Shown here: one piece after another, positions 1 through 64,000 of the stretch | Position numbering within the stretch: the first letter of the stretch is position 1 | Layout of the letters: the number at the start of each line of letters is the position of its first letter | Program-made: the position numbers and the translations under genes | Notes under the pieces: model-generated | Seen by the model: only the letters and a program-made list of their open reading frames with translations | The model's database searches: none | Told to the model about the DNA's origin: nothing | Assembly (NCBI RefSeq): GCF_041415945.1 | Contig: NZ_JBGCUS010000001.1 | Span: forward strand, 186,001-250,000 | DNA length: 64,000 nt | DNA from: Ancylobacter sp. IITR112 | GTDB taxonomy: Bacteria > Pseudomonadota > Alphaproteobacteria > Rhizobiales > Xanthobacteraceae | Direction: 5' to 3'

Positions 1-99
1 CACACGTCGATCATCGACACGCGGCACTCCTTTCGGCTTGTTGGGCAACAGCGGCTCGATCGCGCGCCATTCGAAGTCGGTCAAATCATATCGGATCAT
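1..99 (-). pseudogene. IS5-family transposase, N-terminal end at window edge
   Basis: The minus strand reads 33 codons from an ATG at 97-99 to the window edge, beginning MIRYDLTDFEWRAIEPLLPN. This is the conserved start of IS5/IS427-type transposases. Only this end is in the window, so it may be an intact element continuing leftwards; it is entered as partial rather than proven broken. A perfect 9-bp inverted repeat lies directly upstream at 102-120. The family call rests on the motif alone. Confidence 0.7.
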
Positions 100-101
100 G
101 C

Positions 102-120
102 GAAGTCTGAATCAGACTTC
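102..120. repeat. Perfect palindrome next to the IS5-type gene
   Basis: GAAGTCTGA and TCAGACTTC flank a single A. The palindrome lies just upstream of the transposase start and may belong to the element's terminal region or promoter. Confidence 0.5.
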
Positions 121-137
121 GCCGCAATATGAAAGCC

Positions 138-485
138 TCAGCGGAACTCTCTCACCACCTCGATAGGCCCGACGATAGCGGCGTTAAACATTTCCAGCTC
201 TTCCGCGGGTATCCAGTATTCTCGTAGCGCGCGACCACCTGCTTCCTGCGCGTCGTATTGCTTCAAGAAGTCACGGCGCACCTCAAAGCGCGTGACGAAC
301 CCTGCACCGCTTTGAGGCACATTCCAATCGCGAGCGATCCTGATTGCATAGTCTTCTGACAGCACGGGATAGAAGATCGGCTGATCCGGCAGTCGCGGTG
401 GGAACGAGCGCATATCGCTTTCGCGGATAAGCGCGAGTTCGGCTGGGCCAACCGGCCGCCACAGTGTGATCGTGTCATGCTTCAT
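138..485 (-). CDS. Conserved small protein of unknown function (often labelled ADP-ribosylation/crystallin J1)
   Basis: A 115-residue soluble protein starting MKHDTITLWRPVGPAELALI and ending in a run rich in acidic and aromatic residues with the motif EYWIPAEELE. From memory, similar short proteins in proteobacteria carry the label ADP-ribosylation/crystallin J1, but I see none of the metal-binding Asp clusters of ADP-ribosylglycohydrolases, so that label should not be read as a function. There is no signal peptide or membrane segment. It stands alone between the IS5-type end and the divergent decarboxylase gene. Coding is supported by a full frame with sensible composition; function is unknown. 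Confidence 0.7.
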   Translation of the reverse strand: MKHDTITLWRPVGPAELALIRESDMRSFPPRLPDQPIFYPVLSEDYAIRIARDWNVPQSGAGFVTRFEVRRDFLKQYDAQEAGGRALREYWIPAEELEMFNAAIVGPIEVVREFR

Positions 486-646
486 GGTGCGACGTTAGCC
501 GGTCGAGTGTCACCTTTCCACCGTCCACCGCACTTATGAGTTCACGGCCTAGCTCCCTCCGTCTCGGCTTGTCACCGCGTTGTCGTGCTGTCGTCATGAG
601 GCACGTCGAAACGTCGCGTCAACGCCGAACAGGAGGGGATGCCCGG

Positions 647-3004
647 ATGGACTATTTCAAACGCTTCAACTTCCTTTTCGCGACCCCCGCCTTCGATGCG
701 GACGATCTGGAAGGCGCCCGCTATCACCAGATCGTCGCGGAGATCGAGAGCTCCGGCTTCGAGGTGGTGCGCGCCCGCACCATCGAGGACGCGGAGATTG
801 CGGTGCAAACCGACGCCGCCATCGGCTGCATGATGGTGGATTGGGGCAAGAAGGGTATGGAGGGTAAGACCGCCGCCCTTATCAACCTGATGCGCCGGCG
901 CGGCCTGGACTTCCCGATCATCCTGCTGATCCGCCGCAAGCGCTTCGAAGACGTGCCGGTCGAGGTGCTGGATTTCATCGACGGCTATGTCTTCCTCTCC
1001 GAGGAAACCCCCGCCTTCATCGCCAAGAACCTCATCAGCCGGCTCAAGCAATATGCCGAGACGCTGAAGACGCCCTTCTTCGGCGCGCTGGTGGATTATG
1101 CCGAGGAGGGCAACCAGCTCTGGACCTGCCCCGGGCATAATGGCGGCGTGTTCTACTCGCGCAGCCCGATCGGCCGGGTGTTCATGGAGCACCTGGGCGA
1201 GGCGGTGTTTCGCGACGACCTCGACAACTCCGTACTCGATCTCGGCGATCTTCTGACCCATGAGGGGCCGGCCCTCGCGGCGCAGAAGGAAGCGGCCAAG
1301 ATCTTCGGGGCCGAGAAGACCTATTTCGTGCTCAACGGCACCTCGACCTCGAACAAGGTCGCGCTCTCCGCCCTCGTGACCGATGGCGACCTCGTGCTGT
1401 TCGACCGCAACAACCACAAGGCCGCCCATCATGGCGCGCTGATGATCTCCGGCGGCATTCCGGTCTATGTGCCGACCGTGCGCAATGCCTGGGGATTGAT
1501 CGGCCCCATGGATGTCGCGGCGCTGGACGAGGAGGCGCTGCGCGAGCGCATCCGCACCCATCCGCTGGTCACCGACCCCGAGGCCTGGCAGAAGCCGCGG
1601 CCGTTCCGCGTCGCCGTCGTCGAGCAATGCACCTATGACGGCACGATCCACAATGCCGAGATGATCCTCGGGAAGATCGGGCATCTGTGCGACTACATCA
1701 TGTTCGACGAGGCCTGGGCAGGCTTCATGAAGTTCCACCCGCTTTATGCCGGGCGCTTCGCCATGGGGCTGAAGGATCTGGGACCGGACGCGCCGGGCAT
1801 CATCGCCACCCAGTCGACCCACAAGCAGCTCGCGAGCTTCAGCCAAGCCTCGCAGATCCACATGAAGGACCGGCATATCAAGGGGCAGAAGCGGCGCGTG
1901 GAGCATCGGCGCTTCAATGAGAGCTTCATGCAGCACGCCTCCACCTCGCCCTTCTACCCGCTGTTCGCCTCGCTCGATGTTGGCGCGCAGATGATGAAGG
2001 GACGCTCCGGCGAAGTGCTGTGGGACGACACGATCCGCCTCGGCATCGAGCTGCGCAAGAAGATCCGCGCGGTGCGCCGGGAGTTCGAGGAGAAGGAACA
2101 GCGCCCCGAGCGCCGCTGGTTCTTCGAGCCCTTCGTACCGGACCGGGTGGCGATTCCCGATGCCGCCAGCCCCGGCGCCGTGCATGACGTGCCGTGGGAG
2201 AGCGTCTCCACCGACCAGCTCGCCACCAACCCGGCCTTCTGGCACCTCACGCCGGGGGCCGCCTGGCACGGCTATGCCGGCATGGCGGCGGGCTTCGCCA
2301 TGACCGATCCCAACAAGCTGACGCTGCTGACGCCCGGCTTCGACCGTTCCACCGGCGCCTATGCGGAGCACGGAATCCCGGCCCCCGTGGTCGCGCAATA
2401 TCTGCGCGAGAACCGCATCGTCGCGGAGAAGAACGACCTCAATTCGCTGCTGTTCCTGCTCACCCCGGGCGTTGAATCGAGCAAGGCCGGCACGCTGATC
2501 AGCGGTCTGGTCGCCTTCAAGAAGCTGCATGATGACAACGCGCTGCTGGAAGACGCGATCCCCGAATTCTACCGGCGCCGGCCCGGGCGTTATGACGGCG
2601 TGCGCCTGCGCGACCTGTGCGGGGAGATGCACCGCTTCTTCCGCAGCGCCAATGTCAGCGCGTTGCAGGCCATGCAGTTCAAGGCCGAGCACCTGCCCGA
2701 TATCGCGCTGTCTCCCCACGATGCGGCGCGCTGCCTCGTGCGCAACGATGTGGACTACCTGCCCATCGACGCCATTTCCGGGCGTATCGCCACCACGCCC
2801 TTCGTGGTCTACCCGCCGGGCATCGCCACGATCGTCCCCGGCGAGAGGCTCACGGAGCGCGCCCAGCCGATGATCGACTATCTCAGGATGTTCGAGGCCT
2901 GCTTCAATACGTTTCCGGGCTTTGATGTCGAGATCCAGGGTGTCTATCGCGAGACCGATGGCGCCGGTCGTATCCGGCTCTATACCTATGTGATTGCGGA
3001 ATAA
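647..3004 (+). CDS. Orn/Lys/Arg decarboxylase, PLP-dependent (inducible-type fold)
   Basis: A 785-residue fold-type I pyridoxal-phosphate amino-acid decarboxylase that would convert arginine, lysine or ornithine to a polyamine precursor plus CO2. An N-terminal wing (response-regulator-like) domain covers about residues 1-130. The PLP domain follows, with the motif STHKQ and Schiff-base lysine at residue 393, then a C-terminal domain. The length fits the large bacterial biodegradative/biosynthetic class. I chose ATG 647 because AGGAGGGG at 631-638 sits eight bases upstream; the frame stays open back to 536 but lacks such a site. Substrate cannot be decided from sequence. A GNAT acetyltransferase gene follows 20 bp downstream, suggesting amine production and acetylation. 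Confidence 0.9.
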   Translation: MDYFKRFNFLFATPAFDADDLEGARYHQIVAEIESSGFEVVRARTIEDAEIAVQTDAAIGCMMVDWGKKGMEGKTAALINLMRRRGLDFPIILLIRRKRFEDVPVEVLDFIDGYVFLSEETPAFIAKNLISRLKQYAETLKTPFFGALVDYAEEGNQLWTCPGHNGGVFYSRSPIGRVFMEHLGEAVFRDDLDNSVLDLGDLLTHEGPALAAQKEAAKIFGAEKTYFVLNGTSTSNKVALSALVTDGDLVLFDRNNHKAAHHGALMISGGIPVYVPTVRNAWGLIGPMDVAALDEEALRERIRTHPLVTDPEAWQKPRPFRVAVVEQCTYDGTIHNAEMILGKIGHLCDYIMFDEAWAGFMKFHPLYAGRFAMGLKDLGPDAPGIIATQSTHKQLASFSQASQIHMKDRHIKGQKRRVEHRRFNESFMQHASTSPFYPLFASLDVGAQMMKGRSGEVLWDDTIRLGIELRKKIRAVRREFEEKEQRPERRWFFEPFVPDRVAIPDAASPGAVHDVPWESVSTDQLATNPAFWHLTPGAAWHGYAGMAAGFAMTDPNKLTLLTPGFDRSTGAYAEHGIPAPVVAQYLRENRIVAEKNDLNSLLFLLTPGVESSKAGTLISGLVAFKKLHDDNALLEDAIPEFYRRRPGRYDGVRLRDLCGEMHRFFRSANVSALQAMQFKAEHLPDIALSPHDAARCLVRNDVDYLPIDAISGRIATTPFVVYPPGIATIVPGERLTERAQPMIDYLRMFEACFNTFPGFDVEIQGVYRETDGAGRIRLYTYVIAE

Positions 3005-3024
3005 GCGGGAGTCCGGGTTCGTTC

Positions 3025-3585
3025 ATGGAGCAGGAGAACGCAGTCATCGTCCGCCCGACGCGGGATTCCGACGTGGATGCCATGCTGGCAATCTACCGCC
3101 ATCACATCCGCCGTGGCGTCGAGGAGGGGGTGGACGACAATGACACGCCGCAGCCCGACGACCTGCGGGAGCGGCGCAAGAACCTGAAGAACCGCCGCTT
3201 TCCCCACATCGTCGCGGTCCGGGACGGCGAGGTGGTGGGCTATGCCTATGTCGTGCTGTTCCGCAAGCGCCCGGCCTATCGCTACACCGTCAAACATTCC
3301 ATCTACGTCCACCACCGGCACATTGGCTACGGCATCGGCAGCCGGCTCATGCGCAGCCTGATCGATGCCTGCGCGGCCGCCGGCTTCCGACAGATGATCG
3401 GCTATATCGACGGCGACAACACCGCCTCGCTCGCCATCCATGAGCGGTTCGGCTTTGTCCGGGTGGGGTTTCTCCCCGCAGTCGCCTACCGTTATGGCCG
3501 CTGGGCCGACAGCGTCATGGTGCAGCGCTCTCTGGGGCCCGGCGCCACCGCTCCGCCTACGCCCCTGCCCCTCTCCACCTATTGA
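3025..3585 (+). CDS. GNAT-family N-acetyltransferase (phosphinothricin acetyltransferase-like)
   Basis: A 186-residue GNAT protein. An acetyl-CoA-binding segment is visible around residues 93-115 (SIYVHHRHIGYGIGSRLMRS), the usual Q/RxxGxG/A loop, and a C-terminal strand region (GFVRVGFLPAVAYRYGRWAD) matches Bar/PAT-type enzymes. It would acetylate the amino group of a small amine or amino acid in the cytoplasm. It follows the decarboxylase by 20 bp on the same strand, probably one transcript, so the decarboxylation product is a plausible but unproven substrate. The last 15 or so residues are Pro-rich and probably disordered. Confidence 0.85.
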   Translation: MEQENAVIVRPTRDSDVDAMLAIYRHHIRRGVEEGVDDNDTPQPDDLRERRKNLKNRRFPHIVAVRDGEVVGYAYVVLFRKRPAYRYTVKHSIYVHHRHIGYGIGSRLMRSLIDACAAAGFRQMIGYIDGDNTASLAIHERFGFVRVGFLPAVAYRYGRWADSVMVQRSLGPGATAPPTPLPLSTY

Positions 3586-3733
3586 GGAATAGGCCGATGT
3601 CCCCGGCGCCGCTCGCGGCGCTCGCGGGTTTGTGGCGCTCACCCCTCGGACATCCTCCGACCCCATTTGCGCGGGGTGGACCGTCAGACGACGGCCCAAT
3701 CGGGTTATCGTCAAGCCAATCTGCTCAGCGACC

Positions 3734-3760
3734 TGAACCGCCCCGGTTTCACCGGAGGCC
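3734..3760. repeat. Terminal inverted repeat of an IS3-family (IS51-like) element
   Basis: The sequence TGAACCGCCCCGGTTTCACC and the following GGAGGCC resemble the outer ends of IS3-family IS51/ISRle-type elements. It lies immediately beyond the 3' end of the transposase remnant, as an end repeat should. I did not find the matching repeat at the other end. Confidence 0.55.
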
Positions 3761-4296
3761 ATTTGGTTCAAGTCGCGCCGCCATTTGCTGCTCACCGAGC
3801 ATGACGTAGTAGCGCTCCTCGGCTTCGGCCGGCGGGATGTTGCCGATAGGCTCCAGCAGCCGGCGATGGTTGAACCAGTCAACCCAGGTCAGCGTGGCGA
3901 ACTCGACGGCCTCGAAGGATCGCCAAGGCCCCCGTCGATGGATGACCTCGGCCTTGTAGAGGCCGTTGATCGTCCCGGCGAGTGCGTTGTCATAGCTGTC
4001 ACCGACGCTGCCGACCGAGGGCTCGATGCCGGCCTCAGCCAGCCGTTCGGTGTAGCGAATGCTCACATATTGCGAACCGCGGTCGCGACGGTGTACCAGG
4101 CCGCCGCGATGAGCGGGCCGTCCAGCCGCTCGACGGTGCAACGGGCAACGTCAAACCCCTCGCGCATCATCTGTCACCAGACCTTGCGCGCTCCATAGAC
4201 CTCGAAGTTCGCGGCGAACACGCGCTCGATCTCGGGTCGCAAGGCCGCGTCCCGTTCGGTCATGTTCACGCGCCTGAATGGGTCGTCGACATCCGG
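3749..4296 (-). pseudogene. IS3-family transposase (orfB, rve integrase core), dead remnant
   Basis: The minus strand carries pieces of an IS3 OrfB. The upstream piece (about 4296-4150) reads ALRPEIERVFAANFEVYGA and is broken by an in-frame TGA where family members have Arg after VYGxRKVW. The downstream piece (to 3749) holds DRGSQYVS, SVGDSYDNALAGTINGLYK and the usual C-terminal WVDWFNHRRL...PPAEAE. About 70 codons carrying the first catalytic Asp region are missing between them. The catalytic Glu of the DDE triad (NALAETING in relatives) is Gly here. Stop, deletion and active-site loss make it non-functional. Confidence 0.85.
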
Positions 4297-4371
4297 CTAA
4301 TGATGTAGATGATCCGTCTCAAGAAGGATCATAAATATAGATCGAACATAGTTGTAATAAATAATCATGTC

Positions 4372-4394
4372 ATTTCGTAAGTCCGCTACGAAAT
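4372..4394. promoter_or_regulatory. Inverted repeat upstream of the BCCT transporter (candidate operator)
   Basis: ATTTCGTA and TACGAAAT are perfect 8-bp arms separated by seven bases, in an AT-rich stretch (4320-4400) unlike the surrounding GC-rich DNA. The spacing and position 145 bp before the transporter start fit a dimeric repressor site. The rest of 4301-4538 shows no gene. Confidence 0.5.
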
Positions 4395-4538
4395 AAGTCG
4401 CCATCGGCGCAATGGAGGCGAAAAATCGCCTGCTCAGTGCGTTGCAGGATAGGCGCGGCAGGTTCATCCGGTTATGAATGAGGCTTCTTGGGTTCGCCTT
4501 GGCGGCTCCGTCACGTTCTGACGCGAAAGGAGCAAGAG

Positions 4539-6533
4539 ATGTTCAAACCGTTTATCATTAATCCGCCGGTCTTTTTCGGCTCCGTGATCATCATCTGTCT
4601 GTTTCTGGCAGTCGGTATTCTGGTGCCAGAGCAGGCCGGCACCGTTTTTGGCACGCTGCAGGCCAAGATTCTCGCCGGGTTCGGATGGCTCTACCTGCTT
4701 GCGGTCGGCATCTTCCTCGCCAGCGTGCTGCTGCTCTGCCTCGGTGACTTCGGCCGGCTCAGGCTGGGTCCGGACGATTCGACGCCCGATTTCCGCTTCT
4801 CGTCCTGGATCGCCATGCTGTTCGCGGCGGGCATGGGCATCGGCCTCATGTTCTATGCCGTCGGCGAACCCATCACCCATTTCATGCAGCCCCCCACCGC
4901 CGAGCCGCGTTCCATAGCGGCGATGCGCGAGGCGATGTCGGTGACCTTCTTCCACTGGGGCATCCATGCCTGGGCGATCTACGCGGTGGTGGGCCTGTCG
5001 CTTGCCTATTTCGGCTACCGCTACAACCTGCCGCTGACCATCCGTTCCGGGCTCTACCCGCTGCTCAAGGAGCGTATCAACGGGCCGGTCGGCCACGCCG
5101 TCGACATCTTCGCCATTGTCGGCACGATGTTCGGCATCGCCACCTCGCTCGGCCTCGGGGTCAGCCAGATCAATGCCGGGCTGAACTATCTCACCGGGCT
5201 GGCGGTCGGCCCGCAGGTGCAGTTGCCGCTGATCGCGCTGATCACCGGCCTCGCCACGGTGTCCGTCGTCACTGGCCTCGACAAGGGCGTGCGTATCCTC
5301 TCCGAGCTCAATCTCGGCGTCGCCATCCTGCTCATGCTCTTCGTGCTGGTGATGGGGCCGACGGAGCTGCTGTTCCGCGACTTCGTGCAGAATATCGGGC
5401 TCTATCTCGACACGCTGGTGCTGCGCACCTTCAACATCTATGCCTATGAGCCCACACCTTGGATCGACGGCTGGACCCTGTTCTACTGGGCCTGGTGGAT
5501 TTCCTGGTCGCCTTTCGTCGGCATGTTCATCGCCCGCATCTCGCGCGGGCGCACGGTGCGCGAATTCGTCGTCGCGGTGCTGTTCATCCCGGCGGGCTTC
5601 ACCTTTTTCTGGATGACCGTCTTCGGCAACACCGCCATCTTCATTGATGCCGGCGTGGCCGCCGGCGCCCTCGGGCGGGACGTGGCGGCGGATGTCTCGG
5701 TCGGGTTGTTCCAGTTCTTCGAATATCTGCCGTTCCCGGCCGTTACCTCGACGCTGGCGGTGCTTCTGATCGCCGTGTTCTTCGTCACCTCCTCGGATTC
5801 CGGCTCGCTTGTGGTGGATTCCATCGCGGCGGGCGGCGAGACGCAGACCACCACCGGCCAGCGCGTATTCTGGTGCGCGCTCGAAGGCGCGGTCGCCGCG
5901 GGGCTGCTCCTGACGGGCGGGCTGGGCGCGCTGCAATCGGCCACCATTGCCAGCGCGCTGCCCTTCACCTTTGTCATGCTGGCGCTGGTCTGGGCGCTGT
6001 TTGTGGGCATGCGGGCCGATATCGCCCAGCACCGGGCGCAGGCGCGCCAGCCCGTCTCCCTGCCCGTCGCGCCGGCGGCCGGCGTCACCTGGCAGCGTCG
6101 GCTCGCGCTGATGCTGCACGCCCCCACACAGGATGAGATCGAGCGTTTCATCGGCACGGAGGTCCGTCCGGCGCTGGAGCAGGTGGCGAAGGAACTGACC
6201 CGGCGCGGCCGCGAGGCGCAGGTGCATGAGGAGGAGAACGGCGCCGTCGCCTTGCGCTCCCCGGCCGAGAATGTGCGCGATTTCGTCTATGGCGTCAGCG
6301 CCGTGGCCCACCGGCTGCCCACCGTGCTCACCGCGGGCGCGGTCAGGCCGGAATACCGTTACGAGGCGCGCACCTATTTTTCCAGCGGCGGACGCGGCTA
6401 TGACGTGATGGGCCTGACCCCGGACCAGATCATCACCGATGTGCTGGTGCAGTTCGAGCGCTATCTCAACCTCGTGCACTCGCCGGAAACCCAGCTTGTG
6501 CACGCCGCTCCCGAACATGAGGGAGAGGGCTAG
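4539..6533 (+). CDS. BCCT-family transporter (choline/betaine/carnitine type, BetT-like)
   Basis: A 664-residue inner-membrane carrier with about 12 hydrophobic segments. Family marks include [15 protein letters not shown] in TM3 and the aromatic box [17 protein letters not shown] near residue 313, where the trimethylammonium group binds. A hydrophilic cytoplasmic tail of about 150 residues follows the last helix; such long tails are typical of BetT-type choline/betaine carriers and act in osmotic control. ATG 4539 is preferred to upstream alternatives because AAAGGAGC at 4526-4533 sits just before it. It stands alone in front of a convergent flavoprotein gene. The exact substrate is open. 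Confidence 0.9.
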
Positions 6534-6553
6534 CGCGCGGCGTGGGGCGCGCT
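6532..6553. terminator. Possible hairpin between convergent genes
   Basis: AGCGCGC and GCGCGCT form a 7-bp stem with an eight-base loop in the gap between the convergent BCCT and FAD-oxidase genes. No U-tract follows, so this is a weak terminator candidate. Confidence 0.3.
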
Positions 6554-6558
6554 CCGCG

Positions 6559-7866
6559 TCAGCGGCGCTCGGCCCAGTCGCGCAGCCGGTACCAGGCGGC
6601 GACGATCGGCACGAACCAGGGAGTGCCGGAATAGAGCGGCACGGCGGGGAAGCGGTCGCGGTCGAAGGCGGTCGGCTGGTTCTGCCGGCCGAGGATTTTC
6701 TGCGCGGTCTGGTAGCCGAGATAGGACATCAGCGCGACGCCATTGCCGTTGCAGCCGGCGGCGAAGTCGGAATTGTCGCGCCGGCCCATATGCGCGACCT
6801 TGTCGGCGGTCATGCCGACGAAGCCGCTCCACGCATGGGTGATCTTGTAGGCTTTCAGCTCCGGCCAGATGTCTGTCATCCGTTCATAGATCGCGGGGGC
6901 GGCGTCGCGGTCGTCGCGCTCGAAGAAGCCGGGACGCGAGCCGAACAGGATGCGGCTGCCATCGGGCGAGGGGCGCGAATAGATCACGTCGCGGCGGGTG
7001 TCGGAGATCATCCGCCCCCCGGGGATCAGCGTCTCGATGAGGTCGGCCGGCAGCGGCTCGGTGGCGATCTGGTAGCTTTTCACCGGCACCACGCGGCGGG
7101 CGAGTTCCGGGTGGCCGTCCTTGCGGGTATAGCCATTGGTGGCGCTGACCACATGGCGGGCGAGAATCGTGCCGCGCTCGGTGGTGACGCGCTTCATCCC
7201 GTCGCCGGCGTCAACCACAGGTGCCGCCTTGGCGTGGGAGCGCAGCGTCACGCCGGCCTTGCGGGCACGCTCGCGCAGCGCGCGATGGTATTTGCCGGGG
7301 TGCAGCCCGCCATATTCGTCGACGACCATGCCGCCGAAATAATAATCCGAGCCGATCACCTGCCGCTGGTTTTCGCGGTCGTAGAAATGGACGTTCACGC
7401 CCGTCTTCTCCGCGAGAATCCGCCCGTTGCGCCGGGTCGGTTCGACCAGTGCGCGCGCATGGGCGCCGAAGAAGCGGCCTTTGATGGCGAGATCGGCGTC
7501 GAGGCGCTCGCCCTCGATCAGGTTCTGCAGGTAATCGAAGGAGGAAATACTGTCGCCGATCATACGGTCGAACAGTTCGGGGTCGATGCCCTTGATGGCG
7601 CCGCCGACCACCAGCTTCTGGCCGCTCGACACCATGCCGCCGGAGCGCGTGGAGCCGCCCTCGCCGAGCCGCCCGCCATCGACCACCACCACGTCGAGCC
7701 CGGCGCGGGCAAGCTCGGTGGCCGCGTTGAGGCCGGCATAGCCCGAGCCGATGACGACCACGTCGGCGCGGGGGGGGAGCGGGTCGAGGTCGGTCTCCGG
7801 CGCGGCTGCTTCCCACCAATAGGGTTCGGTCTTGAAGCCTTCCGCGAAAATGTCTGCTGCCGACAT
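6559..7866 (-). CDS. FAD-dependent amine/amino-acid oxidase (PuuB/OrdL-like, DAO family)
   Basis: A 435-residue DAO-family flavoprotein. A dinucleotide-binding GxGxxG (VVIGSGYAGLNAATEL) lies near residue 37 and the STRSGGMVSSG segment matches gamma-glutamylputrescine oxidase relatives. The C-terminal FAD-contact region reads FAAGCNGNGVALM. It would oxidise a C-N bond of an amine or amino-acid derivative and pass electrons to oxygen or the quinone pool. Genes for an amino-acid ABC transporter lie upstream on the same strand, and a second related oxidase lies at 12791-14113, so a common imported substrate is likely. Substrate is not determinable from sequence. Confidence 0.85.
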   Translation of the reverse strand: MSAADIFAEGFKTEPYWWEAAAPETDLDPLPPRADVVVIGSGYAGLNAATELARAGLDVVVVDGGRLGEGGSTRSGGMVSSGQKLVVGGAIKGIDPELFDRMIGDSISSFDYLQNLIEGERLDADLAIKGRFFGAHARALVEPTRRNGRILAEKTGVNVHFYDRENQRQVIGSDYYFGGMVVDEYGGLHPGKYHRALRERARKAGVTLRSHAKAAPVVDAGDGMKRVTTERGTILARHVVSATNGYTRKDGHPELARRVVPVKSYQIATEPLPADLIETLIPGGRMISDTRRDVIYSRPSPDGSRILFGSRPGFFERDDRDAAPAIYERMTDIWPELKAYKITHAWSGFVGMTADKVAHMGRRDNSDFAAGCNGNGVALMSYLGYQTAQKILGRQNQPTAFDRDRFPAVPLYSGTPWFVPIVAAWYRLRDWAERR

Positions 7867-8004
7867 GGCACTGCCTCTGGTTGAAGGGGCGCCGGCGGCG
7901 ATTGGCCGTGCCGCCGCCCCGATGGCGACGATGGGCGCCCCGCATGCGGGGGGGAGGGGTGGGCGGCCTGTTCTGGCGGGGCTGCCGGCCTCGGTTCGTT
8001 GCGG

Positions 8005-8751
8005 TCAGAGCACCTGGCCGAGGAATTCGCGGGTGCGCGCGTCCTGCGGCGCGTCGAAAATCTGCGCCGGCGGGCCGCTTTCGACGATGCGGCCGTGATC
8101 GGTGAAGCAGATCCGGTCGGCCACCTCGCGGGCGAATTTCATCTCGTGGGTGACGAGGATGCAGGTCAGGCCGTCATCCACCAGTTCGCGAATGGCGGTG
8201 AGCACGTCCTTCACCGTCTCGGGGTCGAGCGCGGCCGTCACCTCGTCGAACAGGATCACCTGCGGTTCCATGGCGAGCGCGCGGGCGATGGCGACGCGCT
8301 GCTGCTGGCCGCCGGAAAGCTGCCCGGGATAGGCGTCGGCCTTGTTGGAGAGGCGCACCTTGGCGAGGAGGCGATGGGCGCGCTCCTCGACCTCCCTGCG
8401 GTCATGGCCCAGCACCTGGATCGGCGCCATCATGATGTTCTGCAGCGCGGTGCGGTGCGGGAACAGGTTGTACTGCTGGAACACCATCGAAACCTGATGG
8501 CGCAGCGGGCGCATCTGCTTCTCGGTGCGCAGCTTGTGCACCTCGTGGGTGCCGACGCGGATGCTACCGCTGTCGATCGGGATCAGGCCGTTGATGCAGC
8601 GCAATATGGTCGATTTTCCCGAGCCCGACGGGCCGATGATACATACCGCCTCGCCATCCTTCACGCTCAGCGAGATGCCCTTGAGCACCTGGAAAGAGCC
8701 GAAGCTCTTGGTGACGCTGTCGAGTTCGATCAGCGCATCGGCCCGGTTCAT
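8005..8751 (-). CDS. Polar amino-acid ABC transporter, ATP-binding protein
   Basis: A 248-residue ATPase of the GlnQ/HisP type. Walker A is GPSGSGKST, the signature is LSGGQQQR, Walker B is VILFDEVTAALDP (Val where most relatives have Pro) and the switch region is LVTHEMKFAREVADR. It energises uptake through the two permeases encoded directly upstream on the same strand. The start codon overlaps the stop of the second permease gene (8748), indicating translational coupling. The set belongs to the PAAT family; the ligand is probably an amino acid or a related amine. Confidence 0.93.
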   Translation of the reverse strand: MNRADALIELDSVTKSFGSFQVLKGISLSVKDGEAVCIIGPSGSGKSTILRCINGLIPIDSGSIRVGTHEVHKLRTEKQMRPLRHQVSMVFQQYNLFPHRTALQNIMMAPIQVLGHDRREVEERAHRLLAKVRLSNKADAYPGQLSGGQQQRVAIARALAMEPQVILFDEVTAALDPETVKDVLTAIRELVDDGLTCILVTHEMKFAREVADRICFTDHGRIVESGPPAQIFDAPQDARTREFLGQVL

Positions 8752-9560
8752 AGGGCGTCTCCCTTGACCGACTGTTCCATCCGCCGCGCCAGCAGAGCGA
8801 TCGGGTAGCAATAGGCGAAGAACAGAAACAGGGTGGTGATGTAGAAATAGACGATGACACGCTCGTTCTCCATGGAGAGAAGCGTGTTGAGCGTGGTGAT
8901 GACATCCTGAATACCCGTCACCGTGGCCAGTGAAGTAGCGATCATCAGGAGGGCGTAGAGATTCATGAAGCCGGGGATCATCCGGCGCAGCGCCTGCGGC
9001 AGGATGATGCGGCGATAGATCGCCATCGGCATGTAGCCGAGGGCGCGCGCGGCCTCCCATTGCCCGGAATGGACCGACTGCACCGCGCCGCGAACCACCT
9101 CGGCGAAATTCGCCGCCGTCGGCAAAGCGAGGCCGATGACGGCCTTCACGAAGGCCGGCACGGCGATGCTCATCCCGAACAGCCGCACATTGAACGGGAT
9201 GATGTAGAGCATGGCGAACAGCAGCACGATCCAGGGTGAATTGCGCAGGAAGTTCATGATGAAGAAGCAGGGCAGGCGGATCGCCCGGCTTTTCGCCATC
9301 ATGCCGAGCGCCAGCAGGGTGCCGAGCACCGCCGCCAGCGCCATCGCGCACAGGCCGAGGAAAATGTTCAGCGCGAAGCCGCCGGTGAGCGGCCAGCCAT
9401 CGCCGGAGCCGGTGAGCAGGAGCGGCAGTCGCATCCACACGCGCTGCCAGTAGACCGCCCCGCCCGAGAGCGCATCCACCGTCACCCAGGCCAGCACCGC
9501 CGCGACGATGGCGAGCTGCACCAGCCGCTTCTTCTCGTGATAGGTCAGGGGCCACTGCAT
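8748..9560 (-). CDS. Polar amino-acid ABC transporter, permease (second of pair)
   Basis: A 270-residue inner-membrane permease. The HisM/GlnP-type EAA loop is visible as GQWEAARALGYMPMAIYRRI, followed by ILPQALRRMIPGF. Hydrophobic segments flank it. The first ATG after the preceding gene's stop (9560, one base past TGA at 9562-9564) is taken as the start; an alternative ATG at 9578 overlaps the first permease gene. It pairs with the 9562-10278 product to form the membrane channel. Sequence upstream of the EAA loop (FFIMNFLRNSPWIVLL) is typical of the family. Confidence 0.9.
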   Translation of the reverse strand: MQWPLTYHEKKRLVQLAIVAAVLAWVTVDALSGGAVYWQRVWMRLPLLLTGSGDGWPLTGGFALNIFLGLCAMALAAVLGTLLALGMMAKSRAIRLPCFFIMNFLRNSPWIVLLFAMLYIIPFNVRLFGMSIAVPAFVKAVIGLALPTAANFAEVVRGAVQSVHSGQWEAARALGYMPMAIYRRIILPQALRRMIPGFMNLYALLMIATSLATVTGIQDVITTLNTLLSMENERVIVYFYITTLFLFFAYCYPIALLARRMEQSVKGDAL

Positions 9561-9561
9561 C

Positions 9562-10278
9562 TCAGTTGCCCTTGCCATAGCCGGGGAAGGCGAGGGCGCG
9601 CTCAAGGCGCGACAGGCCCCAGGAGAGCAGGCTGACCAGCGTTACATAGATCAGCAGCACGAGGATCATCACCTCGGCGGTGCGGAATGTGTCGTTGTAG
9701 ATCTGGCCGGCATAATAGACGAGTTCCGGCACGGTGATCACCGAAGCCTGTGAGGTGGTCTTGAACAGGTTGGTGAGGATGTTGGTGAGCGCCGGCAGGC
9801 AGATGCGGCTGGCGATCGGCACCTCGATGCGGCGGAAGCGGCCCCAGCGGCTGTAGCCGAGCGAACGCGCCGCCTCGGTGACCGCGCGCGGCAGGCTGTC
9901 GAGCCCCGAGCGGAACGCCTCGATGCACAGGGCGCCGCCGAACAGGCTGAGCGAGACCAGCGCGCAGTCGAAGGCGGAGAGCAGCGGCATGCTGAGCCCG
10001 GTCGCCGGGTCCGTCACCCGCAGCCCGATGGTGCTCAGCGTGAAATAGAAGAACAGCATCTGCAGCAGCGGCGGGGTATTGCGGAACAGTTCGACGAACA
10101 GCTCGATCAGCGCGTCGAGCCAGGCGATGCGCAGGGTGAGGGCCAGCGCACCGAAGCCGCCGATGAGGACGGCGATCGCCGAAGAGGCGAGCGCCAGGGC
10201 GATGGTGTTGAGCGTCCCGCGGAGCAGCCACCCCTGATAGACCGGGTCGCTCAGCCAGGAATAATCGAGACCGAACAC
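9562..10278 (-). CDS. Polar amino-acid ABC transporter, permease (first of pair)
   Basis: A 238-residue membrane permease with the motif ELFRNTPPLLQMLFFYF and the EAA loop AVTEAARSLGYSRWGRFRRI, the docking site for the ATPase. It begins MFGLDYSWL, as many GltJ/GlnP-type permeases do. It is encoded between the binding protein (24 bp upstream) and the second permease (overlapping region at 9560), all on the minus strand. Confidence 0.9.
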   Translation of the reverse strand: MFGLDYSWLSDPVYQGWLLRGTLNTIALALASSAIAVLIGGFGALALTLRIAWLDALIELFVELFRNTPPLLQMLFFYFTLSTIGLRVTDPATGLSMPLLSAFDCALVSLSLFGGALCIEAFRSGLDSLPRAVTEAARSLGYSRWGRFRRIEVPIASRICLPALTNILTNLFKTTSQASVITVPELVYYAGQIYNDTFRTAEVMILVLLIYVTLVSLLSWGLSRLERALAFPGYGKGN

Positions 10279-10302
10279 GGGCAGGCTCCGCGGGACCGGG
10301 GA

Positions 10303-11130
10303 TCAGGGCTGCTTCAGCTTTTCGGCCGCAGCCTTGGCGCGCTCGGCGATGTAGGCGGAGTGCGGCATGCCATAGGTGGTTTCCCACTCGATCAGCTTGC
10401 CCTCGGCCTCGGCCTTGGTGATGGCCTTGTTCACCGCCGCCCGGAAGGCGTCGTCGCCCTTGCGGATGCCAGCCGCCTGCGGAATGTACTCATAGGGGTC
10501 GACGGCGATGGTGTAGTCGGCCCATTCAGGTTCCTCGGTCTTCTTGCGCAGCGTCATGTCGTCGAAGACGAAGCCGACGCAGCGATTGTCCTTGAGCGCG
10601 CGATAGGCTTCCGGCTGCGTCTTGAAGGCGGTGAGCTTGATGCCGAGATCCTCGGTCAGGTGCTTGTTGTAGTAGGAGCCCTGGATGCCGCAAAGCGTCA
10701 GGCCCTTGAGCGCTTCCCAGGTCTTGAAGGTCGCCGCCTTCGGCGCGAGGACGGAGGGGCCGGGCGCCGAGACATAGTATTCGGAAAAGTCGATGACCTT
10801 GGCGCGCTCGGCGGTGACGCCGAGGGTGGCGAAGATGATGTCGATGCGGCCGGAGTTGAGGAACTCGATACGGTTGGCGGCCACAACAGGCACCAGTTCC
10901 ACCTTGCCATCGGGGCCGAGCAGTTCCTTGGCGACATATTTGCCGAGATCGACCTCGAAGCCGACGATCTCGCCCTTGTCGTTGAGGAAGCCGTAGGGCG
11001 GGTAGTCGTTTTTCACGCCAATGGTCAGCGTGCCCTTGGATTTGGCGTCGGCAAGCGTGTCGGCGCTGGCCGCGCCGATGCCGAGCGTCACCGCAAGCGC
11101 GGCGGCAATGGTCAGAATGGTGGTTTTCAC
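10303..11130 (-). CDS. Amino-acid ABC transporter substrate-binding protein
   Basis: A 275-residue periplasmic family-3 binding protein. A GTG start at 11128-11130 with GAGGG just upstream gives a clean signal peptide (KTTILTIAAALAVTL, cleavage after ASA). The longer frame back to 11205 has no membrane-export logic. Mature-protein motifs include TLTIGVKNDYPPYGF and GFEVDLGKYVA, typical of the family. The gene is first in the minus-strand operon, before two permeases and an ATPase. It faces a divergent IclR regulator across 165 bp, which may control it. Confidence 0.9.
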   Translation of the reverse strand: MKTTILTIAAALAVTLGIGAASADTLADAKSKGTLTIGVKNDYPPYGFLNDKGEIVGFEVDLGKYVAKELLGPDGKVELVPVVAANRIEFLNSGRIDIIFATLGVTAERAKVIDFSEYYVSAPGPSVLAPKAATFKTWEALKGLTLCGIQGSYYNKHLTEDLGIKLTAFKTQPEAYRALKDNRCVGFVFDDMTLRKKTEEPEWADYTIAVDPYEYIPQAAGIRKGDDAFRAAVNKAITKAEAEGKLIEWETTYGMPHSAYIAERAKAAAEKLKQP

Positions 11131-11294
11131 GTTACGGCCCTCTGGTTCTGGTTGAGCATGACGTCGCGTGGCGGAAGGCGCTGCGGCCGGGCATCGACTG
11201 TTCAAAATCTAGCCTCGGTGGCCGCTGCTTGTTTTTTGAACATTGATTACGATAAAATCTCACACTACAAGCTGTTACCTCGACGTTTATCATT

Positions 11295-12071
11295 ATGTGG
11301 AAACTGATGGCCGCAACTTCTGCCAATGGCTCGCAATTGCTGGACCGGGCGGCGCTGCTGCTCGACCTCATCGCCGATGGCACACCCGATGGCCTGACGC
11401 TCAAGGATCTGGTGCAGCAGTCCGGGCTCAACACCGCCACCTGTCACCGCATCCTCAACACGCTGGTCGGGCACCGGCTGCTGGCGCGCGACGACAGGCG
11501 CAAGCGCTACCGGCTCGGCGCCAAGATGTTCATCTATGGCGCCCGCGCCGCGCGGGGCCCCGGGCTCATCAGCCGCTGCGAGATCGGCCTGACGCGCCTG
11601 CGCAAGAAGACGGGCGAGACCACCCATCTGATGTCGCGTCACAATCACGACTCGCTCTGCCTCGCGCGCCGCGACGGTGAATGCGTGGTGCAGACCCTGA
11701 CCGGCAGCATTGGCGGATCGGTGCCGCTGGGCGTGGGGCCGGGCAGCATCGCCATGCTGTCCTTCCTCGACCGCGAGGAGCAGGATTTCATCCTGCGCGC
11801 CAATGAAGGCCGCTTCGCCGCGTTTCGCGACCTGCCGGTCGAGAAGGTGGAGCAGCTGATCGCGGAAACGCGGGCGCGCGGCTATGCCGTCGATATCGGC
11901 GAACTGATCCCGGGCATCGCCGGCGTCGCCATGCCGATCCTCGACGAGGCGGGAGTGCCGGTCGCCTCGCTGGGCTTCACCTTCCTCTGCGCCAAGATCG
12001 TGCCCGGCTTCGTCGAAGGCTACGCCGCGCTGCTGCGCACCGAGATCGACCTCATCGAAAGCCGCAACTGA
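11295..12071 (+). CDS. IclR-family transcriptional regulator
   Basis: A 258-residue regulator. The N-terminal winged helix covers about residues 12-75 (LDRAALLLDLIADGTP; SGLNTATCHRILNTLVGHRL). The C-terminal IclR effector domain ends with GIAGVAMPILDEAGVPVASL, the usual ligand-pocket strand. It lies divergent to the amino-acid ABC operon and convergent to the SDR gene, so it probably controls the transporter and the linked oxidases. No strong ribosome site is visible before ATG 11295; ATG 11307 is an alternative. The effector is unknown. Confidence 0.88.
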   Translation: MWKLMAATSANGSQLLDRAALLLDLIADGTPDGLTLKDLVQQSGLNTATCHRILNTLVGHRLLARDDRRKRYRLGAKMFIYGARAARGPGLISRCEIGLTRLRKKTGETTHLMSRHNHDSLCLARRDGECVVQTLTGSIGGSVPLGVGPGSIAMLSFLDREEQDFILRANEGRFAAFRDLPVEKVEQLIAETRARGYAVDIGELIPGIAGVAMPILDEAGVPVASLGFTFLCAKIVPGFVEGYAALLRTEIDLIESRN

Positions 12072-12078
12072 TCCTCCG

Positions 12079-12780
12079 TCAGAACGATTCCTCCAGCGTC
12101 CAGTTCACCGCGAATTCGGCGACGCTCGACGTGTTCGGCAGTTCGATCAGGAAGAGGATGGCGCGCGCGATATCCTCCGGGGATGTGAGTTCCTCGGCGG
12201 CGCGCGTGGTCAGCGGCAGCCCCATATCGGTCGCCACGAAGCCGGGGCAGACGGCGGTGGCGCGGATGCCATGCTCGAAGCCGGTGTGCCGCAGCGCATG
12301 GGCGAGGCCGGTGGCGGCGAATTTGGACACGGAATAGAGGCTGGAGATCGCCGATTTGACCCGCTTTCCCGACAGCGAGGAGACGATGATCACCCGGCCG
12401 CGCCCGCAGGCGGCGAGGTCTTCCCACGCCGCCTTGGCGAGCCGGCGGGGGGCCGCGACATGCACCTCCATCAGCCGGGAAAGCTCCTCGTCCTCCGCCG
12501 CGATCACATCCTTGCGGATCATGATGCCGGCATTGGCCACCACGGCGTCGATGCGGCCGAAACGGGCGCGCGCCTCTCCCACCCAGCGCGCCGCCGCGCC
12601 GGGATCGGTTGCTTCATAGGCGCAGACCTGCACCTCGCCCGGGCCCTGCGCGGCCCACTCCGGCGGCGCCGGATCGCGCATGCCGAGCGAGACGTTCCAG
12701 CCGGCTTGCATCATCGCGCGGCCGGTCGCCGCGCCGATGCCGCGCCCGCCGCCGGAGATGAGGACGGTACGTTGTGTCAT
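12079..12780 (-). CDS. Short-chain dehydrogenase/reductase
   Basis: A 233-residue classical SDR. The N-terminal cofactor motif is SGGGRGIGAATG, NAG appears in VVANAGIMI, and the catalytic Ser-Tyr-Lys is in VSSLSGKR...LYSVSKFA. It should oxidise or reduce a hydroxyl/carbonyl group with NAD(P). It is encoded 10 bp after the FAD oxidase at 12791-14113 on the same strand, so the two probably act in sequence, for example on an aldehyde released by oxidative deamination; that is inference. The frame is open further upstream, but ATG 12780 gives the standard SDR N-terminus. Confidence 0.87.
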   Translation of the reverse strand: MTQRTVLISGGGRGIGAATGRAMMQAGWNVSLGMRDPAPPEWAAQGPGEVQVCAYEATDPGAAARWVGEARARFGRIDAVVANAGIMIRKDVIAAEDEELSRLMEVHVAAPRRLAKAAWEDLAACGRGRVIIVSSLSGKRVKSAISSLYSVSKFAATGLAHALRHTGFEHGIRATAVCPGFVATDMGLPLTTRAAEELTSPEDIARAILFLIELPNTSSVAEFAVNWTLEESF

Positions 12781-12790
12781 GGGAAGCCTC

Positions 12791-14113
12791 TCAGGCATGA
12801 GGTGGCAGCTCGGCGCCCTCGCGGCGCGCGGCGCGGGTGTCGGTGTAGCGGAAGTAGCGCAGCCGCAGCTTCGGCGCGTAGTCCATGTAGAAGGGTGCCG
12901 CTTCCAGCGGCTCGATGCGCAGCGACAGCTCGGAGTCCGGCACACCCATCGCCCATTCCGCGAGAATGCCGCCAAGCATCGAGCCGGTCGGCACGCCGCG
13001 CCCGGACAGGCCGGTCAGCGCCACCACGCCGGGCGCCAGCCCGAACAGCCGGGGCACCGTGCGCACCTGCATGTCGAGCTCGCCATACCAGAAATATTCC
13101 CAGCGGATCGGCACGGTGATCTGCGGATGCAGCCAGCGCAGCCGGTCCGCCATCACCTGGTGGGTATAGGCCATGTCGGCGCCGCGCGCGCCCATCGGGA
13201 ACATGGAGGCGACGATGCGGCCTTCGGCATTGTATTTGTAGACATAGATGTCGCCGCGTCCATCATGCATGGTGGTGTTCTGCGGCAGCACGCGGGCGCG
13301 CAGTTCCGGGTCGAGCGGCTGGGTGGCGCAGACGAAGACCTTGAGGATCTTGAAGCTGCGGTCGAGTTTCGGCCACGCCTTCACCGTGTACGCGCCGGTG
13401 GCGAAGATCACCTTTTCGGCCACCACCTCGCCGCGCGGCGTCTTCACCTTCCAGCGCAGGCCTTCGGGTTCGACATCCTCGGCCGGCGTGTCGGTGTAGA
13501 GCGTGGCGCCCTCCTGCAGGGCGGCGCGGGCGAGGCCGCGCGCATAGCCGAGCGGGTTCATATGCCCCGCCTCCTCGTGAAACCAGCCGCCATAGAAGCG
13601 GGGGCTTCCGGTGAGCGCGGTCACCGCGTCGCGGTCCAGCAGCCGCGTCCGGGCACCCACCGCATTATACTGCTCGACCTTGCCGTTCAGAATCTCCACC
13701 GCGCCCGGGCGCAGCGCGCCCATGACATAGCCGTTCTGCTGCCATTCGCAGTCGATCTGATAGTCGCGGATCATCGCCGCCACGCGGTCATTGGCCCGCG
13801 TCTGGCGCTGGATCAGCCGCGCGGCCCAGGGTTCCCCGAGGATCTTCCGCAGCGCGGGAAGGCTGTAATAGCTGAAGGTGGGCGTGCAATGGCCGGCATT
13901 GCGCCCGGAGCCGCCAAAGCCGGCCTCCTGCGCCTCCAGCAGCACCACCTTCACCCCCTGCCGCGCCAGTTCCAGTGCGGTGGTCAGGCCGGTGAAGCCC
14001 GCGCCGACAATGCAGACATCGGCGTCCACCCGCCCTTCGAGCGGGGCGGTCTGCGGCGGTGGCGCCGCCGTTGCATACCAGAGGGTCGTGGTGAAAGGGG
14101 AGAACGTGCTCAT
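12791..14113 (-). CDS. FAD-dependent oxidoreductase (gamma-glutamylputrescine oxidase-like, DAO family)
   Basis: A 440-residue DAO-family flavoprotein. It has the N-terminal WYATA...P segment seen in PuuB relatives, the dinucleotide fold VCIVGAGFTGLTTALELA at about residue 33, and the FAD motif GFGGSGRNAGHCTP. The C-terminal region (LTGLSGRGVPTGSMLG) closes the FAD site. It resembles but is clearly distinct from the product of 6559-7866. It would oxidise an imported amine or N-substituted amino acid. A divergent amidase gene begins 250 bp away, and an SDR follows on the same strand. Confidence 0.86.
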   Translation of the reverse strand: MSTFSPFTTTLWYATAAPPPQTAPLEGRVDADVCIVGAGFTGLTTALELARQGVKVVLLEAQEAGFGGSGRNAGHCTPTFSYYSLPALRKILGEPWAARLIQRQTRANDRVAAMIRDYQIDCEWQQNGYVMGALRPGAVEILNGKVEQYNAVGARTRLLDRDAVTALTGSPRFYGGWFHEEAGHMNPLGYARGLARAALQEGATLYTDTPAEDVEPEGLRWKVKTPRGEVVAEKVIFATGAYTVKAWPKLDRSFKILKVFVCATQPLDPELRARVLPQNTTMHDGRGDIYVYKYNAEGRIVASMFPMGARGADMAYTHQVMADRLRWLHPQITVPIRWEYFWYGELDMQVRTVPRLFGLAPGVVALTGLSGRGVPTGSMLGGILAEWAMGVPDSELSLRIEPLEAAPFYMDYAPKLRLRYFRYTDTRAARREGAELPPHA

Positions 14114-14200
14114 CGTCGCCTCTGCCGGGGCCGGCTCCGAAATCGGGATGGCGGTAGCGGACCACGTTGCCGGCTAAGGCGTCAATCCAATTCCACGATG

Positions 14201-14220
14201 AGGATTTCATATCCTGAAAT
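14201..14220. promoter_or_regulatory. Nested inverted repeats in the oxidase/amidase divergent promoter region
   Basis: AGGAT-N5-ATCCT (14201-14215) overlaps ATTTCA-N5-TGAAAT (14204-14220) in an AT-rich patch within the 251-bp divergent gap (14114-14364). This suits a regulator site serving both genes. The rest of the gap shows nothing further. Confidence 0.4.
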
Positions 14221-14364
14221 TATCATATAGTGAAAAATGAGCGCCGGCCGCGCCAAACCGCAAGGCCGTCGGCGATTGCCGGCGGGCGCTTGGTCGCCGA
14301 CAATGGCGGCGCGGGGCCGGGGAGGCTGGCCGCGCCCGTTCCTTGCCGAGACAGTGCCCAGACC

Positions 14365-15774
14365 ATGCCGATATCTCTGATGGAGCTCAGCGCCAGCGAG
14401 CTGTCCCGCCTTATCGCCCGCCGGGCGCTGAAACCGTCGGAGCTGATGGAGGCCTATCTGGCGCGGTTCGCCAGCACCAATCCGGCGGTGAACGCCATCG
14501 TCTCCGCCCGTGACCCCGACGATCTGCGGGCGCAGGCGCGAGCGATGGACGACGCGCCGCCGCGTGGCTGGCTGCATGGTCTGCCGCTGGCGGTGAAGGA
14601 TCTCGTCGCCGTGCGCGGGTTGCGCACGACCTTCGGCTCGCCGCTGTTCCGCGATCATGTCCCCGACGAGGACGATCTGGTGGCGGCGCGGCTGCGCGCC
14701 GCCGGGGCCATCTTCACCGGCAAGACCAACACGCCGGAATGGGGGCAGGGCAGCCACACCTTCAACCCGGTGTTCGGCGCCACCCGCAACCCCTGTGATC
14801 TCTCCCGCTCGGCGGGGGGCTCGTCCGGCGGCGCGGCCGCCGCGCTGGCGGCGCGGCTGGTGCCGGTCGCAGATGGCTCGGACATGATGGGAAGCCTGCG
14901 CAACCCGGCCGCCTTCTGCAATGTCTATGGCTTCCGGCCGAGCTGGGGCCTCGTTCCCGCCGATGCGGGGGGCGACACTTTCCTCGCGACGCTGGCGACG
15001 GACGGGCCGATGGCACGCACCATCGAAGACCTCGCGCGCCTGCTGGAAACGCTGGCCGGGCCGCATCCGGCCGTGCCCTTCGGCCGGGTGTGCCCGCCGC
15101 TCGCCGACCGGCTCGATATCGACCTGCGCGGCCGGCGGATCGGCTGGCTGGCGGATTGGGGCGGCGCCTATCGCTGCGAGCCGGGCATTCTCGACATCTG
15201 CGCCAGCGGCCTTCGCGTGTTCGAGGAACTCGGCGCGCGGGTCGAGCCGCTGCCGCCGCCCGTCGCGGCGGAAGAACTGTGGCAAGCGTGGATCCGCCTG
15301 CGCGGCTTCCTCAATGCGGGCGCGAAGGGGGCGCTGCTCGCCGATGCCCACAGCCGCGACCTGTTGAAGCCGGAGAGCCGGTGGGAGATCGAGTTCGGCC
15401 AGACCGTCACCGCGCCGCAGCTCTATGCAGCCAGCCTCACCCGCTCACGCTGGTACGCGCAGGCCGCAGCGCTGTTCGAGCGCTACGACTTTCTCGTCCT
15501 GCCCTCGGCGCAGGTCTGGCCGTTCCCGGTGGAATGGCGCTGGCCCGCCGCCATTAACGGGCGGGCGATGGACACTTATCACCGCTGGATGGAGGTGGTG
15601 GTTCCGGTCAGCCTGATCGGCCTGCCGGCGCTGGCGCTGCCCTGCGGTTTCGGCCCCTCGGGCCTGCCGATGGGCCTGCAACTGATCGGCCGCGATGGCG
15701 GGGATGCCGATGTTCTCGCGGCCGGACAGCAGTATCACCTCGCCACCGACTGGCCGGCGCGCGCGCCGTCATGA
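14365..15774 (+). CDS. Amidase-signature family amidase
   Basis: A 469-residue amidase-signature hydrolase. The catalytic triad can be read from the sequence: Lys78 in LAVKDL, cis-Ser153 in GGSSGG and nucleophile Ser177 in GSDMMGSLRNPA. The intervals of 75 and 24 residues equal those of FAAH (Lys142, Ser217, Ser241). The usual GSDTGGSIR is GSDMMGSLR here, a conservative but unusual variant. ATG 14365 starts just before MELSASELSRLI, the normal N-terminus; a longer frame exists but is Arg/Pro-rich noise. It cleaves an amide to acid and ammonia. Divergent from the FAD oxidase gene, it may process the same nitrogen source. Confidence 0.88.
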   Translation: MPISLMELSASELSRLIARRALKPSELMEAYLARFASTNPAVNAIVSARDPDDLRAQARAMDDAPPRGWLHGLPLAVKDLVAVRGLRTTFGSPLFRDHVPDEDDLVAARLRAAGAIFTGKTNTPEWGQGSHTFNPVFGATRNPCDLSRSAGGSSGGAAAALAARLVPVADGSDMMGSLRNPAAFCNVYGFRPSWGLVPADAGGDTFLATLATDGPMARTIEDLARLLETLAGPHPAVPFGRVCPPLADRLDIDLRGRRIGWLADWGGAYRCEPGILDICASGLRVFEELGARVEPLPPPVAAEELWQAWIRLRGFLNAGAKGALLADAHSRDLLKPESRWEIEFGQTVTAPQLYAASLTRSRWYAQAAALFERYDFLVLPSAQVWPFPVEWRWPAAINGRAMDTYHRWMEVVVPVSLIGLPALALPCGFGPSGLPMGLQLIGRDGGDADVLAAGQQYHLATDWPARAPS

Positions 15775-17181
15775 TGCCGCGTCGGCACCGAGCCGCCCGG
15801 CCACGGTCTGGGCGATGCGGATGGCATAGTTGGTAACGTCCGGCAACCCCATCAACTCGCCCACCGTGCCGCGCGCCAGCGGGCCGGCGACATAGAGCCC
15901 GGGGGTCGGTACCCCCGCCGCGCCGATGGCCCGCCCATCCGCGGCCACCTCGATACCGAGACCCAGCGGGTCCGGCCGGGCCAGCCCGGCACCCGCCAGC
16001 GCGGCGAGCACCGGATTGCCGGCAAATACCTGCCCATGCGCCGGGCCGGTGGCGGTGACGACCGCGTCGAAGGCCTCCCGCACCTCCCGCCCGTTGCGCC
16101 GTTCGCGCAGGGTGACGTGGATCGTCCCGTCCTCCACAGTCACCTCCCGCAGCGAGCCGGCGCGCAGGTGGAGCGTTCCGGCCGCCATGCGCCGGTCGAG
16201 CACCTCCTCCACCTGCGGGGCGATGCGGAAGCGGTGCACGTCCCAGAACGGGCGCAGATGCCGCAGCACGCGCGCCCGCTCGGCGAGCGGCAGCGCGTTC
16301 CAGATGATCCCTCCCTGCAGCCGCACCTGGTCCAGCACGCAGTGCCAGCTCATTCCCGCCTGCTCCGCCTGCCGCACGCTTGTCCGGATGCGACGCACGA
16401 GTTCGCCCGCCCGGCGCGCCGGCGCGGTCGCGAAATCGCCGAACGGGTCATGCAGTTCGGCCGGGTGGCCACGCGAACGCAGGCCGCGCCGCGACAGCGC
16501 GACGATCGCGCCGCGATGGCCCAGCCGCTCAAGGCTGGCGACGATGTCGGCCATGGTCAGCCCGGTGCCGACGATCAGCACCCGGTCCTCGGGCCGCACC
16601 GCCACCAGCGCTCCGTCGCGCCAGGGGTCGGCGACGAAGCGCGGATGGCCGGCGAGAGCGCGGGCGAGGGTGGAAGGCGGGCTCGGCGGTGCATGCGCCA
16701 CCGCCAGCACGACGATCCCGGCCAGCACGGCCGAGCCGTCAGAGGCGCGGATGAGAAAGCCGTCCGCGCGCGCCTCCACCGCCTCGGCGGCCGCGACGAG
16801 ATGCTCGACGCGCGGGCCTAGCGCGGCGATCTGCGCGGCGACATAGGTGCCGAACACCGCGCGGGCGGGAAAATTGCGCCCGCCGCTGCGTCGCGCCGCC
16901 GGGTCGGCGTCGAGCGTGCCGGAGGCGTCAAGCCAGTCGTTGAAATGGCTCGGCTGGTCCGGCAGCAGCGACATTCGCGTCGCCGGCACATTGATGCGGT
17001 GGCTGGGGTCGGCGGCGGAATAGGCGAGGCCGCGCCCGACCTCGCGGCGCGGCTCGATGACGAGCACGCGCTCAAGCGCCGGATGCAGCCGCAGCAGATG
17101 CCAGGCGACCGCCGCGCCGGAAAAGCCGCCGCCGATGATCGCCACCGGCACGCGGCGGGCTTCTGCCGGTGCAGCCTTCAT
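15769..17181 (-). CDS. FAD/NAD(P)-binding protein (COG4529-type, HydA/YdhS-like)
   Basis: A 470-residue flavoprotein with a Rossmann motif near the N-terminus (VAIIGGGFSGAAVAWHLL), the family segment RGLAYSAADPSHRINVPA, and a second nucleotide motif VLIVGTGLTMADIVASL at about residue 210. COG4529 proteins are poorly characterised; some take part in N-hydroxylation-like or redox chemistry. ATG 17181 is preferred, since the frame upstream to 17355 is low-complexity Arg-rich. The last six bases overlap the convergent amidase stop. Nothing in the context fixes a substrate. Confidence 0.8.
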   Translation of the reverse strand: MKAAPAEARRVPVAIIGGGFSGAAVAWHLLRLHPALERVLVIEPRREVGRGLAYSAADPSHRINVPATRMSLLPDQPSHFNDWLDASGTLDADPAARRSGGRNFPARAVFGTYVAAQIAALGPRVEHLVAAAEAVEARADGFLIRASDGSAVLAGIVVLAVAHAPPSPPSTLARALAGHPRFVADPWRDGALVAVRPEDRVLIVGTGLTMADIVASLERLGHRGAIVALSRRGLRSRGHPAELHDPFGDFATAPARRAGELVRRIRTSVRQAEQAGMSWHCVLDQVRLQGGIIWNALPLAERARVLRHLRPFWDVHRFRIAPQVEEVLDRRMAAGTLHLRAGSLREVTVEDGTIHVTLRERRNGREVREAFDAVVTATGPAHGQVFAGNPVLAALAGAGLARPDPLGLGIEVAADGRAIGAAGVPTPGLYVAGPLARGTVGELMGLPDVTNYAIRIAQTVAGRLGADAAS

Positions 17182-17362
17182 GCCGGGCAAGCGCCGGCGG
17201 CCGCGCGGGGACCGCCGCCCGCCGTCGGGTCCGATGCATCGCTGCCGGGATCGGCGTCGTCCTGCGTCATGCCAGTGCCGTGTCGCCCGAGCCACCACCC
17301 TGCGGCGCCGCCCATCGGCCGCGCCGGCCGAGTCGCCCCGGTGCGAACCTAGCACGCCGGGC

Positions 17363-17393
17363 GCCGGGCGGGGCAGAGCCCGTGCCGCCCGGC
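17363..17393. terminator. Candidate terminator hairpin after the sugar operon
   Basis: GCCGGGCGG and CCGCCCGGC form a perfect 9-bp stem with a 13-base loop, 17 bp past the SMP-30 stop. There is no U-tract. The remainder of the 17182-17409 gap shows no gene. Confidence 0.4.
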
Positions 17394-17409
17394 TCCCTTC
17401 CCCCGGCCA

Positions 17410-18288
17410 CTACGCGCCGAAGCGGGGTTCCGGGACGCCCTTTACGCCGAGATCGTGGATCGCGAACAGGCTGCCGCGCAGCGCCCCGTCGGCGGGAAAG
17501 CGCGGCAGCGGCGGCTTGGCCATGGAGGTGACATAGAGTACGTCGAGCTTCGGCCCGCCGAACATCACGCTGGTGATCTTCTTCACCGGCATGTCGATGA
17601 TGCGGTCGACGCTGCCGTCCGGCGCGTAGCGCACCAGCCGCCCGTCATAGACCAGCGCGTTCCACAGGAAGCCCTCGGCATCGACGGTGGAGCCATCGGC
17701 CGCGCCGCCCTTGGAGGTGTCGACCTTGGTGAAGGTGCGCCGGTTTGAGGCGGTGCCGGTGTCGATGTCGTAATCATAGGCCCAGATCTCGCCGGTCCAG
17801 GTGTCGGCGAAGTAGAAGGTCTTGTCGTCCGGGCTGAAACAGGGGCCGTTGGAGCAGATGATGCCCCGGTCGATGGTGGTCAGGCTGAAATCCGGGTCGA
17901 GTCGGTAGAGCGCGCCATGCGGGCCTTCCTCCATCGTGTCCATGGAGCCGGCGAAGAACCGTCCGCGCCGGTCCACCTTGCCGTCATTGATCCGGGTGGT
18001 CGGCTTGTCGCTCTCGGGATCGACGATCAGGTCGCAGTCGCCGGAGCGGAAATCCAGCGCGTGGAAGCCGGTCTGCAGCGAGACGATGGCGCCTTGGCCA
18101 TCCTTGCGCAGCGCCATCGAGCCGATCTTCGCCGGCACGTCCCACGCCCTCACCTCGCGCCCGTCGGCGGTGGTGCGAAAAACCCGGCCGTCGAAGCTGT
18201 CGATGAAATAGAGCCGTTCCTGCTCGGCGTCCCACAGCGGACCCTCGCCCAGCGTGGTCTTCACGTCGATGAGAACGTCGATCCGCAT
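17410..18288 (-). CDS. SMP-30/gluconolactonase/LRE family protein (sugar lactonase)
   Basis: A 292-residue six-bladed beta-propeller of the SMP-30 family, which hydrolyse aldonolactones with a divalent metal. The usual metal ligands are visible: Glu in TLGEGPLWD, Asn in INDGKVD, Asn in SNGPCFSPD and Asp in ADGSTVDAEG. It is the last gene of the seven-gene minus-strand sugar operon starting at 25930. In that context it would open the lactone made by the SDR (20256-21044) to give an aldonate. The specific sugar is not known. Confidence 0.88.
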   Translation of the reverse strand: MRIDVLIDVKTTLGEGPLWDAEQERLYFIDSFDGRVFRTTADGREVRAWDVPAKIGSMALRKDGQGAIVSLQTGFHALDFRSGDCDLIVDPESDKPTTRINDGKVDRRGRFFAGSMDTMEEGPHGALYRLDPDFSLTTIDRGIICSNGPCFSPDDKTFYFADTWTGEIWAYDYDIDTGTASNRRTFTKVDTSKGGAADGSTVDAEGFLWNALVYDGRLVRYAPDGSVDRIIDMPVKKITSVMFGGPKLDVLYVTSMAKPPLPRFPADGALRGSLFAIHDLGVKGVPEPRFGA

Positions 18289-18318
18289 CGCTTCCTCCCA
18301 TTGTCGTTCGCGTGGGGC

Positions 18319-19275
18319 TCAGAAATTCACCTGGTCGCCGCCCTTGAGCTGCAGCATGGCGCGGGCCTCGTCCGGGGTCGCGACCTCAAGGCCGAGGCCT
18401 TCGATCACCTTACGCGCCATCCGCACCTGATCGGCGCTTGACGTGGCGAGCTTGCCCTTGCCGGCCCATAGCGAATCCTCCAGCCCGACGCGGATATTGC
18501 CGCCCATCGCCGCCGACTGGGTGGCGATGCGCAACTGGCTCGCCCCGGCGCCCAGCACCGACCAGCGGTAATCCGCGCCGAACAGCCGGTCGGCGGTGCG
18601 CTTCATGTGCATCACGTCTTCCGGATGCGTGCCGATGCCGCCCAGCAGACCGAACACCGACTGGACGAAGAACGGCGCCTTGACGAGGCCGCGATCGGCG
18701 AAATGGGCGAGGTTGTAGAGATGGGCGATGTCGTAGCACTCGAACTCGAAGCGGGTGCCATTGCCGTAGCAGGTGTCGAGAATATACTCGATGTCCTTGA
18801 AGGAGTTGCGGAAAACGAGATCCTTCGTCGCTTCGAGATGCGGCTTTTCCCAGTCGAACTTGAAGCTGTCGTATTTCTGCACGAGGTGGTAGAGGCCGAA
18901 ATTGATCGAGCCCATATTCAGCGAGGCGACCTCCGGCTTGAAGGTCGCGGCGGGCAGTACGCGCTCCTCCACCTTCATATAGGGGCTGCCGCCGGAGGTG
19001 ATGTTGATCACCGCATTGGTGCCCTGCTTCACCTGCGGCAGGAAGCGGGCGAAGGCTTCCGGCGTCTGGTCCGGCCGGCCATTCTCCGGGTTGCGCGCGT
19101 GCAGGTGCAGGATGGCGGCACCCGCTTCCGCCGCGCCGATGGCGTCGGCGGTGATCTGTTCCGGCGTGATCGGCAGATAGGGCGACATGGTCGGCGTGTG
19201 GATCGCCCCGGTGCAGGCGCAGGTGATGATCACCTTGCCGGTGGGAACGGGGCGGGCGGTCGAGGGGGTGGACAT
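18319..19275 (-). CDS. BKACE (DUF849) beta-keto acid cleavage enzyme
   Basis: A 318-residue TIM-barrel enzyme of the BKACE family (3-keto-5-aminohexanoate cleavage type). It condenses a beta-keto acid with acetyl-CoA and cleaves it to acetoacetate plus a new CoA thioester. The N-terminal VIITCACTGAIHTPTMSPYL and zinc-binding ILHLHARNP are diagnostic; SVFGLLGGIGTHPED and EDSLWAGKGKLATS are further family marks. It is encoded between a lambda-crystallin-type dehydrogenase and the SMP-30 lactonase, in an operon with a sugar ABC transporter. That suggests a 3-keto aldonate as substrate rather than an amino-acid product; this is inference. Confidence 0.9.
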   Translation of the reverse strand: MSTPSTARPVPTGKVIITCACTGAIHTPTMSPYLPITPEQITADAIGAAEAGAAILHLHARNPENGRPDQTPEAFARFLPQVKQGTNAVINITSGGSPYMKVEERVLPAATFKPEVASLNMGSINFGLYHLVQKYDSFKFDWEKPHLEATKDLVFRNSFKDIEYILDTCYGNGTRFEFECYDIAHLYNLAHFADRGLVKAPFFVQSVFGLLGGIGTHPEDVMHMKRTADRLFGADYRWSVLGAGASQLRIATQSAAMGGNIRVGLEDSLWAGKGKLATSSADQVRMARKVIEGLGLEVATPDEARAMLQLKGGDQVNF

Positions 19276-19299
19276 GGGATCAGTTCCTGAGATGAGGGG

Positions 19300-20256
19300 T
19301 CAGCGGCCGATGTCGCGGTCGGCCCGGCGCTTCTGGGCGATGAGCGCCATCAGCCGGCGGTCGCGCCAGCGCTGGCGGGCGGGAAGCTGCGCGGCGGGCA
19401 CGGCGGCACGGCGTTCGGCTTCGACCCCGCCGGCCGCCACGGCCGCCCAGTCGACCCGCTCGCGCATGGACTGGAACAGGCCGGCATACATGGGCTGGTA
19501 GCGGGCGATGTAGTCGGCGATGCCGCCCGGCGCGTTGAGGTCGATGGTCTCGAACGGGCCGATGAAGCTCCAGCGCAGCGCCAGCCCGTCGGCGATGCCG
19601 CGATCGACATCGGCGGCGCTGGCATAGCCGCCGGCGAGGAGGCGGAACGCCTCCTCCATCAGCGCGCCCTGCATGCGGTTCATGATGAAGCCGTCGATTT
19701 CCTTCTCCATCCGCAGCGGCACCTGGCCGGCGGCGGCGAGGAAGGCGACGGCGCGTTCCAGCACCGCCGGATCGGTCCAGCGCGAGGGCACCACCTCCAC
19801 CGCCGGCACCAGATAGGGCGGGTTGATCGGGTGGGCGACGACCCCGCGCGCCCGGCCGGGCACTGCCTCGAAAATGGCCGATGGGAGCAGCGCCGAGCTC
19901 GACGAGGCCAGCACCGCCTCCGCCGGCGCCAGCCGGTCGATTTCGGCGAAGCTCGCGCGCTTCACCGCGATTATCTCCGGCCCGCATTCCTGCACCCACG
20001 ACACCCCGTCGAGTGCTTCGGCGAGGCTGGCGCAGGGGATGAGCGCGCCGACGATGTCCTCGACGCTCCGCCCGTTCAGCAGCTCGTTGCGGGCGAGGTC
20101 TTCACCAACCGAGCGCACATAGTCGAGCGCCGCTGCGGCGGCATCCGGCGCCGGGTCCCACAGCCGCACCTCATGCCCGGCGCGGGCGAAGGTGATGGCC
20201 CAGGCCCGGCCGATCAGCCCGGCCCCGACAATGGCGACGCGAGAGGGGGTACCCAT
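19300..20256 (-). CDS. 3-hydroxyacyl-CoA dehydrogenase-family NAD enzyme (lambda-crystallin/L-gulonate 3-dehydrogenase-like)
   Basis: A 318-residue NAD-dependent dehydrogenase. The Rossmann motif VAIVGAGLIGRAWAITFARAG opens the protein. The catalytic His lies in VAHPINPPYLVPAVEVVP, the CRYL1-type version of the family motif, followed by KEIDGFIMNRMQGALM. Relatives oxidise the 3-hydroxyl of L-gulonate, carnitine or 3-hydroxybutyryl-CoA. Here it would make a 3-keto (beta-keto) acid for the BKACE encoded directly downstream. ATG 20256 overlaps the stop of the upstream SDR (TGATG), so the two are translationally coupled. A GTG one codon earlier is possible. Confidence 0.85.
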   Translation of the reverse strand: MGTPSRVAIVGAGLIGRAWAITFARAGHEVRLWDPAPDAAAAALDYVRSVGEDLARNELLNGRSVEDIVGALIPCASLAEALDGVSWVQECGPEIIAVKRASFAEIDRLAPAEAVLASSSSALLPSAIFEAVPGRARGVVAHPINPPYLVPAVEVVPSRWTDPAVLERAVAFLAAAGQVPLRMEKEIDGFIMNRMQGALMEEAFRLLAGGYASAADVDRGIADGLALRWSFIGPFETIDLNAPGGIADYIARYQPMYAGLFQSMRERVDWAAVAAGGVEAERRAAVPAAQLPARQRWRDRRLMALIAQKRRADRDIGR

Positions 20257-21044
20257 CACAGCGTCTCCACATTGCCGTCGACATTGAACGACATGGCCGA
20301 GAGGTTGCGGGCGGCATCGGAGAGCAGGAAGGCGACGGAGGAGGCGACATCCTCCATCGTCACCATGCGGCGCAGCGAGATCTTGTCGAGATAGCGCGCC
20401 TCCATGTCCTCATAGCTCACGCCCACCTGCGCGGCGCGGTCGCGGATCACCCCTTCCATGCGCGGACCGGCGACGATGCCGGGGAGGATGGCGTTGACGC
20501 GGATATTGTGCGGCCCCAACTCCTTGGCGAGCGACTGGGTGAGGCCGATCACCCCCCATTTCGCTGCCGCATAGGGGGTGCGGAAGGCATAGCCGTGCCG
20601 CCCCGCCGCCGAGGACATGTTGATGACCGCCCCGCCGCCGGCGCGCTTGATGTGCGGCACCGCCTGCCGGGCGCAGAGGAACTGGCCGGTAAGGCCGATA
20701 TCGAGGCAGCGCCGCCACTCCGCCGGGGCGATCTCCTCGATGGCGCCGGTCGGGCCGGCGATGCCGGCATTGTTGATCAGCGCATCGAGCCCGCCCAATG
20801 CGCCGAGGGCGGTGGCGAAGAAGGCTTCCACCTCGCCCTCATCCGACACGTCGGCCTTCATCACAATGGTGCCGGGAAGCTCGGCGGCGGCCGCGGCCAG
20901 CGCGTCGTCGGCGACATCGCAGAGCGCGAGGCGGCAGCCCTGCGCGTGCAGCAGGCGGGCGATGGCGAGGCCGATGCCGCCGGCGCCGGCCGTCACGACC
21001 ACGCGCTGCCCTTCGAGGCCGCCGGCGAAAGGTGTGGGGGACAT
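20256..21044 (-). CDS. Short-chain dehydrogenase/reductase of the sugar operon
   Basis: A 262-residue SDR with NAD motif TAGAGGIGLAIARLL, NNAG (LINNAGIAGP), and catalytic Ser/Tyr/Lys in NMSSAAGRHGYAFRTPYAAAKWG. The C-terminus VDGNVETL is normal for the class. It lies between the double permease (4 bp upstream) and the dehydrogenase it overlaps. In an oxidative pathway with a lactonase it could oxidise the sugar at C1 to a lactone, but an alternative hydroxyl is equally possible. Confidence 0.87.
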   Translation of the reverse strand: MSPTPFAGGLEGQRVVVTAGAGGIGLAIARLLHAQGCRLALCDVADDALAAAAAELPGTIVMKADVSDEGEVEAFFATALGALGGLDALINNAGIAGPTGAIEEIAPAEWRRCLDIGLTGQFLCARQAVPHIKRAGGGAVINMSSAAGRHGYAFRTPYAAAKWGVIGLTQSLAKELGPHNIRVNAILPGIVAGPRMEGVIRDRAAQVGVSYEDMEARYLDKISLRRMVTMEDVASSVAFLLSDAARNLSAMSFNVDGNVETL

Positions 21045-21047
21045 GGA

Positions 21048-23147
21048 TCAGTTCCTCTTTTCGCGAAGGGCGATGACGGCGGCCAGCACGACGCTGCCGA
21101 ACAGGATGGCGCGGAAGGCGTGGGGCAGGGTGGTGCCAGCGAGCAGCGTCTGCAGCGCGGTCAGCAGCAGCGCGCCGCCGACCATGCCGAGAAAATGCCC
21201 GCGCCCGCCGGTGATGAGGGCGCCGCCCACCACCACGATGGCGATGGAGGGCAGCAGATAGTCGTCGCCCATGCCGAGGCTCGCCTGGCCGGAAAAGCCG
21301 GTGAGCAGCATGCCGACCAGCGCCGCGCACAGCGCCGAGAGCACATAGACGCCGATGACGACGCGCCCGGTTCGCACACCCGACAGCCGCGCCGCCTCCA
21401 TGGAATTGCCGATGGCATAGACCCGGCGGCCAAAGGCGGTGCGCCCCAGCAGCAGCGTGCCGCCGGCGACGAAAACGGCGAGCAGCACCAGCACCGGGGT
21501 GATGCCGGCGACCTTGGCCGTCATCAGCCAGCGCAGCGCCGGCGCGGCGAAGCCGGCCGGGGTGCCGCCGGAATAGAGCAGCGCCAGCCCCTGCAGGATG
21601 CCGTTCGCCGCCAGCGTCACCACGATGGGCGAGAGGCCGAGCGCGACCACGCCGAGCCCGTTGAACAGGCCGATCAGCGCCGCGACCGCGAACACCGCCG
21701 GCACCGCATAGACCAAAGCGGCATCCGAGCCCTGCACCATCCCGGCCAACAGGATGCCGCAAAGGCCGATGGTCCACGGCACGGACAGATCGAGCCCGCC
21801 GGTAAGGATCACCGCCCCCTGGCCGAGGGCGAGGATGACGAGGAAGGTGGAGAGCACCAGCAGCGCGTTCCAGAACGCGCCATTGGCCAGCGTGTTGCCG
21901 AGCACGAGCTGCGTCACCAGCAGCACCAGCGCGAGGCAGGCATAAGCGGGCAGGGCGAAGCGCAGGTCCCGGCCGTGGCGTTGCAGGAAGCTGGGCGCCG
22001 CGCCGCGCGCCGCCGCTGGCGCGGCGGTGACGAAGGCGAGGCGCCGGTCGCCGGCGGGGCGCTGGGACACATGCGTGCCGGCCCGCCGCGCCGTCAGGCT
22101 GCCGCGCAGCCGGCGCACCTGCTCGCTCAGCACGGAATCGCGGCTGAACGAGCCGATCAGCACGGCGGCGAGCAGCACGCCGCCCTCGGCGATGGTAGCG
22201 AAATAGGCGGAAACGTTGAGTACCAAGAGGATGTTGACCACCACCATCAGCACCAGCGCGCCGAAAATGGTGCCGACCAGCCCGCCCTTGCCGCCGCCGA
22301 GCCGCGTGCCGCCGATCACCACCGCCGCGAAGATGGACAGCAGCAGCGAATTGCCGACCAGCGGGTCGCCCGAGCCGGTCTGCGCGCTGACGAAGACGCC
22401 GGCCATGCCGTAGAAGCCGCCCGCCAGCACATAGGTGGCAAAGCGCACCAGCGTGACGCGGATGCCAGTCGCCGCCGCCGCGGCGGGGTCGCTGCCCACC
22501 GCATAGAGCGCGACGCCGAAGCCGGTCCGGCGCAGCCAGGTCCAGAACAGCGCGGCAAGGCCCAGCAGCACCAGAGCCATCGGCACCAGCCCATCCACCG
22601 CGTCGCCCATATAGAAGCCGCCAAGCGCGGGCGCGATGAAGCCGCCGGGCTGGTCCATCACCAGCAGCGTCGCGCCCTGCACGATGAACATGGTCGAGAG
22701 CGTGACGACGATCGGCTGCAGCCGGACCACGGCGACGAAGAAGCCATTGAAGGCGCCGACCAGCATGCCGATGCCGATGCCGGCCAGCGTCCACACCAGC
22801 ACCGAGGCCTCGGCATTGGCCGGGTCCATGGAGCGCGCCAGCACGGCGTTGACCAGCGAGATGACCGCACCGGCGGAGAGGTCAAAGCCGCCGGAGAGCA
22901 CGACGAGCGTCTGGCCCATCGCCGCCAGTGCCAGCGGGGTGGCGCCGGAAATCTGGAACGACACGTCGAAATAGGAGAGCGGCCCGGGGCTGAGCGCGTC
23001 GACGATGAGGAACAGGCCAAGAAACACGGCGAGCGCCACCAGCGGCGCGCGGTTGCGGCCGAGCCAGCGGCGCGGCGCCGAGGGTGCGCGGGCCTCCGCC
23101 GCTGGCGGGGCGGCGGTGGGGGCGGGAGAGGCGAGGTCGAGGCTCAT
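21048..23147 (-). CDS. Sugar ABC transporter double permease (two RbsC-type domains fused)
   Basis: A 699-residue protein holding two complete CUT2/RbsC-type permease units. Unit 1 covers about residues 30-340 (GQTLVVLSGGFDLSAGAVIS; VVIGGTRLGGGKGG) and unit 2 about 390-699 (GQGAVILTGGLDLSVPWTIG; GGALITGGRGHFLGM). A hydrophilic Arg/Ala-rich linker of about 50 residues joins them. CUT2 channels are normally dimers of one permease, so the fusion supplies a fixed heterodimer. The start overlaps the ATPase stop by four bases, a clear operon sign. The sugar is unknown. Confidence 0.9.
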   Translation of the reverse strand: MSLDLASPAPTAAPPAAEARAPSAPRRWLGRNRAPLVALAVFLGLFLIVDALSPGPLSYFDVSFQISGATPLALAAMGQTLVVLSGGFDLSAGAVISLVNAVLARSMDPANAEASVLVWTLAGIGIGMLVGAFNGFFVAVVRLQPIVVTLSTMFIVQGATLLVMDQPGGFIAPALGGFYMGDAVDGLVPMALVLLGLAALFWTWLRRTGFGVALYAVGSDPAAAAATGIRVTLVRFATYVLAGGFYGMAGVFVSAQTGSGDPLVGNSLLLSIFAAVVIGGTRLGGGKGGLVGTIFGALVLMVVVNILLVLNVSAYFATIAEGGVLLAAVLIGSFSRDSVLSEQVRRLRGSLTARRAGTHVSQRPAGDRRLAFVTAAPAAARGAAPSFLQRHGRDLRFALPAYACLALVLLVTQLVLGNTLANGAFWNALLVLSTFLVILALGQGAVILTGGLDLSVPWTIGLCGILLAGMVQGSDAALVYAVPAVFAVAALIGLFNGLGVVALGLSPIVVTLAANGILQGLALLYSGGTPAGFAAPALRWLMTAKVAGITPVLVLLAVFVAGGTLLLGRTAFGRRVYAIGNSMEAARLSGVRTGRVVIGVYVLSALCAALVGMLLTGFSGQASLGMGDDYLLPSIAIVVVGGALITGGRGHFLGMVGGALLLTALQTLLAGTTLPHAFRAILFGSVVLAAVIALREKRN

Positions 23148-24694
23148 GCGGCGGCTCCGTCGGCGAGACCGGCGGCGCCATGGCCGAGCACGGCGCGCAT
23201 CACGGTCGGCTCGTCGAGCGCGTCCAGTTCCAGTCGGGCGGTGACGCGGCCCTCATAGAGCACCAGCACGCGGTCGCTGAGATGGACGAGTTCGGGGATT
23301 TCGGTGGAGTGGAACAGCACCGCGCCGCCGGCATCGGCGAAGGCGCGGATGAGTTCGTAAAGCTGGTGCTTGGTGCCGACATCAATACCGCGCGTCGGGT
23401 CGAACAGCAGCAGGATGCGGCTCTGCGCCACCAGCCATTTGGCGACGGCGATCTTCTGCTGGTTGCCGCCGGAGAAGGCGCCCGCCGCCGTGAAGGCGGC
23501 AATGGCCGCGACATCCACCGCCGCGAACACCCGGTCGGTCGCCGCGCGCTCAGCGGCGCGGTCGATCAGGCCATGGCGGCAGAAGCTGTCGATCACCGGC
23601 AGGCTGGCATTGGTGGTACCGTCGAGATTGAGGAACAGGCCCTCGGTCTTGCGCTCCTCCGGCACGAGGCCGATGCGCAGCGAAGGGTGCAGCGCGTCGG
23701 CCGGGCTCGACAGATGCACCGGGCGCCCATCGACCCGTATCTCGCCGCGCCGCACCGCCAGCGCGCCGAAGCAGGCGGAGAACAGCTCCTTCTGCCCCAT
23801 GCCCTGCAGGCCGGCGACGCCGAGAATCTCGCCCGGCCGCAGCGTGAGGTCGACATTGGCAAGCTTCTCCCCCGCGCATAGCCCGCGCGTTTCCAGCACC
23901 GGCGCGGGCCGGTTCTCGGCCGGCATCGCGCGGCGGGGCGGAAAGGTCTGGTCGAGCGAGCGGCCGATGATCTTCTCCACCACCTCGGCATCGGTGAAAT
24001 CGGCCACCGCGCCGCTCGCCACCAGCCGGCCATTGCGCAGAATGGTCATGTCGTCGCAGAAGGCGCGCACCTCCGGCATGCGGTGGGAGATGAACAGCAC
24101 GGTGACGCCGCGCGCCTTCGCGTCGGCGATCAGTGCGCCGAGCCAGTCAACATCGCTGCCGGCCAGCGCCGAGGTCGGCTCGTCGAGCAGCAGCAGGCGC
24201 GGTTCGCGGTAGAGGGCGCGGGCGATCTCGATTTTCTGACGCAGCGCGAGGTCGAGCTGGCCGACCTCGGCCTGCAGGTCCACTGCGATGCCGAGCCGGG
24301 CGAAATGGGCGGCGACGCTGTCGGCCATGGCGCGGCGCTTCAGCGTGCCGATAAGGCTCACCGGCGCGGCGGGGATCAGCATGTTGTCGAGCACGCTGAG
24401 GTCGCGCACCAGGGTGAGTTCCTGGAAAGCGGTGCGGATGCCGGCGCGGTGGGCGTCGCGCGGGGAGCGCAGCCTCACGGTGCGCCCGTCAATGGCGATG
24501 CGGCCTTCATCCGGCTCGATGAGGCCGGAGAGCAGCTTCATCGTCGTCGATTTGCCCGCCCCGTTCTCGCCCAGCAGGGCATGAACCGTGCCGGCGCGGA
24601 CGGCGAAGCTGACATCGCTGACCGCCCGGGTCGCGCCGAACGCCTTCGACACGCCGGTGAAGGACACGGCGGGCGGGGTCTCGTTTGGGAACAT
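23144..24694 (-). CDS. Sugar ABC transporter ATP-binding protein (RbsA/XylG-like, two NBDs)
   Basis: A roughly 516-residue protein with two nucleotide-binding domains. The first has Walker A GENGAGKST and Walker B LLLLDEPTSAL. The second has the usual degenerate P-loop (GVAGLQGMGQKELF) with an intact signature FSGGNQQK and FDPTRGIDVGTK. I take ATG 24694 as the start because GGGAG is eight bases upstream of it; ATG 24700 is too close to that site. It drives uptake through the downstream double permease. Two hairpins (24724-24772) separate it from the binding-protein gene. Confidence 0.9.
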   Translation of the reverse strand: MFPNETPPAVSFTGVSKAFGATRAVSDVSFAVRAGTVHALLGENGAGKSTTMKLLSGLIEPDEGRIAIDGRTVRLRSPRDAHRAGIRTAFQELTLVRDLSVLDNMLIPAAPVSLIGTLKRRAMADSVAAHFARLGIAVDLQAEVGQLDLALRQKIEIARALYREPRLLLLDEPTSALAGSDVDWLGALIADAKARGVTVLFISHRMPEVRAFCDDMTILRNGRLVASGAVADFTDAEVVEKIIGRSLDQTFPPRRAMPAENRPAPVLETRGLCAGEKLANVDLTLRPGEILGVAGLQGMGQKELFSACFGALAVRRGEIRVDGRPVHLSSPADALHPSLRIGLVPEERKTEGLFLNLDGTTNASLPVIDSFCRHGLIDRAAERAATDRVFAAVDVAAIAAFTAAGAFSGGNQQKIAVAKWLVAQSRILLLFDPTRGIDVGTKHQLYELIRAFADAGGAVLFHSTEIPELVHLSDRVLVLYEGRVTARLELDALDEPTVMRAVLGHGAAGLADGAAA

Positions 24695-24723
24695 GGCCAT
24701 CTCTCCCTTGGCGCGCGAGAGGG

Positions 24724-24772
24724 GACGCCGGCGGGCACGCCGGCGTCGGGAAGCGGCCCGCGAGTCGCGGGC
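24724..24772. terminator. Tandem intercistronic hairpins after the sugar-binding-protein gene
   Basis: A 10-bp stem (GACGCCGGCG / CGCCGGCGTC, four-base loop, 24724-24747) is followed by an 8-bp stem (GCCCGCGA / TCGCGGGC, one-base loop, 24756-24772). They lie between the binding-protein and ATPase genes on one transcript. Such structures protect or terminate transcripts so that binding protein exceeds membrane parts; that role is inferred. Confidence 0.5.
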
Positions 24773-24814
24773 GGAGCGCGCGTCAGGCGGCGCGTTCCGC
24801 AGGCGTGGCGCCGC

Positions 24815-25930
24815 TCAGTTCTCGGGCTGGCCGACGAGGGCGGCGTTCAGGCCGACTTCCGGCGTGTTGTCGGAGAAGATCGAGGCGAACCAGCCGGGAT
24901 TGGGGATGATGGACGGCTTGAACACGTTGCAGCCGGCCTTCATCTCGTCCCAGCTACCGGTCTCGCACAGCTTGACCGTCTCATTGGTGACGATCGGCAG
25001 CGGCAGGGTGACGTTGTGCGGCACCTCCTTGCCGTCCAGCAGGTCCGCTGCCAGCTTCAGCGCATAGGCGCCGGAATAGGGCGGCGAGGCATAGGAGATG
25101 CGCGGCGCGCCCAGCGGCTTGTAGGCGCCGTCGGCACCTTCCACCTCGGTGCCGGCCTTCAGCATCTGGATGCGCCCGCCATTGGAGCCTTCGCCCGCGC
25201 AGGGCTTGAGCTGCTCGGCGGTGCGGCCGGCTTCCAGCTGCATCGCATTGGCGGTGTAGCAGCCGACCTGCATCCACAGGCCGTCAATGTCGTTCCAGTT
25301 GCGGGTGGCGAGCAGCTTGGACAGCTCGGTGCGCGCCACCGCCTGGCTCCACATGCCGACCGCCTCGCCGACGATCTTGATGCCGGGATGCTTGGCGAAG
25401 ACTTCCTTCGCCGCATTGGTACGCCCGCTGTCGACCGAGGTGCCGGGCACGCCGGTGACGAGGACGATGTTGCCCTTGCCGCCGAGCTTGTCGACCAGCC
25501 ATTCCGCCGTGCGCCGGCCGGCTTCCGCCTGGTCGATGGTGACATTGTAGGCGCAGGGCTCGGTGATGACGGAGTCGTACGCCACGATCTTCACGCCCTT
25601 GGCGCAGGCGTTCTTCACCACCTGGTTCAGCGCGGTGGGGGAGATCGGGTAGACGACGATCGCCTTGGCGCCGGCCTGCACCATGGCGTTGATCTGCTGG
25701 ATCTGGCGCTGGGCATTGGGGCCGGCGACCTGGACCTCGAGGTCGATCTTGTCGCGCAGCGTCTGCGAGGCGGCCATGGCCTTCACCATGTTGGCGGCCT
25801 CGGCCTGCCAGTCATTGCCGATATAGCTCATGGACAGGAAAACCTTCTGCTTTTCCTGCGCCATGGCGGGCATGGCCGCTCCGGCGAGCGCGCACAGCGC
25901 CGCCAACCCGACCCGGGTTGTCATCCTCAT
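24815..25930 (-). CDS. Sugar ABC transporter substrate-binding protein (RbsB-type)
   Basis: A 371-residue type-1 periplasmic binding protein. ATG 25930 is preceded by GGGAGGA six bases upstream and gives a signal peptide (VGLAALCALAGAAMPAMA, cleavage before QEKQ). Mature motifs VFLSMSYIGNDWQAEAANMV and QINAMVQAGAKAIVVYPISP are typical. It is first in the sugar operon, opposite the GntR gene (26061). Several Cys residues (in NACAKG, TEPCAYN, GCYTAN, KLCETG) could form disulfides. The ligand, a sugar or sugar acid, is not deducible. Confidence 0.9.
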   Translation of the reverse strand: MRMTTRVGLAALCALAGAAMPAMAQEKQKVFLSMSYIGNDWQAEAANMVKAMAASQTLRDKIDLEVQVAGPNAQRQIQQINAMVQAGAKAIVVYPISPTALNQVVKNACAKGVKIVAYDSVITEPCAYNVTIDQAEAGRRTAEWLVDKLGGKGNIVLVTGVPGTSVDSGRTNAAKEVFAKHPGIKIVGEAVGMWSQAVARTELSKLLATRNWNDIDGLWMQVGCYTANAMQLEAGRTAEQLKPCAGEGSNGGRIQMLKAGTEVEGADGAYKPLGAPRISYASPPYSGAYALKLAADLLDGKEVPHNVTLPLPIVTNETVKLCETGSWDEMKAGCNVFKPSIIPNPGWFASIFSDNTPEVGLNAALVGQPEN

Positions 25931-25973
25931 GCTTCGTCCTCCCAAACGCGGCGCGTCTGTCGCGAGCCGTCAC

Positions 25974-25992
25974 TTTTGATATTAGATCAAAA
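25974..25992. promoter_or_regulatory. Perfect inverted repeat in the sugar operon/GntR divergent promoter (candidate operator)
   Basis: TTTTGAT and ATCAAAA are perfect 7-bp arms around ATTAG. A further half-site AATCAAAA follows at 25992-25999. It sits midway between the divergent binding-protein and GntR starts, which is where an autoregulating GntR repressor would bind. Confidence 0.6.
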
Positions 25993-26060
25993 ATCAAAAC
26001 CGTCTTCAAGTCCCTCCTGGGCTGGGGTATGATCCGGCCAGTTGCAGCCGGGAGTCGCTG

Positions 26061-26783
26061 ATGTCCGATCTTCGCGAACACGTCGTTCCGCTTCACAAGC
26101 AGACGTTGCAGGAAGGCGTGTTCCGCCGGCTGTGCGAACTCATCCTCGAAGGGGGAATAGCGCCGGGCCAGTCGATCACCGTGGCGCATCTCGCCGAGGC
26201 ATTCGGGGTCAGCCCGATGCCGGTGCGCGAGGCGCTGACCAAGCTCACCGGCGCGGGCGTGCTCACCGTGGTGTCGGGGCGCACCATCGGCATTCCGAAA
26301 CTGACGCTGGAGCGGTTGGAGGATCTGCGGCGCGTGCGGCTCGAAGTCGAGACCACGGCGGTGCGCTGGGCGACGCAGCGGCAGGATGGCGCGCTGATCG
26401 CGGCGCTGACGCGGGCGTTCCAGAGGCTGGAAGAGGCGGAGAAGAACGCCGATGCGCAGCACTATATCCGCGCCAATTACGACTTCCACTTCCCCATCTA
26501 TCGCCATGCGGGATCGCCGATCCTGCTGACGATCATCGAAAATCTCTGGCTGCAGATCAGCCCGTATTTTCACCTGCTGCGCGGCTCGGGCAATTTCCGC
26601 ATCTCCAACCACCAGCACCGGGCGATCTTCGACGCGGTGAGCGCCCGCGATCCCGAGCGGGCGGCCAAGGCACTGGCCGCCGATATCGAGGGCGCCTATG
26701 AGGTGCTCGCCGGGCTGATCGGCGAGGGGGCGGCGGCGGGCAAGGCTCAGGCCCGCGACCGCGCGCTCGCGCCCACCCCCTGA
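26061..26783 (+). CDS. GntR-family transcriptional regulator (FCD/FadR C-terminal domain)
   Basis: A 240-residue GntR regulator. The winged helix covers about residues 12-80 (QEGVFRRLCELILEGGIAPGQ; AFGVSPMPVREALTKLTGAGVL). The FCD-type ligand domain carries conserved metal-ligand His residues (NYDFHFPIYRHAG, HQHRAIFDAVSARD). It is divergent to the sugar operon with a perfect inverted repeat between them, so it most likely represses that operon and itself. The probable effector is the imported sugar or an acid derived from it. Confidence 0.9.
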   Translation: MSDLREHVVPLHKQTLQEGVFRRLCELILEGGIAPGQSITVAHLAEAFGVSPMPVREALTKLTGAGVLTVVSGRTIGIPKLTLERLEDLRRVRLEVETTAVRWATQRQDGALIAALTRAFQRLEEAEKNADAQHYIRANYDFHFPIYRHAGSPILLTIIENLWLQISPYFHLLRGSGNFRISNHQHRAIFDAVSARDPERAAKALAADIEGAYEVLAGLIGEGAAAGKAQARDRALAPTP

Positions 26784-26803
26784 CGGGACGGGCGCGGCAG
26801 GCT

Positions 26804-27106
26804 TCAGTGCCCGAGCGACCAGCGCCGCTCGATCGGGGCCGGCTTGTTCTTGCGCGTGCCGCAGAGCGAGCAGCCGCAGCCGGCCAGATGTTCGCGCTTC
26901 ACCACCTTCGGCTCGGAAGCGGTGCCTTCGGAACGGGCGAGCGCCTTGCGCAGCGTGCCGTTCATCGTGCTGAGCCGGGGCATCGCCATGGCGCGCGGCG
27001 CCGTGCCGCTGCATTCCGGGCAGCAGGCCGGCTGGTCCGCCTCGCTCATCGCGCTCCAGCCCTCGAAGGGCCCGCAATCGTCGCAGGCATAGGAATAGAG
27101 GGGCAT
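26804..27106 (-). CDS. fmdB: FmdB-family zinc-ribbon protein
   Basis: A 100-residue protein with the FmdB zinc ribbon at its N-terminus: MPLYSYACDDCGPFE, then PACCPECSG, giving two Cys pairs, plus a C-terminal CGCSLCG group that could add a second site. FmdB proteins accompany formamidase and amidase operons and are thought to regulate or assist them. ATG 27106 has GGAGGA upstream. It is third in the fmdA-amiS-fmdB order on the minus strand, separated from amiS by two hairpins. Confidence 0.85.
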   Translation of the reverse strand: MPLYSYACDDCGPFEGWSAMSEADQPACCPECSGTAPRAMAMPRLSTMNGTLRKALARSEGTASEPKVVKREHLAGCGCSLCGTRKNKPAPIERRWSLGH

Positions 27107-27131
27107 CCTCGGTCCTCCATGAAAAGGGGGA

Positions 27132-27191
27132 CGGATGGCCCGTGGGCCATCCGATGGAAGAAAAGGGCGGATGGCCGCAAAGCCATCCGCC
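27132..27191. repeat. Two related hairpins between amiS and fmdB
   Basis: Hairpin 1 (27132-27153) pairs CGGATGGCCC with GGGCCATCCG around GT. Hairpin 2 (27166-27191) pairs GGCGGATGGC with GCCATCCGCC around six bases. Both stems share the core CGGATGGC, so they look like a duplicated element. On the minus-strand transcript they would separate fmdB from amiS, either as attenuators or as stabilisers. Confidence 0.6.
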
Positions 27192-27195
27192 GGGG

Positions 27196-27714
27196 TCAGG
27201 GGTTCAGCCAGCCCTGCAGCAGCGACACGCCCGGCACCCAGCCGGTGACGATGCCGATGAGCACGGTGAAGGCGCCGGTGAAGCGCAGGATCGGCTGCTT
27301 CATGGTCAGCAGCAGGAAGTAGCAGAACCACAGCAGCGCCCAGCCGACCCAGTTCCAGCCCATCCAGAGGCTGATGGAGCTGTCCGCCCCCCGCAGCGAC
27401 TGGATCGCCACCGGCACGACGGTGATGGCGACGAACAGGCTGAACCAGCCGAGCCCGCGCCCGTCCACCTTGGTGACGCGGTTATAGGCCACCCAGAAAT
27501 AGGTGGCGGTGAACAGCAAAGTGAGCGCCGCGCCCTTGATGGAGCCGGCATCCGCCTCCGGGTTGAACGCCCAGAACAGCGAGATGGCGAGCGTCACCAC
27601 GCCGGAGACGACGTTCACCACGATGATTTCGCGGTCCTCGATCTTTCCCAGCAGCCACAGGCCGTTGAGCACGAGGACGGCGCCGACATAGAGCAGGCCA
27701 AGTCCGAGCAGCAT
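27196..27714 (-). CDS. AmiS/UreI-family urea/short-chain amide channel
   Basis: A 172-residue membrane protein with about six hydrophobic helices, starting MLLGLGLLYVGAVLVLNGLW, the family's characteristic N-terminus. YFWVAYNRVTKVDGRGLGWFSLF and WMGWNWVGWALLW are also typical. Relatives conduct urea (UreI) or short aliphatic amides (AmiS) across the inner membrane. It lies 57 bp after formamidase on the same strand, so it probably admits formamide or a related amide. The specificity between urea and amides is not decided by sequence alone. Confidence 0.9.
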   Translation of the reverse strand: MLLGLGLLYVGAVLVLNGLWLLGKIEDREIIVVNVVSGVVTLAISLFWAFNPEADAGSIKGAALTLLFTATYFWVAYNRVTKVDGRGLGWFSLFVAITVVPVAIQSLRGADSSISLWMGWNWVGWALLWFCYFLLLTMKQPILRFTGAFTVLIGIVTGWVPGVSLLQGWLNP

Positions 27715-27771
27715 GATGGATCTCCTCGGCCCCAGCCGGCAGGCCAGCCAGGGCGCTCTGTGCCGGAGGGG

Positions 27772-28998
27772 TCAGCTCGCGCGGGCGACATCGACGCCCG
27801 ACACCTGCCGGGTCGGCCCGGTGGAGTTGGGGTTGATGTCGAACTCGAAGATCTTGGTCGGGATCGCCACCGTCGCGCAGACATTGGGAATGTCGACGAT
27901 GCCGGCGATGCGCCCTTCCACCGGCGCGGTGCCGAGGATGGAATAGGCCTGCTCGCCGGAATAGCCGAACTTCTTCAGATATTCGATGGCGTTGAGGCAG
28001 GCGCGGCGATAGGCGACATGGGCGTCGAGATAATATTGCTCGCCCGTGTGCTCATCCACCGAGATGCCCTCGAAGATGAGGTAGTCGTCGAAATGCGGGT
28101 CGATCGGGCTCGGCTTGAAGATCGGGTTGACCACGCCGTATTTCGCCATGCCGCCCTTGATCAGCCCGACGCCGATGTCGATCCAGCCCGCCATCTCGAT
28201 GGCGCCGCAGAAGGTGATCTCGCCGTCGCCCTGCGAGAAGTGGATGTCGCCCATGGAGAGGCCGCCGCCCTTCACATAGACCGGGAAATAGCAGCGCGAG
28301 CCGCGCGACAGGTTCTTGATGTCGCAATTGCCGCCATGCTCGCGCGGCGGCACGGTGCGCCAGCCTTCCGCCGCCGCCTTGTCGCGCGCCGCGCCGGTCA
28401 TCTGGCCCATCAGCGCGGTGTCGGAGAAAGGCAGGCAGGCGAGCGGCGGCACCCGGTTGGGGTCGGTGGCCACCAGCGCCGCCTCGCGCCGGTTGGCCTC
28501 CGCCAGCAGCTTGTGGTCGGGAAGGCAGCCGATCAGGCCGGGATGGACGAGGCCGGGATAGCGCACCTTCGGGATGTGGCGTGAGGTGGTGTAGATGCCG
28601 TGGAAATCCCAGCAGGATTTCACCGCGTCGGGATAGTGCTCGGTCAGGAAGCCGCCGCCATTATTCTTGTCGAACAGGCCGTTGAAGCCCCATTCCGAGC
28701 CTTCGATCGGCCCGATGTCGAGAATGTCGACCACCATCAGGTCGCCCGGCTCGGCGCCCTCGACGCCGAACGGGCCGCTGAGATAGTGCACCTTGGTCAG
28801 GTTCACGTCGCGCACATCGTTGGCGCTGTCATTGTTGCCGATCTGGCCGCCGGTCCAGTCGTAGCACTCGACGCGGAATTCATCGCCCGGCTTGAAGGTC
28901 TCGACCATGGGCAGGTCGGGGTGCCAGCGGTTGTGGGTCTTGATCGCCTGGTCTTCCGGCGCCTTGTTGAGATCAATCTTGAAGACGGTCTTGGCCAT
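27772..28998 (-). CDS. fmdA: Formamidase (FmdA/AmdA family)
   Basis: A 408-residue formamidase of the FmdA_AmdA acetamidase/formamidase family, hydrolysing formamide to formate and ammonia. The start MAKTVFKIDLNKAPEDQ and motifs HNRWHPDLPMVE, GEFRVECYDWTGGQI-like context, GDIHFSQGDGEITFCGAIEM and EHTGEQYYLDAH are those of Methylophilus-type enzymes. ATG 28998 is preceded by AGGAGGA. First gene of fmdA-amiS-fmdB, it is divergent to a two-component regulator across 248 bp. Expression is likely induced by amide or nitrogen status through that system. Confidence 0.93.
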   Translation of the reverse strand: MAKTVFKIDLNKAPEDQAIKTHNRWHPDLPMVETFKPGDEFRVECYDWTGGQIGNNDSANDVRDVNLTKVHYLSGPFGVEGAEPGDLMVVDILDIGPIEGSEWGFNGLFDKNNGGGFLTEHYPDAVKSCWDFHGIYTTSRHIPKVRYPGLVHPGLIGCLPDHKLLAEANRREAALVATDPNRVPPLACLPFSDTALMGQMTGAARDKAAAEGWRTVPPREHGGNCDIKNLSRGSRCYFPVYVKGGGLSMGDIHFSQGDGEITFCGAIEMAGWIDIGVGLIKGGMAKYGVVNPIFKPSPIDPHFDDYLIFEGISVDEHTGEQYYLDAHVAYRRACLNAIEYLKKFGYSGEQAYSILGTAPVEGRIAGIVDIPNVCATVAIPTKIFEFDINPNSTGPTRQVSGVDVARAS

Positions 28999-29134
28999 GA
29001 GCTTCCTCCTGTGAGGGTGCCGCGGCGTTGGCGCCGTTCCTGAAGGCGGGCGGCCGGAAGCCGCCTCGCCCGCACCCTGCCGCAAGAGGCTAGGAAGCCG
29101 ATGTAAGCGCATGTCCCGCACCGGGCGGGCCGAA

Positions 29135-29149
29135 TGTAAATTTTTGTAA
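29135..29149. promoter_or_regulatory. Direct repeats in the fmdA/regulator divergent promoter (candidate response-regulator box)
   Basis: TGTAA occurs at 29135-29139 and 29145-29149, exactly ten bases apart, with a third copy at 29102-29106. Direct half-sites one helical turn apart are the usual binding pattern for OmpR/PhoB-type regulators such as the one encoded at 29247. The 28999-29246 gap has no gene. Confidence 0.4.
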
Positions 29150-29246
29150 TCGCCCGGCGGCATGGCTGCGCAGCGCGAGGGCGAGCGGTTAGGATCGTAC
29201 CCCAGGCGACGATCTGTCGTCTCGATGCGCGAATGCACGGGGCGGG

Positions 29247-29984
29247 ATGATGAACGAGGCGGTGCGCATGCCGCGCATCCTGATGGTCGATGACGACCGG
29301 CGGATGTGCGGCTTCGTGACCAAGTTCCTGATGCGCGAGGGTTTCGCGGCGGAGTTCGCGCTCGACGGCGCGACGATGCGCGATGCGCTCGCCGTCACGC
29401 CCTATGATCTCGTCATTCTCGACCTCACCTTTCCCTATGGCGAGGACGGGCTGACTCTGGCGCGCGGGCTCAGGGCGCGCTGGGATATGCCGCTGCTCAT
29501 GCTCTCGGCGAAATGCGAGACGGTGGACAAGATCGTCTGCCTCGAACTCGGCGCCGACGATTATCTCACCAAGCCGTTCGAGCCGCGCGAACTGCTCGCG
29601 CGCATCCGCGCCCTGCTGCGCCGGGCCCGTGGCCTTGCCCGCGCGGCGGCCGCGCGGCCGGCGGCGCCGTCCAACCGCCTCGCCTTCGGCCCGTGGCGGC
29701 TCGATCTCGACCGGCGCGAACTCACCGGGGCGGACGGGGTGCCGGTCGATCTCACCGCGCATGAATTCCGCCTGCTCGCCGCGCTGGCGGAGCGTCCCGG
29801 CCGGGTGATGAGTCGCGACCAGATGCTCGATCTGGTGGCCAGCCGGCAATGGGCGCCGTTCGACCGCAGCGTCGACGTGATGATCGGCAAGCTGCGCCGC
29901 AAGCTGGACGATGGTGGCGGGCGCCTCATCAAGACGGTGCGCGGCGAGGGCTATGTGTTCACGCCGCCGGCAGCAGCAGGGTGA
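29247..29984 (+). CDS. OmpR/PhoB-family response regulator
   Basis: A 245-residue regulator. The receiver domain (about 8-125) shows the acidic pair DDD at 15-17, phospho-acceptor Asp59 in VILDL, and Lys in TKPFEPRELLARI. A winged-helix DNA-binding domain follows (about 150-240; LTAHEFRLLAALAERPGRVM; RSVDVMIGKLRRKL; GEGYVFTPP). It is divergent to fmdA and convergent, with a 26-bp 3' overlap, to the receiver-kinase gene. It probably receives phosphate from the neighbouring kinases and acts on the fmdA promoter; partner assignment is inference. Confidence 0.92.
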   Translation: MMNEAVRMPRILMVDDDRRMCGFVTKFLMREGFAAEFALDGATMRDALAVTPYDLVILDLTFPYGEDGLTLARGLRARWDMPLLMLSAKCETVDKIVCLELGADDYLTKPFEPRELLARIRALLRRARGLARAAAARPAAPSNRLAFGPWRLDLDRRELTGADGVPVDLTAHEFRLLAALAERPGRVMSRDQMLDLVASRQWAPFDRSVDVMIGKLRRKLDDGGGRLIKTVRGEGYVFTPPAAAG

Positions 29985-31119
29985 CGCGGGTGCCGCAGCC
30001 GGGCGCGCTGTCGATCAGCAGCGTGCCGCCGGACTGGCGGGCGAAGCCATAGACCATGGCGAGGCCCAGCCCGCTGCCGCTCTCCGCCGGCTTGGTGGAG
30101 AAGAAGGGGTGGAGCGCCCGCTCCAGCACCTCCGGCGTCATGCCGCAGCCTTCATCCTCCACCGTCACCGCCGCATAGTTCCCCGGGGCCATGTCCTCCA
30201 GCCGCCACGGCGCGGCGTCATCGAGTTCCTGCCGCTCGACGCTGAGCCTTATCCTGCCCGCGCCCGCCAGCGCGTCGCGGGCGTTGATCAGCAGATTGAG
30301 CAGGCTCGCCTCGAACAGCTTCGGGTCGACCTTGGCGAAGCACGGTTCCCCCGGCCCCGCGAGCTGCAGCGCGATGCGCGGTCCCAGCGCCGCCCGGGCC
30401 GCGCCCGCCGCCTGCTCCACCGCAGCGGTGAGATCGACCACGCGCGGCAGCAGCGTCTGGGCCCGTCCCACGGCAAGCAATTGCCGGTTGGCGGCGATGC
30501 CTTCCTCGACGGCGGCGAGGGCGTCGCCAACCAGTTCCGCCATCACCGCGCCATCCGCCCCGGCGCCGCGTTCCAGCTCCTCGCGCAGCAGTTTGAGATT
30601 GCCGCCGACCACGGCGAGCAGATTGTTGAAATCATGGGCGATGCCCGCCGACAGCCGGCCGATCGCCTCCAGCCGGCGGGCGCGGCGCAGCAGTTCCTCC
30701 GCCTGCTCGCGTTCGCGGGCGAGGCGGTGGCGGTCGAAGCAGCGCGCCAGCGTCGCCAGCAGTTCGCCCGGCTCGAAAGGCTTGCAGACATAGTCGTAAA
30801 TGCCCGCCTGCAATGCGCGTATCGCGGTCGGCACCGAGGCATAGGCGGTCACCATCACCGCCAGCACTTCCGGCCTCGCGGCGATCAGCGCGGTGGCGAG
30901 CGCCACCCCGTCCTCATGGCCGAGGCGGATGTCGACCAGCGCCACCGCCGGCCCGGCCGACAGCGGCCCTGCCAGCGCGGCATGGGCACCGGCGCCGTCA
31001 TGGGCGACGGTGACGGCATAGCCCTCCATCTCCAGCAGCAGGGCGAGGCTGGCGGCGAAGTCGTGGTCGTCGTCGACGATCAGCACACGCTGCGGCGCCT
31101 CCGGCGGCTCACGCGACAT
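29959..31119 (-). CDS. Receiver-histidine kinase hybrid (REC-HisKA-HATPase)
   Basis: A 386-residue soluble protein. An N-terminal receiver domain (about 10-125) has the DDD pocket, phospho-acceptor Asp63 in ALVDIRLG and Lys113 in CKPFEPGEL. A HisKA box follows with His162 in GIAHDFNNLLAVV, then a HATPase domain (NLLINARDAL; VEDEGCGMTPE; GSGLGLAMVYG). There is no membrane segment, so it must take its signal from another kinase through the receiver. Its start overlaps the end of the NCS1-kinase gene, making a cognate pair very likely. The order of phosphotransfer to the OmpR-type regulator is inferred. Confidence 0.88.
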   Translation of the reverse strand: MSREPPEAPQRVLIVDDDHDFAASLALLLEMEGYAVTVAHDGAGAHAALAGPLSAGPAVALVDIRLGHEDGVALATALIAARPEVLAVMVTAYASVPTAIRALQAGIYDYVCKPFEPGELLATLARCFDRHRLAREREQAEELLRRARRLEAIGRLSAGIAHDFNNLLAVVGGNLKLLREELERGAGADGAVMAELVGDALAAVEEGIAANRQLLAVGRAQTLLPRVVDLTAAVEQAAGAARAALGPRIALQLAGPGEPCFAKVDPKLFEASLLNLLINARDALAGAGRIRLSVERQELDDAAPWRLEDMAPGNYAAVTVEDEGCGMTPEVLERALHPFFSTKPAESGSGLGLAMVYGFARQSGGTLLIDSAPGCGTRVTLLLPAA

Positions 31120-33766
31120 GGCGGCTCTCCCCGGAGGCGGCGGGCAGATGCAGGTCGACGCGCGTGCCCGTGCCCGGCACCGATTCGACGCTGACGCGGC
31201 CGCCATGGCTCTCGGTGATGCGCTGCACCAGCGCGAGGCCGAGGCCGAGGCCGAAGGGCTTGGTGCTGAATAAGGGCTCGAACAGCCGAGCCCGCACCTC
31301 GTCGCTCATGCCGACGCCATTGTCGGTAATGGTGAGCCGCACCGTCTCGCCCTCGCGCGCGGTGGCGAGGCTCACCCGGCCGGGCGGGGTGCCGGCGGCG
31401 CGCTGCATGACCGCCTGCATGGCATTCTGGACGAGGTTCACCAGCACCTGCCGCAGCCGCTCGCCATCGGCCGCGATCATCGCGCCGCAGCCAAGATCGA
31501 GATCGAGCGGCACCGGCCCCAGCGCGCGCAGATCGCCCGCCTGTTCGGCAATCCACGGGTCGAGCGCCAGCGGCACGCGGGCGACATTGGGCCGGCGGGA
31601 GAATTCCAGCAGGTCGTCGATGATGCGCACGCAGCGCCGCACATTGCGCTGGATGCGGTCGAGTTCGCCGCGCTCGCGCGCGCCGGCAATGTTGCCGGCC
31701 CGCTGCAGCACCGCGACCGAGGTGGCGAGCGTGCCGAGCGGGTTGCGCAATTCATGGCTCACCGTCGCGGTCAGCTGGCCGATGGCGGCGAGGCGTTCGC
31801 TGCGGGAGAGTTCCTCGCGCGTCTTGTAGAGCTTCTCCAGCGATCCCACGAGGTTGCGCTCGGCAAGTTCGCGGCTTTCATTGGCGAGCACGATCCACCA
31901 GGCGCTGATCGCCAGCAGCGGCAGCACAGCGAGGAAGATGCGCAGCAGCAGCGCGCCATTGTCGAGATGCGGCACGTCCTCGCCGGGGTCGATCAGCCGG
32001 TAGGTCAGCAGGAACAGCGCCCCCGTCACCACGGCGAGGGCGATGAGCACGCCCGCCACTTTCAGCAGCCGCTGCGGCATGTGCGGGGCGATGCGGCGGG
32101 TGAAGCCGTCGCCGAGATAGCGTGAGCGCGAGGTTTCGAGGTCGTGATGCGATTTCTTGCAGGCGTCGTGGCAATGCGCGTCGAGGCTGCAGCATAGCGA
32201 GCAGATCGGCCGCTCATAGAAGCTGCAATAGGCCATGTCGTCCCGTTCATAGCCATGGTCGCAGATTTCGCAGCGCAGAACCGTCGCCCCCTCGGGGCCG
32301 AGCCCCGGATGCACCGGCGGACGGGCGAGGTAGTAGCGCCCGCGCGTGGCGAAGCCGATCAGCGTCGCGCTGGCGAAGGCGATGAGGAAGGAGAAGGGCG
32401 CGGCATAGGCCTGCATCAGCGGCCCCAGCACGCCGGTGAAGGCGGTGAGCGAGACCAGCGAGCCCAGCGCCATGCCGCCGCAGCCCACCGGGTTGAAATC
32501 GTGCAGATGCGCGCGCTTGAACTCGATGAAGCTCGGGCTGACCTTCAGCGGCTTCAGCACCAGGAGATCGGCGACGATGGCGCCGATCCAGGCCATGGCG
32601 ATGTTGGAATAGACGGCGAGCACCACTTCCAGCGTGTCGAAGATGCCGAGCAGCATCAGGAGCAGCGAGATGAGGATGTTGAACACCAGCCACACCACGC
32701 GGCCGGGGTGATAATGCGTCACCCGCGAGAAGAAGTTCGACCAGGCGAGCGAGCCGGCATAGGCATTGGTGACGTTGATCTTGATCTGCGAGATCAGCAC
32801 GAAGAAGGTGGCGCAGAACAGCACCAAGGACGGGTTCTCGAACACGTAGCCATAGGCCACGATGTACATGTGGATCGGCTCCAGCGCCGCCGGGCGCGGC
32901 AGGCCGCTCGCCAGCACCAGCACCGCGAGCAGCCCGCCGCCAAGGATCTTCAGCCCGCCAATGACGATCCAGCCCGGCCCGGCGGCGATGACGGCGCTCC
33001 ACCAGCGAAGCCGATTGGCGCCGGTCTTTTCGGGCAGGAAGCGCAGATAATCCGCCTGTTCGCCGATCTGCACCACCAGCGAGCACATCAGGCTGACCGC
33101 CGCGCCGAAGGCCAGCAGGTCGAAGCCGCGCGAGCCGGTCTCCAGCCCGGCGAAACCCACCCATTCGGCGATGTCGTCCGGCGCCTTCAGCGCGATCATC
33201 ACGAAGGGCAGGATCATCATCGCCAGCCACAGCGGCTGCGTCACCATCTGTAGCCGCGAGATCATGGTGATGCCCATCAGGGTGAGCGGGATGATGACCA
33301 GCGAGGAGACGATATAGCCGAGCACGAGGGGCACATCGGCATAGATCTTCAGCGCCTGCGCCATGATCGCGCCTTCCAGCGCGAAGAAGATGAAGGTGAA
33401 GCTGGCATAGATCAGCGAGGTGATGGTCGAGCCGATATAGCCGAAGCCGGCGCCGCGGGTCAGAAGATCGAGGTCGATGCCGTATTTGCTGGAATAGTAG
33501 CCGATCGGCAGGCTGGTGACGAAGATGAACAGCGAGACGGCGAGAATTGCCAGCCCGGCATTCACGAAGCCATAGCTCAGCGTGATCGAGGCGCCGATGG
33601 TCTCCAGCGCCAGGAAGGAAATGCCGCCAAGCGCCGTGTTGGCGATGACGAAGGGTGACCAGCGCCGGAACGAGCGCGCGGTGTAGCGCAGCGAATAGTC
33701 TTCAAGCGTCTCGTTGGCGATCCAGGAATGATAGGAGCGCAGGGCGGGCAGGTCAGGCGTTTCCAC
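31109..33766 (-). CDS. NCS1 transporter / Cys-rich / histidine kinase fusion
   Basis: An 885-residue sensor. Residues 1-480 form a complete NCS1 (purine-cytosine permease) transporter with about 12 helices (NETLEDYSLRYTARSFRRW at the start, FVLISQIKINVTNAYAG later). A Cys/His-rich segment at 499-536 (Cys499, 502, 514, 522, 525, 526, 532, 536) looks like a zinc-binding module. Two further helices (about 567-590, 608-628) and a coiled coil lead to HisKA with His671 (SHELRNP) and a HATPase (NLVQNAMQA, DNGVGM, GLGLGLAL). The start is GTG 33766 after AAGGTG. Transport-coupled kinases such as CbrA use an SLC5 module; an NCS1 module here, next to formamidase, suggests sensing of an amide, urea or nucleobase. 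Confidence 0.88.
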   Translation of the reverse strand: METPDLPALRSYHSWIANETLEDYSLRYTARSFRRWSPFVIANTALGGISFLALETIGASITLSYGFVNAGLAILAVSLFIFVTSLPIGYYSSKYGIDLDLLTRGAGFGYIGSTITSLIYASFTFIFFALEGAIMAQALKIYADVPLVLGYIVSSLVIIPLTLMGITMISRLQMVTQPLWLAMMILPFVMIALKAPDDIAEWVGFAGLETGSRGFDLLAFGAAVSLMCSLVVQIGEQADYLRFLPEKTGANRLRWWSAVIAAGPGWIVIGGLKILGGGLLAVLVLASGLPRPAALEPIHMYIVAYGYVFENPSLVLFCATFFVLISQIKINVTNAYAGSLAWSNFFSRVTHYHPGRVVWLVFNILISLLLMLLGIFDTLEVVLAVYSNIAMAWIGAIVADLLVLKPLKVSPSFIEFKRAHLHDFNPVGCGGMALGSLVSLTAFTGVLGPLMQAYAAPFSFLIAFASATLIGFATRGRYYLARPPVHPGLGPEGATVLRCEICDHGYERDDMAYCSFYERPICSLCCSLDAHCHDACKKSHHDLETSRSRYLGDGFTRRIAPHMPQRLLKVAGVLIALAVVTGALFLLTYRLIDPGEDVPHLDNGALLLRIFLAVLPLLAISAWWIVLANESRELAERNLVGSLEKLYKTREELSRSERLAAIGQLTATVSHELRNPLGTLATSVAVLQRAGNIAGARERGELDRIQRNVRRCVRIIDDLLEFSRRPNVARVPLALDPWIAEQAGDLRALGPVPLDLDLGCGAMIAADGERLRQVLVNLVQNAMQAVMQRAAGTPPGRVSLATAREGETVRLTITDNGVGMSDEVRARLFEPLFSTKPFGLGLGLALVQRITESHGGRVSVESVPGTGTRVDLHLPAASGESRHVA

Positions 33767-33794
33767 GGGCTTGGCACCTTGTTTTGGCCAAGGC

Positions 33795-33899
33795 TAGATC
33801 ATTTCACTGTTTCGCGGAAACAGTGAAATGATCTAATTATTTGTTTTATCGCGTTTTCTTCACGCGAACCGGTATCCACTTCGCTCGAAAACGCTCTAG
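33795..33899. repeat. Intergenic mosaic repeat, copy 1 (hairpin plus conserved core)
   Basis: A perfect 19-bp stem (33795-33813 with 33817-33835, loop GCG) is followed by a conserved core (about 33850-33897) containing ACGCGAACCGGTATCCACTT and CGCTCGAAAACGCTCT. A second copy lies at 37021-37125. Elements with this core are known from memory in many Hyphomicrobiales. Here it fills the gap between the NCS1-kinase and amidohydrolase genes. Confidence 0.85.
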
Positions 33900-33949
33900 T
33901 GGATCGCCCGGCAGGGGGCCAGACTTTCGTTGAATGCCGGGCGGGAGGG

Positions 33950-34900
33950 CTAAAGGCCCAGCAGTCGCTCGGCATTGCCGTGGCAGAGCTTGGCGCGCAC
34001 CTCCTCGGCGATCGGCGCGGAATCGATGAAAGCGGCGGCGATGTCGGGGTCCTCATAGGGATAATCGACCGAGAACATCACATTGTCCTCGCCCAGCGCC
34101 GCGATCGTCGCAGTGAGCGCGCCGGGGTCGCACACGCCAGAGGTCGTCACCTTGATGCTGCGCCGGATGATCGCCGAGGGCAGCGCCTCCGGGGGCAGAT
34201 CGGCGCCGAGGTCGAACTGCCGCCGGCTGTCGAGCCGCCACAGCAGGAAGGGCAGCGTCTCGCCCATATGGCCGAGAATGAGCCGCACGCCGGGAAAGCG
34301 GGTGAGCGTGCCGGCGAAGACCAGCCGCAGCGCATGCGCCGCTGTCTCAGCCGTCCAGGCCCAGATCGGGCCGCCGATTTCCGGGCGGTGGGCGAACATG
34401 GCGGGCTGGTCGGCCATGGCGCCGGGGTGCAGATAGATCGGCACGCCGAGTTCCTCGACACGCTCCCAGAAGGGCAAATAGCGCTCCTCGTCGAGATAAT
34501 GCCCATTGGTCTGGCCATTGATCAGCGCGCCGCAGAAGCCGAGCTCGCGCACCGCCCGCTCCAGCTCCGCCGCCGCCGCGCCGGCATCCTGCAAAGCGAG
34601 ATGGGCGAAGCCGGCATAGCGGTCCGGCCGCTTGGTCACCTCGCGGGCGAGAAAATCATTGGCGTTGCGGGCAAGCCGGATCGCCTCCTGCGTGTCGCGC
34701 ACCCCCTGCACGCCCGGCGTAGTGACGGAAAGCACCATCTTCGCGATGCCGGTGCGGTCCATCATCTCCAGGCGCAGCGCATCGAAATCGGCGAGCCGGC
34801 GCTCGACATCGGCGAACAGCGCGTCGCTCTGCGTCGGCCGGGCCACATAGGCGGCGAGTTCGGGCGTGGTGAAATGTTCTTCAAGCGCGATTTTTCGCAT
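33950..34900 (-). CDS. ACMSD-type amidohydrolase/decarboxylase (gamma-resorcylate or 2,3-dihydroxybenzoate decarboxylase-like)
   Basis: A 316-residue metal-dependent enzyme of the ACMSD branch of amidohydrolases, whose members decarboxylate hydroxybenzoates or aminocarboxymuconate semialdehyde. It starts MRKIALEEHFTTPELAAYV. Expected metal ligands are Glu8 and His10 in EEHF, His in YLHPGAMADQ, His in LILGHMGE and Asp in FSVDYPYEDP. The latter is typical of the 2,6-dihydroxybenzoate decarboxylase group. The length matches that group (about 320-330). It stands alone between a mosaic repeat and the secreted Cys-rich gene. The aromatic substrate is not fixed by sequence. Confidence 0.83.
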   Translation of the reverse strand: MRKIALEEHFTTPELAAYVARPTQSDALFADVERRLADFDALRLEMMDRTGIAKMVLSVTTPGVQGVRDTQEAIRLARNANDFLAREVTKRPDRYAGFAHLALQDAGAAAAELERAVRELGFCGALINGQTNGHYLDEERYLPFWERVEELGVPIYLHPGAMADQPAMFAHRPEIGGPIWAWTAETAAHALRLVFAGTLTRFPGVRLILGHMGETLPFLLWRLDSRRQFDLGADLPPEALPSAIIRRSIKVTTSGVCDPGALTATIAALGEDNVMFSVDYPYEDPDIAAAFIDSAPIAEEVRAKLCHGNAERLLGL

Positions 34901-34917
34901 GGCTGCGCGGTGCCTCG

Positions 34918-35490
34918 TCAGGGTTTGGCCGCCGGGCATGCCTGCGCCGGGGAGGTGGTCAATCCCAGCTTCTCCATCATGAAGGCGAGGTTGCTGCGGG
35001 AATCGTCGATGAGGGCGCCGGACCAGTAGGCGGTGCCGCAGGTGGCCGCCTCGCAATCGCCGCCGGCGGTCTGCCACTCGCCGCTGCGGACGATGTCGCA
35101 GGCGCAGATCGCCTTGTCGGGATTGGCGGGATCGACGGTGCAGATCTTGTTGAGGCACTGCGACCAGGGCGTTCCGCTCGGGCAGCGCAGCCCCTTCTTG
35201 CCCTGCTGGAACTGGGTCGGCGCGAATTGCGAGTAGACCGTACGCACGCCATTGGCGTCAGTGCTGGGCGCGACGGTGTCGCAGGGCACGGTGGCGAGAT
35301 TCGGCCCCTCCTGCATGTCGCACATGCAGATCGAAACATCGGGATTGCCCGGCTGGGGAATGCAGGGGGCCGAGGTGCAGAGCGCGAAGGGCTGGTTGCA
35401 CAGATAGTTCGTCGCCGCCGCGGGCGGGGTGAGGGGCAGGGCTCCGAAGGCCAGAAGCGTCAGCGCAAGAGCCAGCAGACGCGCGTGCAT
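34918..35490 (-). CDS. Secreted Cys-rich protein with two internal repeats, function unknown
   Basis: A 190-residue protein with a signal peptide (MHARLLALALTLLAFGALPL, cleavage near PAAA-TNY) and 14 Cys in the mature part. Two repeats share the pattern C-x4-C, then P-x-NPD-xx-IC-x-CD and a later Cys: CIPQPGNPDVSICMCD at about 50-65 and CTVDPANPDKAICACD at about 115-130. I do not recognise the family. ATG 35490 has GAGGGTG upstream. It is on the same strand as the amidohydrolase, 17 bp before it, and divergent to arsR. A role in periplasmic metal or disulfide chemistry is possible but unsupported. Confidence 0.75.
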   Translation of the reverse strand: MHARLLALALTLLAFGALPLTPPAAATNYLCNQPFALCTSAPCIPQPGNPDVSICMCDMQEGPNLATVPCDTVAPSTDANGVRTVYSQFAPTQFQQGKKGLRCPSGTPWSQCLNKICTVDPANPDKAICACDIVRSGEWQTAGGDCEAATCGTAYWSGALIDDSRSNLAFMMEKLGLTTSPAQACPAAKP

Positions 35491-35632
35491 GGAACACCCT
35501 CCCGTCAATTGTCGACGAATGATCCTAACCGCGATTCATGTCCGTGTCCCGACGGCGATAGCCCGCTGGCGTCGCCGGGTCCCGTTGCCGGCGCAGGAGC
35601 GACATTGCCTGCGGACTGCGTCACTGCGGGTC

Positions 35633-35670
35633 TTGTTATCCATCCATATGTCGGCTATAGTCGACATATG
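35633..35670 (+). promoter_or_regulatory. arsR promoter and operator overlapping the start codon
   Basis: A -35 TTGTTA (35633-35638), 17-bp spacer and -10 TATAGT (35656-35661) place transcription start at about 35668, the A of the arsR ATG. An inverted repeat, CATATGTCGGC and GTCGACATATG (35645-35655, 35660-35670, one mismatch), spans the -10 and the start codon. There is no Shine-Dalgarno sequence, so a leaderless message is likely. Confidence 0.65.
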
Positions 35671-36054
35671 GACACAGATAATGCGCTTGCCGCCTTCGCC
35701 GCTCTCGCCCAGCCCACCCGGCTCGACGTGTTCCGCCTGCTCGTCGCCCATGAGCCGGAAGGCATGCCGGCGGGCGAGGTGGCGCGCCGGCTCGAAGTGC
35801 CGCACAACACGCTCTCCACCCATCTCGGCATTCTGAGCCGCGCCGGGCTGATCAGCGCCGAACGCCAGAGCCGGCTCATCATCTACCGCGCCCGGCTCGA
35901 GGCGGTGCGCGACCTCGCCGGTTTCATCCTCAAGGATTGCTGCGGCGGCAAGCCCGATATCTGCGCCCCGCTGATCGCCGATCTCCAGCCCTGCTGTCCC
36001 GCTGCGGGACAGAGCACAGACACACCTGCCGCCAAGGAGGCGCGCCATGTCTGA
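35668..36054 (+). CDS. arsR: ArsR-family arsenic-responsive repressor
   Basis: A 128-residue ArsR/SmtB winged-helix repressor. The DNA-binding region covers residues 15-75 (AQPTRLDVFRLL; VPHNTLSTHLGILSRAGL). The classical ELCVCDL arsenite site is absent from helix alpha-3. Instead Cys91, Cys92 and Cys99, plus Cys109-Cys110, lie at the C-terminus, as in the second type of arsenic ArsR. It is first in the arsenic operon, with an operator covering its own start codon, and overlaps the ArsC gene by eight bases. Arsenite binding should release it and switch on the cluster. Confidence 0.92.
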   Translation: MDTDNALAAFAALAQPTRLDVFRLLVAHEPEGMPAGEVARRLEVPHNTLSTHLGILSRAGLISAERQSRLIIYRARLEAVRDLAGFILKDCCGGKPDICAPLIADLQPCCPAAGQSTDTPAAKEARHV

Positions 36055-36589
36055 TACAACGCCATCCGCCCACATCTACAACGTGCTCTTTCTGTGCACC
36101 GGCAATTCCGCCCGCTCCATCCTGGCGGAATCCATCCTCGCCAAGGAGGGCCACGGCCGCTTCCGCGCCTTCTCCGCCGGCAGCCAGCCCAAGGGCGAGG
36201 TGAACCCGCTGGCCATCGCGACGCTGCGCAGCCTCGATTACCCCACGGACGGCCTGCGCTCGAAGAGCTGGGGCGAGTTCGCCGCGCCCGACGCGCCGGT
36301 GATGGATTTCGTCTTCACCGTCTGCGACGGCGCGGCGGGCGAGACCTGCCCGGTCTGGCCGGGCCAGCCCATGACCGCGCATTGGGGCATCGAGGACCCC
36401 GCCGCCGTGGAAGGTACCGAGATCGAGAAGGAAGCCGCCTTCGCCCGCACCTTCCGCTACCTCAAGAACCGCATCGCCGCCTTCGCCGCCCTGCCGATCC
36501 GCAGCCTCGACACCATGACGCTCGGGGCGAAGCTGCATGAGATTGGCCGCAGCGAAGGGGCCACCTCGCCCCGGCGCGATGTGGCGTGA
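36047..36589 (+). CDS. arsC: Arsenate reductase, low-molecular-weight phosphatase type
   Basis: A 180-residue protein of the LMW protein-tyrosine-phosphatase fold. The catalytic P-loop is LCTGNSARS with Cys17 and Arg23. The family also includes true phosphatases, but the position in an ars operon supports arsenate reduction to arsenite, probably with thioredoxin or glutaredoxin. About 40 residues at the C-terminus (after LKNRIAAFAALP) extend past the usual end. It overlaps arsR by eight bases and is followed 10 bp later by a second ArsC of unrelated fold. Confidence 0.87.
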   Translation: MSDTTPSAHIYNVLFLCTGNSARSILAESILAKEGHGRFRAFSAGSQPKGEVNPLAIATLRSLDYPTDGLRSKSWGEFAAPDAPVMDFVFTVCDGAAGETCPVWPGQPMTAHWGIEDPAAVEGTEIEKEAAFARTFRYLKNRIAAFAALPIRSLDTMTLGAKLHEIGRSEGATSPRRDVA

Positions 36590-36599
36590 GGAGGCCGCA

Positions 36600-37025
36600 A
36601 TGAGCGACATCACCATCTACCACAACCCCGCCTGCGGCACCTCGCGCAACGTGCTGGGGCTGATCCGCAATGCCGGCCTTGAGCCTGTCGTGATCGAATA
36701 TCTCAAGACCCCGCCGAGCCGCGAGGAACTCGTCTCGCTGATCGCCCGCATGGGCATCACCGTGCGCGACCTCCTGCGCGAGAAGGGCACGCCCTATGCC
36801 GAGCTCGGCCTCGGCGACCTTTCCCTCACCGACGACGCGCTGCTCGATGCGATGATGGCGCACCCGATCCTCATCAACCGCCCGATCGTCGTCACCGCGC
36901 GCGGCGTGAAACTGTGCCGGCCCTCGGAGGCGGTGTTGGACCTCATCGACGCCCCGCAGCGCGGCGAATTCCGCAAGGAAGACGGCGAGCTTGTCATCGA
37001 CGCCAGCGGCCATCGCGCCGCCTAG
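36600..37025 (+). CDS. arsC: Arsenate reductase, glutaredoxin-coupled type
   Basis: A 141-residue ArsC of the thioredoxin-like fold. Catalytic Cys12 lies in YHNPACGTSRN; the conserved PILINRPIVVT segment carries the arsenate-binding Arg. It would reduce arsenate to arsenite using glutathione and glutaredoxin. ATG 36600 follows GAGGAGG, 10 bp after the other arsC. Having both unrelated ArsC types in one operon is a redundancy also seen in other rhizobial ars islands. The TAG stop lies inside the stem of a mosaic-repeat hairpin (37021-37065). Confidence 0.93.
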   Translation: MSDITIYHNPACGTSRNVLGLIRNAGLEPVVIEYLKTPPSREELVSLIARMGITVRDLLREKGTPYAELGLGDLSLTDDALLDAMMAHPILINRPIVVTARGVKLCRPSEAVLDLIDAPQRGEFRKEDGELVIDASGHRAA

Positions 37026-37125
37026 AGCACTTCCCCGATTCCTTGAATCGGGGAAGTGCTCTAGGCTATTGAATTCACGCGTTTTCTTGACGCGAACCGG
37101 TATCCACTTCGCTCGAAAACGCTCT
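37021..37125. repeat. Intergenic mosaic repeat, copy 2, hairpin containing the arsC stop codon
   Basis: A perfect 21-bp stem (37021-37041 with 37045-37065, loop CTT) precedes the same core as copy 1 (about 37078-37125). The stop codon of the glutaredoxin-type arsC (37023-37025) is within the left arm. It separates arsC from acr3, so it may attenuate transcription into the efflux gene. Confidence 0.85.
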
Positions 37126-37145
37126 GAACGAGAACCGGAAACCCC

Positions 37146-38231
37146 ATGTCCCAGACGCTCGCGTTCACGCCTCGCCCCGCCGCGCGGCTGTCCTTCCTCG
37201 ACCGCTACCTCACCGTGTGGATTTTCGCGGCGATGGCGCTTGGCGTCACGCTCGGCACGGTGTTCACCGGCCTGCCGGAGGCGCTGAACGGCCTCTCCGC
37301 CGGCTCGACCAATATCCCTATCGCCATCGGGCTGATCCTGATGATGTACCCGCCGCTGGCCAAGGTGCGCTATGAGGAACTGCATCGTGTGTTTGCCGAC
37401 AAGCGGGTGCTGGCGCTCTCGCTGGTGCAGAACTGGCTGATCGGCCCCGCGCTCATGTTCGCGCTGGCGGTGGTGTTCCTGCGCGATTACCCGGAATACA
37501 TGACCGGGCTGATCCTGATCGGCCTTGCCCGCTGCATCGCCATGGTGCTGGTGTGGAACCAGCTTGCCTGCGGCGACAATCAATATGTCGCCGGGCTGGT
37601 GGCGTTCAATTCGATCTTCCAGATCCTGTTCTTCTCTACCTATGCCTGGCTGTTCCTCACCGTGCTGCCGCCCTTGTTCGGACTGGAAGGCAGCGTGGTC
37701 GATGTCAGCTTCTGGACCATCACCGAGGCGGTGCTGATCTATCTCGGCATTCCTTTCCTCGCCGGCTTCCTCACCCGCCGCCTGCTGATCGCCCGCAAGG
37801 GGCCGGACTGGTACGCCAATGCGTTCCTGCCGAAGATCAGCCCGATCACCCTTGGCGCGCTGCTCTTCACCATCGTCGCCATGTTCAGCCTCAAGGGCGG
37901 CGATCTCGTGCGCCTGCCGATGGATGCTGTGATCATCGCCATCCCGCTGACCATCTATTTCGTCGTTCAGTTCCTCATCAGCTTCGCCATGGGCAAGCTG
38001 ATCGAGGCGGATTACCCGCGCACCACGGCCATCGCCTTCACCGCCGCCGGCAATAATTTCGAGCTCGCGATCGCAGTGGCCATCGCCGCCTTCGGTCTCG
38101 GCTCCAAGGTCGCCTTCGCCGCTGTCATCGGGCCGCTGGTCGAGGTGCCGGTATTGATCGCGCTGGTGCATGTCGCACTGCGGCTTGGCGGCCGCTGGTT
38201 CCCGGCCACGGCACCGCGCGGCGGGGCCTGA
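37146..38231 (+). CDS. acr3: Arsenite efflux permease, ACR3 family
   Basis: A 361-residue membrane protein with about ten helices that exports arsenite from the cytoplasm. Family marks include [27 protein letters not shown], and [19 protein letters not shown], which holds the conserved Cys needed for transport, followed by [15 protein letters not shown] in a late helix. It is fourth in the operon, after the second arsC. The mosaic repeat lies in the 120-bp gap before it, and the second ArsR gene follows 68 bp downstream. Confidence 0.95.
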
Positions 38232-38240
38232 CCGGGTTTA

Positions 38241-38312
38241 TTTCGACAAATGTCGAAACAGCGATTGACCACGTCCGGGGTTCCGCCTAGTTTATTTCCA
38301 TGAATCTCGAAA
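38241..38312 (+). promoter_or_regulatory. Second arsR promoter with two operator copies, one over the start codon
   Basis: Operator 1 (38241-38258) is a perfect inverted repeat, TTTCGACA-AA-TGTCGAAA. Operator 2 (38295-38312), TTTC-N10-GAAA, is an imperfect copy; 21 of 26 surrounding bases agree. TTGACC (38265-38270) and TAGTTT (38288-38293), 17 bp apart, predict transcription start near 38300, the A of the ATG. No ribosome site is seen, so this message may be leaderless too. Confidence 0.65.
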
Positions 38313-38629
38313 TAGCTTCCCGCCAGCTTGAAGCGCTGGGCAATCCGACCCGATTGCAGATCTACCGGACGCTGGTGCGGGCGGGCCATGCCGGCCTGCC
38401 GGTCGGCGGGCTGCAGGAGCGGATCGGCATCGCCGCGTCCACCCTGTCGCATCATCTCAAGCGCCTCGTCGACACCGGGCTGGTGACGCAGGAGCGCCAC
38501 GCCACGACGCTGATCTGCCGCGCCCATTATCCCGCCATGGACGCGCTGATCGGCTATCTCGCCGACGAATGCTGCGCCGATGAAGGCTGCCGCGCCGGCG
38601 TGTCCGCCGGATTGGGCGGCGCGTCATGA
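38300..38629 (+). CDS. Second ArsR-family repressor
   Basis: A 109-residue ArsR/SmtB repressor with the winged helix at about 10-70 (LEALGNPTRLQIYRTL; IAASTLSHHLKRLVDTGL). Possible metalloid ligands are Cys73 and a C-terminal group Cys91, Cys92 and Cys97 (DECCADEGC). It differs from the first ArsR in sequence and in operator, so it should control a separate unit: itself, the MFS transporter (overlapping stop/start) and arsH. The inducer may be arsenite or a different arsenical. Confidence 0.9.
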   Translation: MNLEIASRQLEALGNPTRLQIYRTLVRAGHAGLPVGGLQERIGIAASTLSHHLKRLVDTGLVTQERHATTLICRAHYPAMDALIGYLADECCADEGCRAGVSAGLGGAS

Positions 38630-39882
38630 GCGACACCGTTCTCCTCTCCGGCACCGGGGCGCACCGTCCGCCCGGTGCGCGCAGCCTGTTCGTCACCGGG
38701 CTGGGCATCGGGCAGATCTGCTCCTGGGGCTCGCTCTATTACAGCTTCCCGCTGATCGCCGAGGCGATGGGCCATGAACTCGGCTGGTCGAAAAGCGCGC
38801 TCTATGGCGCGGCGACGCTCGGCCTCGCTCTCGCGGGGCTGGCGGCCTATCCCATCGGCGCGGCGATCGACCGTGGCCATGGCCGCGCGATCATGACCCT
38901 TGGCTCGGTGCTGGCCGGGCTGCTGCTGGTGCTGTGGTCGCAGGTCGAGAGCCTCGCTCTGTTCTATGTCGCGGTGGCCGGCATCGGCGCGCTGCAGGCG
39001 GCGACGCTGTACGATCCCGCCTTCGCCGTCATCGCCCGGCGTTCCGGCCCCTCGCATGCGCGGGCGGGGATCACCGCGCTCACCCTGTGGGGCGGCTTCG
39101 CCTCCACCGTGTTCATCCCGCTGGTGCAGGTTCTGCTCGACACGGTCGGCTGGCGCGAGGCGCTCCTGGTGCTGGCGGCGATCAACATTCTGGTCTGCGC
39201 CCTCTGCTACTGGTCGGTGATCGACCCCGCCGCCGACGCGCCGGAGCGCCCCGCCGCCAGCGGCGGGCCGGCGCTGAGCGGACGGGCGGCGGTGGCCTGG
39301 GCCGCGCGCCAGCCGGTGTTCTGGGCGCTGGCGGTGGCCTTCACCGCCTATTCCGCTGCCTTCTCCGCCTTCACCTTCCATCTCTACCCGCTGCTGGTGG
39401 AAAAGGGGTTCGAGGTGTCCTCGGTGGTCGCAGCCCTGACCCTGATCGGCCCGGCGCAGGTGGCGGGGCGCATCGCCATCTGGGTGTTCGCGCCGCGCGC
39501 CCCGGTGCGGGTGATCGGCTCGCTCACCGTCGCCGTGTTTCCGCTGGCGCTGATCGCGCTCGATATCCTGCCGCCGAGCTTCCTGCTGGTTGCGCTCGTC
39601 GCTTTGTTCTATGGCGCGGCGAACGGCATCACCACCATCGTGCGCGGCCTCTCCGTGCCGGAAATGCTGACGCGGGAAGCCTATGGGGCGGTGAACGGGG
39701 CGATGTCGGCGCCGAGCACCGTCTCGCGCGCGCTGGCCCCGCTTGCCGGCGCCATGCTCTGGTCAGCCTCGGGCTCCTATGATGCGGTACTGCTGTGCAT
39801 CATCCTCATGACGGTCATCGTGGCCGTCGGTTTCTGGCTCGCCGCCTTCCTGTCGCGCCGCGCACCCTCCGAGGTTTCTTGA
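38626..39882 (+). CDS. MFS transporter of the arsenic island (ArsK-like candidate)
   Basis: A 418-residue MFS permease with 12 predicted helices. The N-terminal [24 protein letters not shown] is typical of MFS proteins near ars genes, and an MFS loop motif follows TM2 ([14 protein letters not shown]). Such proteins export arsenicals or antimonials; ArsK of Agrobacterium is one example. I cannot confirm orthology. It overlaps the second arsR by four bases and arsH by three, so all three are one transcript. Related MFS proteins can also export organoarsenicals. Confidence 0.82.
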
Positions 39883-40631
39883 TGACCACAGACGATTTCA
39901 CCGAGGCGCTCGATCTCGCCCATTTCGACCGGCCGGACGTGGACAAGCTGGCACCCGCTAGCCCGCTGACGCATCCCCCGCGCATCCTGCTGCTCTATGG
40001 CTCGCTGCGCGAGCGGTCCTATAGCCGGCTGCTGGTCGAGGAGGCCGCGCGCCTGCTCACCGCCATGGGGGCGGAAACCCGCATCTTCGATCCCCGCGAC
40101 CTGCCCCTGCCGGACGCGGTGCCGGCGGACCATCCCAAGGTGCAGGAATTGCGCAGCCTGTCGGAATGGTCGGAAGGGCAGGTCTGGTGCAGCCCGGAGC
40201 GGCACGGCACCATAACAGGCGTGTTCAAGAGCCAGATCGACTGGCTGCCGCTGGAATATCGCGGCATCCGCCCGACCCAGGGGCGCACGCTGGCGGTGAT
40301 GCAGGTCTCCGGCGGCTCGCAATCCTTCAATGCGGTGAACACGCTGCGCGTGCTCGGTCGCTGGATGCGGATGATCACCATCCCCAACCAGTCCTCGGTC
40401 GCCAAGGCGTTCGAGGAATTCGACGAGGCCGGGCGGATGAAGCCGTCGCCCTATTATGACCGCGTGGTCGACGTGATGGAGGAGCTGATGAAGTTCACCC
40501 TGCTGACCCGCGAGCGCCGGGACTATTTCACCAGCCGCTACAGCGAGCGCCGCGAGGCGGCGCAGAAGGCTGCCGTCGCCGCCGAAGCGGATCTCTCCAG
40601 CATCGCCATGACGGGGGCGCCCGCGCGCTGA
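39882..40631 (+). CDS. arsH: ArsH, NADPH-dependent FMN oxidoreductase
   Basis: A 249-residue flavodoxin-fold protein. The FMN-binding [16 protein letters not shown] follows ILLLY, and [28 protein letters not shown] and [12 protein letters not shown] are ArsH marks. ArsH oxidises trivalent organoarsenicals to less toxic pentavalent forms. ATG 39882 shares bases with the MFS stop (TGATG), so the genes are coupled. Length and motifs are normal. It closes the arsenic island. Confidence 0.94.
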
Positions 40632-40704
40632 GCCGCGATCCTCCTTTGTCGATCCCAGCCGACATAAGGCCGAGGGGACGGGCGGCGCCGGTCAGCGTCG
40701 CGGC

Positions 40705-41622
40705 TCAGGCCGCTACGGCCTTTGCGCCGCATGTGTTCACGAAGATGGCGTAGAGCGATGTGTGACCGCAAATGAACAGGCGGTTGCCCGCCGCGCCGCC
40801 AAAGGCGAGGTTGCCGACGCGCTCGGGCACGCGGATCTTGCCGAGGAGTTCCCCCTGCGGCGTGTAGCAGTGAACCCCGTCGCCGGCGCTCGACCAGAGG
40901 CGTCCGGCTTCGTCGACGCGAAACCCGTCGGGGGCATGGGGCGTCACTGCGGTGACGAGCCTTCCCTCGGCGAGCGTGTTGTCGGCGCGGACCGGGAAGG
41001 CGCGGATATGGCGATTGCCGGCCTCGCGCCCGATACCGCCGGAATCGGCGATGTAGAGCACGCTTTCATCCGGCGAGAAGGCGAGGCCGTTGGGCTGGTC
41101 GAAATCGTCGGCCACCACGGCCAGTGCGCCGTCGCGCGGGTCGAGGCGGAACACATAGCGTCCGTCCTGCTCGGCCTCCGCCCCGCCGCCCTCATAGTCG
41201 GATGCGATGCCATAGGTAGGATCGGTGAACCAGATCGTGCCGTCCGACTTCACCACCACGTCGTTCGGTGAATTGAGTCGCCGCCCTCGGTAGCGATCGG
41301 CCAGAATGGTGAGCGAGCCATCCGGCTCGGTGCGGGTGACACGGCGCGTGCGGTGCTCGCAGGTGACAAGCCGCCCCTGCCGGTCGCGGGTGTTGCCATT
41401 GGCGAAGTTGGAATCCGCCCGGAAGATGCCGGCGGCCTGCGTGTCCTCGCACCAGCGCATCAGCCGGTTGTTGGGAATGTCGCTCCAGATCACGCAGCGC
41501 TGATCGGCGAAATAGACCGGCCCCTCGCACCAGCGCATCCCCGTATGCAGGCGCTCCAGCCAGGCGATGGGGAGGATGAGTTCGCGGAAGCGGGGATCGA
41601 CGATCTCGAAAACGTCCAGCAT
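40705..41622 (-). CDS. SMP-30/gluconolactonase family sugar lactonase
   Basis: A 305-residue six-bladed propeller lactonase. Metal ligands are recognisable: Glu in WCEGPVYFAD, Asn in RLNSPNDVVV and in QPNGLAFSPDE, Asp in IADSGG. The PTYGI and EYEGGG-like segments match the gluconolactonase branch. ATG 41622 follows GAGGG. It is divergent to the D-apiose-type ABC operon, sharing the promoter region with the conserved 16-bp operator (41694-41709). It may hydrolyse a lactone formed in the same pathway, in addition to the ApnL-like enzyme at 46416. Confidence 0.87.
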   Translation of the reverse strand: MLDVFEIVDPRFRELILPIAWLERLHTGMRWCEGPVYFADQRCVIWSDIPNNRLMRWCEDTQAAGIFRADSNFANGNTRDRQGRLVTCEHRTRRVTRTEPDGSLTILADRYRGRRLNSPNDVVVKSDGTIWFTDPTYGIASDYEGGGAEAEQDGRYVFRLDPRDGALAVVADDFDQPNGLAFSPDESVLYIADSGGIGREAGNRHIRAFPVRADNTLAEGRLVTAVTPHAPDGFRVDEAGRLWSSAGDGVHCYTPQGELLGKIRVPERVGNLAFGGAAGNRLFICGHTSLYAIFVNTCGAKAVAA

Positions 41623-41693
41623 CGGGGCACCCTCGGGCAATGGGACGGGCCGCCCGCCCGCCGGCAACACATGGACTCGGCCGGTGGGCTTGC

Positions 41694-41725
41694 GCAACTG
41701 GTATAATGAGATAATGTTGCTACCA
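41694..41725 (+). promoter_or_regulatory. Extended -10 promoter and 16-bp operator of the apionate ABC operon
   Basis: GCAACTGGTATAATGA (41694-41709) contains a perfect extended -10 (TGGTATAAT, 41699-41707). The same 16 bases occur, inverted, at 55724-55739. TGGTA (41699-41703) and TACCA (41721-41725) also form an inverted repeat. It is the likely binding site of the GntR regulator at 48343-49053. Confidence 0.65.
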
Positions 41726-41795
41726 TCGAGCGGCCGATGATCGCCGATGCCTGGGAATCCATCAAGAGCCTCACCAATGGGGCCAATGGGAGGAA

Positions 41796-42860
41796 ATGAT
41801 GCGCCTGAAAACCCTTTCGCGCGCCTATGCGAGCGCCTGCGCCACCGCCTGCGCGGCCCTTGCCTTCGCCGCCGCCGGCGTCCTGCCGGCCTCCGCCACG
41901 CCGGACAAGCCGGTGATCGCGCTGGCCAATGCCTATTTCGGCAATAGCTGGCGTCACCAGATGGTCGATGCCTTCAAGGAAGCGGCCGAGAAGGCCAAGG
42001 CCGAGGGCAAGATCGCCGACTACATCATCCTGAACGGCGACGGCACCGTCGCCCAGCAGAACAGCCAGATCGCCGAGCTGATCCTCAAGAAGGTGGACGC
42101 CATCGCCGTCGATGCCGCCTCCGAGACGGCGGTGAACGGGATCATCGAGAAAGCCTGCAAGGCCGGCATCAAGGTGGTGTCGTTCGATTCCGTCGCCTCC
42201 GCGCCGTGCAACTGGCAGCTCAATTTCGACTTCAAGGGCTATAAGCGCGACCAGGCCGAATGGGTGCTGAAGAAGATCGGCGGCAAGGGCAATGTCATCG
42301 TCGTGCGCGGCGTGAAGGGCTCGGCGCCGGATGCCGACATGTATGGCGCGCAGGAAGCGGTGCTGAAGAACTATCCCGATGTGAAGGTGGTCGCCACCGT
42401 CTATGGCCAGGCCACCGCCTCGGTCGCCCAGTCGGCCGTGGCCAACGCGCTGCCCAGCCTGCCGCAGGTCGACGCCGTGCTGGCGCAGGGCGGCTCGGAC
42501 GACACCGGCATCGCCCAGGCCTTCGACCAGTATGGCGGCGCGTATACGACGAAAATGCCGGTCATCGAGGGCGGCGGCTCGTCCAATTTCATCCAATGGT
42601 GGGCCAAGCAAAAAGAGGCCAATGGCTATTCCACCATTTCGATGAACACCACCCCGGGCATTGGCGGCGCCGCCTTCTGGCTTGCCTATGAGCTGGTGAA
42701 GGGCGCCAATCCGCCCAAGCTGATGATCATGCCGGTCGCCACCGTGACCGACGAGAACCTCAAGGACTATGCGGGCCTGCCGGCGGGCGTCATTGTCAGC
42801 CCGTCCTATTCCCAGCAATGGGTGCAGGACAATCTGCTCAAGGCCAAGGCGGGCAACTGA
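41796..42860 (+). CDS. Sugar ABC transporter substrate-binding protein (apiose/apionate-type candidate)
   Basis: A 354-residue type-1 periplasmic binding protein with a signal peptide (ACATACAALAFAAAGVLPASA, 20-odd residues). Motifs include PVIALANAYFGNSWRHQMVD and ISDQVDA-like ELILKKVDAIAVDAASE. GGGAGGA precedes ATG 41796. It heads an operon that continues with an ATPase-permease fusion, a permease and an ApnL-like lactonase, which suggests D-apiose, its lactone or a related branched sugar as ligand. That ligand is inferred from context, not from the protein. Confidence 0.88.
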   Translation: MMRLKTLSRAYASACATACAALAFAAAGVLPASATPDKPVIALANAYFGNSWRHQMVDAFKEAAEKAKAEGKIADYIILNGDGTVAQQNSQIAELILKKVDAIAVDAASETAVNGIIEKACKAGIKVVSFDSVASAPCNWQLNFDFKGYKRDQAEWVLKKIGGKGNVIVVRGVKGSAPDADMYGAQEAVLKNYPDVKVVATVYGQATASVAQSAVANALPSLPQVDAVLAQGGSDDTGIAQAFDQYGGAYTTKMPVIEGGGSSNFIQWWAKQKEANGYSTISMNTTPGIGGAAFWLAYELVKGANPPKLMIMPVATVTDENLKDYAGLPAGVIVSPSYSQQWVQDNLLKAKAGN

Positions 42861-42895
42861 CCCGCCGACCGTCCCTGAAGCGACCACGGACACGC

Positions 42896-45436
42896 ATGAT
42901 GACGGCAGCCTCCTCTGCCGCGCAGGACGCACCGGCACGTGCCGCCGGTGCGTCGGCGCCGCCCCGCTCCACCCCTCGCGTCGCCGTGCCGCCAGCGGGC
43001 GGCGGTCCCGGCCGCGACCCGGCGGCGCCGGTCGTGCGTCTGTCCGGCATCTGCAAGGCGTTCGGGCCGACGCGGGCCAATGACGGCATCGACCTCGTCA
43101 TCGCCCCCGGCGAGGTGTTGGGCCTTGTCGGCGGCAATGGCGCCGGCAAGTCGACGCTGATGCGCATCCTGTGCGGCGTCACCCGTGCCGATGAGGGCCG
43201 CATCGCCCTGCGCGGCCTCGACATCGCGACCGATCTCTACGACACCACGCTGGCGCAGGCCGGCGGTATCCGTATCGTGCATCAGGAATTGTCGCTGTGC
43301 GACAATCTCACGGTGGCGGAGAACTTCTTTCTCGAAGCGCCGGAGGCGGCGCGCGCTCTGCCCGGCTGGCGCCGCGGCTTTCGCGCCCGTGCCCGCGCCG
43401 CGCTGGACGAGGTGTTTCCCGATCACGGCATTTCGGTCGATGCCCGCGTCGCCCATCTCGCCATCGGCCAGCGGCAGATGGTGGAAATCGCCCGCGCCGT
43501 CGCCACCCCGCAGGTGCGGCTTGTCATCCTCGACGAGCCGACCTCCTCGCTCGGGCTGGAGCGCAGCCGCCAGCTGCGCGCCTATATCAAGGCCCGCACC
43601 GCGCAGGGGCTCGCCTTCATCTTCATAAGCCACAAGCTGCAGGAGGTGGTCGACATCGCCCACCGCGTTCTGGTGCTGCGCAATGGCCGCTCCGTCTGGT
43701 GCGGGCCGGCGGCGGAGGCGAGCGTCGAGGCGCTGGTGCAGGCGATGGGCGGGGCGAGCGAGAGCGAGATGCGCTCCCGCCGCGCCGGCCGTCCCGCCAT
43801 TGCGGAGGACGCGCCGGAGCGGGTCCGGCTCTCCGGCGCCCTTGTCGCTCCGCTCGGGCGGGATGTGGTGCTGCGCGCCGGCGAGGTGGTCGGCCTCGCC
43901 GGGCTGGAAGGCTCCGGCCAGCGCGATCTGCTGCACCGGCTTCACCGAAGCCCCGGCGGGGGCATCTGCCGCCGCGGCGATGCAAGCTTCGTCTCCGGCG
44001 ACCGCCAGAAGGAAGGCGTGTTCCCGCTGTGGAACGTGCTCTCCAACATCGCACTTGGCCGGCTGGAAGGCCGGGCGCCGCTGGGTCTGGTGCGGGAGGC
44101 GCAGGAGCGCGCGGCCGCCCGTGCCGCGGCCGAGAAGCTGAAGCTCGATCCCGCCCGTTTCGATTCCCCCATTCTCGACCTCTCCGGCGGCAACCAGCAG
44201 AAGGCGCTCGTCGCCCGGGCGCTGGTGGGCGAGGCCGACACGATCCTGTTCGACGATCCCACGCGCGGCGTCGATGTCGGCGCCAAGGAGGATTTCTACG
44301 CCCTCATCGGCACGGTGGCGCGGGCGGGACGGCTCGTCATCTGGCACTCGACGGAAGACATCGAGTTCCTGGAATGCGACCGCGTGCTGGTGTTCGCCGG
44401 CGGGCGCATCGTGCGCGAACTTGTTGGTGCCGAGATCAGCGAGCAGGCGATCGTCGATGCCTCCTTCGCCGCCCCCGGAACGGGCGAGCGCGATGCCACC
44501 GCCGGCGCGCGCGGCCTCGCCGACCGGCTGGTCGATCTCGCCCCCTTCGCAAGCCTTGCCGCCGTCTTCGCGCTGATGGCCTGGGTGAACCCGCTCACTG
44601 TGTCGATGTTCGGCCTCGAACTGCTGCTCGGGCCGGCGCTGGCGCTGGTGCTGGTGGCGCTGGCGCAGATGTTCGTCGTCGGCGGCAGCGAGATCGACCT
44701 CGGCGTCGGTGCCTTCGCCGGGCTGGTCAATGTGGTGAGCGCCACGCTGCTGTTCGATACGCCCTGGCTGGGGGTGCTGGCGCTCGTCGCCTGCGTGCTC
44801 GCCTATGGGCTGATCGGCGCGACGATCCAGTTGCGACGCATTCCCGCCATCGTGGTGACGCTCGGCGCCTCTTTCATCTGGATCGGCATCGGCTACACGC
44901 TGCAGCCCACCCCCGGCGGCGCCTCGCCCGACTGGCTCTCGGCCGCCTTCGCCTGGACGCTGTTCGAGGTGCCGGCCAGCCTGGTGCTCATCGGCGTGGC
45001 GGCGCTCGTCGCCCTCGCCATCGACCGTTCCCCGCTCGGCGTGGTGCTGCGCGGCTTCGGCAATAATGCGCCGGCGATGACGCTGGGCGGCTGGTCGCCG
45101 CTGCGCTACGCCGTGCTGCGCTACATGCTGGCGAGCCTGTTCGCGCTGGCGGCGGGGCTCTCTCTCACCGCCATCAACACGGCGAGCGACATCAATGCTG
45201 GCGCGCCCTTCACCCTCATCAGCGTCGCCGCCGTCGTCATGGGCGGCTGCGCGCTGATCGGCGGGCTGGTCTCGCCGCTCGGCGTGGTCGCGGGCGCGCT
45301 GACCCTTGCCCTTATCGGCGCGCTGCTGGGCGCGCTCGGCGTTTCCACCGATTACAATGCTGCCGTGCAGGGTTGCCTGCTCCTGTCCATGCTGGCGCTG
45401 CGCGCGCTGGCCGATCGCCGGGAGGCCCGCCGATGA
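42896..45436 (+). CDS. Sugar ABC transporter ATPase-permease fusion
   Basis: An 846-residue fusion. Residues 45-510 hold two nucleotide-binding domains: Walker A GGNGAGKST, Walker B VILDEPTSSL, then a degenerate second P-loop (GLAGLEGSGQRDLL) with signature LSGGNQQKALVARAL and DPTRGVDVGAK. From about 530 a complete RbsC-type permease of 9-10 helices follows (AQMFVVGGSEIDLGVGAFAG). The first 40 residues are Pro/Ala-rich. CUT2 systems usually encode these parts separately. The gene lies between the binding protein and a free permease (ATGA overlap), so the channel is probably a heterodimer of fused and free permeases. Confidence 0.9.
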   Translation: MMTAASSAAQDAPARAAGASAPPRSTPRVAVPPAGGGPGRDPAAPVVRLSGICKAFGPTRANDGIDLVIAPGEVLGLVGGNGAGKSTLMRILCGVTRADEGRIALRGLDIATDLYDTTLAQAGGIRIVHQELSLCDNLTVAENFFLEAPEAARALPGWRRGFRARARAALDEVFPDHGISVDARVAHLAIGQRQMVEIARAVATPQVRLVILDEPTSSLGLERSRQLRAYIKARTAQGLAFIFISHKLQEVVDIAHRVLVLRNGRSVWCGPAAEASVEALVQAMGGASESEMRSRRAGRPAIAEDAPERVRLSGALVAPLGRDVVLRAGEVVGLAGLEGSGQRDLLHRLHRSPGGGICRRGDASFVSGDRQKEGVFPLWNVLSNIALGRLEGRAPLGLVREAQERAAARAAAEKLKLDPARFDSPILDLSGGNQQKALVARALVGEADTILFDDPTRGVDVGAKEDFYALIGTVARAGRLVIWHSTEDIEFLECDRVLVFAGGRIVRELVGAEISEQAIVDASFAAPGTGERDATAGARGLADRLVDLAPFASLAAVFALMAWVNPLTVSMFGLELLLGPALALVLVALAQMFVVGGSEIDLGVGAFAGLVNVVSATLLFDTPWLGVLALVACVLAYGLIGATIQLRRIPAIVVTLGASFIWIGIGYTLQPTPGGASPDWLSAAFAWTLFEVPASLVLIGVAALVALAIDRSPLGVVLRGFGNNAPAMTLGGWSPLRYAVLRYMLASLFALAAGLSLTAINTASDINAGAPFTLISVAAVVMGGCALIGGLVSPLGVVAGALTLALIGALLGALGVSTDYNAAVQGCLLLSMLALRALADRREARR

Positions 45437-46419
45437 CAACACTGATGGAGCGGCTGGAGCGCCATCGCTGGGTGTGGTCCGCGCTCGGCGTGCTGCTGCT
45501 GTGGGCGGTGCTGTCGCTCACCACCGGGCGGTTCAGCCTGCATGCGCTCTCCGGTGTGGCGGTCTCCGCCAGCTTCCTCACCCTCGTCGCCCTCGGCCAG
45601 ATGCTGGTCGTCACCACCGGCCGCGGCAATATCGACCTGTCGATCGCCAGCGTGCTGACGCTCAGCGCCTATGCCAGCATCGTGGTCGCCGCCGGCTCGG
45701 ACGCCCGCCTGCCGCTGGCGCTGGCGGCGGTGCTCGGCATCGGGCTGGTGACCGGGCTCGCAAATGCGCTGCTGGTCGTGGTGCTGCGCATCCCCGCCAT
45801 CATCGCCACGCTGGCGACCGGCTATATCCTCGCCACCGCGACGCTGATCGCCAATCGCTGGGCGGCGGGCTTCTCCATGAGCCCCTTGCTCAAGACGCTG
45901 GCCGCCGGCCGGGTCGAGGGCGTGCCGCTGATGCTGGTCATCGCGCTGGTCGCGGTGGCGCTGGCGGGCCTGCTGCTCGGGCGCACCGTCTATGGCCGCC
46001 GCCTCTCCGCCGTCGGGCAGAATGAGCGGGCGGCGGCGCTGGCCGGCATCCACACCGGCCGCGTTGTCACCGGCGCCTTCCTCGCCTCCGCCCTGCTGGC
46101 GGCGCTGACCGGCATGCTGCTCGGCGCCTATGTCGGCGGCGCCTTTCTGGAGATGGGTCAGCCCTATCTGCTGCAGTCGCTCGGCGCGGTGGTGTTGGGC
46201 GGATCGCTGATCTTTGGCGGCTCGTCGACCGCGCTCGGCACGCTGTGCGGCAGCTTCCTGCTGGTTCTCATCGTCACCACCATGCAGATCGCCGGCCTGC
46301 CGGCGGGCACGCAGGACATCGTGCAGGGCATCGTCGTCATCGCCGTGCTGGCGTTGGCGGGCGGGCGCGCGGTGCGCCGCCGCCGCGCCGCCCCCAAGCC
46401 GGAGGGCGTGACGCCATGA
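45433..46419 (+). CDS. Sugar ABC transporter permease (RbsC-type)
   Basis: A 328-residue inner-membrane permease of the CUT2/RbsC family. It has the conserved GQMLVVTTGRGNIDLSIASV segment near residue 55 and GAVVLGGSLIFGGSSTALG near the C-terminus, with about nine hydrophobic helices. The start overlaps the preceding stop (ATGA), and its own stop overlaps the ApnL start, so it is tightly coupled to both. It would pair with the permease part of the 846-residue fusion. Confidence 0.92.
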   Translation: MTTLMERLERHRWVWSALGVLLLWAVLSLTTGRFSLHALSGVAVSASFLTLVALGQMLVVTTGRGNIDLSIASVLTLSAYASIVVAAGSDARLPLALAAVLGIGLVTGLANALLVVVLRIPAIIATLATGYILATATLIANRWAAGFSMSPLLKTLAAGRVEGVPLMLVIALVAVALAGLLLGRTVYGRRLSAVGQNERAAALAGIHTGRVVTGAFLASALLAALTGMLLGAYVGGAFLEMGQPYLLQSLGAVVLGGSLIFGGSSTALGTLCGSFLLVLIVTTMQIAGLPAGTQDIVQGIVVIAVLALAGGRAVRRRRAAPKPEGVTP

Positions 46420-48338
46420 GCGCCGCCGTCTGTCCCGAGGCGCGCCGGCTCGCGCTATTCGGCACCGCCGAGCCGGAGCCGGAGACGCGCCGGCTCGAAG
46501 CCGGCCCGCTGAGCGCGGAGCTGATCGCCGGCAATCTGCGCAACATCCGCTTCCACGGCATCGAGGTGCTGCGGGCGATCTCCTTCCTGGTGCGCGATGC
46601 GGACTGGGGCACTTATGCGCCAGCGCTCAGCGATCTCTTCATCGAGGAAGGCGAGGGGCGCTTCACCGTGCGCTACCGCGCCGCCTGCGTGGGGCCGGGC
46701 GGGGAGCGGCTCGTCTATCACGGCCGCATCGAGGGAACACCGGCCCGCCTCGTCTTCGAGGGTGAGGCGGTGCCGGAAGGCGACTTCCTCACCAATCGCT
46801 GCGGCTTCACTATTCTCCATCCCATTGTCGGCCTCGCCGGCAGCGAAGTGGAGGTGGAGCATGTCGACGGCACCCGCGTGCCCGCCCGTCTGCCGGAGCT
46901 TATCGACCCGGCGCAGCCCTTCAAGGACATGCGGGCGATCACCCACACTGTCGCGCCCGGCGTGCGGGCGACCTGCCGCATGGAAGGCGACACATTCGAG
47001 ATGGAAGACCAGCGCAACTGGTCGGATGCCTCCTACAAGACCTATGTGCGCCCGCTGGCGCTGCCCTGGCCCTATGTGCTGCCGGCGGGCGTGCCGCTGC
47101 GCCAGCGCGTGACGCTCGACATCGCGGCAGAAGGCGCCGCGCCGCCCTCCCGACCGGATGACGCGCCGGTGACGCTCACGCTCGGCGCCGCCGGTGGACG
47201 GCTGCCGGACTTCGGGCTGGTGATCGCCCCCGATCAGGCCGCCGCGACGCTCAAGACGGGCGACGAACTGGCGGCCCTCGCGCCGCAGTCGCTGCTGCTC
47301 CACTTCGACCCCACGGCCGGGCACGGGCCGGTGGAGCTTGTTGACTTCGCACGCCTGGCGGCGGTCCATGGCGCGGAAGCCGTGCTGGAATATGTGGTCC
47401 CCTGCGCGCGCCCGCTGGACGATGAACTGGGCGATCTCGCCCGGCAGGTGGCGGCGGCCGGGCTCAGGCTCGACGCGCTCGCGGTCAGCCCGGCGGTGGA
47501 CCGGCGCTCGGTCCCGCCGGGCAGCGTCTGGCCGCCCTGTCCGCCGCTGGAGAAGGTCTATGAAGCCGCCCGCCGCGCCTTTCCCGGGCTCCGGCTCGGC
47601 GGCGGCATGTTCAGCTATTTCACCGAGCTGAACCGCAAGCGCCCGCCGGTGGCGCTGCTGGACTATGTCACCCACTGCATCTGTCCCATTGTCCACGACG
47701 CCGACGACCGCGCGGTGATGCAGACGCTGGAGGCGCTGCCCTTCATCCTGCGCTCGGCGCGGGCCATCATCGGGGCGGACAAGCCCTACCGCCTCGGCCC
47801 CTCGACCATCGGCATGCGGCACAATCCCTATGGCGCGCGGGTGATGCCGAATCCTGAGCGCCGGCGCCTGCCGATGGCGGAGATCGACCCACGGCAGGAC
47901 GGGCTGTTCGCCGCCGCCTATCTGGTCGGCATGGCCGCGCGCCTCGCGGAAGCGGGGGTGGAGAGTTTCACCGGCGCGGCCCTCACCGGGCCGTTCGGCC
48001 TGCTGGCCGAGGGCGAGGGCGAGGGCGGGGCGGTACGCCGCCCGGTCTTCCATGCCGCACGCTGGCTGGCGGCGGTCGGCGGAGCGCCGGCTTTCGCCCT
48101 GGCCTCGGCCGATCCGGCGCGGGTGCTGGCACTGGCCGGGGCGACGCCGGCCGGCGACCGGGTGATGCTGGCCGCCAATCTCACCCCGCTGGAACAGGCG
48201 GTGGGCCTGCCTTTCGGCGGGCGGGCCTTGCTGCTCGATGAGAGTGCCGTGCTGGGCGGCGCGGGACCGCGCCCGGCCGCGCTCGCCGGCGGGTGCCTCA
48301 CCCTGCCGCCCTATGCGGTGCTGCGGCTGGAAGGGTGA
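46416..48338 (+). CDS. apnL: D-apionate lactonase-like protein (ApnL candidate)
   Basis: A 640-residue cytoplasmic protein of the family represented by D-apionolactonase (ApnL), which opens D-apionolactone to D-apionate. I recognise the family from length and context: it is encoded in one locus with ApnO-, OiaK- and OiaX-like proteins. Conserved-looking segments are LRNIRFHGIEVLRAISFLVRD near residue 41 and the VTHCICPIVHDADDRAVMQ region around 420. No signal peptide is present. It overlaps the permease stop (ATGA) and ends five bases before the convergent GntR gene. Direct motif proof of the active site is lacking. Confidence 0.75.
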   Translation: MSAAVCPEARRLALFGTAEPEPETRRLEAGPLSAELIAGNLRNIRFHGIEVLRAISFLVRDADWGTYAPALSDLFIEEGEGRFTVRYRAACVGPGGERLVYHGRIEGTPARLVFEGEAVPEGDFLTNRCGFTILHPIVGLAGSEVEVEHVDGTRVPARLPELIDPAQPFKDMRAITHTVAPGVRATCRMEGDTFEMEDQRNWSDASYKTYVRPLALPWPYVLPAGVPLRQRVTLDIAAEGAAPPSRPDDAPVTLTLGAAGGRLPDFGLVIAPDQAAATLKTGDELAALAPQSLLLHFDPTAGHGPVELVDFARLAAVHGAEAVLEYVVPCARPLDDELGDLARQVAAAGLRLDALAVSPAVDRRSVPPGSVWPPCPPLEKVYEAARRAFPGLRLGGGMFSYFTELNRKRPPVALLDYVTHCICPIVHDADDRAVMQTLEALPFILRSARAIIGADKPYRLGPSTIGMRHNPYGARVMPNPERRRLPMAEIDPRQDGLFAAAYLVGMAARLAEAGVESFTGAALTGPFGLLAEGEGEGGAVRRPVFHAARWLAAVGGAPAFALASADPARVLALAGATPAGDRVMLAANLTPLEQAVGLPFGGRALLLDESAVLGGAGPRPAALAGGCLTLPPYAVLRLEG

Positions 48339-48342
48339 GCCG

Positions 48343-49053
48343 TCAGCCCGGACGGGCGAAGAGGGCGCTGGAACGGTCGAGATGCTTGACCATCAGCGCC
48401 TCCGCCCCATCCGCGTCATGGCGGGCGATGTGGTCGATGATCGCCTCGTGCTCGACCAGCGTCACATTCTCGCGCCCCGACCAGGTCAGCATCTCCGTGT
48501 AGTACTGGCGCAGCCAGGACAGCATGGCCTCGCTCACCGCCTCGAAGATCGGGTTGCCGGAAATCGCCGCGATCTGGGTGTGGAAGCGCATGTCATAGGC
48601 GATGAACTGCTTGGGCTCGCTCACCGCCTTGGCCTGCTGGTCGAGAATGCCGCGCAAGGCGGCGATGTCCGCCGCCTCGGCGCGCTGGGCGGCTTCGCGC
48701 GCCATGCCGCGCTCGAAGAAGCGGCGGGCCTGCTTGAGATGCTCCAGGCTGTCCGGCGAGGCGGAAAGCAGGATCTGCGCGGTGAGGTCCACCTGCTGGA
48801 ACAGCGAGCGTGCGGAAAGCTGCTGCACCCGCGCCCGCTCGCCATGGGTGATGGCGATCAGGCCGATATTGGCCAGCGCCTGCATCGCCTCGCGGATGGC
48901 GGGCCGGCCGACGCCGAAACGTTCCATCAGGTCGCGCTCGGAGGGCAGGGCGTCGCCCGGCCCCAGTTCGCCGGACGTGATGAGCGCCTTCAGGCGGTCG
49001 AACACCTCATGAGACAGCTTTCGTCGCACTATGGTGTCGGAAACATCGGCCAT
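48343..49053 (-). CDS. GntR/FadR-family regulator of the apionate genes
   Basis: A 236-residue GntR regulator. The winged helix covers about 10-78 (LSHEVFDRLKALITSGELGPG; LPSERDLMERFGVGRPAIREAM), and a FadR/FCD ligand domain follows with metal-ligand-type His residues (YDMRFHTQIAAISGN; EHEAIIDHIARHDAD). It sits at the boundary of the two transcriptional units it probably controls. Three copies of a candidate operator (41694, 49098, 55724) lie upstream of the ABC operon, of this gene and of the oiaX operon. The effector is probably D-apionate or an early intermediate; inference. Confidence 0.9.
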   Translation of the reverse strand: MADVSDTIVRRKLSHEVFDRLKALITSGELGPGDALPSERDLMERFGVGRPAIREAMQALANIGLIAITHGERARVQQLSARSLFQQVDLTAQILLSASPDSLEHLKQARRFFERGMAREAAQRAEAADIAALRGILDQQAKAVSEPKQFIAYDMRFHTQIAAISGNPIFEAVSEAMLSWLRQYYTEMLTWSGRENVTLVEHEAIIDHIARHDADGAEALMVKHLDRSSALFARPG

Positions 49054-49097
49054 TCACACGCTCCTGCCCTCGGACCCATCCCGGCGGGTCGGCATGT

Positions 49098-49113
49098 TCA
49101 GCATACCAGTGGC
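49098..49113 (-). promoter_or_regulatory. Third copy of the apionate operator, upstream of the GntR gene
   Basis: On the minus strand GCCACTGGTATGCTGA matches 13 of 16 bases of the operator at 41694 and 55724. It lies 45 bp before the GntR start, consistent with autoregulation. The -10-like part is weaker (TATGCT). Confidence 0.5.
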
Positions 49114-49165
49114 GTCCGCAGCCGGCCAGCCTGGGGTGCAGCGGCGGCGACCTTGGTGCATCGTC

Positions 49166-50446
49166 TCAATGCATCCCCTTGGCGCTGTAGGGCAGCCAGG
49201 TGGCGATGCCCGGCACGGCAATGATCAGCAGCACCACGGCGACCAGCGCCAGGATGAAGGGCGCCGCCGCACGGCTGCCGCGCAGCAGGTCGGTCTTGGC
49301 GATGCCGCAGGTGACGAACAGGCAGGCGCCCACCGGCGGGGTGATCAGCCCGATGGCGAGGCCGATCACCGTCACCACGCCGAACTGCACCGGGTCGATG
49401 TCGAGCCGCTTCACCAGCGGCCACAGCACCGGCACCAGGATGATGATGTTGGCGGCGAGGTCCAGCAGCATGCCGGCGAGGAGATAGACGCACAGGATCA
49501 GCAGCAGCACGAGCTGCGGGTTGTTGGTCAGCTCCAGGATGAACTGCGCGGCCGCCTGCGGAATCTGCTCGCGGGTGACGATCAGCCCATAGACCGAGGC
49601 GGCGGCGATCATCAGCATGACGATGCCGGTCGTGACGGCGCTGTCGAGGATGATGCCGGGCAGGTCGCGCCAGGCGATGCTGCGATAGACATAGCGCCCG
49701 ACCACCACGCCATAGAGCACCGCGACCACCGACGCCTCGGTCGGGGTGGCGATGCCGTAGCGGATCGAGCCGATGATGACGACCGGCATCAACAGGCCCC
49801 AGACGCTGGCGCGGGTGGCGCGGGCGATGCTGCCCAGCGTCGGGCGGGGGCCGCGTTGGTAGCCCTGCCGCACCGCGATCAGCCACGCCGTGACCATCAG
49901 CGCGACCGTCATCAGAATGCCGGGGATGATGCCGGCGATGAACAGGTCGCTCACCGAGACGCCGGTGACGACGGCGAACACGATCATCGGGATGGACGGC
50001 GGAATGACCACGGAAATGGTCGAGGCGCTCGCCGTCACCGCGGCGGTGAACGGCGCGCCATAGCCCTTCTTCAGCATGGGGGGAATGAGCGCCCCGCCGG
50101 TGGAGGAGGCTTCCGCCACCGCCGAGCCGGTCATGCCGCCCATCAGCATGCCGGCGCCGATATTGGCGTGTGCCAGCCCGCCGCGCATCCAGCCGACCAC
50201 GGCATCGGCGAAGTCGATGATGTCGCGAGCGATGCCGCTGCGGGCCATCAGGTGCCCGGCGAGCAGGAAGAACGGCACCGCCAGCAGCACGAAGCTGTCC
50301 ATGGCGGCGGTCATTTTCTGCACCACCAGCGCCAGCGGCAGGCCGCCATAGAGCAGCGCCATCACCGAGGCCACGGCGAGGGCGAAGGACACCGGCATGT
50401 TGAGGATCAGCAGGACGGCGAAGGCAATGAAGAGGACCGTGGCCAT
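49166..50446 (-). CDS. dctM: TRAP transporter large permease (DctM)
   Basis: A 426-residue membrane protein with about 12 helices. DctM marks include FVLLAVPFFLLAGHLMARSGI, MTGSAVAEASSTGGALIPPM, SASTISVVIPPSIPMIVFAV and LITPPVGACLFVTCGIAKTD. It couples sodium-driven uptake with the small subunit encoded just upstream (50452-50940) and the binding protein (51035-52012). Being in one operon with ApnO, OiaK and OiaX, it probably imports D-apionate or a related sugar acid; the ligand is inferred. Confidence 0.94.
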   Translation of the reverse strand: MATVLFIAFAVLLILNMPVSFALAVASVMALLYGGLPLALVVQKMTAAMDSFVLLAVPFFLLAGHLMARSGIARDIIDFADAVVGWMRGGLAHANIGAGMLMGGMTGSAVAEASSTGGALIPPMLKKGYGAPFTAAVTASASTISVVIPPSIPMIVFAVVTGVSVSDLFIAGIIPGILMTVALMVTAWLIAVRQGYQRGPRPTLGSIARATRASVWGLLMPVVIIGSIRYGIATPTEASVVAVLYGVVVGRYVYRSIAWRDLPGIILDSAVTTGIVMLMIAAASVYGLIVTREQIPQAAAQFILELTNNPQLVLLLILCVYLLAGMLLDLAANIIILVPVLWPLVKRLDIDPVQFGVVTVIGLAIGLITPPVGACLFVTCGIAKTDLLRGSRAAAPFILALVAVVLLIIAVPGIATWLPYSAKGMH

Positions 50447-50451
50447 GGATG

Positions 50452-50940
50452 TTACTCCTGCGAAGCCGCCGGCGAGGGCGGACGGGCGCCATAGATCCAG
50501 CCGATCAGGATGTCGCCGATGATGAGGACGCACATGGCCGCGTAGCCGGCATAGACCGTGCTCATCGGCACATCGAGCACGGCGGAGGGCTGGTTGCTGG
50601 TGAGGCGGAGGAAGCCGATGCAGGCGGCGAGCGTCGCGCCGCAATAGAGCAGCACGATCAGCTCCACCAGCCTCCCGCAGGCCCGCTCCAGCCCGGGCAG
50701 GCGCAGATAGGTCACCGCGTCGAGCGCGATATGCGCCCGCTTGCTCCAGGCGAACCACGCCGCGAGATAGCCGACCCAGACGAAAAGGAAGCGCGCCAGT
50801 TCCTCCGACCAGGTCAGCGGGTCGTTGAAGACGTAGCGCCAGATCACCTGGCCGAGGCAGACAATCACCATGGCGCTCAGCAGCGCGCACAGCAGGGCGC
50901 GCGCCAGCCATTCGACGCCGGTCCAGAACTTCAGCAGCAT
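50452..50940 (-). CDS. dctQ: TRAP transporter small permease (DctQ)
   Basis: A 162-residue protein with four hydrophobic helices, typical of DctQ. WRYVFNDPLTWSEELARFLFVWVGYLAAWFAWSKRAHIALD is the conserved family core, running from helix 1 to the second loop. It starts MLLKFWTGVEWLARALLC. It is encoded between the binding protein (95 bp upstream, with a hairpin) and DctM (5 bp downstream), as is normal for TRAP loci. Confidence 0.92.
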   Translation of the reverse strand: MLLKFWTGVEWLARALLCALLSAMVIVCLGQVIWRYVFNDPLTWSEELARFLFVWVGYLAAWFAWSKRAHIALDAVTYLRLPGLERACGRLVELIVLLYCGATLAACIGFLRLTSNQPSAVLDVPMSTVYAGYAAMCVLIIGDILIGWIYGARPPSPAASQE

Positions 50941-50989
50941 GTCACACCTTGATTGCCGCAGCGGCGGGCGCGCGCGGAAGGCGCAGGGG

Positions 50990-51005
50990 GCACAAGCGGT
51001 GCGCC
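50990..51005. repeat. 16-bp repeat shared with the oiaX promoter region
   Basis: GCACAAGCGGTGCGCC occurs here, between dctQ and dctP, and again at 55746-55761, just upstream of the oiaX extended -10. It forms part of an inverted repeat in the second copy. Its role is unknown. Confidence 0.5.
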
Positions 51006-51019
51006 CGTCCTTCGGGCGC
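51001..51019. terminator. Intercistronic hairpin after dctP
   Basis: GCGCCCG and CGGGCGC form a 7-bp stem with a five-base loop just past the binding-protein stop on the minus strand. It may limit read-through into dctQ-dctM or stabilise the dctP message. Confidence 0.4.
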
Positions 51020-51034
51020 GCCGCCGGCGCGGGC

Positions 51035-52012
51035 TCAGTTCGCCGCCGCCTTTATCTTGGCGACCACGGCCGGATCAATGTTCTTGAACGCCGAGGCGGT
51101 GTTGGCGGTGGCTTCCTGGAACGGGGTGATGTCGACTTCTTCGACGATCATGCCCTTGTCGGTCAGCTTCTTGAGCTGCTCGGCCTCCAGCCGGGCCGAG
51201 GTCTGGCGCTGGAAGCTCGTCGCTTCGACCAGGGCGTCCTTCAGGATGGTCTGCTGCGCCGGGGTGAGGCCGTCCCACACCTGCTGGCTGAACAGCACCA
51301 GATGCGGGCCATAGACGTGCCGCGTCAGCGTCATGTACTTCTGCACCTCCCACAGTGAATTGCTGTAGACGATGGTGACCGGGTTCTCCTGCGCGTCGAT
51401 CACGCCCTGGCTGAGGCTGGTGAACACCTCGCCCCACACCATCGGGATCGGCGAGGCGCCCAGTTCCTTGAACGCGGCGATGTGCACCGGGTTCTGCATG
51501 GTGCGCAGCTTCATGCCCTTGAGGTCGGCGGGCGACTTCACTTCCTTCTTGCTGGTCAGGCTGCGCCAGCCATTTTCCCACCAGGCGAGGCCGACAATGC
51601 CGCGGCTCTGGAACTGCGCCAGCAGATCCTGGCCGATCTCGCCGTCCAGCACCTTGTAGGCATGCGCCGAATTCTTGAACAGGAAGGGCAGGTCCACCGT
51701 GCCGAGCGCGGGCACGAAGGCGACCAGCGGGCCGGTGGAGACCACCGCCATGTCGACCGTGCCGAGCTGCAGCCCCTCGACCATTTCGCGCTCCTCGCCG
51801 AGCTGGCGGTCGGGATAGATTTCGATCTTGAGGTCGCCCTTGCTCTTCTCGGCGACGATTTCGGCGAATTTCTCAAGCGCGATATGGGTGGGATGCGCGG
51901 TCTGCGTCCCGTGGCCGGCCTTGATGACGGTGGTGGCGAAGGCTGGCGTGGCCAAGGGCGCGGCAGCGAGGCTGAGCGCGGCGGCGGCCGCGAGGGCGAT
52001 AATCCGGTTCAT
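51035..52012 (-). CDS. dctP: TRAP transporter substrate-binding protein (DctP)
   Basis: A 325-residue periplasmic protein with signal peptide (IIALAAAAALSLAAAPLATP, cleavage after AFA). DctP-family marks: IKAGHGTQTAHPTHIALEKF, IEIYPDRQLGEEREMVEGLQ, and the ligand-carboxylate Arg in LKGMKLRTMQNPVHIAAF. That Arg indicates an acid ligand. The gene lies between apnO and dctQ, with hairpins in both gaps (52042-52089 and 51001-51019). D-apionate is a good candidate ligand from context. Confidence 0.93.
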   Translation of the reverse strand: MNRIIALAAAAALSLAAAPLATPAFATTVIKAGHGTQTAHPTHIALEKFAEIVAEKSKGDLKIEIYPDRQLGEEREMVEGLQLGTVDMAVVSTGPLVAFVPALGTVDLPFLFKNSAHAYKVLDGEIGQDLLAQFQSRGIVGLAWWENGWRSLTSKKEVKSPADLKGMKLRTMQNPVHIAAFKELGASPIPMVWGEVFTSLSQGVIDAQENPVTIVYSNSLWEVQKYMTLTRHVYGPHLVLFSQQVWDGLTPAQQTILKDALVEATSFQRQTSARLEAEQLKKLTDKGMIVEEVDITPFQEATANTASAFKNIDPAVVAKIKAAAN

Positions 52013-52041
52013 GGCGTTCCTGTCCCTGTTGGATTTGATGC

Positions 52042-52089
52042 GTCCGGGGCCGTCGAGGGCCCCGGACGAGCCGGGCGGTCGCGCCCGGC
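52042..52089. terminator. Tandem hairpins between apnO and dctP
   Basis: A 10-bp stem, GTCCGGGGCC with GGCCCCGGAC around six bases (52042-52067), is followed by an 8-bp stem, GCCGGGCG with CGCCCGGC around four bases (52070-52089). Both are perfect. They separate the enzyme half of the operon from the transporter half. Confidence 0.5.
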
Positions 52090-52100
52090 GGGGCGCCGCT

Positions 52101-52952
52101 TCAGGCGGCCTTGGGCGGGTTGCAGATTTCCTCGACCGAGCGCTGCACGGCCTTGGGGTCGAAAATGCGCTCCAGCCAGCCCTCGCGGAAAATCTGCGGC
52201 CGGGCCTGGTCGATGGCATAGAGCGCGCCGTCGGAGAACTTGCCTTCGGGGAAAATCTCGAAGGCGATGGCGAGCTCGATGGTCAGATGGCCGAGCAGGA
52301 AGTCGGTCGCCGCCTGACGCGGCACGCCGCGGCGCACGGCCTCATCCGTCGCCTCGCGCAGGGCGAGGCAGAGCGTGGCGCCGATGGTCTCCGCCAGCGC
52401 CGGCTCCATGATGGCGATCTGCTCCACCGTGCAGCGATGCGCGCGCATGACAGGCTTGTAGATGGTGCGGGCGATCTGCTCGCACTGGGCATAGTGCTCG
52501 TCCGGTCCCTGCATCAGCGCGCAGACAATGTGCTGCTTGGCGTGCACGCCGCCGAAGAAGTCGTTCTTCGCCGCTTCCGTCACCTCGTCATTGAAGATCG
52601 GCGGGTGGCAGGGATGGGTGACGAAATAGGTGACATCCTCGCGCTTGGGCAGTTCGCCCGCATGCGGGGCGGCGGCGTCGAGCATGATGATGGCGGTGCC
52701 GGGCTTCACCTTCTCGATGAAGGTGTGCGCGATCTTGCCGATCAGCCGGTCCGGCACAGCCATGAGCACGGCATCGGCATCGGCGAGCGCGTTGTCGCCG
52801 TCGACGCAGTCGAGCCCGGTCTTCTCCTTCAGCCGGGTCCGGCCGGCCTCGGTCGGCTCGACATGCATCACCTCATAGGGCGAGCCCTGGAGATTGGTGG
52901 CGAGCCGGACGCCCATCTTTCCGCCGGCGCCGAGCAGGGCGATCTTTTTCAT
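52101..52952 (-). CDS. apnO: D-apionate oxidoisomerase-like NAD-dependent enzyme (ApnO candidate)
   Basis: A 283-residue protein with an N-terminal Rossmann motif (IALLGAGGKMGVRLATNL) and a C-terminal helical domain like that of phosphogluconate/hydroxyisobutyrate dehydrogenase relatives. ApnO oxidises D-apionate and isomerises it to 3-oxoisoapionate. The segment FVTHPCHPPIFNDE holds possible catalytic His residues. It is encoded next to the OiaK-like kinase (19 bp), and all downstream steps of the RuBisCO-like branch are present, which is the main support for this identity. Similar proteins are often annotated only as NAD-binding oxidoreductases. Confidence 0.78.
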   Translation of the reverse strand: MKKIALLGAGGKMGVRLATNLQGSPYEVMHVEPTEAGRTRLKEKTGLDCVDGDNALADADAVLMAVPDRLIGKIAHTFIEKVKPGTAIIMLDAAAPHAGELPKREDVTYFVTHPCHPPIFNDEVTEAAKNDFFGGVHAKQHIVCALMQGPDEHYAQCEQIARTIYKPVMRAHRCTVEQIAIMEPALAETIGATLCLALREATDEAVRRGVPRQAATDFLLGHLTIELAIAFEIFPEGKFSDGALYAIDQARPQIFREGWLERIFDPKAVQRSVEEICNPPKAA

Positions 52953-52971
52953 CGGAATTCTCTCCCTTGGG

Positions 52972-54354
52972 TCAATGGTTGGCGCCGCCTTTGGCAGCGC
53001 TGAAGAAGTCCGGCCGGCCCATCTGGCCGCCCTTGAACGTGATTTCGAGCCCGTCATGAGGCCCTTCCGCATAGGCGCGGCAGAGCGGTGAGCCCGGCGC
53101 GAGCGGCGCCAGCGCGGTCACGGCATAGATGCCGAGCGCCATGCCGGCATGGCCCGACGTGTCGCCGCCGGAAATCACGGCGCGCGTCAGCCCGGCCCGC
53201 TCGACCACCGCATCCAGCACCCGCCCGAGCCCGTCGCCGATGCGGGCGTTGACTTGCGCCGGGGCGGCGCCTGCCGCGTCGATCGCGTGGCCGAGCGCCG
53301 GCACCGCCGGGTCATCCGGGCCGCTGGCGGTGAAGATGAGCGGGTCGCGGCCGGCCTCCAGCGCGGTGAGCGCCGCCGCCGTGCCGCGCGCGATTTCGGC
53401 TTTCCAGGCGCCCGCATCCACCGCGTGCGTCGCGTCGAGCCTTATGCCCTCGAAGCCGTTCTCCAATGCGTGGCCGATCTGCACCGCCGTGATCGGGGAA
53501 CACGAACCGGAGACGACGGCGATGCGCGCGGCCCGCGCCGGCGGTGCCGTCGGCGCTTCCGCTGCCAGAAGCCCGGCGCGGCGCCAATAGGCGACCAGCG
53601 CATATTCCAGCCCCTGCGAGCCGAGGGCGAACAGCCGCTCGCCGCGCTGTTCCCACACCAGCCGCCCGGCCTGCGCCAGCGTCTCGTCGTCGAGCACGTC
53701 GAGCGCGAGGATGCGAGCGCCGGCCGCGCGCTCGGCGGCGAGTTGCGCCTCGGCCCTTCCGGTCTTCATGGCGACGAAATCGACGAGGCCGACCGGCATC
53801 TCCGTCTGCCGCGCGAGGTGAAGGCGCACATCCGCCTCGTTCATTGGCGTCACCGGGTGGCGCGCCATGACAGGGTGGCGGTCGAGCCGGTAGCCGCTGC
53901 CGTCAATCGCGGCGAAGAGGTTGCCGAAGGCCTGGTAGCGGGCGATGGCCGGGGCGCCGACAATGAGCGGGTGCCAGTCGCCGCCGAGAATGCGCTCGCC
54001 GATTTCCGCCGCGCGGCCGATGGAGCCGATCTCGGGCGAGGAATCGAAGGTCGAGCACACCTTGTAATGGCTGATCGGCGCGTTCAGCGCGGCCAGTTGC
54101 TCGAAGATCGGCGGCAGCGCCTCATCCATCCATTCCGGCGGCTGCGAGCGGGCGATGCCGGCAACGCCGATGGCCCGCATCCCCTCGAAGCGGGCGAGCC
54201 GCGCCGGCGTCGGCGGTTCGAGGAACAGCACGGTCGGCAGGCCGGCGAAGCTCAGCACCTCCATCACCGCCGACGAGCCGGTGTAGTCGTCGCCATAGAA
54301 GGCGACGAGCGGGCCGTCCGGCAGCGCAGGGGAGGTGGCGGGCGCCGGGCTCAT
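52972..54354 (-). CDS. oiaK: Four-carbon acid sugar kinase family protein (3-oxoisoapionate kinase, OiaK candidate)
   Basis: A 460-residue DUF1537-family kinase. The N-terminal substrate domain begins PLVAFYGDDYTGSSAVMEVL, a family hallmark. The C-terminal nucleotide domain shows VVSGSCSPITAVQI and GGDTSGHAGMALGI. Members phosphorylate acid sugars; in loci with a RuBisCO-like protein and ApnO the substrate is 3-oxoisoapionate (4-phosphate product). It overlaps the OiaX-like gene by four bases (ATGA), so the two act in sequence. ATG 54354 is preferred over the Arg-rich upstream frame. Confidence 0.82.
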   Translation of the reverse strand: MSPAPATSPALPDGPLVAFYGDDYTGSSAVMEVLSFAGLPTVLFLEPPTPARLARFEGMRAIGVAGIARSQPPEWMDEALPPIFEQLAALNAPISHYKVCSTFDSSPEIGSIGRAAEIGERILGGDWHPLIVGAPAIARYQAFGNLFAAIDGSGYRLDRHPVMARHPVTPMNEADVRLHLARQTEMPVGLVDFVAMKTGRAEAQLAAERAAGARILALDVLDDETLAQAGRLVWEQRGERLFALGSQGLEYALVAYWRRAGLLAAEAPTAPPARAARIAVVSGSCSPITAVQIGHALENGFEGIRLDATHAVDAGAWKAEIARGTAAALTALEAGRDPLIFTASGPDDPAVPALGHAIDAAGAAPAQVNARIGDGLGRVLDAVVERAGLTRAVISGGDTSGHAGMALGIYAVTALAPLAPGSPLCRAYAEGPHDGLEITFKGGQMGRPDFFSAAKGGANH

Positions 54355-55610
54355 GCCGCATAGGTCTCCAGCGCGCGGGCGAGCGCGGTGTGGTCGCGGG
54401 CGTAGTCGGGCAGCGGCACGCCGGTCATCGCCGCTTCCCACGCCTCGCGCAGCGAGGCGACGCCCGCCGCCGGGCCGTCCGGATGGGCCATGATGCCGCC
54501 GCCGGCGGCGAAGATCAGGTCGGCGGAGCCCAGCGCGGCATAGGTGCCCGGCGCCTGCTTGGCCGACTGGCCGGAGGAGAACACCGGCATGGCGATGCAG
54601 GGCTTGTCGTCGAACAGGGGGGTGAGGCACTCGCGGGCGGAGGCGATGACGCTGTCGTCAGCCTCGGAGAACTTGTTGGCGAGGCCGTTCACATGCATGT
54701 GGTCGGCACCGGCCAGCCGCCAGATCTTCTGCCAGGCGACATAGGACCAGCCGAGCATCGGCGCGCGCGAGAGATAGCCCCAGCCATTGCGGTGGGCGTG
54801 CAGCGGCAGCTCGGTGAAGCGGCCGAGTTCGATCATGCCGACAAGGCCGACCGAGTTGAGGCTGGCCATGACGCAGGTGCCGCCGAGTTCCTGCACGAGA
54901 TCGTGGCGGCGGCGCATCTGGTCGATTTCGCCAGTCAGGTTGAAGGCGAACATCACCTTCTTGCCGGTGCGGTCGGCATGGTCGTTGATGACGCGCATCA
55001 CCGCGCGCACCCGGTCCTCGAAGCGGCAATGCGGGCCGTCGGACTGCAATTCGTCGTCCTTGATGAAGTCGATGCCCGCTTCCGCCAGCAGCTTCACAAG
55101 GTCCGCCGTCTCGGTCGGCCCGAAGCCGACGCTCGGCTTGACGATGGTGCCGATGATCGGCCGCCCCTCGACCCCGGCGAGACGGCGCGTGCCGGCGATG
55201 CCGAATTTCGGCCCGCCATAGGCCTGTGCGAAATCCTGCGGCAGGCGGATGTCGAGAAGGCGCAGGCCGGAGAACTGCTTCAGTTCGAACAGATTGCCGG
55301 CCACGGTCGCCAGCAGGTTCGGCAGTGAGGGGCCGAGATTGTCCATCGGCCAGGAAAGGGTGACGCGCGCCCGCTGGATCACCCCGCCCGCGGGATGGCC
55401 GGCGCCGGGCAGGGAGGGGGCCTCCGCGGTGCCCACGAGTTCCAGCGCCTCGATCCGGGCGGCGGAACGCTCCTTCAGCTCCGGCGTCTCGCCGGGAATG
55501 GCGACGAAGGTACCGCTGGACTGTTCGCCCGCCATCGCCTCGGCGGCGCGGCGGGGATCATAGGCGGTCTCGATCAGATAGTCGGCTTCGATCCGGTGGG
55601 GCGCGGGCAT
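54351..55610 (-). CDS. oiaX: RuBisCO-like protein (3-oxoisoapionate-4-phosphate transcarboxylase/hydrolase, OiaX candidate)
   Basis: A 419-residue RuBisCO-like protein. Active-site motifs are intact: Lys158 in GTIVKPSVG, the carbamylation motif Lys184-Asp-Asp-Glu187 in DFIKDDE, HAHR at 271-274, HVNGLANK with Lys313 seven residues after His306 (loop-6 spacing), SSGQ at 345-348 and the phosphate-binding GGG at 370-372. OiaX cleaves 3-oxoisoapionate 4-phosphate to 3-phosphoglycerate and glycolate. ATG 55610 has AGGA eight bases upstream; an alternative GTG at 55631 lacks it. It heads the oiaX-oiaK-apnO-dctPQM operon. Identity is set by context more than by residues. Confidence 0.85.
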   Translation of the reverse strand: MPAPHRIEADYLIETAYDPRRAAEAMAGEQSSGTFVAIPGETPELKERSAARIEALELVGTAEAPSLPGAGHPAGGVIQRARVTLSWPMDNLGPSLPNLLATVAGNLFELKQFSGLRLLDIRLPQDFAQAYGGPKFGIAGTRRLAGVEGRPIIGTIVKPSVGFGPTETADLVKLLAEAGIDFIKDDELQSDGPHCRFEDRVRAVMRVINDHADRTGKKVMFAFNLTGEIDQMRRRHDLVQELGGTCVMASLNSVGLVGMIELGRFTELPLHAHRNGWGYLSRAPMLGWSYVAWQKIWRLAGADHMHVNGLANKFSEADDSVIASARECLTPLFDDKPCIAMPVFSSGQSAKQAPGTYAALGSADLIFAAGGGIMAHPDGPAAGVASLREAWEAAMTGVPLPDYARDHTALARALETYAA

Positions 55611-55723
55611 GCGGCTGTCCTGGCTCGGCACGCAAGGCCGCTCCGCCGCGCATATGCGCGCCGCCCAGCCTGTCGTGCGTTTCCTCTATGGTGAGTCTCT
55701 GCTCACTCATATCTTGAGATAGT

Positions 55724-55761
55724 CATTATACCAGTTGCAGAGGGCGCACAAGCGGTGCGCC
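55724..55761 (-). promoter_or_regulatory. Extended -10 promoter and operator of the oiaX operon
   Basis: On the minus strand GCAACTGGTATAATGA (55739-55724) is identical to 41694-41709, including the extended -10 TGGTATAAT. Upstream, GGCGCAC and GTGCGCC (55743-55761) form a perfect inverted repeat carrying the 16-bp repeat shared with 50990-51005. Further small inverted repeats, GTGAG-N6-CTCAC (55692-55707) and TATCT-TG-AGATA (55711-55722), lie downstream of the -10. Confidence 0.65.
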
Positions 55762-55806
55762 GGCCGCTGCGGCAGCGTTCGGTGGTAAATGCGCCCGCCG
55801 CGTCGA

Positions 55807-55868
55807 TTGACTCGTTCAATAAATCCGCATACCGTCTGCGCATGTTCGGTGTTTCTACAAACGGTATG
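55807..55868 (+). promoter_or_regulatory. Promoter and inverted repeat before the MerR-XRE-cupin-racemase regulator
   Basis: TTGACT (55807-55812) is a good -35. CATACCGT (55828-55835) and ACGGTATG (55861-55868) form a perfect 8-bp inverted repeat separated by 25 bases, nine bases before the ATG. A MerR- or XRE-type dimer could bind this repeat; a clear -10 is not seen. Confidence 0.5.
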
Positions 55869-55876
55869 TAGACCGC

Positions 55877-57766
55877 ATGACCCAGCCGGCCGCCCGCTTC
55901 CCCTTCTCCATCGGCCATGTCGCCAAGGTGACCGGCATTGCGGTGTCGACCCTGCGCTCCTGGGAGAATCAGGGCCTGCTGACCCCCAGCAAGTCGGCCG
56001 GCGGGCATCGTTCCTATGGCGAGGCGGAGATCGAGCGGGTGCGCCGCATCGACCGCATGCGCCGCGTCGACGGCCAGAGCCTTTCCGCCATCCGCCGGCT
56101 GCTCGACAGCGAGGAGGAGGCCGCTCCCGCACCGGAAGGCGAGGCGGCGCCGGTCGCCTTCAACCATCTCGGCGCCCGCGTGCGTGGCCTGCGCCAGGAA
56201 GCGGGCATGTCGCTGCGCGAATTGTCCGAGCGCACCGACATCGCCACCTCGCATCTCTCCATGTTCGAGCGCGGCGTCGCCTTCCTGTCGCCAGCGCGGC
56301 TCAACGCCATCGCCGAAGTGTTCGGCCGCACGCTGGCGGAACTGCTCGGCGGCACCAAGGGGCGCGATTTTCCCGTGGTGCGCCGGGGGCAGGGGCGCAT
56401 CGTCGGCTCCTTCGGCCCCGGCGTCACCATCGAGCAGCTCACCGTCTCGCAGCGGCTGATGGATGCGGAGGTGTGGACCATCGACCCCGAGCGCGAGAGC
56501 GACGGCTTCTACGCCCATGAGGGCGAGGAACTGATCTATGTGCTGGAAGGCTCGCTCGAACTCGCGCTCGCCGACCGCGACGCCGAGGTGCTGAACCCCG
56601 GCGACGGCGCCTATTTCAACAGCCGCATCGCCCATCGCTGGCGCAACACCGGGCCGGTGCCGGCCAAGGTGCTGTGGATCAACACCGACAGCGACCGCCT
56701 CTCCTCCATGAGCTTCGAGCGCAGCGACCGCCGGCTCGGCCTCGGCGCCGGCATTGGCGAGGGCATTGGCGAGGGTGCGCTCAGCCTGGAGCTGCCCTCG
56801 GGCGCGCGCACCTTCCGCGTCATCGAAACCCACACCGAGGGCCATCCGACCCATATTCTGATCGAGCCGCTGGAAGGGCTGGACGCCGACAGCGTCGCCG
56901 GCAAGGCGCGGCAGTTCGCGGAGCGCTATGACAGCCTGCGCCCGATGCTGCTGCACGAGCCGCGCGGCCATTCCGGCGCCTTCGGTCTGGTGCCGGTGGC
57001 CTCCAGCGCGGCGGATTTCGGCGCCTTCTTCATCTCCTCCTATGGCTATCCCGGCCTGTGCGGCCACGCCATCATGGGCTACACCGCCGCGCTGCGGGCG
57101 CTCGGCCGCCTCACCCGCCACACGCGCTTCACCATCGAGGTACCGAACGGCATCCTCAGCGTCGAGGTGGGTGTGGACGGCGACGCCGACGCCATCGCCC
57201 TCGACATGCCGCCCGCCCTCATCGCGGAGGCGGGCCGGCGCGTGGCGATCGACGGGCTGGACCTCGATGTCGCCATCGCCATGTGCGGCGACTGCACCGC
57301 GCTCGTCGACGCGCAGGCCGCCGGGCTGACGCTGGAGGCGAGCCATATCGACCGGCTGCTCGCCCTGGGTGACAGCCTGCGCCGCCATCTCAACGAGGCG
57401 CTGCCGCGCCGGCGCGGGGCGCAGCCCAGCGTCGATTCCGTGCTGTTTCACGGCACGGACGAGGCCGGCGCGGTGCGCCAGTTCCTCGCCATTGATCGGC
57501 AGAAATTCGACCGCTCCCCCGGCGTCGCCGGCCTTGCCTGCCTCCTCGCCTTGCGCGCCGCCACCGGCGCCGCGCAGCCGGGGACGCGGCTCGACGCGGT
57601 CAGCCTGTTCGGCGGGCGCCTGTCCGGCGAACTCATCACCCTGACCCACGGCGCCGGCGGTGCCGTGGCCGCCACGACCCGGATCACGGGACGCGCGCAT
57701 CTGAAAGCCGTGGCGACGCTCATCCAGGAGATGGGCGATCCGCTCGGCAGCGGCTTCCTGCGATAG
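55877..57766 (+). CDS. Four-domain regulator: MerR HTH, XRE HTH, cupin and inactive proline-racemase domain
   Basis: A 629-residue fusion. Residues 8-75 form a MerR-type helix-turn-helix (FSIGHVAKVTGIAVSTLRSW). Residues 97-155 form an XRE-type one (LGARVRGLRQEAGMSLRELS). A cupin covers about 190-270 (GEELIYVLEGSLELA; PGDGAYF). Residues 311-628 are a complete proline-racemase fold. Catalytic Cys395 survives in GLCGHAIMG, but the second site, DRSPCGTGT in enzymes, reads DRSPGVAGL, with Gly549 for Cys. The domain can hardly racemise and probably binds the ligand. The gene leads the operon for an amino-acid ABC transporter and a racemase-family enzyme, so it should sense hydroxyproline or an analogue. 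Confidence 0.88.
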   Translation: MTQPAARFPFSIGHVAKVTGIAVSTLRSWENQGLLTPSKSAGGHRSYGEAEIERVRRIDRMRRVDGQSLSAIRRLLDSEEEAAPAPEGEAAPVAFNHLGARVRGLRQEAGMSLRELSERTDIATSHLSMFERGVAFLSPARLNAIAEVFGRTLAELLGGTKGRDFPVVRRGQGRIVGSFGPGVTIEQLTVSQRLMDAEVWTIDPERESDGFYAHEGEELIYVLEGSLELALADRDAEVLNPGDGAYFNSRIAHRWRNTGPVPAKVLWINTDSDRLSSMSFERSDRRLGLGAGIGEGIGEGALSLELPSGARTFRVIETHTEGHPTHILIEPLEGLDADSVAGKARQFAERYDSLRPMLLHEPRGHSGAFGLVPVASSAADFGAFFISSYGYPGLCGHAIMGYTAALRALGRLTRHTRFTIEVPNGILSVEVGVDGDADAIALDMPPALIAEAGRRVAIDGLDLDVAIAMCGDCTALVDAQAAGLTLEASHIDRLLALGDSLRRHLNEALPRRRGAQPSVDSVLFHGTDEAGAVRQFLAIDRQKFDRSPGVAGLACLLALRAATGAAQPGTRLDAVSLFGGRLSGELITLTHGAGGAVAATTRITGRAHLKAVATLIQEMGDPLGSGFLR

Positions 57767-57807
57767 GCCTCGCCTCAACACCAAACCAGAGAACTAGGGA
57801 ACCGACG

Positions 57808-58683
57808 ATGACCACCGCCTCGTCCCTCCGGCCGTCTCCGGCCGCCGGCTCGCTTTTCCGCTCTTTCGTCCTCATGTTCGTCGGCGCCGTCGTGCTGGCG
57901 TTCTCGACCTTCCAGTCCGCCTTCGCCGCCGATCCGAACCTCGTGCTCGACCGCATCCGCAAGAGCGGCGAGCTGCGCGTGCCGGTCATGATCGGCGAGG
58001 AGCCGGGCTATATCCGCGACCGCAACACCGGCGCGTGGAGCGGCTTCTACATGGACTGGGCGAACGACATCGCCACCCTGCTCAACGTCAAGGTCGTGCC
58101 GGTTGAAACCACCTGGGGCAACCTCGCCGCCGACTTCCAGGCCAACAAGATCGACATCGCCTTCGGCCTGAACCCGAACCCCAAGCGCGGCCTGGTGGTG
58201 GACTATCTCAGCGTGCCGCTGTTCACCGATGCCTGGGCCATCGTCACCAAGCCGGGCTTCGCCAAGAAGACCTGGGCCGAGCTGAACGACCCGTCGGTGC
58301 GCATCGTCGTGCAGAAGGGCGGCACGATGCAGGTCGTCGCCGAGGCGCTGACGCCGAAGGCCAACATCATCGTGGTGGAAGACCGCCCGCTCGGCATCAT
58401 GGAGCTTCAGGCCAACCGCGCCGATGCCATGATCCTCGCCGTGTTCGACGCCATCGACGTGTCCAAGGCGATCAACGGCCAGATCGTGCTGCCGAGCCCG
58501 ATGCTGCTCAACCCCGCGACCATCGGCATGCGCCGCGAGGAAGGCAATGAGGGCTACGAGAACTGGCTCACCAACTGGGTGAACCAGCAGCGCGCCCTCG
58601 GCCTGGCCCAGGGCAAGCTGCGAAAGGCCTTCGAGGCGCGCGGCATCGACCTCTCGGTGCTGCCGCCCGAGTTCAACTTCTGA
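57808..58683 (+). CDS. Amino-acid ABC transporter substrate-binding protein
   Basis: A 291-residue family-3 periplasmic binding protein. The signal region (SFVLMFVGAVVLAFSTFQSA, cleavage after AFA) is preceded by an unusually long hydrophilic N-terminus of 18 residues. RIRKSGELRVPVMIGEEPGY and FQANKIDIAFGLNPNPKRGL are typical mature motifs. It lies 41 bp after the four-domain regulator and before the permease. In this operon the ligand is probably 4-hydroxyproline or a similar cyclic amino acid; that is inference. Confidence 0.9.
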   Translation: MTTASSLRPSPAAGSLFRSFVLMFVGAVVLAFSTFQSAFAADPNLVLDRIRKSGELRVPVMIGEEPGYIRDRNTGAWSGFYMDWANDIATLLNVKVVPVETTWGNLAADFQANKIDIAFGLNPNPKRGLVVDYLSVPLFTDAWAIVTKPGFAKKTWAELNDPSVRIVVQKGGTMQVVAEALTPKANIIVVEDRPLGIMELQANRADAMILAVFDAIDVSKAINGQIVLPSPMLLNPATIGMRREEGNEGYENWLTNWVNQQRALGLAQGKLRKAFEARGIDLSVLPPEFNF

Positions 58684-58710
58684 CGTCGTCCCCCTCGTCG
58701 ACGTTACCTA

Positions 58711-58737
58711 CGGTGCCGGCGCCTGCCGCCGGCACCG
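58711..58737 (+). terminator. Intercistronic hairpin after the amino-acid-binding-protein gene
   Basis: CGGTGCCGGC and GCCGGCACCG form a perfect 10-bp stem with a seven-base loop, followed by a pyrimidine-rich stretch (GCCTTTCCCTCCC). It sits between the binding-protein stop and the permease start and resembles a partial terminator. Confidence 0.5.
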
Positions 58738-58768
58738 GCCTTTCCCTCCCCCGCAAGGTCGCTGCGCC

Positions 58769-59416
58769 GTGTTCGACTGGTCCGTCATCACCCAAAACGC
58801 CCATCTGTTCGCCTGGGGACTGGTCGTCACCCTCGAATACACGGTGATCACCTGCGTCCTCGGCCTGATCGTCGGGCTGCTGATCGCGCTGGTGCAGCTC
58901 TCGCCGCTCAAGGCGCTGCGCATCATCGGCATGCTGTTCGTCGAGTTCTTCCGCAACGTGCCGCTGCTGGTGTGGCTGCTGTGGAGCTATTACGCGCTGC
59001 CGATCTTCGCCGGCATCAATATTTCCAAGCAGGCGGCGGGCATTCTCGCCCTCAGCCTCTATGGCGGGGCGTACTATGCCGAAATCCTGCGCGCCGGCAT
59101 CCAGGCACTCGACCATGGGCAGGCGGACGCGGCCAAGGCGCTGGGCATGCGCTCCTGGCAGGCGATGCGCCGCATCATCCTGCCGCAGGCGTTGCGCCAG
59201 ATGATCCCGCCGCTTGCCGGCCAGACCATCATCCAGATGAAGAACACCACGCTGCTCTCGGTGCTCACCGTGCCGGACCTGCTCTACCAGGCAAGCTACG
59301 TCTCCTCCTTCACCTACCGGCCGATGGAGGTCTACACCGTCGTCGGCCTCATCTTCCTCGCCGTTCTCATTCCCTCCAACTATCTCGCGCGCCGGCTCGA
59401 GATGCGCCGTCACTGA
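58769..59416 (+). CDS. Amino-acid ABC transporter permease
   Basis: A 215-residue inner-membrane permease of the HisM/GlnP type starting from GTG 58769 (AAGGT upstream). [19 protein letters not shown] and the EAA loop [20 protein letters not shown] are diagnostic, followed by [16 protein letters not shown]. Only one permease gene is present in this operon, so the channel is probably a homodimer. It lies between the binding-protein and ATPase genes. Confidence 0.92.
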
Positions 59417-59430
59417 GAGGGGGCCCCGCC

Positions 59431-60252
59431 ATGACCCGTCTTCCCGCCGACGCCCCCGCGCTGGTCGAGGTGAGCCAGCTCCGCAAGCGCTACGGCTCGC
59501 ATGAGGTGCTCAAGGGCATCGACCTCACCGTCTATCCCGGCGAGGTGGTGGCGCTGCTCGGCTCGTCCGGCTCGGGCAAGACCACGCTGCTGCGCTGCGT
59601 CAACCTGCTGGAACAGCCCGCCTCCGGCCGCATCACCGTCGACGGCTCGACCATTTTCGACCGGGCGCCGGACGGGCACGACAATGCCCGCATCAGCGGC
59701 CGCGAAGTCGCCGCCATGCGCAGCCGCGTCGGCATGGTGTTCCAGCAGTTCAACCTGTTCCCGCACATGAACGTGCTGGCCAATGTGATGGAAGGCCCGC
59801 GCACCGTGCTGGGCGAGGCGGACGCCACCAACCGCGCCCGCGCCATGGACCTGCTCGCCAAGGTCGGCATGGCCGAGTTCGCCGACCGCATGCCCGGCCG
59901 GCTGTCGGGCGGGCAGAAGCAGCGCGTGTCCATCGCCCGCGCGCTCAATATGCGCCCCTCGCTGATGCTGTTCGACGAGCCGACCTCCGCGCTCGACCCG
60001 GAGCTGGTCGGCGAGGTGCTCAACACCATGATCACGCTGGCCCGCGAGGGGATGACGATGCTGGTCGTCACCCATGAGCTGGGCTTCGCGCTGGAGGTCG
60101 CCACCCGCGTCGTGTTCCTTGATCAGGGCGCGATCTGCGCCGAGGGCACGCCGCAGGAGGTGCTGCTGCATCCCACCATTGAGCGCGTGCGCGCCTTCGT
60201 CAACCGTTTCCACGCCACCGCCGAGCTGATGCGCCCGCTGCTTCAGACCTGA
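59431..60252 (+). CDS. Amino-acid ABC transporter ATP-binding protein
   Basis: A 273-residue GlnQ-type ATPase. Walker A is GSSGSGKTT, signature [15 protein letters not shown], Walker [14 protein letters not shown] and switch [18 protein letters not shown] 59431 follows GAGAGGGGG and lies 14 bp after the permease stop. It energises the single-permease transporter. Nothing unusual is visible apart from about 12 extra residues at the N-terminus. Confidence 0.94.
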
Positions 60253-60359
60253 CGCGCCGCCCGGCGCCTTCCACACCTCGAACGTCTTCCGCGCGGGGCC
60301 GCGTGCCACGCCACGCCCCCGCTCTGTCCCGACACAGCCTTCCTGAAACGAGACCGCAC

Positions 60360-61268
60360 ATGAGCAAGACCAACTGGCAGGGCATTCACAGTGTCCTCGT
60401 CACCCCCTTCCTGCCCGAGGGGCCGATCGACTTCCCGCGCTTCGAGGCGCTGGCCGAGGCCAATATCGCCAATGGCGCCGACGGCCTCATCGTCTGCGGC
60501 TCGACCGGCGAGTTCTACGCCATGAGCGTCGCCGAGCGGGTGAAGCTGTTCGAAGCGACGGTGAAGGTCGCCGCCGGCCGCGTGCCGGTGCTGGCGGGAG
60601 TCTCCGACCTCCACACCGATGTGGTGCTGGAACTGACAAAGGCGGCCGAGACCACGGGCTGCGACGGTATCCTTGCCCTGCCGCCGATCTACGCGAAGCC
60701 CGATCTGCGCGAGGCCGAGCATTTCTACCGCCGCATCTGCGCCGCCTCCGGCCTGCCGGTCATGCTCTACAACAGCCCGGTCCGCATCGGCGTCAACATC
60801 ACCCCCGATCTGGTGGCGCGCCTCGCGGAGATTCCGAATGTCGTCGCCATCAAGGATTCCTCCGGCGACATCCAGCAGGTCGCCGAGCTGTGCCAGAAGG
60901 TGAAGGGCGAGCTGGCGGTGTTCGTCGGCTATGAGACGATGATCCGCTCCTCCCTGCCGCTCGGCGTGGTCGGCGTCGTCGCCATGGCGCACCAGCTCTC
61001 CGGCCGCCTCGTGCGCGCCTATTTCGACGCCTGCGCCGCGGGCGACGCCGCCACGGCGGACCGGCTGGAGCCGGCCTTGTTCGCCATCTATCGCTGCTTC
61101 AAGAGCGGCAGCTTCTATGCCGGCATCAAGGCGGCGATGAACGCGCTCGGCCAGCCCGTGGGCATTCCGCGCGAGCCGCTGCTGCCCTTCACCGACGCGC
61201 AGCAGGCTTCCGTGGCGAAGATCCTCGCCGAGGCCGACGTCGCCGCCCTCATCAACACGCTCGCCTGA
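60360..61268 (+). CDS. DapA-family lyase/deaminase (1-pyrroline-4-hydroxy-2-carboxylate deaminase candidate)
   Basis: A 302-residue TIM-barrel Schiff-base enzyme of the dihydrodipicolinate synthase family. Lys165 in AIKDSSGD is the Schiff-base residue, Tyr137 lies in MLYNSPVRIG, and GSTGEFYAMS near residue 47 forms the carboxylate site. In hydroxyproline catabolism a member deaminates 1-pyrroline-4-hydroxy-2-carboxylate to 2-oxoglutarate semialdehyde. The neighbours, a 4-hydroxyproline epimerase homologue and an aldehyde dehydrogenase, match that pathway. Other roles for the family (N-acetylneuraminate lyase and keto-deoxy sugar acid aldolases) are less likely here. Confidence 0.82.
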   Translation: MSKTNWQGIHSVLVTPFLPEGPIDFPRFEALAEANIANGADGLIVCGSTGEFYAMSVAERVKLFEATVKVAAGRVPVLAGVSDLHTDVVLELTKAAETTGCDGILALPPIYAKPDLREAEHFYRRICAASGLPVMLYNSPVRIGVNITPDLVARLAEIPNVVAIKDSSGDIQQVAELCQKVKGELAVFVGYETMIRSSLPLGVVGVVAMAHQLSGRLVRAYFDACAAGDAATADRLEPALFAIYRCFKSGSFYAGIKAAMNALGQPVGIPREPLLPFTDAQQASVAKILAEADVAALINTLA

Positions 61269-61280
61269 ACGGACATTCCC

Positions 61281-62288
61281 ATGCGCTCGACCCGCATCAT
61301 CCAGGGCATCGATTCCCACACCGCCGGCTGCCCGCTGCGCCTCATCACCTCCGGCTTCGGGCCGATCCGCGGCGCCACCATGGTGGAAAAGCGCGCCGAT
61401 CTGATGAGCCGCGACTGGCTGCGCCAGCTCGTGCTGTTCGAGCCGCGCGGCTCGTTCAACATGCCGGCCGCCGTGCTCACCGAAGCCTGTTCGCCCAACG
61501 CCGATATCGGCATGCTCATTCTTGAGCCGGATACCTATCCGCCGATGTGCGGCCACTGCGCCATGGCGGTCGCCACTATCGCGGTCGAAGCCGGCTACAT
61601 AACTGCGCAGGAAGGCGAGACGCTGGTGCGGCTCGACACGCCGGCCGGCGTCGTCCCGGCGCGGGTGAAGGTGGAGAATGGCCGCGCCGTTTCCGTCACG
61701 CTGGAAATGCCGCTGAGCTTCCTCCACCAGCGCGACGTGATGGTGGAGACCAGGAGCTTCGGCAAGGTCCGCGCCGACATCGCCTTCGGCGGCGATTTCT
61801 ACCTCATCGTCAAGGGCGCCGACCTCGGCCTCGACCTGACCACCGACAATGCCTGGGCGCTGGTGAGCGCGGCGGCGGAGCTGCGCGCCGGGCTGAAGGA
61901 CATTCCGGTCCAGCACCCGACGCTGGCCCATGTCAACGAGATCTACCAGATCGAGATCGTTGGCGAGGGTGACGGCGTGCGCTTCGACGGCAAGAACGTC
62001 GTCGTCTGCCCGCCGACCGTGATCGACCGTTCCCCCTGCGGCACCGGCACCGCCTCGCGCATGGCCATGCTGCACGGCAAGGGCGAGCTGAAGGTGGGCG
62101 ACAGCTTCCGCCATGCCGGCATCCTCGACACCGTGTTCACCGGCGAGATCCATGGCGAGGCCACCGTCGGCGACCTGCCGGCGATCCGCTGCACCGTCAC
62201 CGGCTCGGCCTATCTCACCGGCAGCTTCAACTTCTTCCTCGATCCCAACGACCCGTTCCAGCAGGGCTTCCGCCTCACGGGCGTCTGA
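61281..62288 (+). CDS. 4-hydroxyproline 2-epimerase / proline-racemase family enzyme
   Basis: A 335-residue cofactor-free racemase of the proline-racemase family. Both catalytic Cys are present: Cys90 in PPMCGHCAMA and Cys253 in DRSPCGTGT. The Cys-Cys pair marks racemases/epimerases, whereas Thr at the second position marks 3-hydroxyproline dehydratases. It should convert trans-4-hydroxy-L-proline to cis-4-hydroxy-D-proline, or act on proline itself. It is encoded 12 bp after the DapA-like gene and 23 bp before the aldehyde dehydrogenase. The upstream regulator carries an inactivated copy of this same fold. Confidence 0.9.
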   Translation: MRSTRIIQGIDSHTAGCPLRLITSGFGPIRGATMVEKRADLMSRDWLRQLVLFEPRGSFNMPAAVLTEACSPNADIGMLILEPDTYPPMCGHCAMAVATIAVEAGYITAQEGETLVRLDTPAGVVPARVKVENGRAVSVTLEMPLSFLHQRDVMVETRSFGKVRADIAFGGDFYLIVKGADLGLDLTTDNAWALVSAAAELRAGLKDIPVQHPTLAHVNEIYQIEIVGEGDGVRFDGKNVVVCPPTVIDRSPCGTGTASRMAMLHGKGELKVGDSFRHAGILDTVFTGEIHGEATVGDLPAIRCTVTGSAYLTGSFNFFLDPNDPFQQGFRLTGV

Positions 62289-62311
62289 GCAAGCGGGTGC
62301 AGGAGAGGCTC

Positions 62312-63787
62312 ATGTCCCACGATTTCGACCCGAACGGCGTCACCGCCATCACCGATCACCTGATCGACGGGCGGCGCCTCGCCGGCGACGGCGCGGAAAT
62401 CGCGCTCATCCGCCCGTCCGACGGCGCGGCGATCGGCACGATCCGCGCGGCGGACGAGGCGCTGGTGGACGCAGCGATGCGCAGCGCCGCCAAGGCCCGC
62501 ACCGCGTCCGGCTGGGCCACCGCCACGGCGCTGGAGCGGGCGCGGGTGCTGAAGGCATGGGCCGACCTCATCGACGCGCGGCGCACCGAGCTCGGGCGGC
62601 TGGAAGCGGCGACGACGACCCGGCCGGTGGCCGACGTCCTCACCCGCGACCTCGTCCGCGCGGCGGGCGCCGTGCGCTATTTCGCCGAATGGGCCGACAA
62701 GATCGAGGGCTCGCTGATCGCCGGAGCGAACAGCGGCACCACCTTCCTCAAGCCGGAGCCCTATGGCGTCGTCGCCTCCATCGCCCCGTTCAACTTCCCC
62801 GCCATCAACGCCATCTGGAAGTCGGCGCCGGCGCTGGTGACCGGCAATGCGGTGGTGCTGAAGCCTTCCGAGCTGACGCCCTCCTCGGCTGTCATGATCG
62901 CCGAACTCGCCATCGAGGCGGGTCTGCCCGCCGGCCTGTTCAATGTGGTGCAGGGCGCCGGCGCCACCGGCTCGGCGCTGGTGTGCCACCCGCTCACGGG
63001 CAAGATCACCTTCACCGGCTCCTCCGCCACCGGCGCGCGGGTGATGGCGGATGCGGCGATGACCGGCACCAAGCCGCTCACGCTGGAACTCGGCGGCAAG
63101 ACGCCCCAGCTCGTCATGGACGACGCGCACGACCTCGACGCGCTCGCCGCCACCATCGCCGGCGGTTTCCTCGCCAATGCCGGCCAGGTCTGCACCGCCG
63201 GCACGCGGCTGATCGCGCCGCGCCGGCTGCTGGACGAACTCACCGACAAGATCATCGGCCTCGCGCAGGCGCGCGTCGCCGGCCCCACCTGGGACACGCG
63301 CGCGAGCCTGCCGCCAATCATCAGCGAGAAGCAGGCGGCGCGCATCGACCGCATGCTGGCGGAGACGGTGGCCGACGGCGCCACCGTGCTCACCGGCGGC
63401 CGGCGCTGCGCGAACATGAACGCCGGCGCCTATGTCGAGCCGACCGTGCTTTCGGGCGTGCCCGATACGTCGGTCGGCTTCCGCGAGGAATTCTTCGGCC
63501 CGGTGCTCTCCGTCTACGCCTATGACGACGAGGACGAGGCGCTGGCGATGGCCAACCATCCCAGCTACGCGCTCGCCGCCAGCCTCTACACCACAAGCGC
63601 CGCCAAGGCGCTGGCGCTGCCCGCCCGCCTCAGCGCCGGCACGGTCTGGGTCAACGGCCATGGCCGCCAGCCCGATTTCGCCACCCCGCAGGGCGGCTTC
63701 GCCGGCTCCGGCTTCGGCAAGGAAATGGGGCGCGCGGGGCTCGAAGGCTTCCTGCGCTTCAAGACCGTCTGGCTCAACCACGGCTGA
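62312..63787 (+). CDS. Aldehyde dehydrogenase (2-oxoglutarate semialdehyde dehydrogenase candidate)
   Basis: A 491-residue NAD(P)-dependent aldehyde dehydrogenase. The active-site Glu lies in LELGGKTPQLV and the catalytic Cys in NAGQVCTAGTRL. The nucleotide pocket is read at SIAPFNFPAIN, KPSELTPSSA and TGSSATGARV. In this operon it would oxidise 2-oxoglutarate semialdehyde from the DapA-like step to 2-oxoglutarate, the last step of the hydroxyproline route. AGGAGAG five bases upstream supports ATG 62312. Betaine- or succinate-semialdehyde dehydrogenase activity cannot be excluded by sequence. Confidence 0.9.
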   Translation: MSHDFDPNGVTAITDHLIDGRRLAGDGAEIALIRPSDGAAIGTIRAADEALVDAAMRSAAKARTASGWATATALERARVLKAWADLIDARRTELGRLEAATTTRPVADVLTRDLVRAAGAVRYFAEWADKIEGSLIAGANSGTTFLKPEPYGVVASIAPFNFPAINAIWKSAPALVTGNAVVLKPSELTPSSAVMIAELAIEAGLPAGLFNVVQGAGATGSALVCHPLTGKITFTGSSATGARVMADAAMTGTKPLTLELGGKTPQLVMDDAHDLDALAATIAGGFLANAGQVCTAGTRLIAPRRLLDELTDKIIGLAQARVAGPTWDTRASLPPIISEKQAARIDRMLAETVADGATVLTGGRRCANMNAGAYVEPTVLSGVPDTSVGFREEFFGPVLSVYAYDDEDEALAMANHPSYALAASLYTTSAAKALALPARLSAGTVWVNGHGRQPDFATPQGGFAGSGFGKEMGRAGLEGFLRFKTVWLNHG

Positions 63788-63791
63788 AAAA

Positions 63792-64000
63792 ATGTCCGAA
63801 CACGCATATGACTACATCGTCGTCGGCGGCGGCGCGGCGGGTGCCGTGCTGGCCAGCCGGCTGTCGGAAGCCTCGAACCTCAAGGTGGCGCTGATCGAGG
63901 CCGGGCGCGACACGCCGCCCGGCCTTGAGCCGGCCGACACGCTCGACGCCTATCCGATCGTCGCCTATTTCAACCGGCTCTATCACTGGCAGAACCTGTC
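63792..64000 (+). CDS. GMC-family flavoprotein oxidoreductase, N-terminal part at window edge
   Basis: The first 69 codons begin MSEHAYDYIVVGGGAAGAVL, the GMC signature with its FAD-binding GxGxxG/A, then LASRLSEASNLKVALIEAG. GMC enzymes include choline and alcohol dehydrogenases and various oxidases. The gene starts four bases after the aldehyde dehydrogenase stop, so it belongs to the operon. It could supply a missing oxidation step, but the usual cis-4-hydroxy-D-proline dehydrogenases are DadA-like, not GMC. The rest lies outside the window. Confidence 0.85.
   Translation, partial: MSEHAYDYIVVGGGAAGAVLASRLSEASNLKVALIEAGRDTPPGLEPADTLDAYPIVAYFNRLYHWQNL

Follow-up and report, generated by a model that had tools for sequence, protein, structure and literature searches.

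A MerR-XRE-cupin regulator fused to a proline-racemase domain in Ancylobacter, and catalytic cysteine loss within its family

The 64,000-nucleotide stretch of Ancylobacter sp. IITR112 analysed here (the window) encodes a 629-residue protein, in a single intact reading frame, that joins a MerR-type and an XRE-type helix-turn-helix (HTH), a cupin and a full-length proline-racemase domain. We consider it likely, at a probability of roughly two in three, that this fusion is a one-component autoregulator of its own operon in which a racemase resembling the operon's enzyme RAC2 now serves as ligand sensor. Sequence comparison supports the architecture, the number and order of the cysteine changes, the kinship with RAC2-like enzymes, the co-inheritance of the operon, a single upstream element per genome and purifying selection; a ligand-sensor function is suggested by conservation and genomic context.

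Enzyme folds are known to serve as sensors, the MocR/GabR regulators being the model case, and to our knowledge the intermediate stages of such a conversion rarely survive. In the present family, members with two, one and no catalytic cysteines occur together with relatives that lack the domain, each step corresponds to one change on the tree, and operon data exist for both the two-cysteine and the one-cysteine class. The order, fusion before inactivation, can be tested on few proteins and, if the reading is true, a cofactor-free amino-acid-binding fold would join the sensor domains of one-component regulators.

Architecture, fold and spread of the fusion

The Pfam matches of the fusion exceed their cut-offs (Table 1) and comprise a MerR-type winged HTH and an XRE HTH followed by a cupin, as in XRE-cupin regulators; the GntR winged HTH and fold-type-I aminotransferase of MocR/GabR regulators had no Pfam match in this protein. 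The racemase match spans positions 1-324 of the 325-position profile at 156 bits, versus 347 for RAC1, the intact racemase-family enzyme encoded in the window. A sequence-only reading had described these four domains in one protein, Cys395 (within GLCGH) retained and Gly549 (within DRSPG) at the second cysteine position, and an intact operon racemase with both cysteines, and each of these observations was confirmed.

Table 1. Features of the fusion gene, its upstream region and the genes that follow it (window positions).
Feature	Position	Strand	Basis
Fusion regulator MerR-XRE-cupin-proline racemase, 629 aa	55877..57766	+	ORF, Pfam, homologues
MerR-type HTH, residues 10-78	55904..56110	+	Pfam PF13411 (MerR_1, 71 bits)
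XRE-type HTH, residues about 98-160	56168..56356	+	PF01381 (HTH_3) 105-156, 47 bits; PF13560 97-155; helices in model
Cupin, residues 199-268; invariant Y212, H214, E218, H253	56471..56680	+	PF07883 (Cupin_2, 60 bits) and alignment
Proline-racemase domain, residues 315-627	56819..57757	+	PF05544 (Pro_racemase, 156 bits) and Foldseek
Cys395-Gly396-His397: first catalytic Cys kept; His397 counterpart of ligand-nitrogen binder	57059..57067	+	Alignment; PMC4113996
Asp545-Arg-Ser-Pro-Gly549: Asp kept, second catalytic Cys replaced by Gly	57509..57523	+	Alignment; PMC4113996
Promoter-operator candidate TTGACT, 17 nt, TACCGT	55807..55836	+	Overlaps conserved element TTCAATAAATCCGCATACCGTC at 55815-55836
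Inverted partial copy of upstream element	55863..55872	-	GGTATGTAGA, reverse complement of TCTACATACC
ABC transporter substrate-binding protein (SBP_bac_3)	57808..58683	+	Pfam, locus comparison
ABC transporter permease	58769..59416	+	Pfam, locus comparison
ABC transporter ATPase	59431..60252	+	Locus comparison, profile matches
DHDPS-family enzyme	60303..61268	+	Pfam, locus comparison
RAC1, intact racemase-family enzyme, Cys90 and Cys253	61281..62288	+	Pfam, locus comparison
Aldehyde dehydrogenase 1	62297..63787	+	Pfam, locus comparison
GMC oxidoreductase, start only	63792..64000	+	Window ends inside; locus L041

An AlphaFold2 prediction on a 32-row alignment gave a mean pLDDT of 81, with values of about 90 across the greater part of the racemase domain, and a pTM of 0.55; in this model the racemase domain is well defined and the mutual arrangement of the domains is not. 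Compared with the PDB by Foldseek, the top matches were structures of trans-3-hydroxyproline dehydratase, proline racemase and hydroxyproline epimerase, with TMt values of 0.75-0.88 among the best 36 rows and a best E-value of 1e-26 (TMt 0.83). In the solved 4-hydroxyproline epimerase (4HypE), Asp232 and His90 hold the prolyl nitrogen, Cys88 and Cys236 form the catalytic pair, and helix N-termini hold the ligand carboxylate (PMC4113996). Asp545 and His397 of the fusion match Asp232 and His90 by motif position, and the predicted helices 396-408 and 550-562 begin directly behind both cysteine positions, as that carboxylate contact requires.

The fusion thus shares with the proline racemase superfamily (ProR, 4HypE and T3LHypD) the full-length PF05544 domain, the fold of the solved members and the Asp and His residues, and differs from these enzymes in the glycine at the second cysteine position, an altered GTG loop and the attached regulator domains. 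Its Cys395 is paired with Gly549 instead of completing the two catalytic bases of proline racemase and 4HypE (Cys/Cys or Ser/Cys), and this glycine also departs from the first base plus Thr of the T3LHyp dehydratases, whose best model scores 109 bits against a cut-off of 540. The fused domain lies far under every NCBIfam enzyme equivalog cut-off. The word fusion does not occur in the main text of the superfamily paper PMC4113996.

At least 49 database proteins have this architecture in common (racemase, cupin, MerR and HTH_3 in a precomputed Pfam list), at 41-99% identity; the number is a lower bound from a protein search that scored the 7991 candidates sharing most words. One of them, P0002, is 99% identical to the window's protein (P0001), comes with no outside source in its entry and is probably that same protein, leaving 48 others. 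Source annotations include names such as "proline racemase/DNA-binding transcriptional MerR regulator", indicating that annotation pipelines recognise the domains.

Among genomes, the fusion is rare. With the window's genome counted in each sample, it was found in 2 of 385 genomes of the class (up to three candidates scored per genome) and in 6 of 198 of the family (up to six per genome), all six from the window's genus, for which 12 genomes are listed. In the order sample, 10 of 397 genomes matched (up to three candidates per genome), one of which, G816, has a standalone racemase only, leaving nine fusions. A contig scan with P0001 reported 11 loci, eight with the fusion: five from Ancylobacter and one each from a Xanthobacteraceae strain, a Hyphomicrobiales strain and Hoeflea. 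No plasmid match covered more than 80% of the query, viral contigs yielded no further genomes with two-cysteine or cysteine-free fusions, and a set of 5 family, 299 phylum and 61 relative genomes held no fusion genome beyond those already found.

That the fusion arose through an error of assembly, which the sequence-only reading had named as a way in which its proposal could fail, or of gene calling has a negligible probability: the frame is open and continuous in 16 different genomes, the other proteins of the same architecture number at least 48, and apart from an overlapping antisense ORF nothing speaks for an artefact. This 693-aa frame (55703-57784, minus strand) lies antisense to the whole fusion gene and is probably a shadow ORF of GC-rich coding DNA.

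Active-site states and the order of cysteine loss

Active-site residues were counted in 49 non-redundant fused proteins, comprising P0001 and its matches with P0002 dropped. Both cysteines are present in 11 (CC), the first only in 33 (CG, the window's class) and neither in five (GG, with the motifs GNH and DRSPGILG). Asp545, His397 and the EPRGH motif are found in 49/49. The glycine behind the second cysteine (Cys2) is kept in 11/11 CC proteins and replaced in 33/33 CG and 5/5 GG proteins. One CC fusion (locus L038, genome G661, RAC2 present) reads CAH instead of CGH, which may be an early step of decay.

In a quick tree of 98 racemase domains, the fused domains fall with RAC2-like standalone enzymes (support 100), away from RAC1, and the fused rows form a single group supported at 74 only. 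RAC1 lies in another part of this tree and was ruled out as the parent of the fused domain. The earlier suggestion that the operon's racemase is the related enzyme therefore needs amending: the operon does encode an intact racemase, RAC1, but the nearest kin within the operon is RAC2, located past the window's end. In a more careful tree of 66 racemase domains, for which the catalytic motifs were masked, the split between fused and standalone rows has a support of 95/86; this tree places a single Cys2 change (38 rows, 100/100) and a single change at the first cysteine (Cys1; five rows, 100/100). All 17 standalone rows carry both cysteines, which sets the direction of change as loss and not gain.

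A quick tree of the first 305 residues, rooted at the midpoint, included 29 proteins without the racemase domain; MerR-XRE-cupin proteins of this kind have the first three domains in common with the fusion (Pfam for three of them). Of the 29, 24 remote proteins fall outside the fused family. Closest to these are two CC proteins, P0050 and P0049, followed by the remaining CC proteins and then by CG and GG; some long branches meet in the trees, and the positions of P0049 and P0050 are the least certain. Together, the trees indicate that the ancestral fusion was very probably Cys-Cys. The racemase was probably active when captured, as judged from the position of the domain nearest RAC2-like Cys-Cys enzymes and from the 11/49 fused proteins that are still Cys-Cys. 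The suggested capture of an enzyme is supported, though the enzyme was probably not dead when captured; loss of the second cysteine applies to the window's protein and not across the family. Homologues with both cysteines intact, which together with racemase activity had been named as evidence against the proposal, do exist as far as sequence goes.

Among the other domain-less proteins, P0080 and P0081 nest within GG (95) and P0079 groups with 14 CG rows (85). In all three, Pfam finds MerR, XRE and cupin and no racemase, which suggests secondary loss of the domain, with a possible frameshift in P0079. Of the remaining two near proteins, P0082 stops inside the cupin and seems to be truncated, whereas P0083 has no MerR part and stands on a very long branch. 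Since MerR-XRE-cupin proteins without racemase exist, the new element is the racemase alone; the sequence-only reading had regarded both the MerR module and the inactive racemase as new. In the literature searched, mostly outside subscription papers, we found no racemase-family sensor, which is not proof that none has been described.

Rates of change differ between the classes. The median ratio of racemase to N-terminal distance is 0.96 in CC (54 pairs), 1.55 in CG (489) and 1.65 in GG (9), and 1.34-1.52 between classes, with overlapping ranges; within-class pairs with an N-terminal distance below 0.15 were dropped (1/55 CC, 39/528 CG and 1/10 GG). The CC value is not merely pulled down by two long rows: without them the median is 1.03 (35/36 pairs) and the contrast with CG, whose halves give 1.41 and 1.46, remains. 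Over the 28 pairs from eight near loci, the racemase domain has a dN/dS of 0.197, MerR 0.117, XRE 0.072 and the cupin 0.051, compared with 0.066 for RAC1 and 0.214 for RAC2. By this measure selection preserves the racemase domain to about the same degree as the operon's intact RAC2, and less well than RAC1 or the cupin.

Operon, control region and substrate

The locus comparison covered 16 fusion loci of about 20 kb, each from a different genome, and a seventeenth (L040) without the fusion; eight of the 16 are near relatives (81-100% identical in the fusion) and not independent. Behind the fusion, all 16 loci carry genes for the substrate-binding protein, permease, ATPase, DHDPS-family enzyme, RAC1, aldehyde dehydrogenase 1 and GMC oxidoreductase, even where the fusion is only 49-58% identical, which agrees with the earlier view that the fusion heads an operon encoding an intact racemase. 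RAC2 comes next in 15/16 loci, and aldehyde dehydrogenase 2 (at least 71%) is found in 14/16, partial in eight of these where the locus ends. Both follow in the window's own genome (G000, locus L041), with RAC2 an intact Cys-Cys racemase at L041:15505-16497 (G000:C1), about 1.5 kb beyond the window's end. Across the genus, RAC1 is 96-98% identical in the five other fusion genomes and at most 39% (E 1e-60) in six fusion-free genomes, so regulator and operon are inherited together.

Two of the 16 loci are CC, L036 (genome G663) without RAC2 and L038 with it, and the usual aldehyde dehydrogenase 2 is absent from both; the other 14 are CG, all with RAC2. The G663 genome yielded no RAC2-type gene other than its Cys-Cys fusion, the best RAC2 match besides the fusion being 35% identical. 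A strict rule by which Cys-Cys fusions occur only where RAC2 is absent was rejected, as G661 has an ortholog and G663 does not (n = 2 CC loci).

Upstream of the fusion, 16/16 loci, of both CC and CG class, have TTGAC and behind it an element resembling TTCAAWAWATCNNCATAC..TC (also written TTCAATAAATC...CATAC); the sites deviate at one or two places in some loci, and the rest of the upstream DNA does not align (near group). A weight matrix built from 11 of the 16 sites, at which matches arise by construction, scores the window's element at 32.8 bits, and the next best site in the window at 11.9. Genome-wide, exactly one match with at most two mismatches was found in each of six fusion genomes scanned (four perfect, two with two mismatches); a reversed-pattern control gave no matches in the genomes scanned, and the element is absent from the fusion-free G816. 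A single element per genome is compatible with a regulator whose only targets are its own gene and those that follow. Of 11 loci scanned, six (L013, L014, L034, L037, L038 and L039) carry a second copy in direct orientation 28-29 nt further downstream, which scores 12.4-20.6 bits; the window has the inverted partial copy in its place, in a region (TATGTAGA) identical in 8/8 near loci aligned.

The candidate hexamers are 17 nt apart and their assignment is weak, the -10 hexamer matching TATAAT at only 3/6 positions. MerR-family regulators typically act on promoters with 19-20 nt spacers. A consensus scan for generic sigma-70 promoters and terminators over 55600-57900 reported none, including the TTGACT-17-TACCGT candidate, and Rfam gave no match at the gathering threshold over 55000-58500.

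Hydroxyproline, proposed earlier as the ligand, finds no support in that role or as the operon's substrate. Genes for 4HypE (590 bits) and T3LHypD (619 bits), both over NCBIfam cut-offs, lie about 1.4 kb apart elsewhere in the genome (C1:4.536-4.540 Mb; loci L001 and L002, G000:C1:4535335-4541675). Neither RAC1 nor RAC2 reaches an equivalog cut-off, and the ten operon proteins scanned with Pfam include a GMC oxidoreductase and no DAO-family oxidase. The broader suggestion of capture as a probable ligand-binding domain is nevertheless supported by the conserved operon, the invariant Asp and His, the missing Cys2 and purifying selection.

On the minus strand, a divergent cluster (49166-55631) encodes a RuBisCO-like protein, a PF07005 kinase and a PGDH_C dehydrogenase (Pfam), with TRAP transporter genes judged by eye; we take it to resemble apionate-type sugar acid catabolism. 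It adjoins the fusion only in L041 and L011 among the 16 fusion loci, some of which have shorter upstream DNA, and is outside the fusion's operon.

Proposed sensor role, alternatives and related systems

In the mechanism that we propose, a MerR-XRE-cupin regulator would have been fused to a catalytically intact RAC2-like racemase or epimerase, active at that time. In the window's branch, loss of Cys2 and of the following glycine should have abolished two-base racemisation, with the residues that hold the substrate nitrogen retained. The two lobes of the domain would now most likely enclose a ligand that is a substrate or product of the operon's racemases. Closure round this ligand would alter how the two HTH domains hold the putative operator at 55807-55872 and so switch, in one direction or the other, the fusion gene together with the transporter and catabolic genes that follow. 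The altered GTG loop beside Cys2 speaks against a sensor, and the old ligand may no longer be bound.

Retention of Cys395 in 33/33 CG proteins would be surprising if all chemistry were gone. It could be explained if the domain were still a one-base enzyme, for example a dehydratase or lyase working through Cys395 alone, and the protein a trigger enzyme that both acts on its substrate and reports it; trans-3-hydroxyproline dehydratases do have Thr for the second cysteine (PMC4113996). We regard this as quite improbable, given that the known replacement is Thr and not Gly, that the glycine behind Cys2 is lost too, that the domain changes faster relative to the N-terminus than in the CC class, and that the GG class has dispensed with Cys395 as well. 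In an unlikely alternative, sensing would fall to the cupin, and the racemase domain would persist only as a structural or dimerisation remnant. Among the parts measured, dN/dS is lowest in the cupin, whose Y212, H214, E218 and H253 are invariant in 49/49, and MerR-XRE-cupin proteins without the domain exist; the three within the fused family, two in GG and one with CG rows, suggest that the domain can be dispensable. Its completeness, purifying selection at the level of RAC2, and Asp545, His397 and EPRGH in 49/49 argue against a mere remnant and are consistent with the sensor role that we favour.

More tentatively, and with the odds somewhat against it, the family could be read as a record of an enzyme turning into a sensor: a RAC2-like racemase, still active when fused, would at first have made the protein both enzyme and regulator, as the Cys-Cys fusion of G663, a genome in which no other RAC2-type gene was found, may illustrate. 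Wherever a separate RAC2 catalysed the reaction, the domain would have lost Cys2, later Cys1 in one branch, and been deleted in places. Under such a history, the same upstream element in the CC and CG classes would mean that the sensor changed and not the target site.

Among the nearest known parallels are the MocR/GabR/EnuR regulators, in which an HTH is joined to an aminotransferase-like domain that acts as sensor and not as catalyst (PMC8739950). Both systems fuse a DNA-binding domain to an enzyme fold, the sensor use here being proposed from sequence. They differ in the HTH (GntR there, MerR and XRE here), in the enzyme (a PLP aminotransferase there, a cofactor-independent racemase here) and in the persistence, within the same fusion family, of relatives with intact catalytic residues. 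In operon content, the fusion resembles HypR of the Streptomyces coelicolor hydroxyproline operon, which belongs to another regulator family, the FadR type of GntR. HypR binds its own promoter, has a racemase-family epimerase and a DHDPS-type deaminase under its control, and is not described as having an enzyme domain (PMC6608401).

Outside the family, standalone RAC2-like genes occur beside other regulators. In the fusion-free G816, such a gene lies in a similar transporter cluster with a GntR/FCD-type gene, and in Rhizobium etli Mim1 with MocR-type and Lrp-type genes. Rhizobial plasmids (L057:9139-16912, L058 and L059) hold a standalone RAC2-like gene among genes for ABC transporters, DHDPS, aldehyde dehydrogenase and the PLP-aminotransferase family. 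The last of these in L057 combines, by scan, a GntR HTH with an aminotransferase domain, as in MocR regulators, and scores 388 bits with the EhuR model, below the cut-off of 480.
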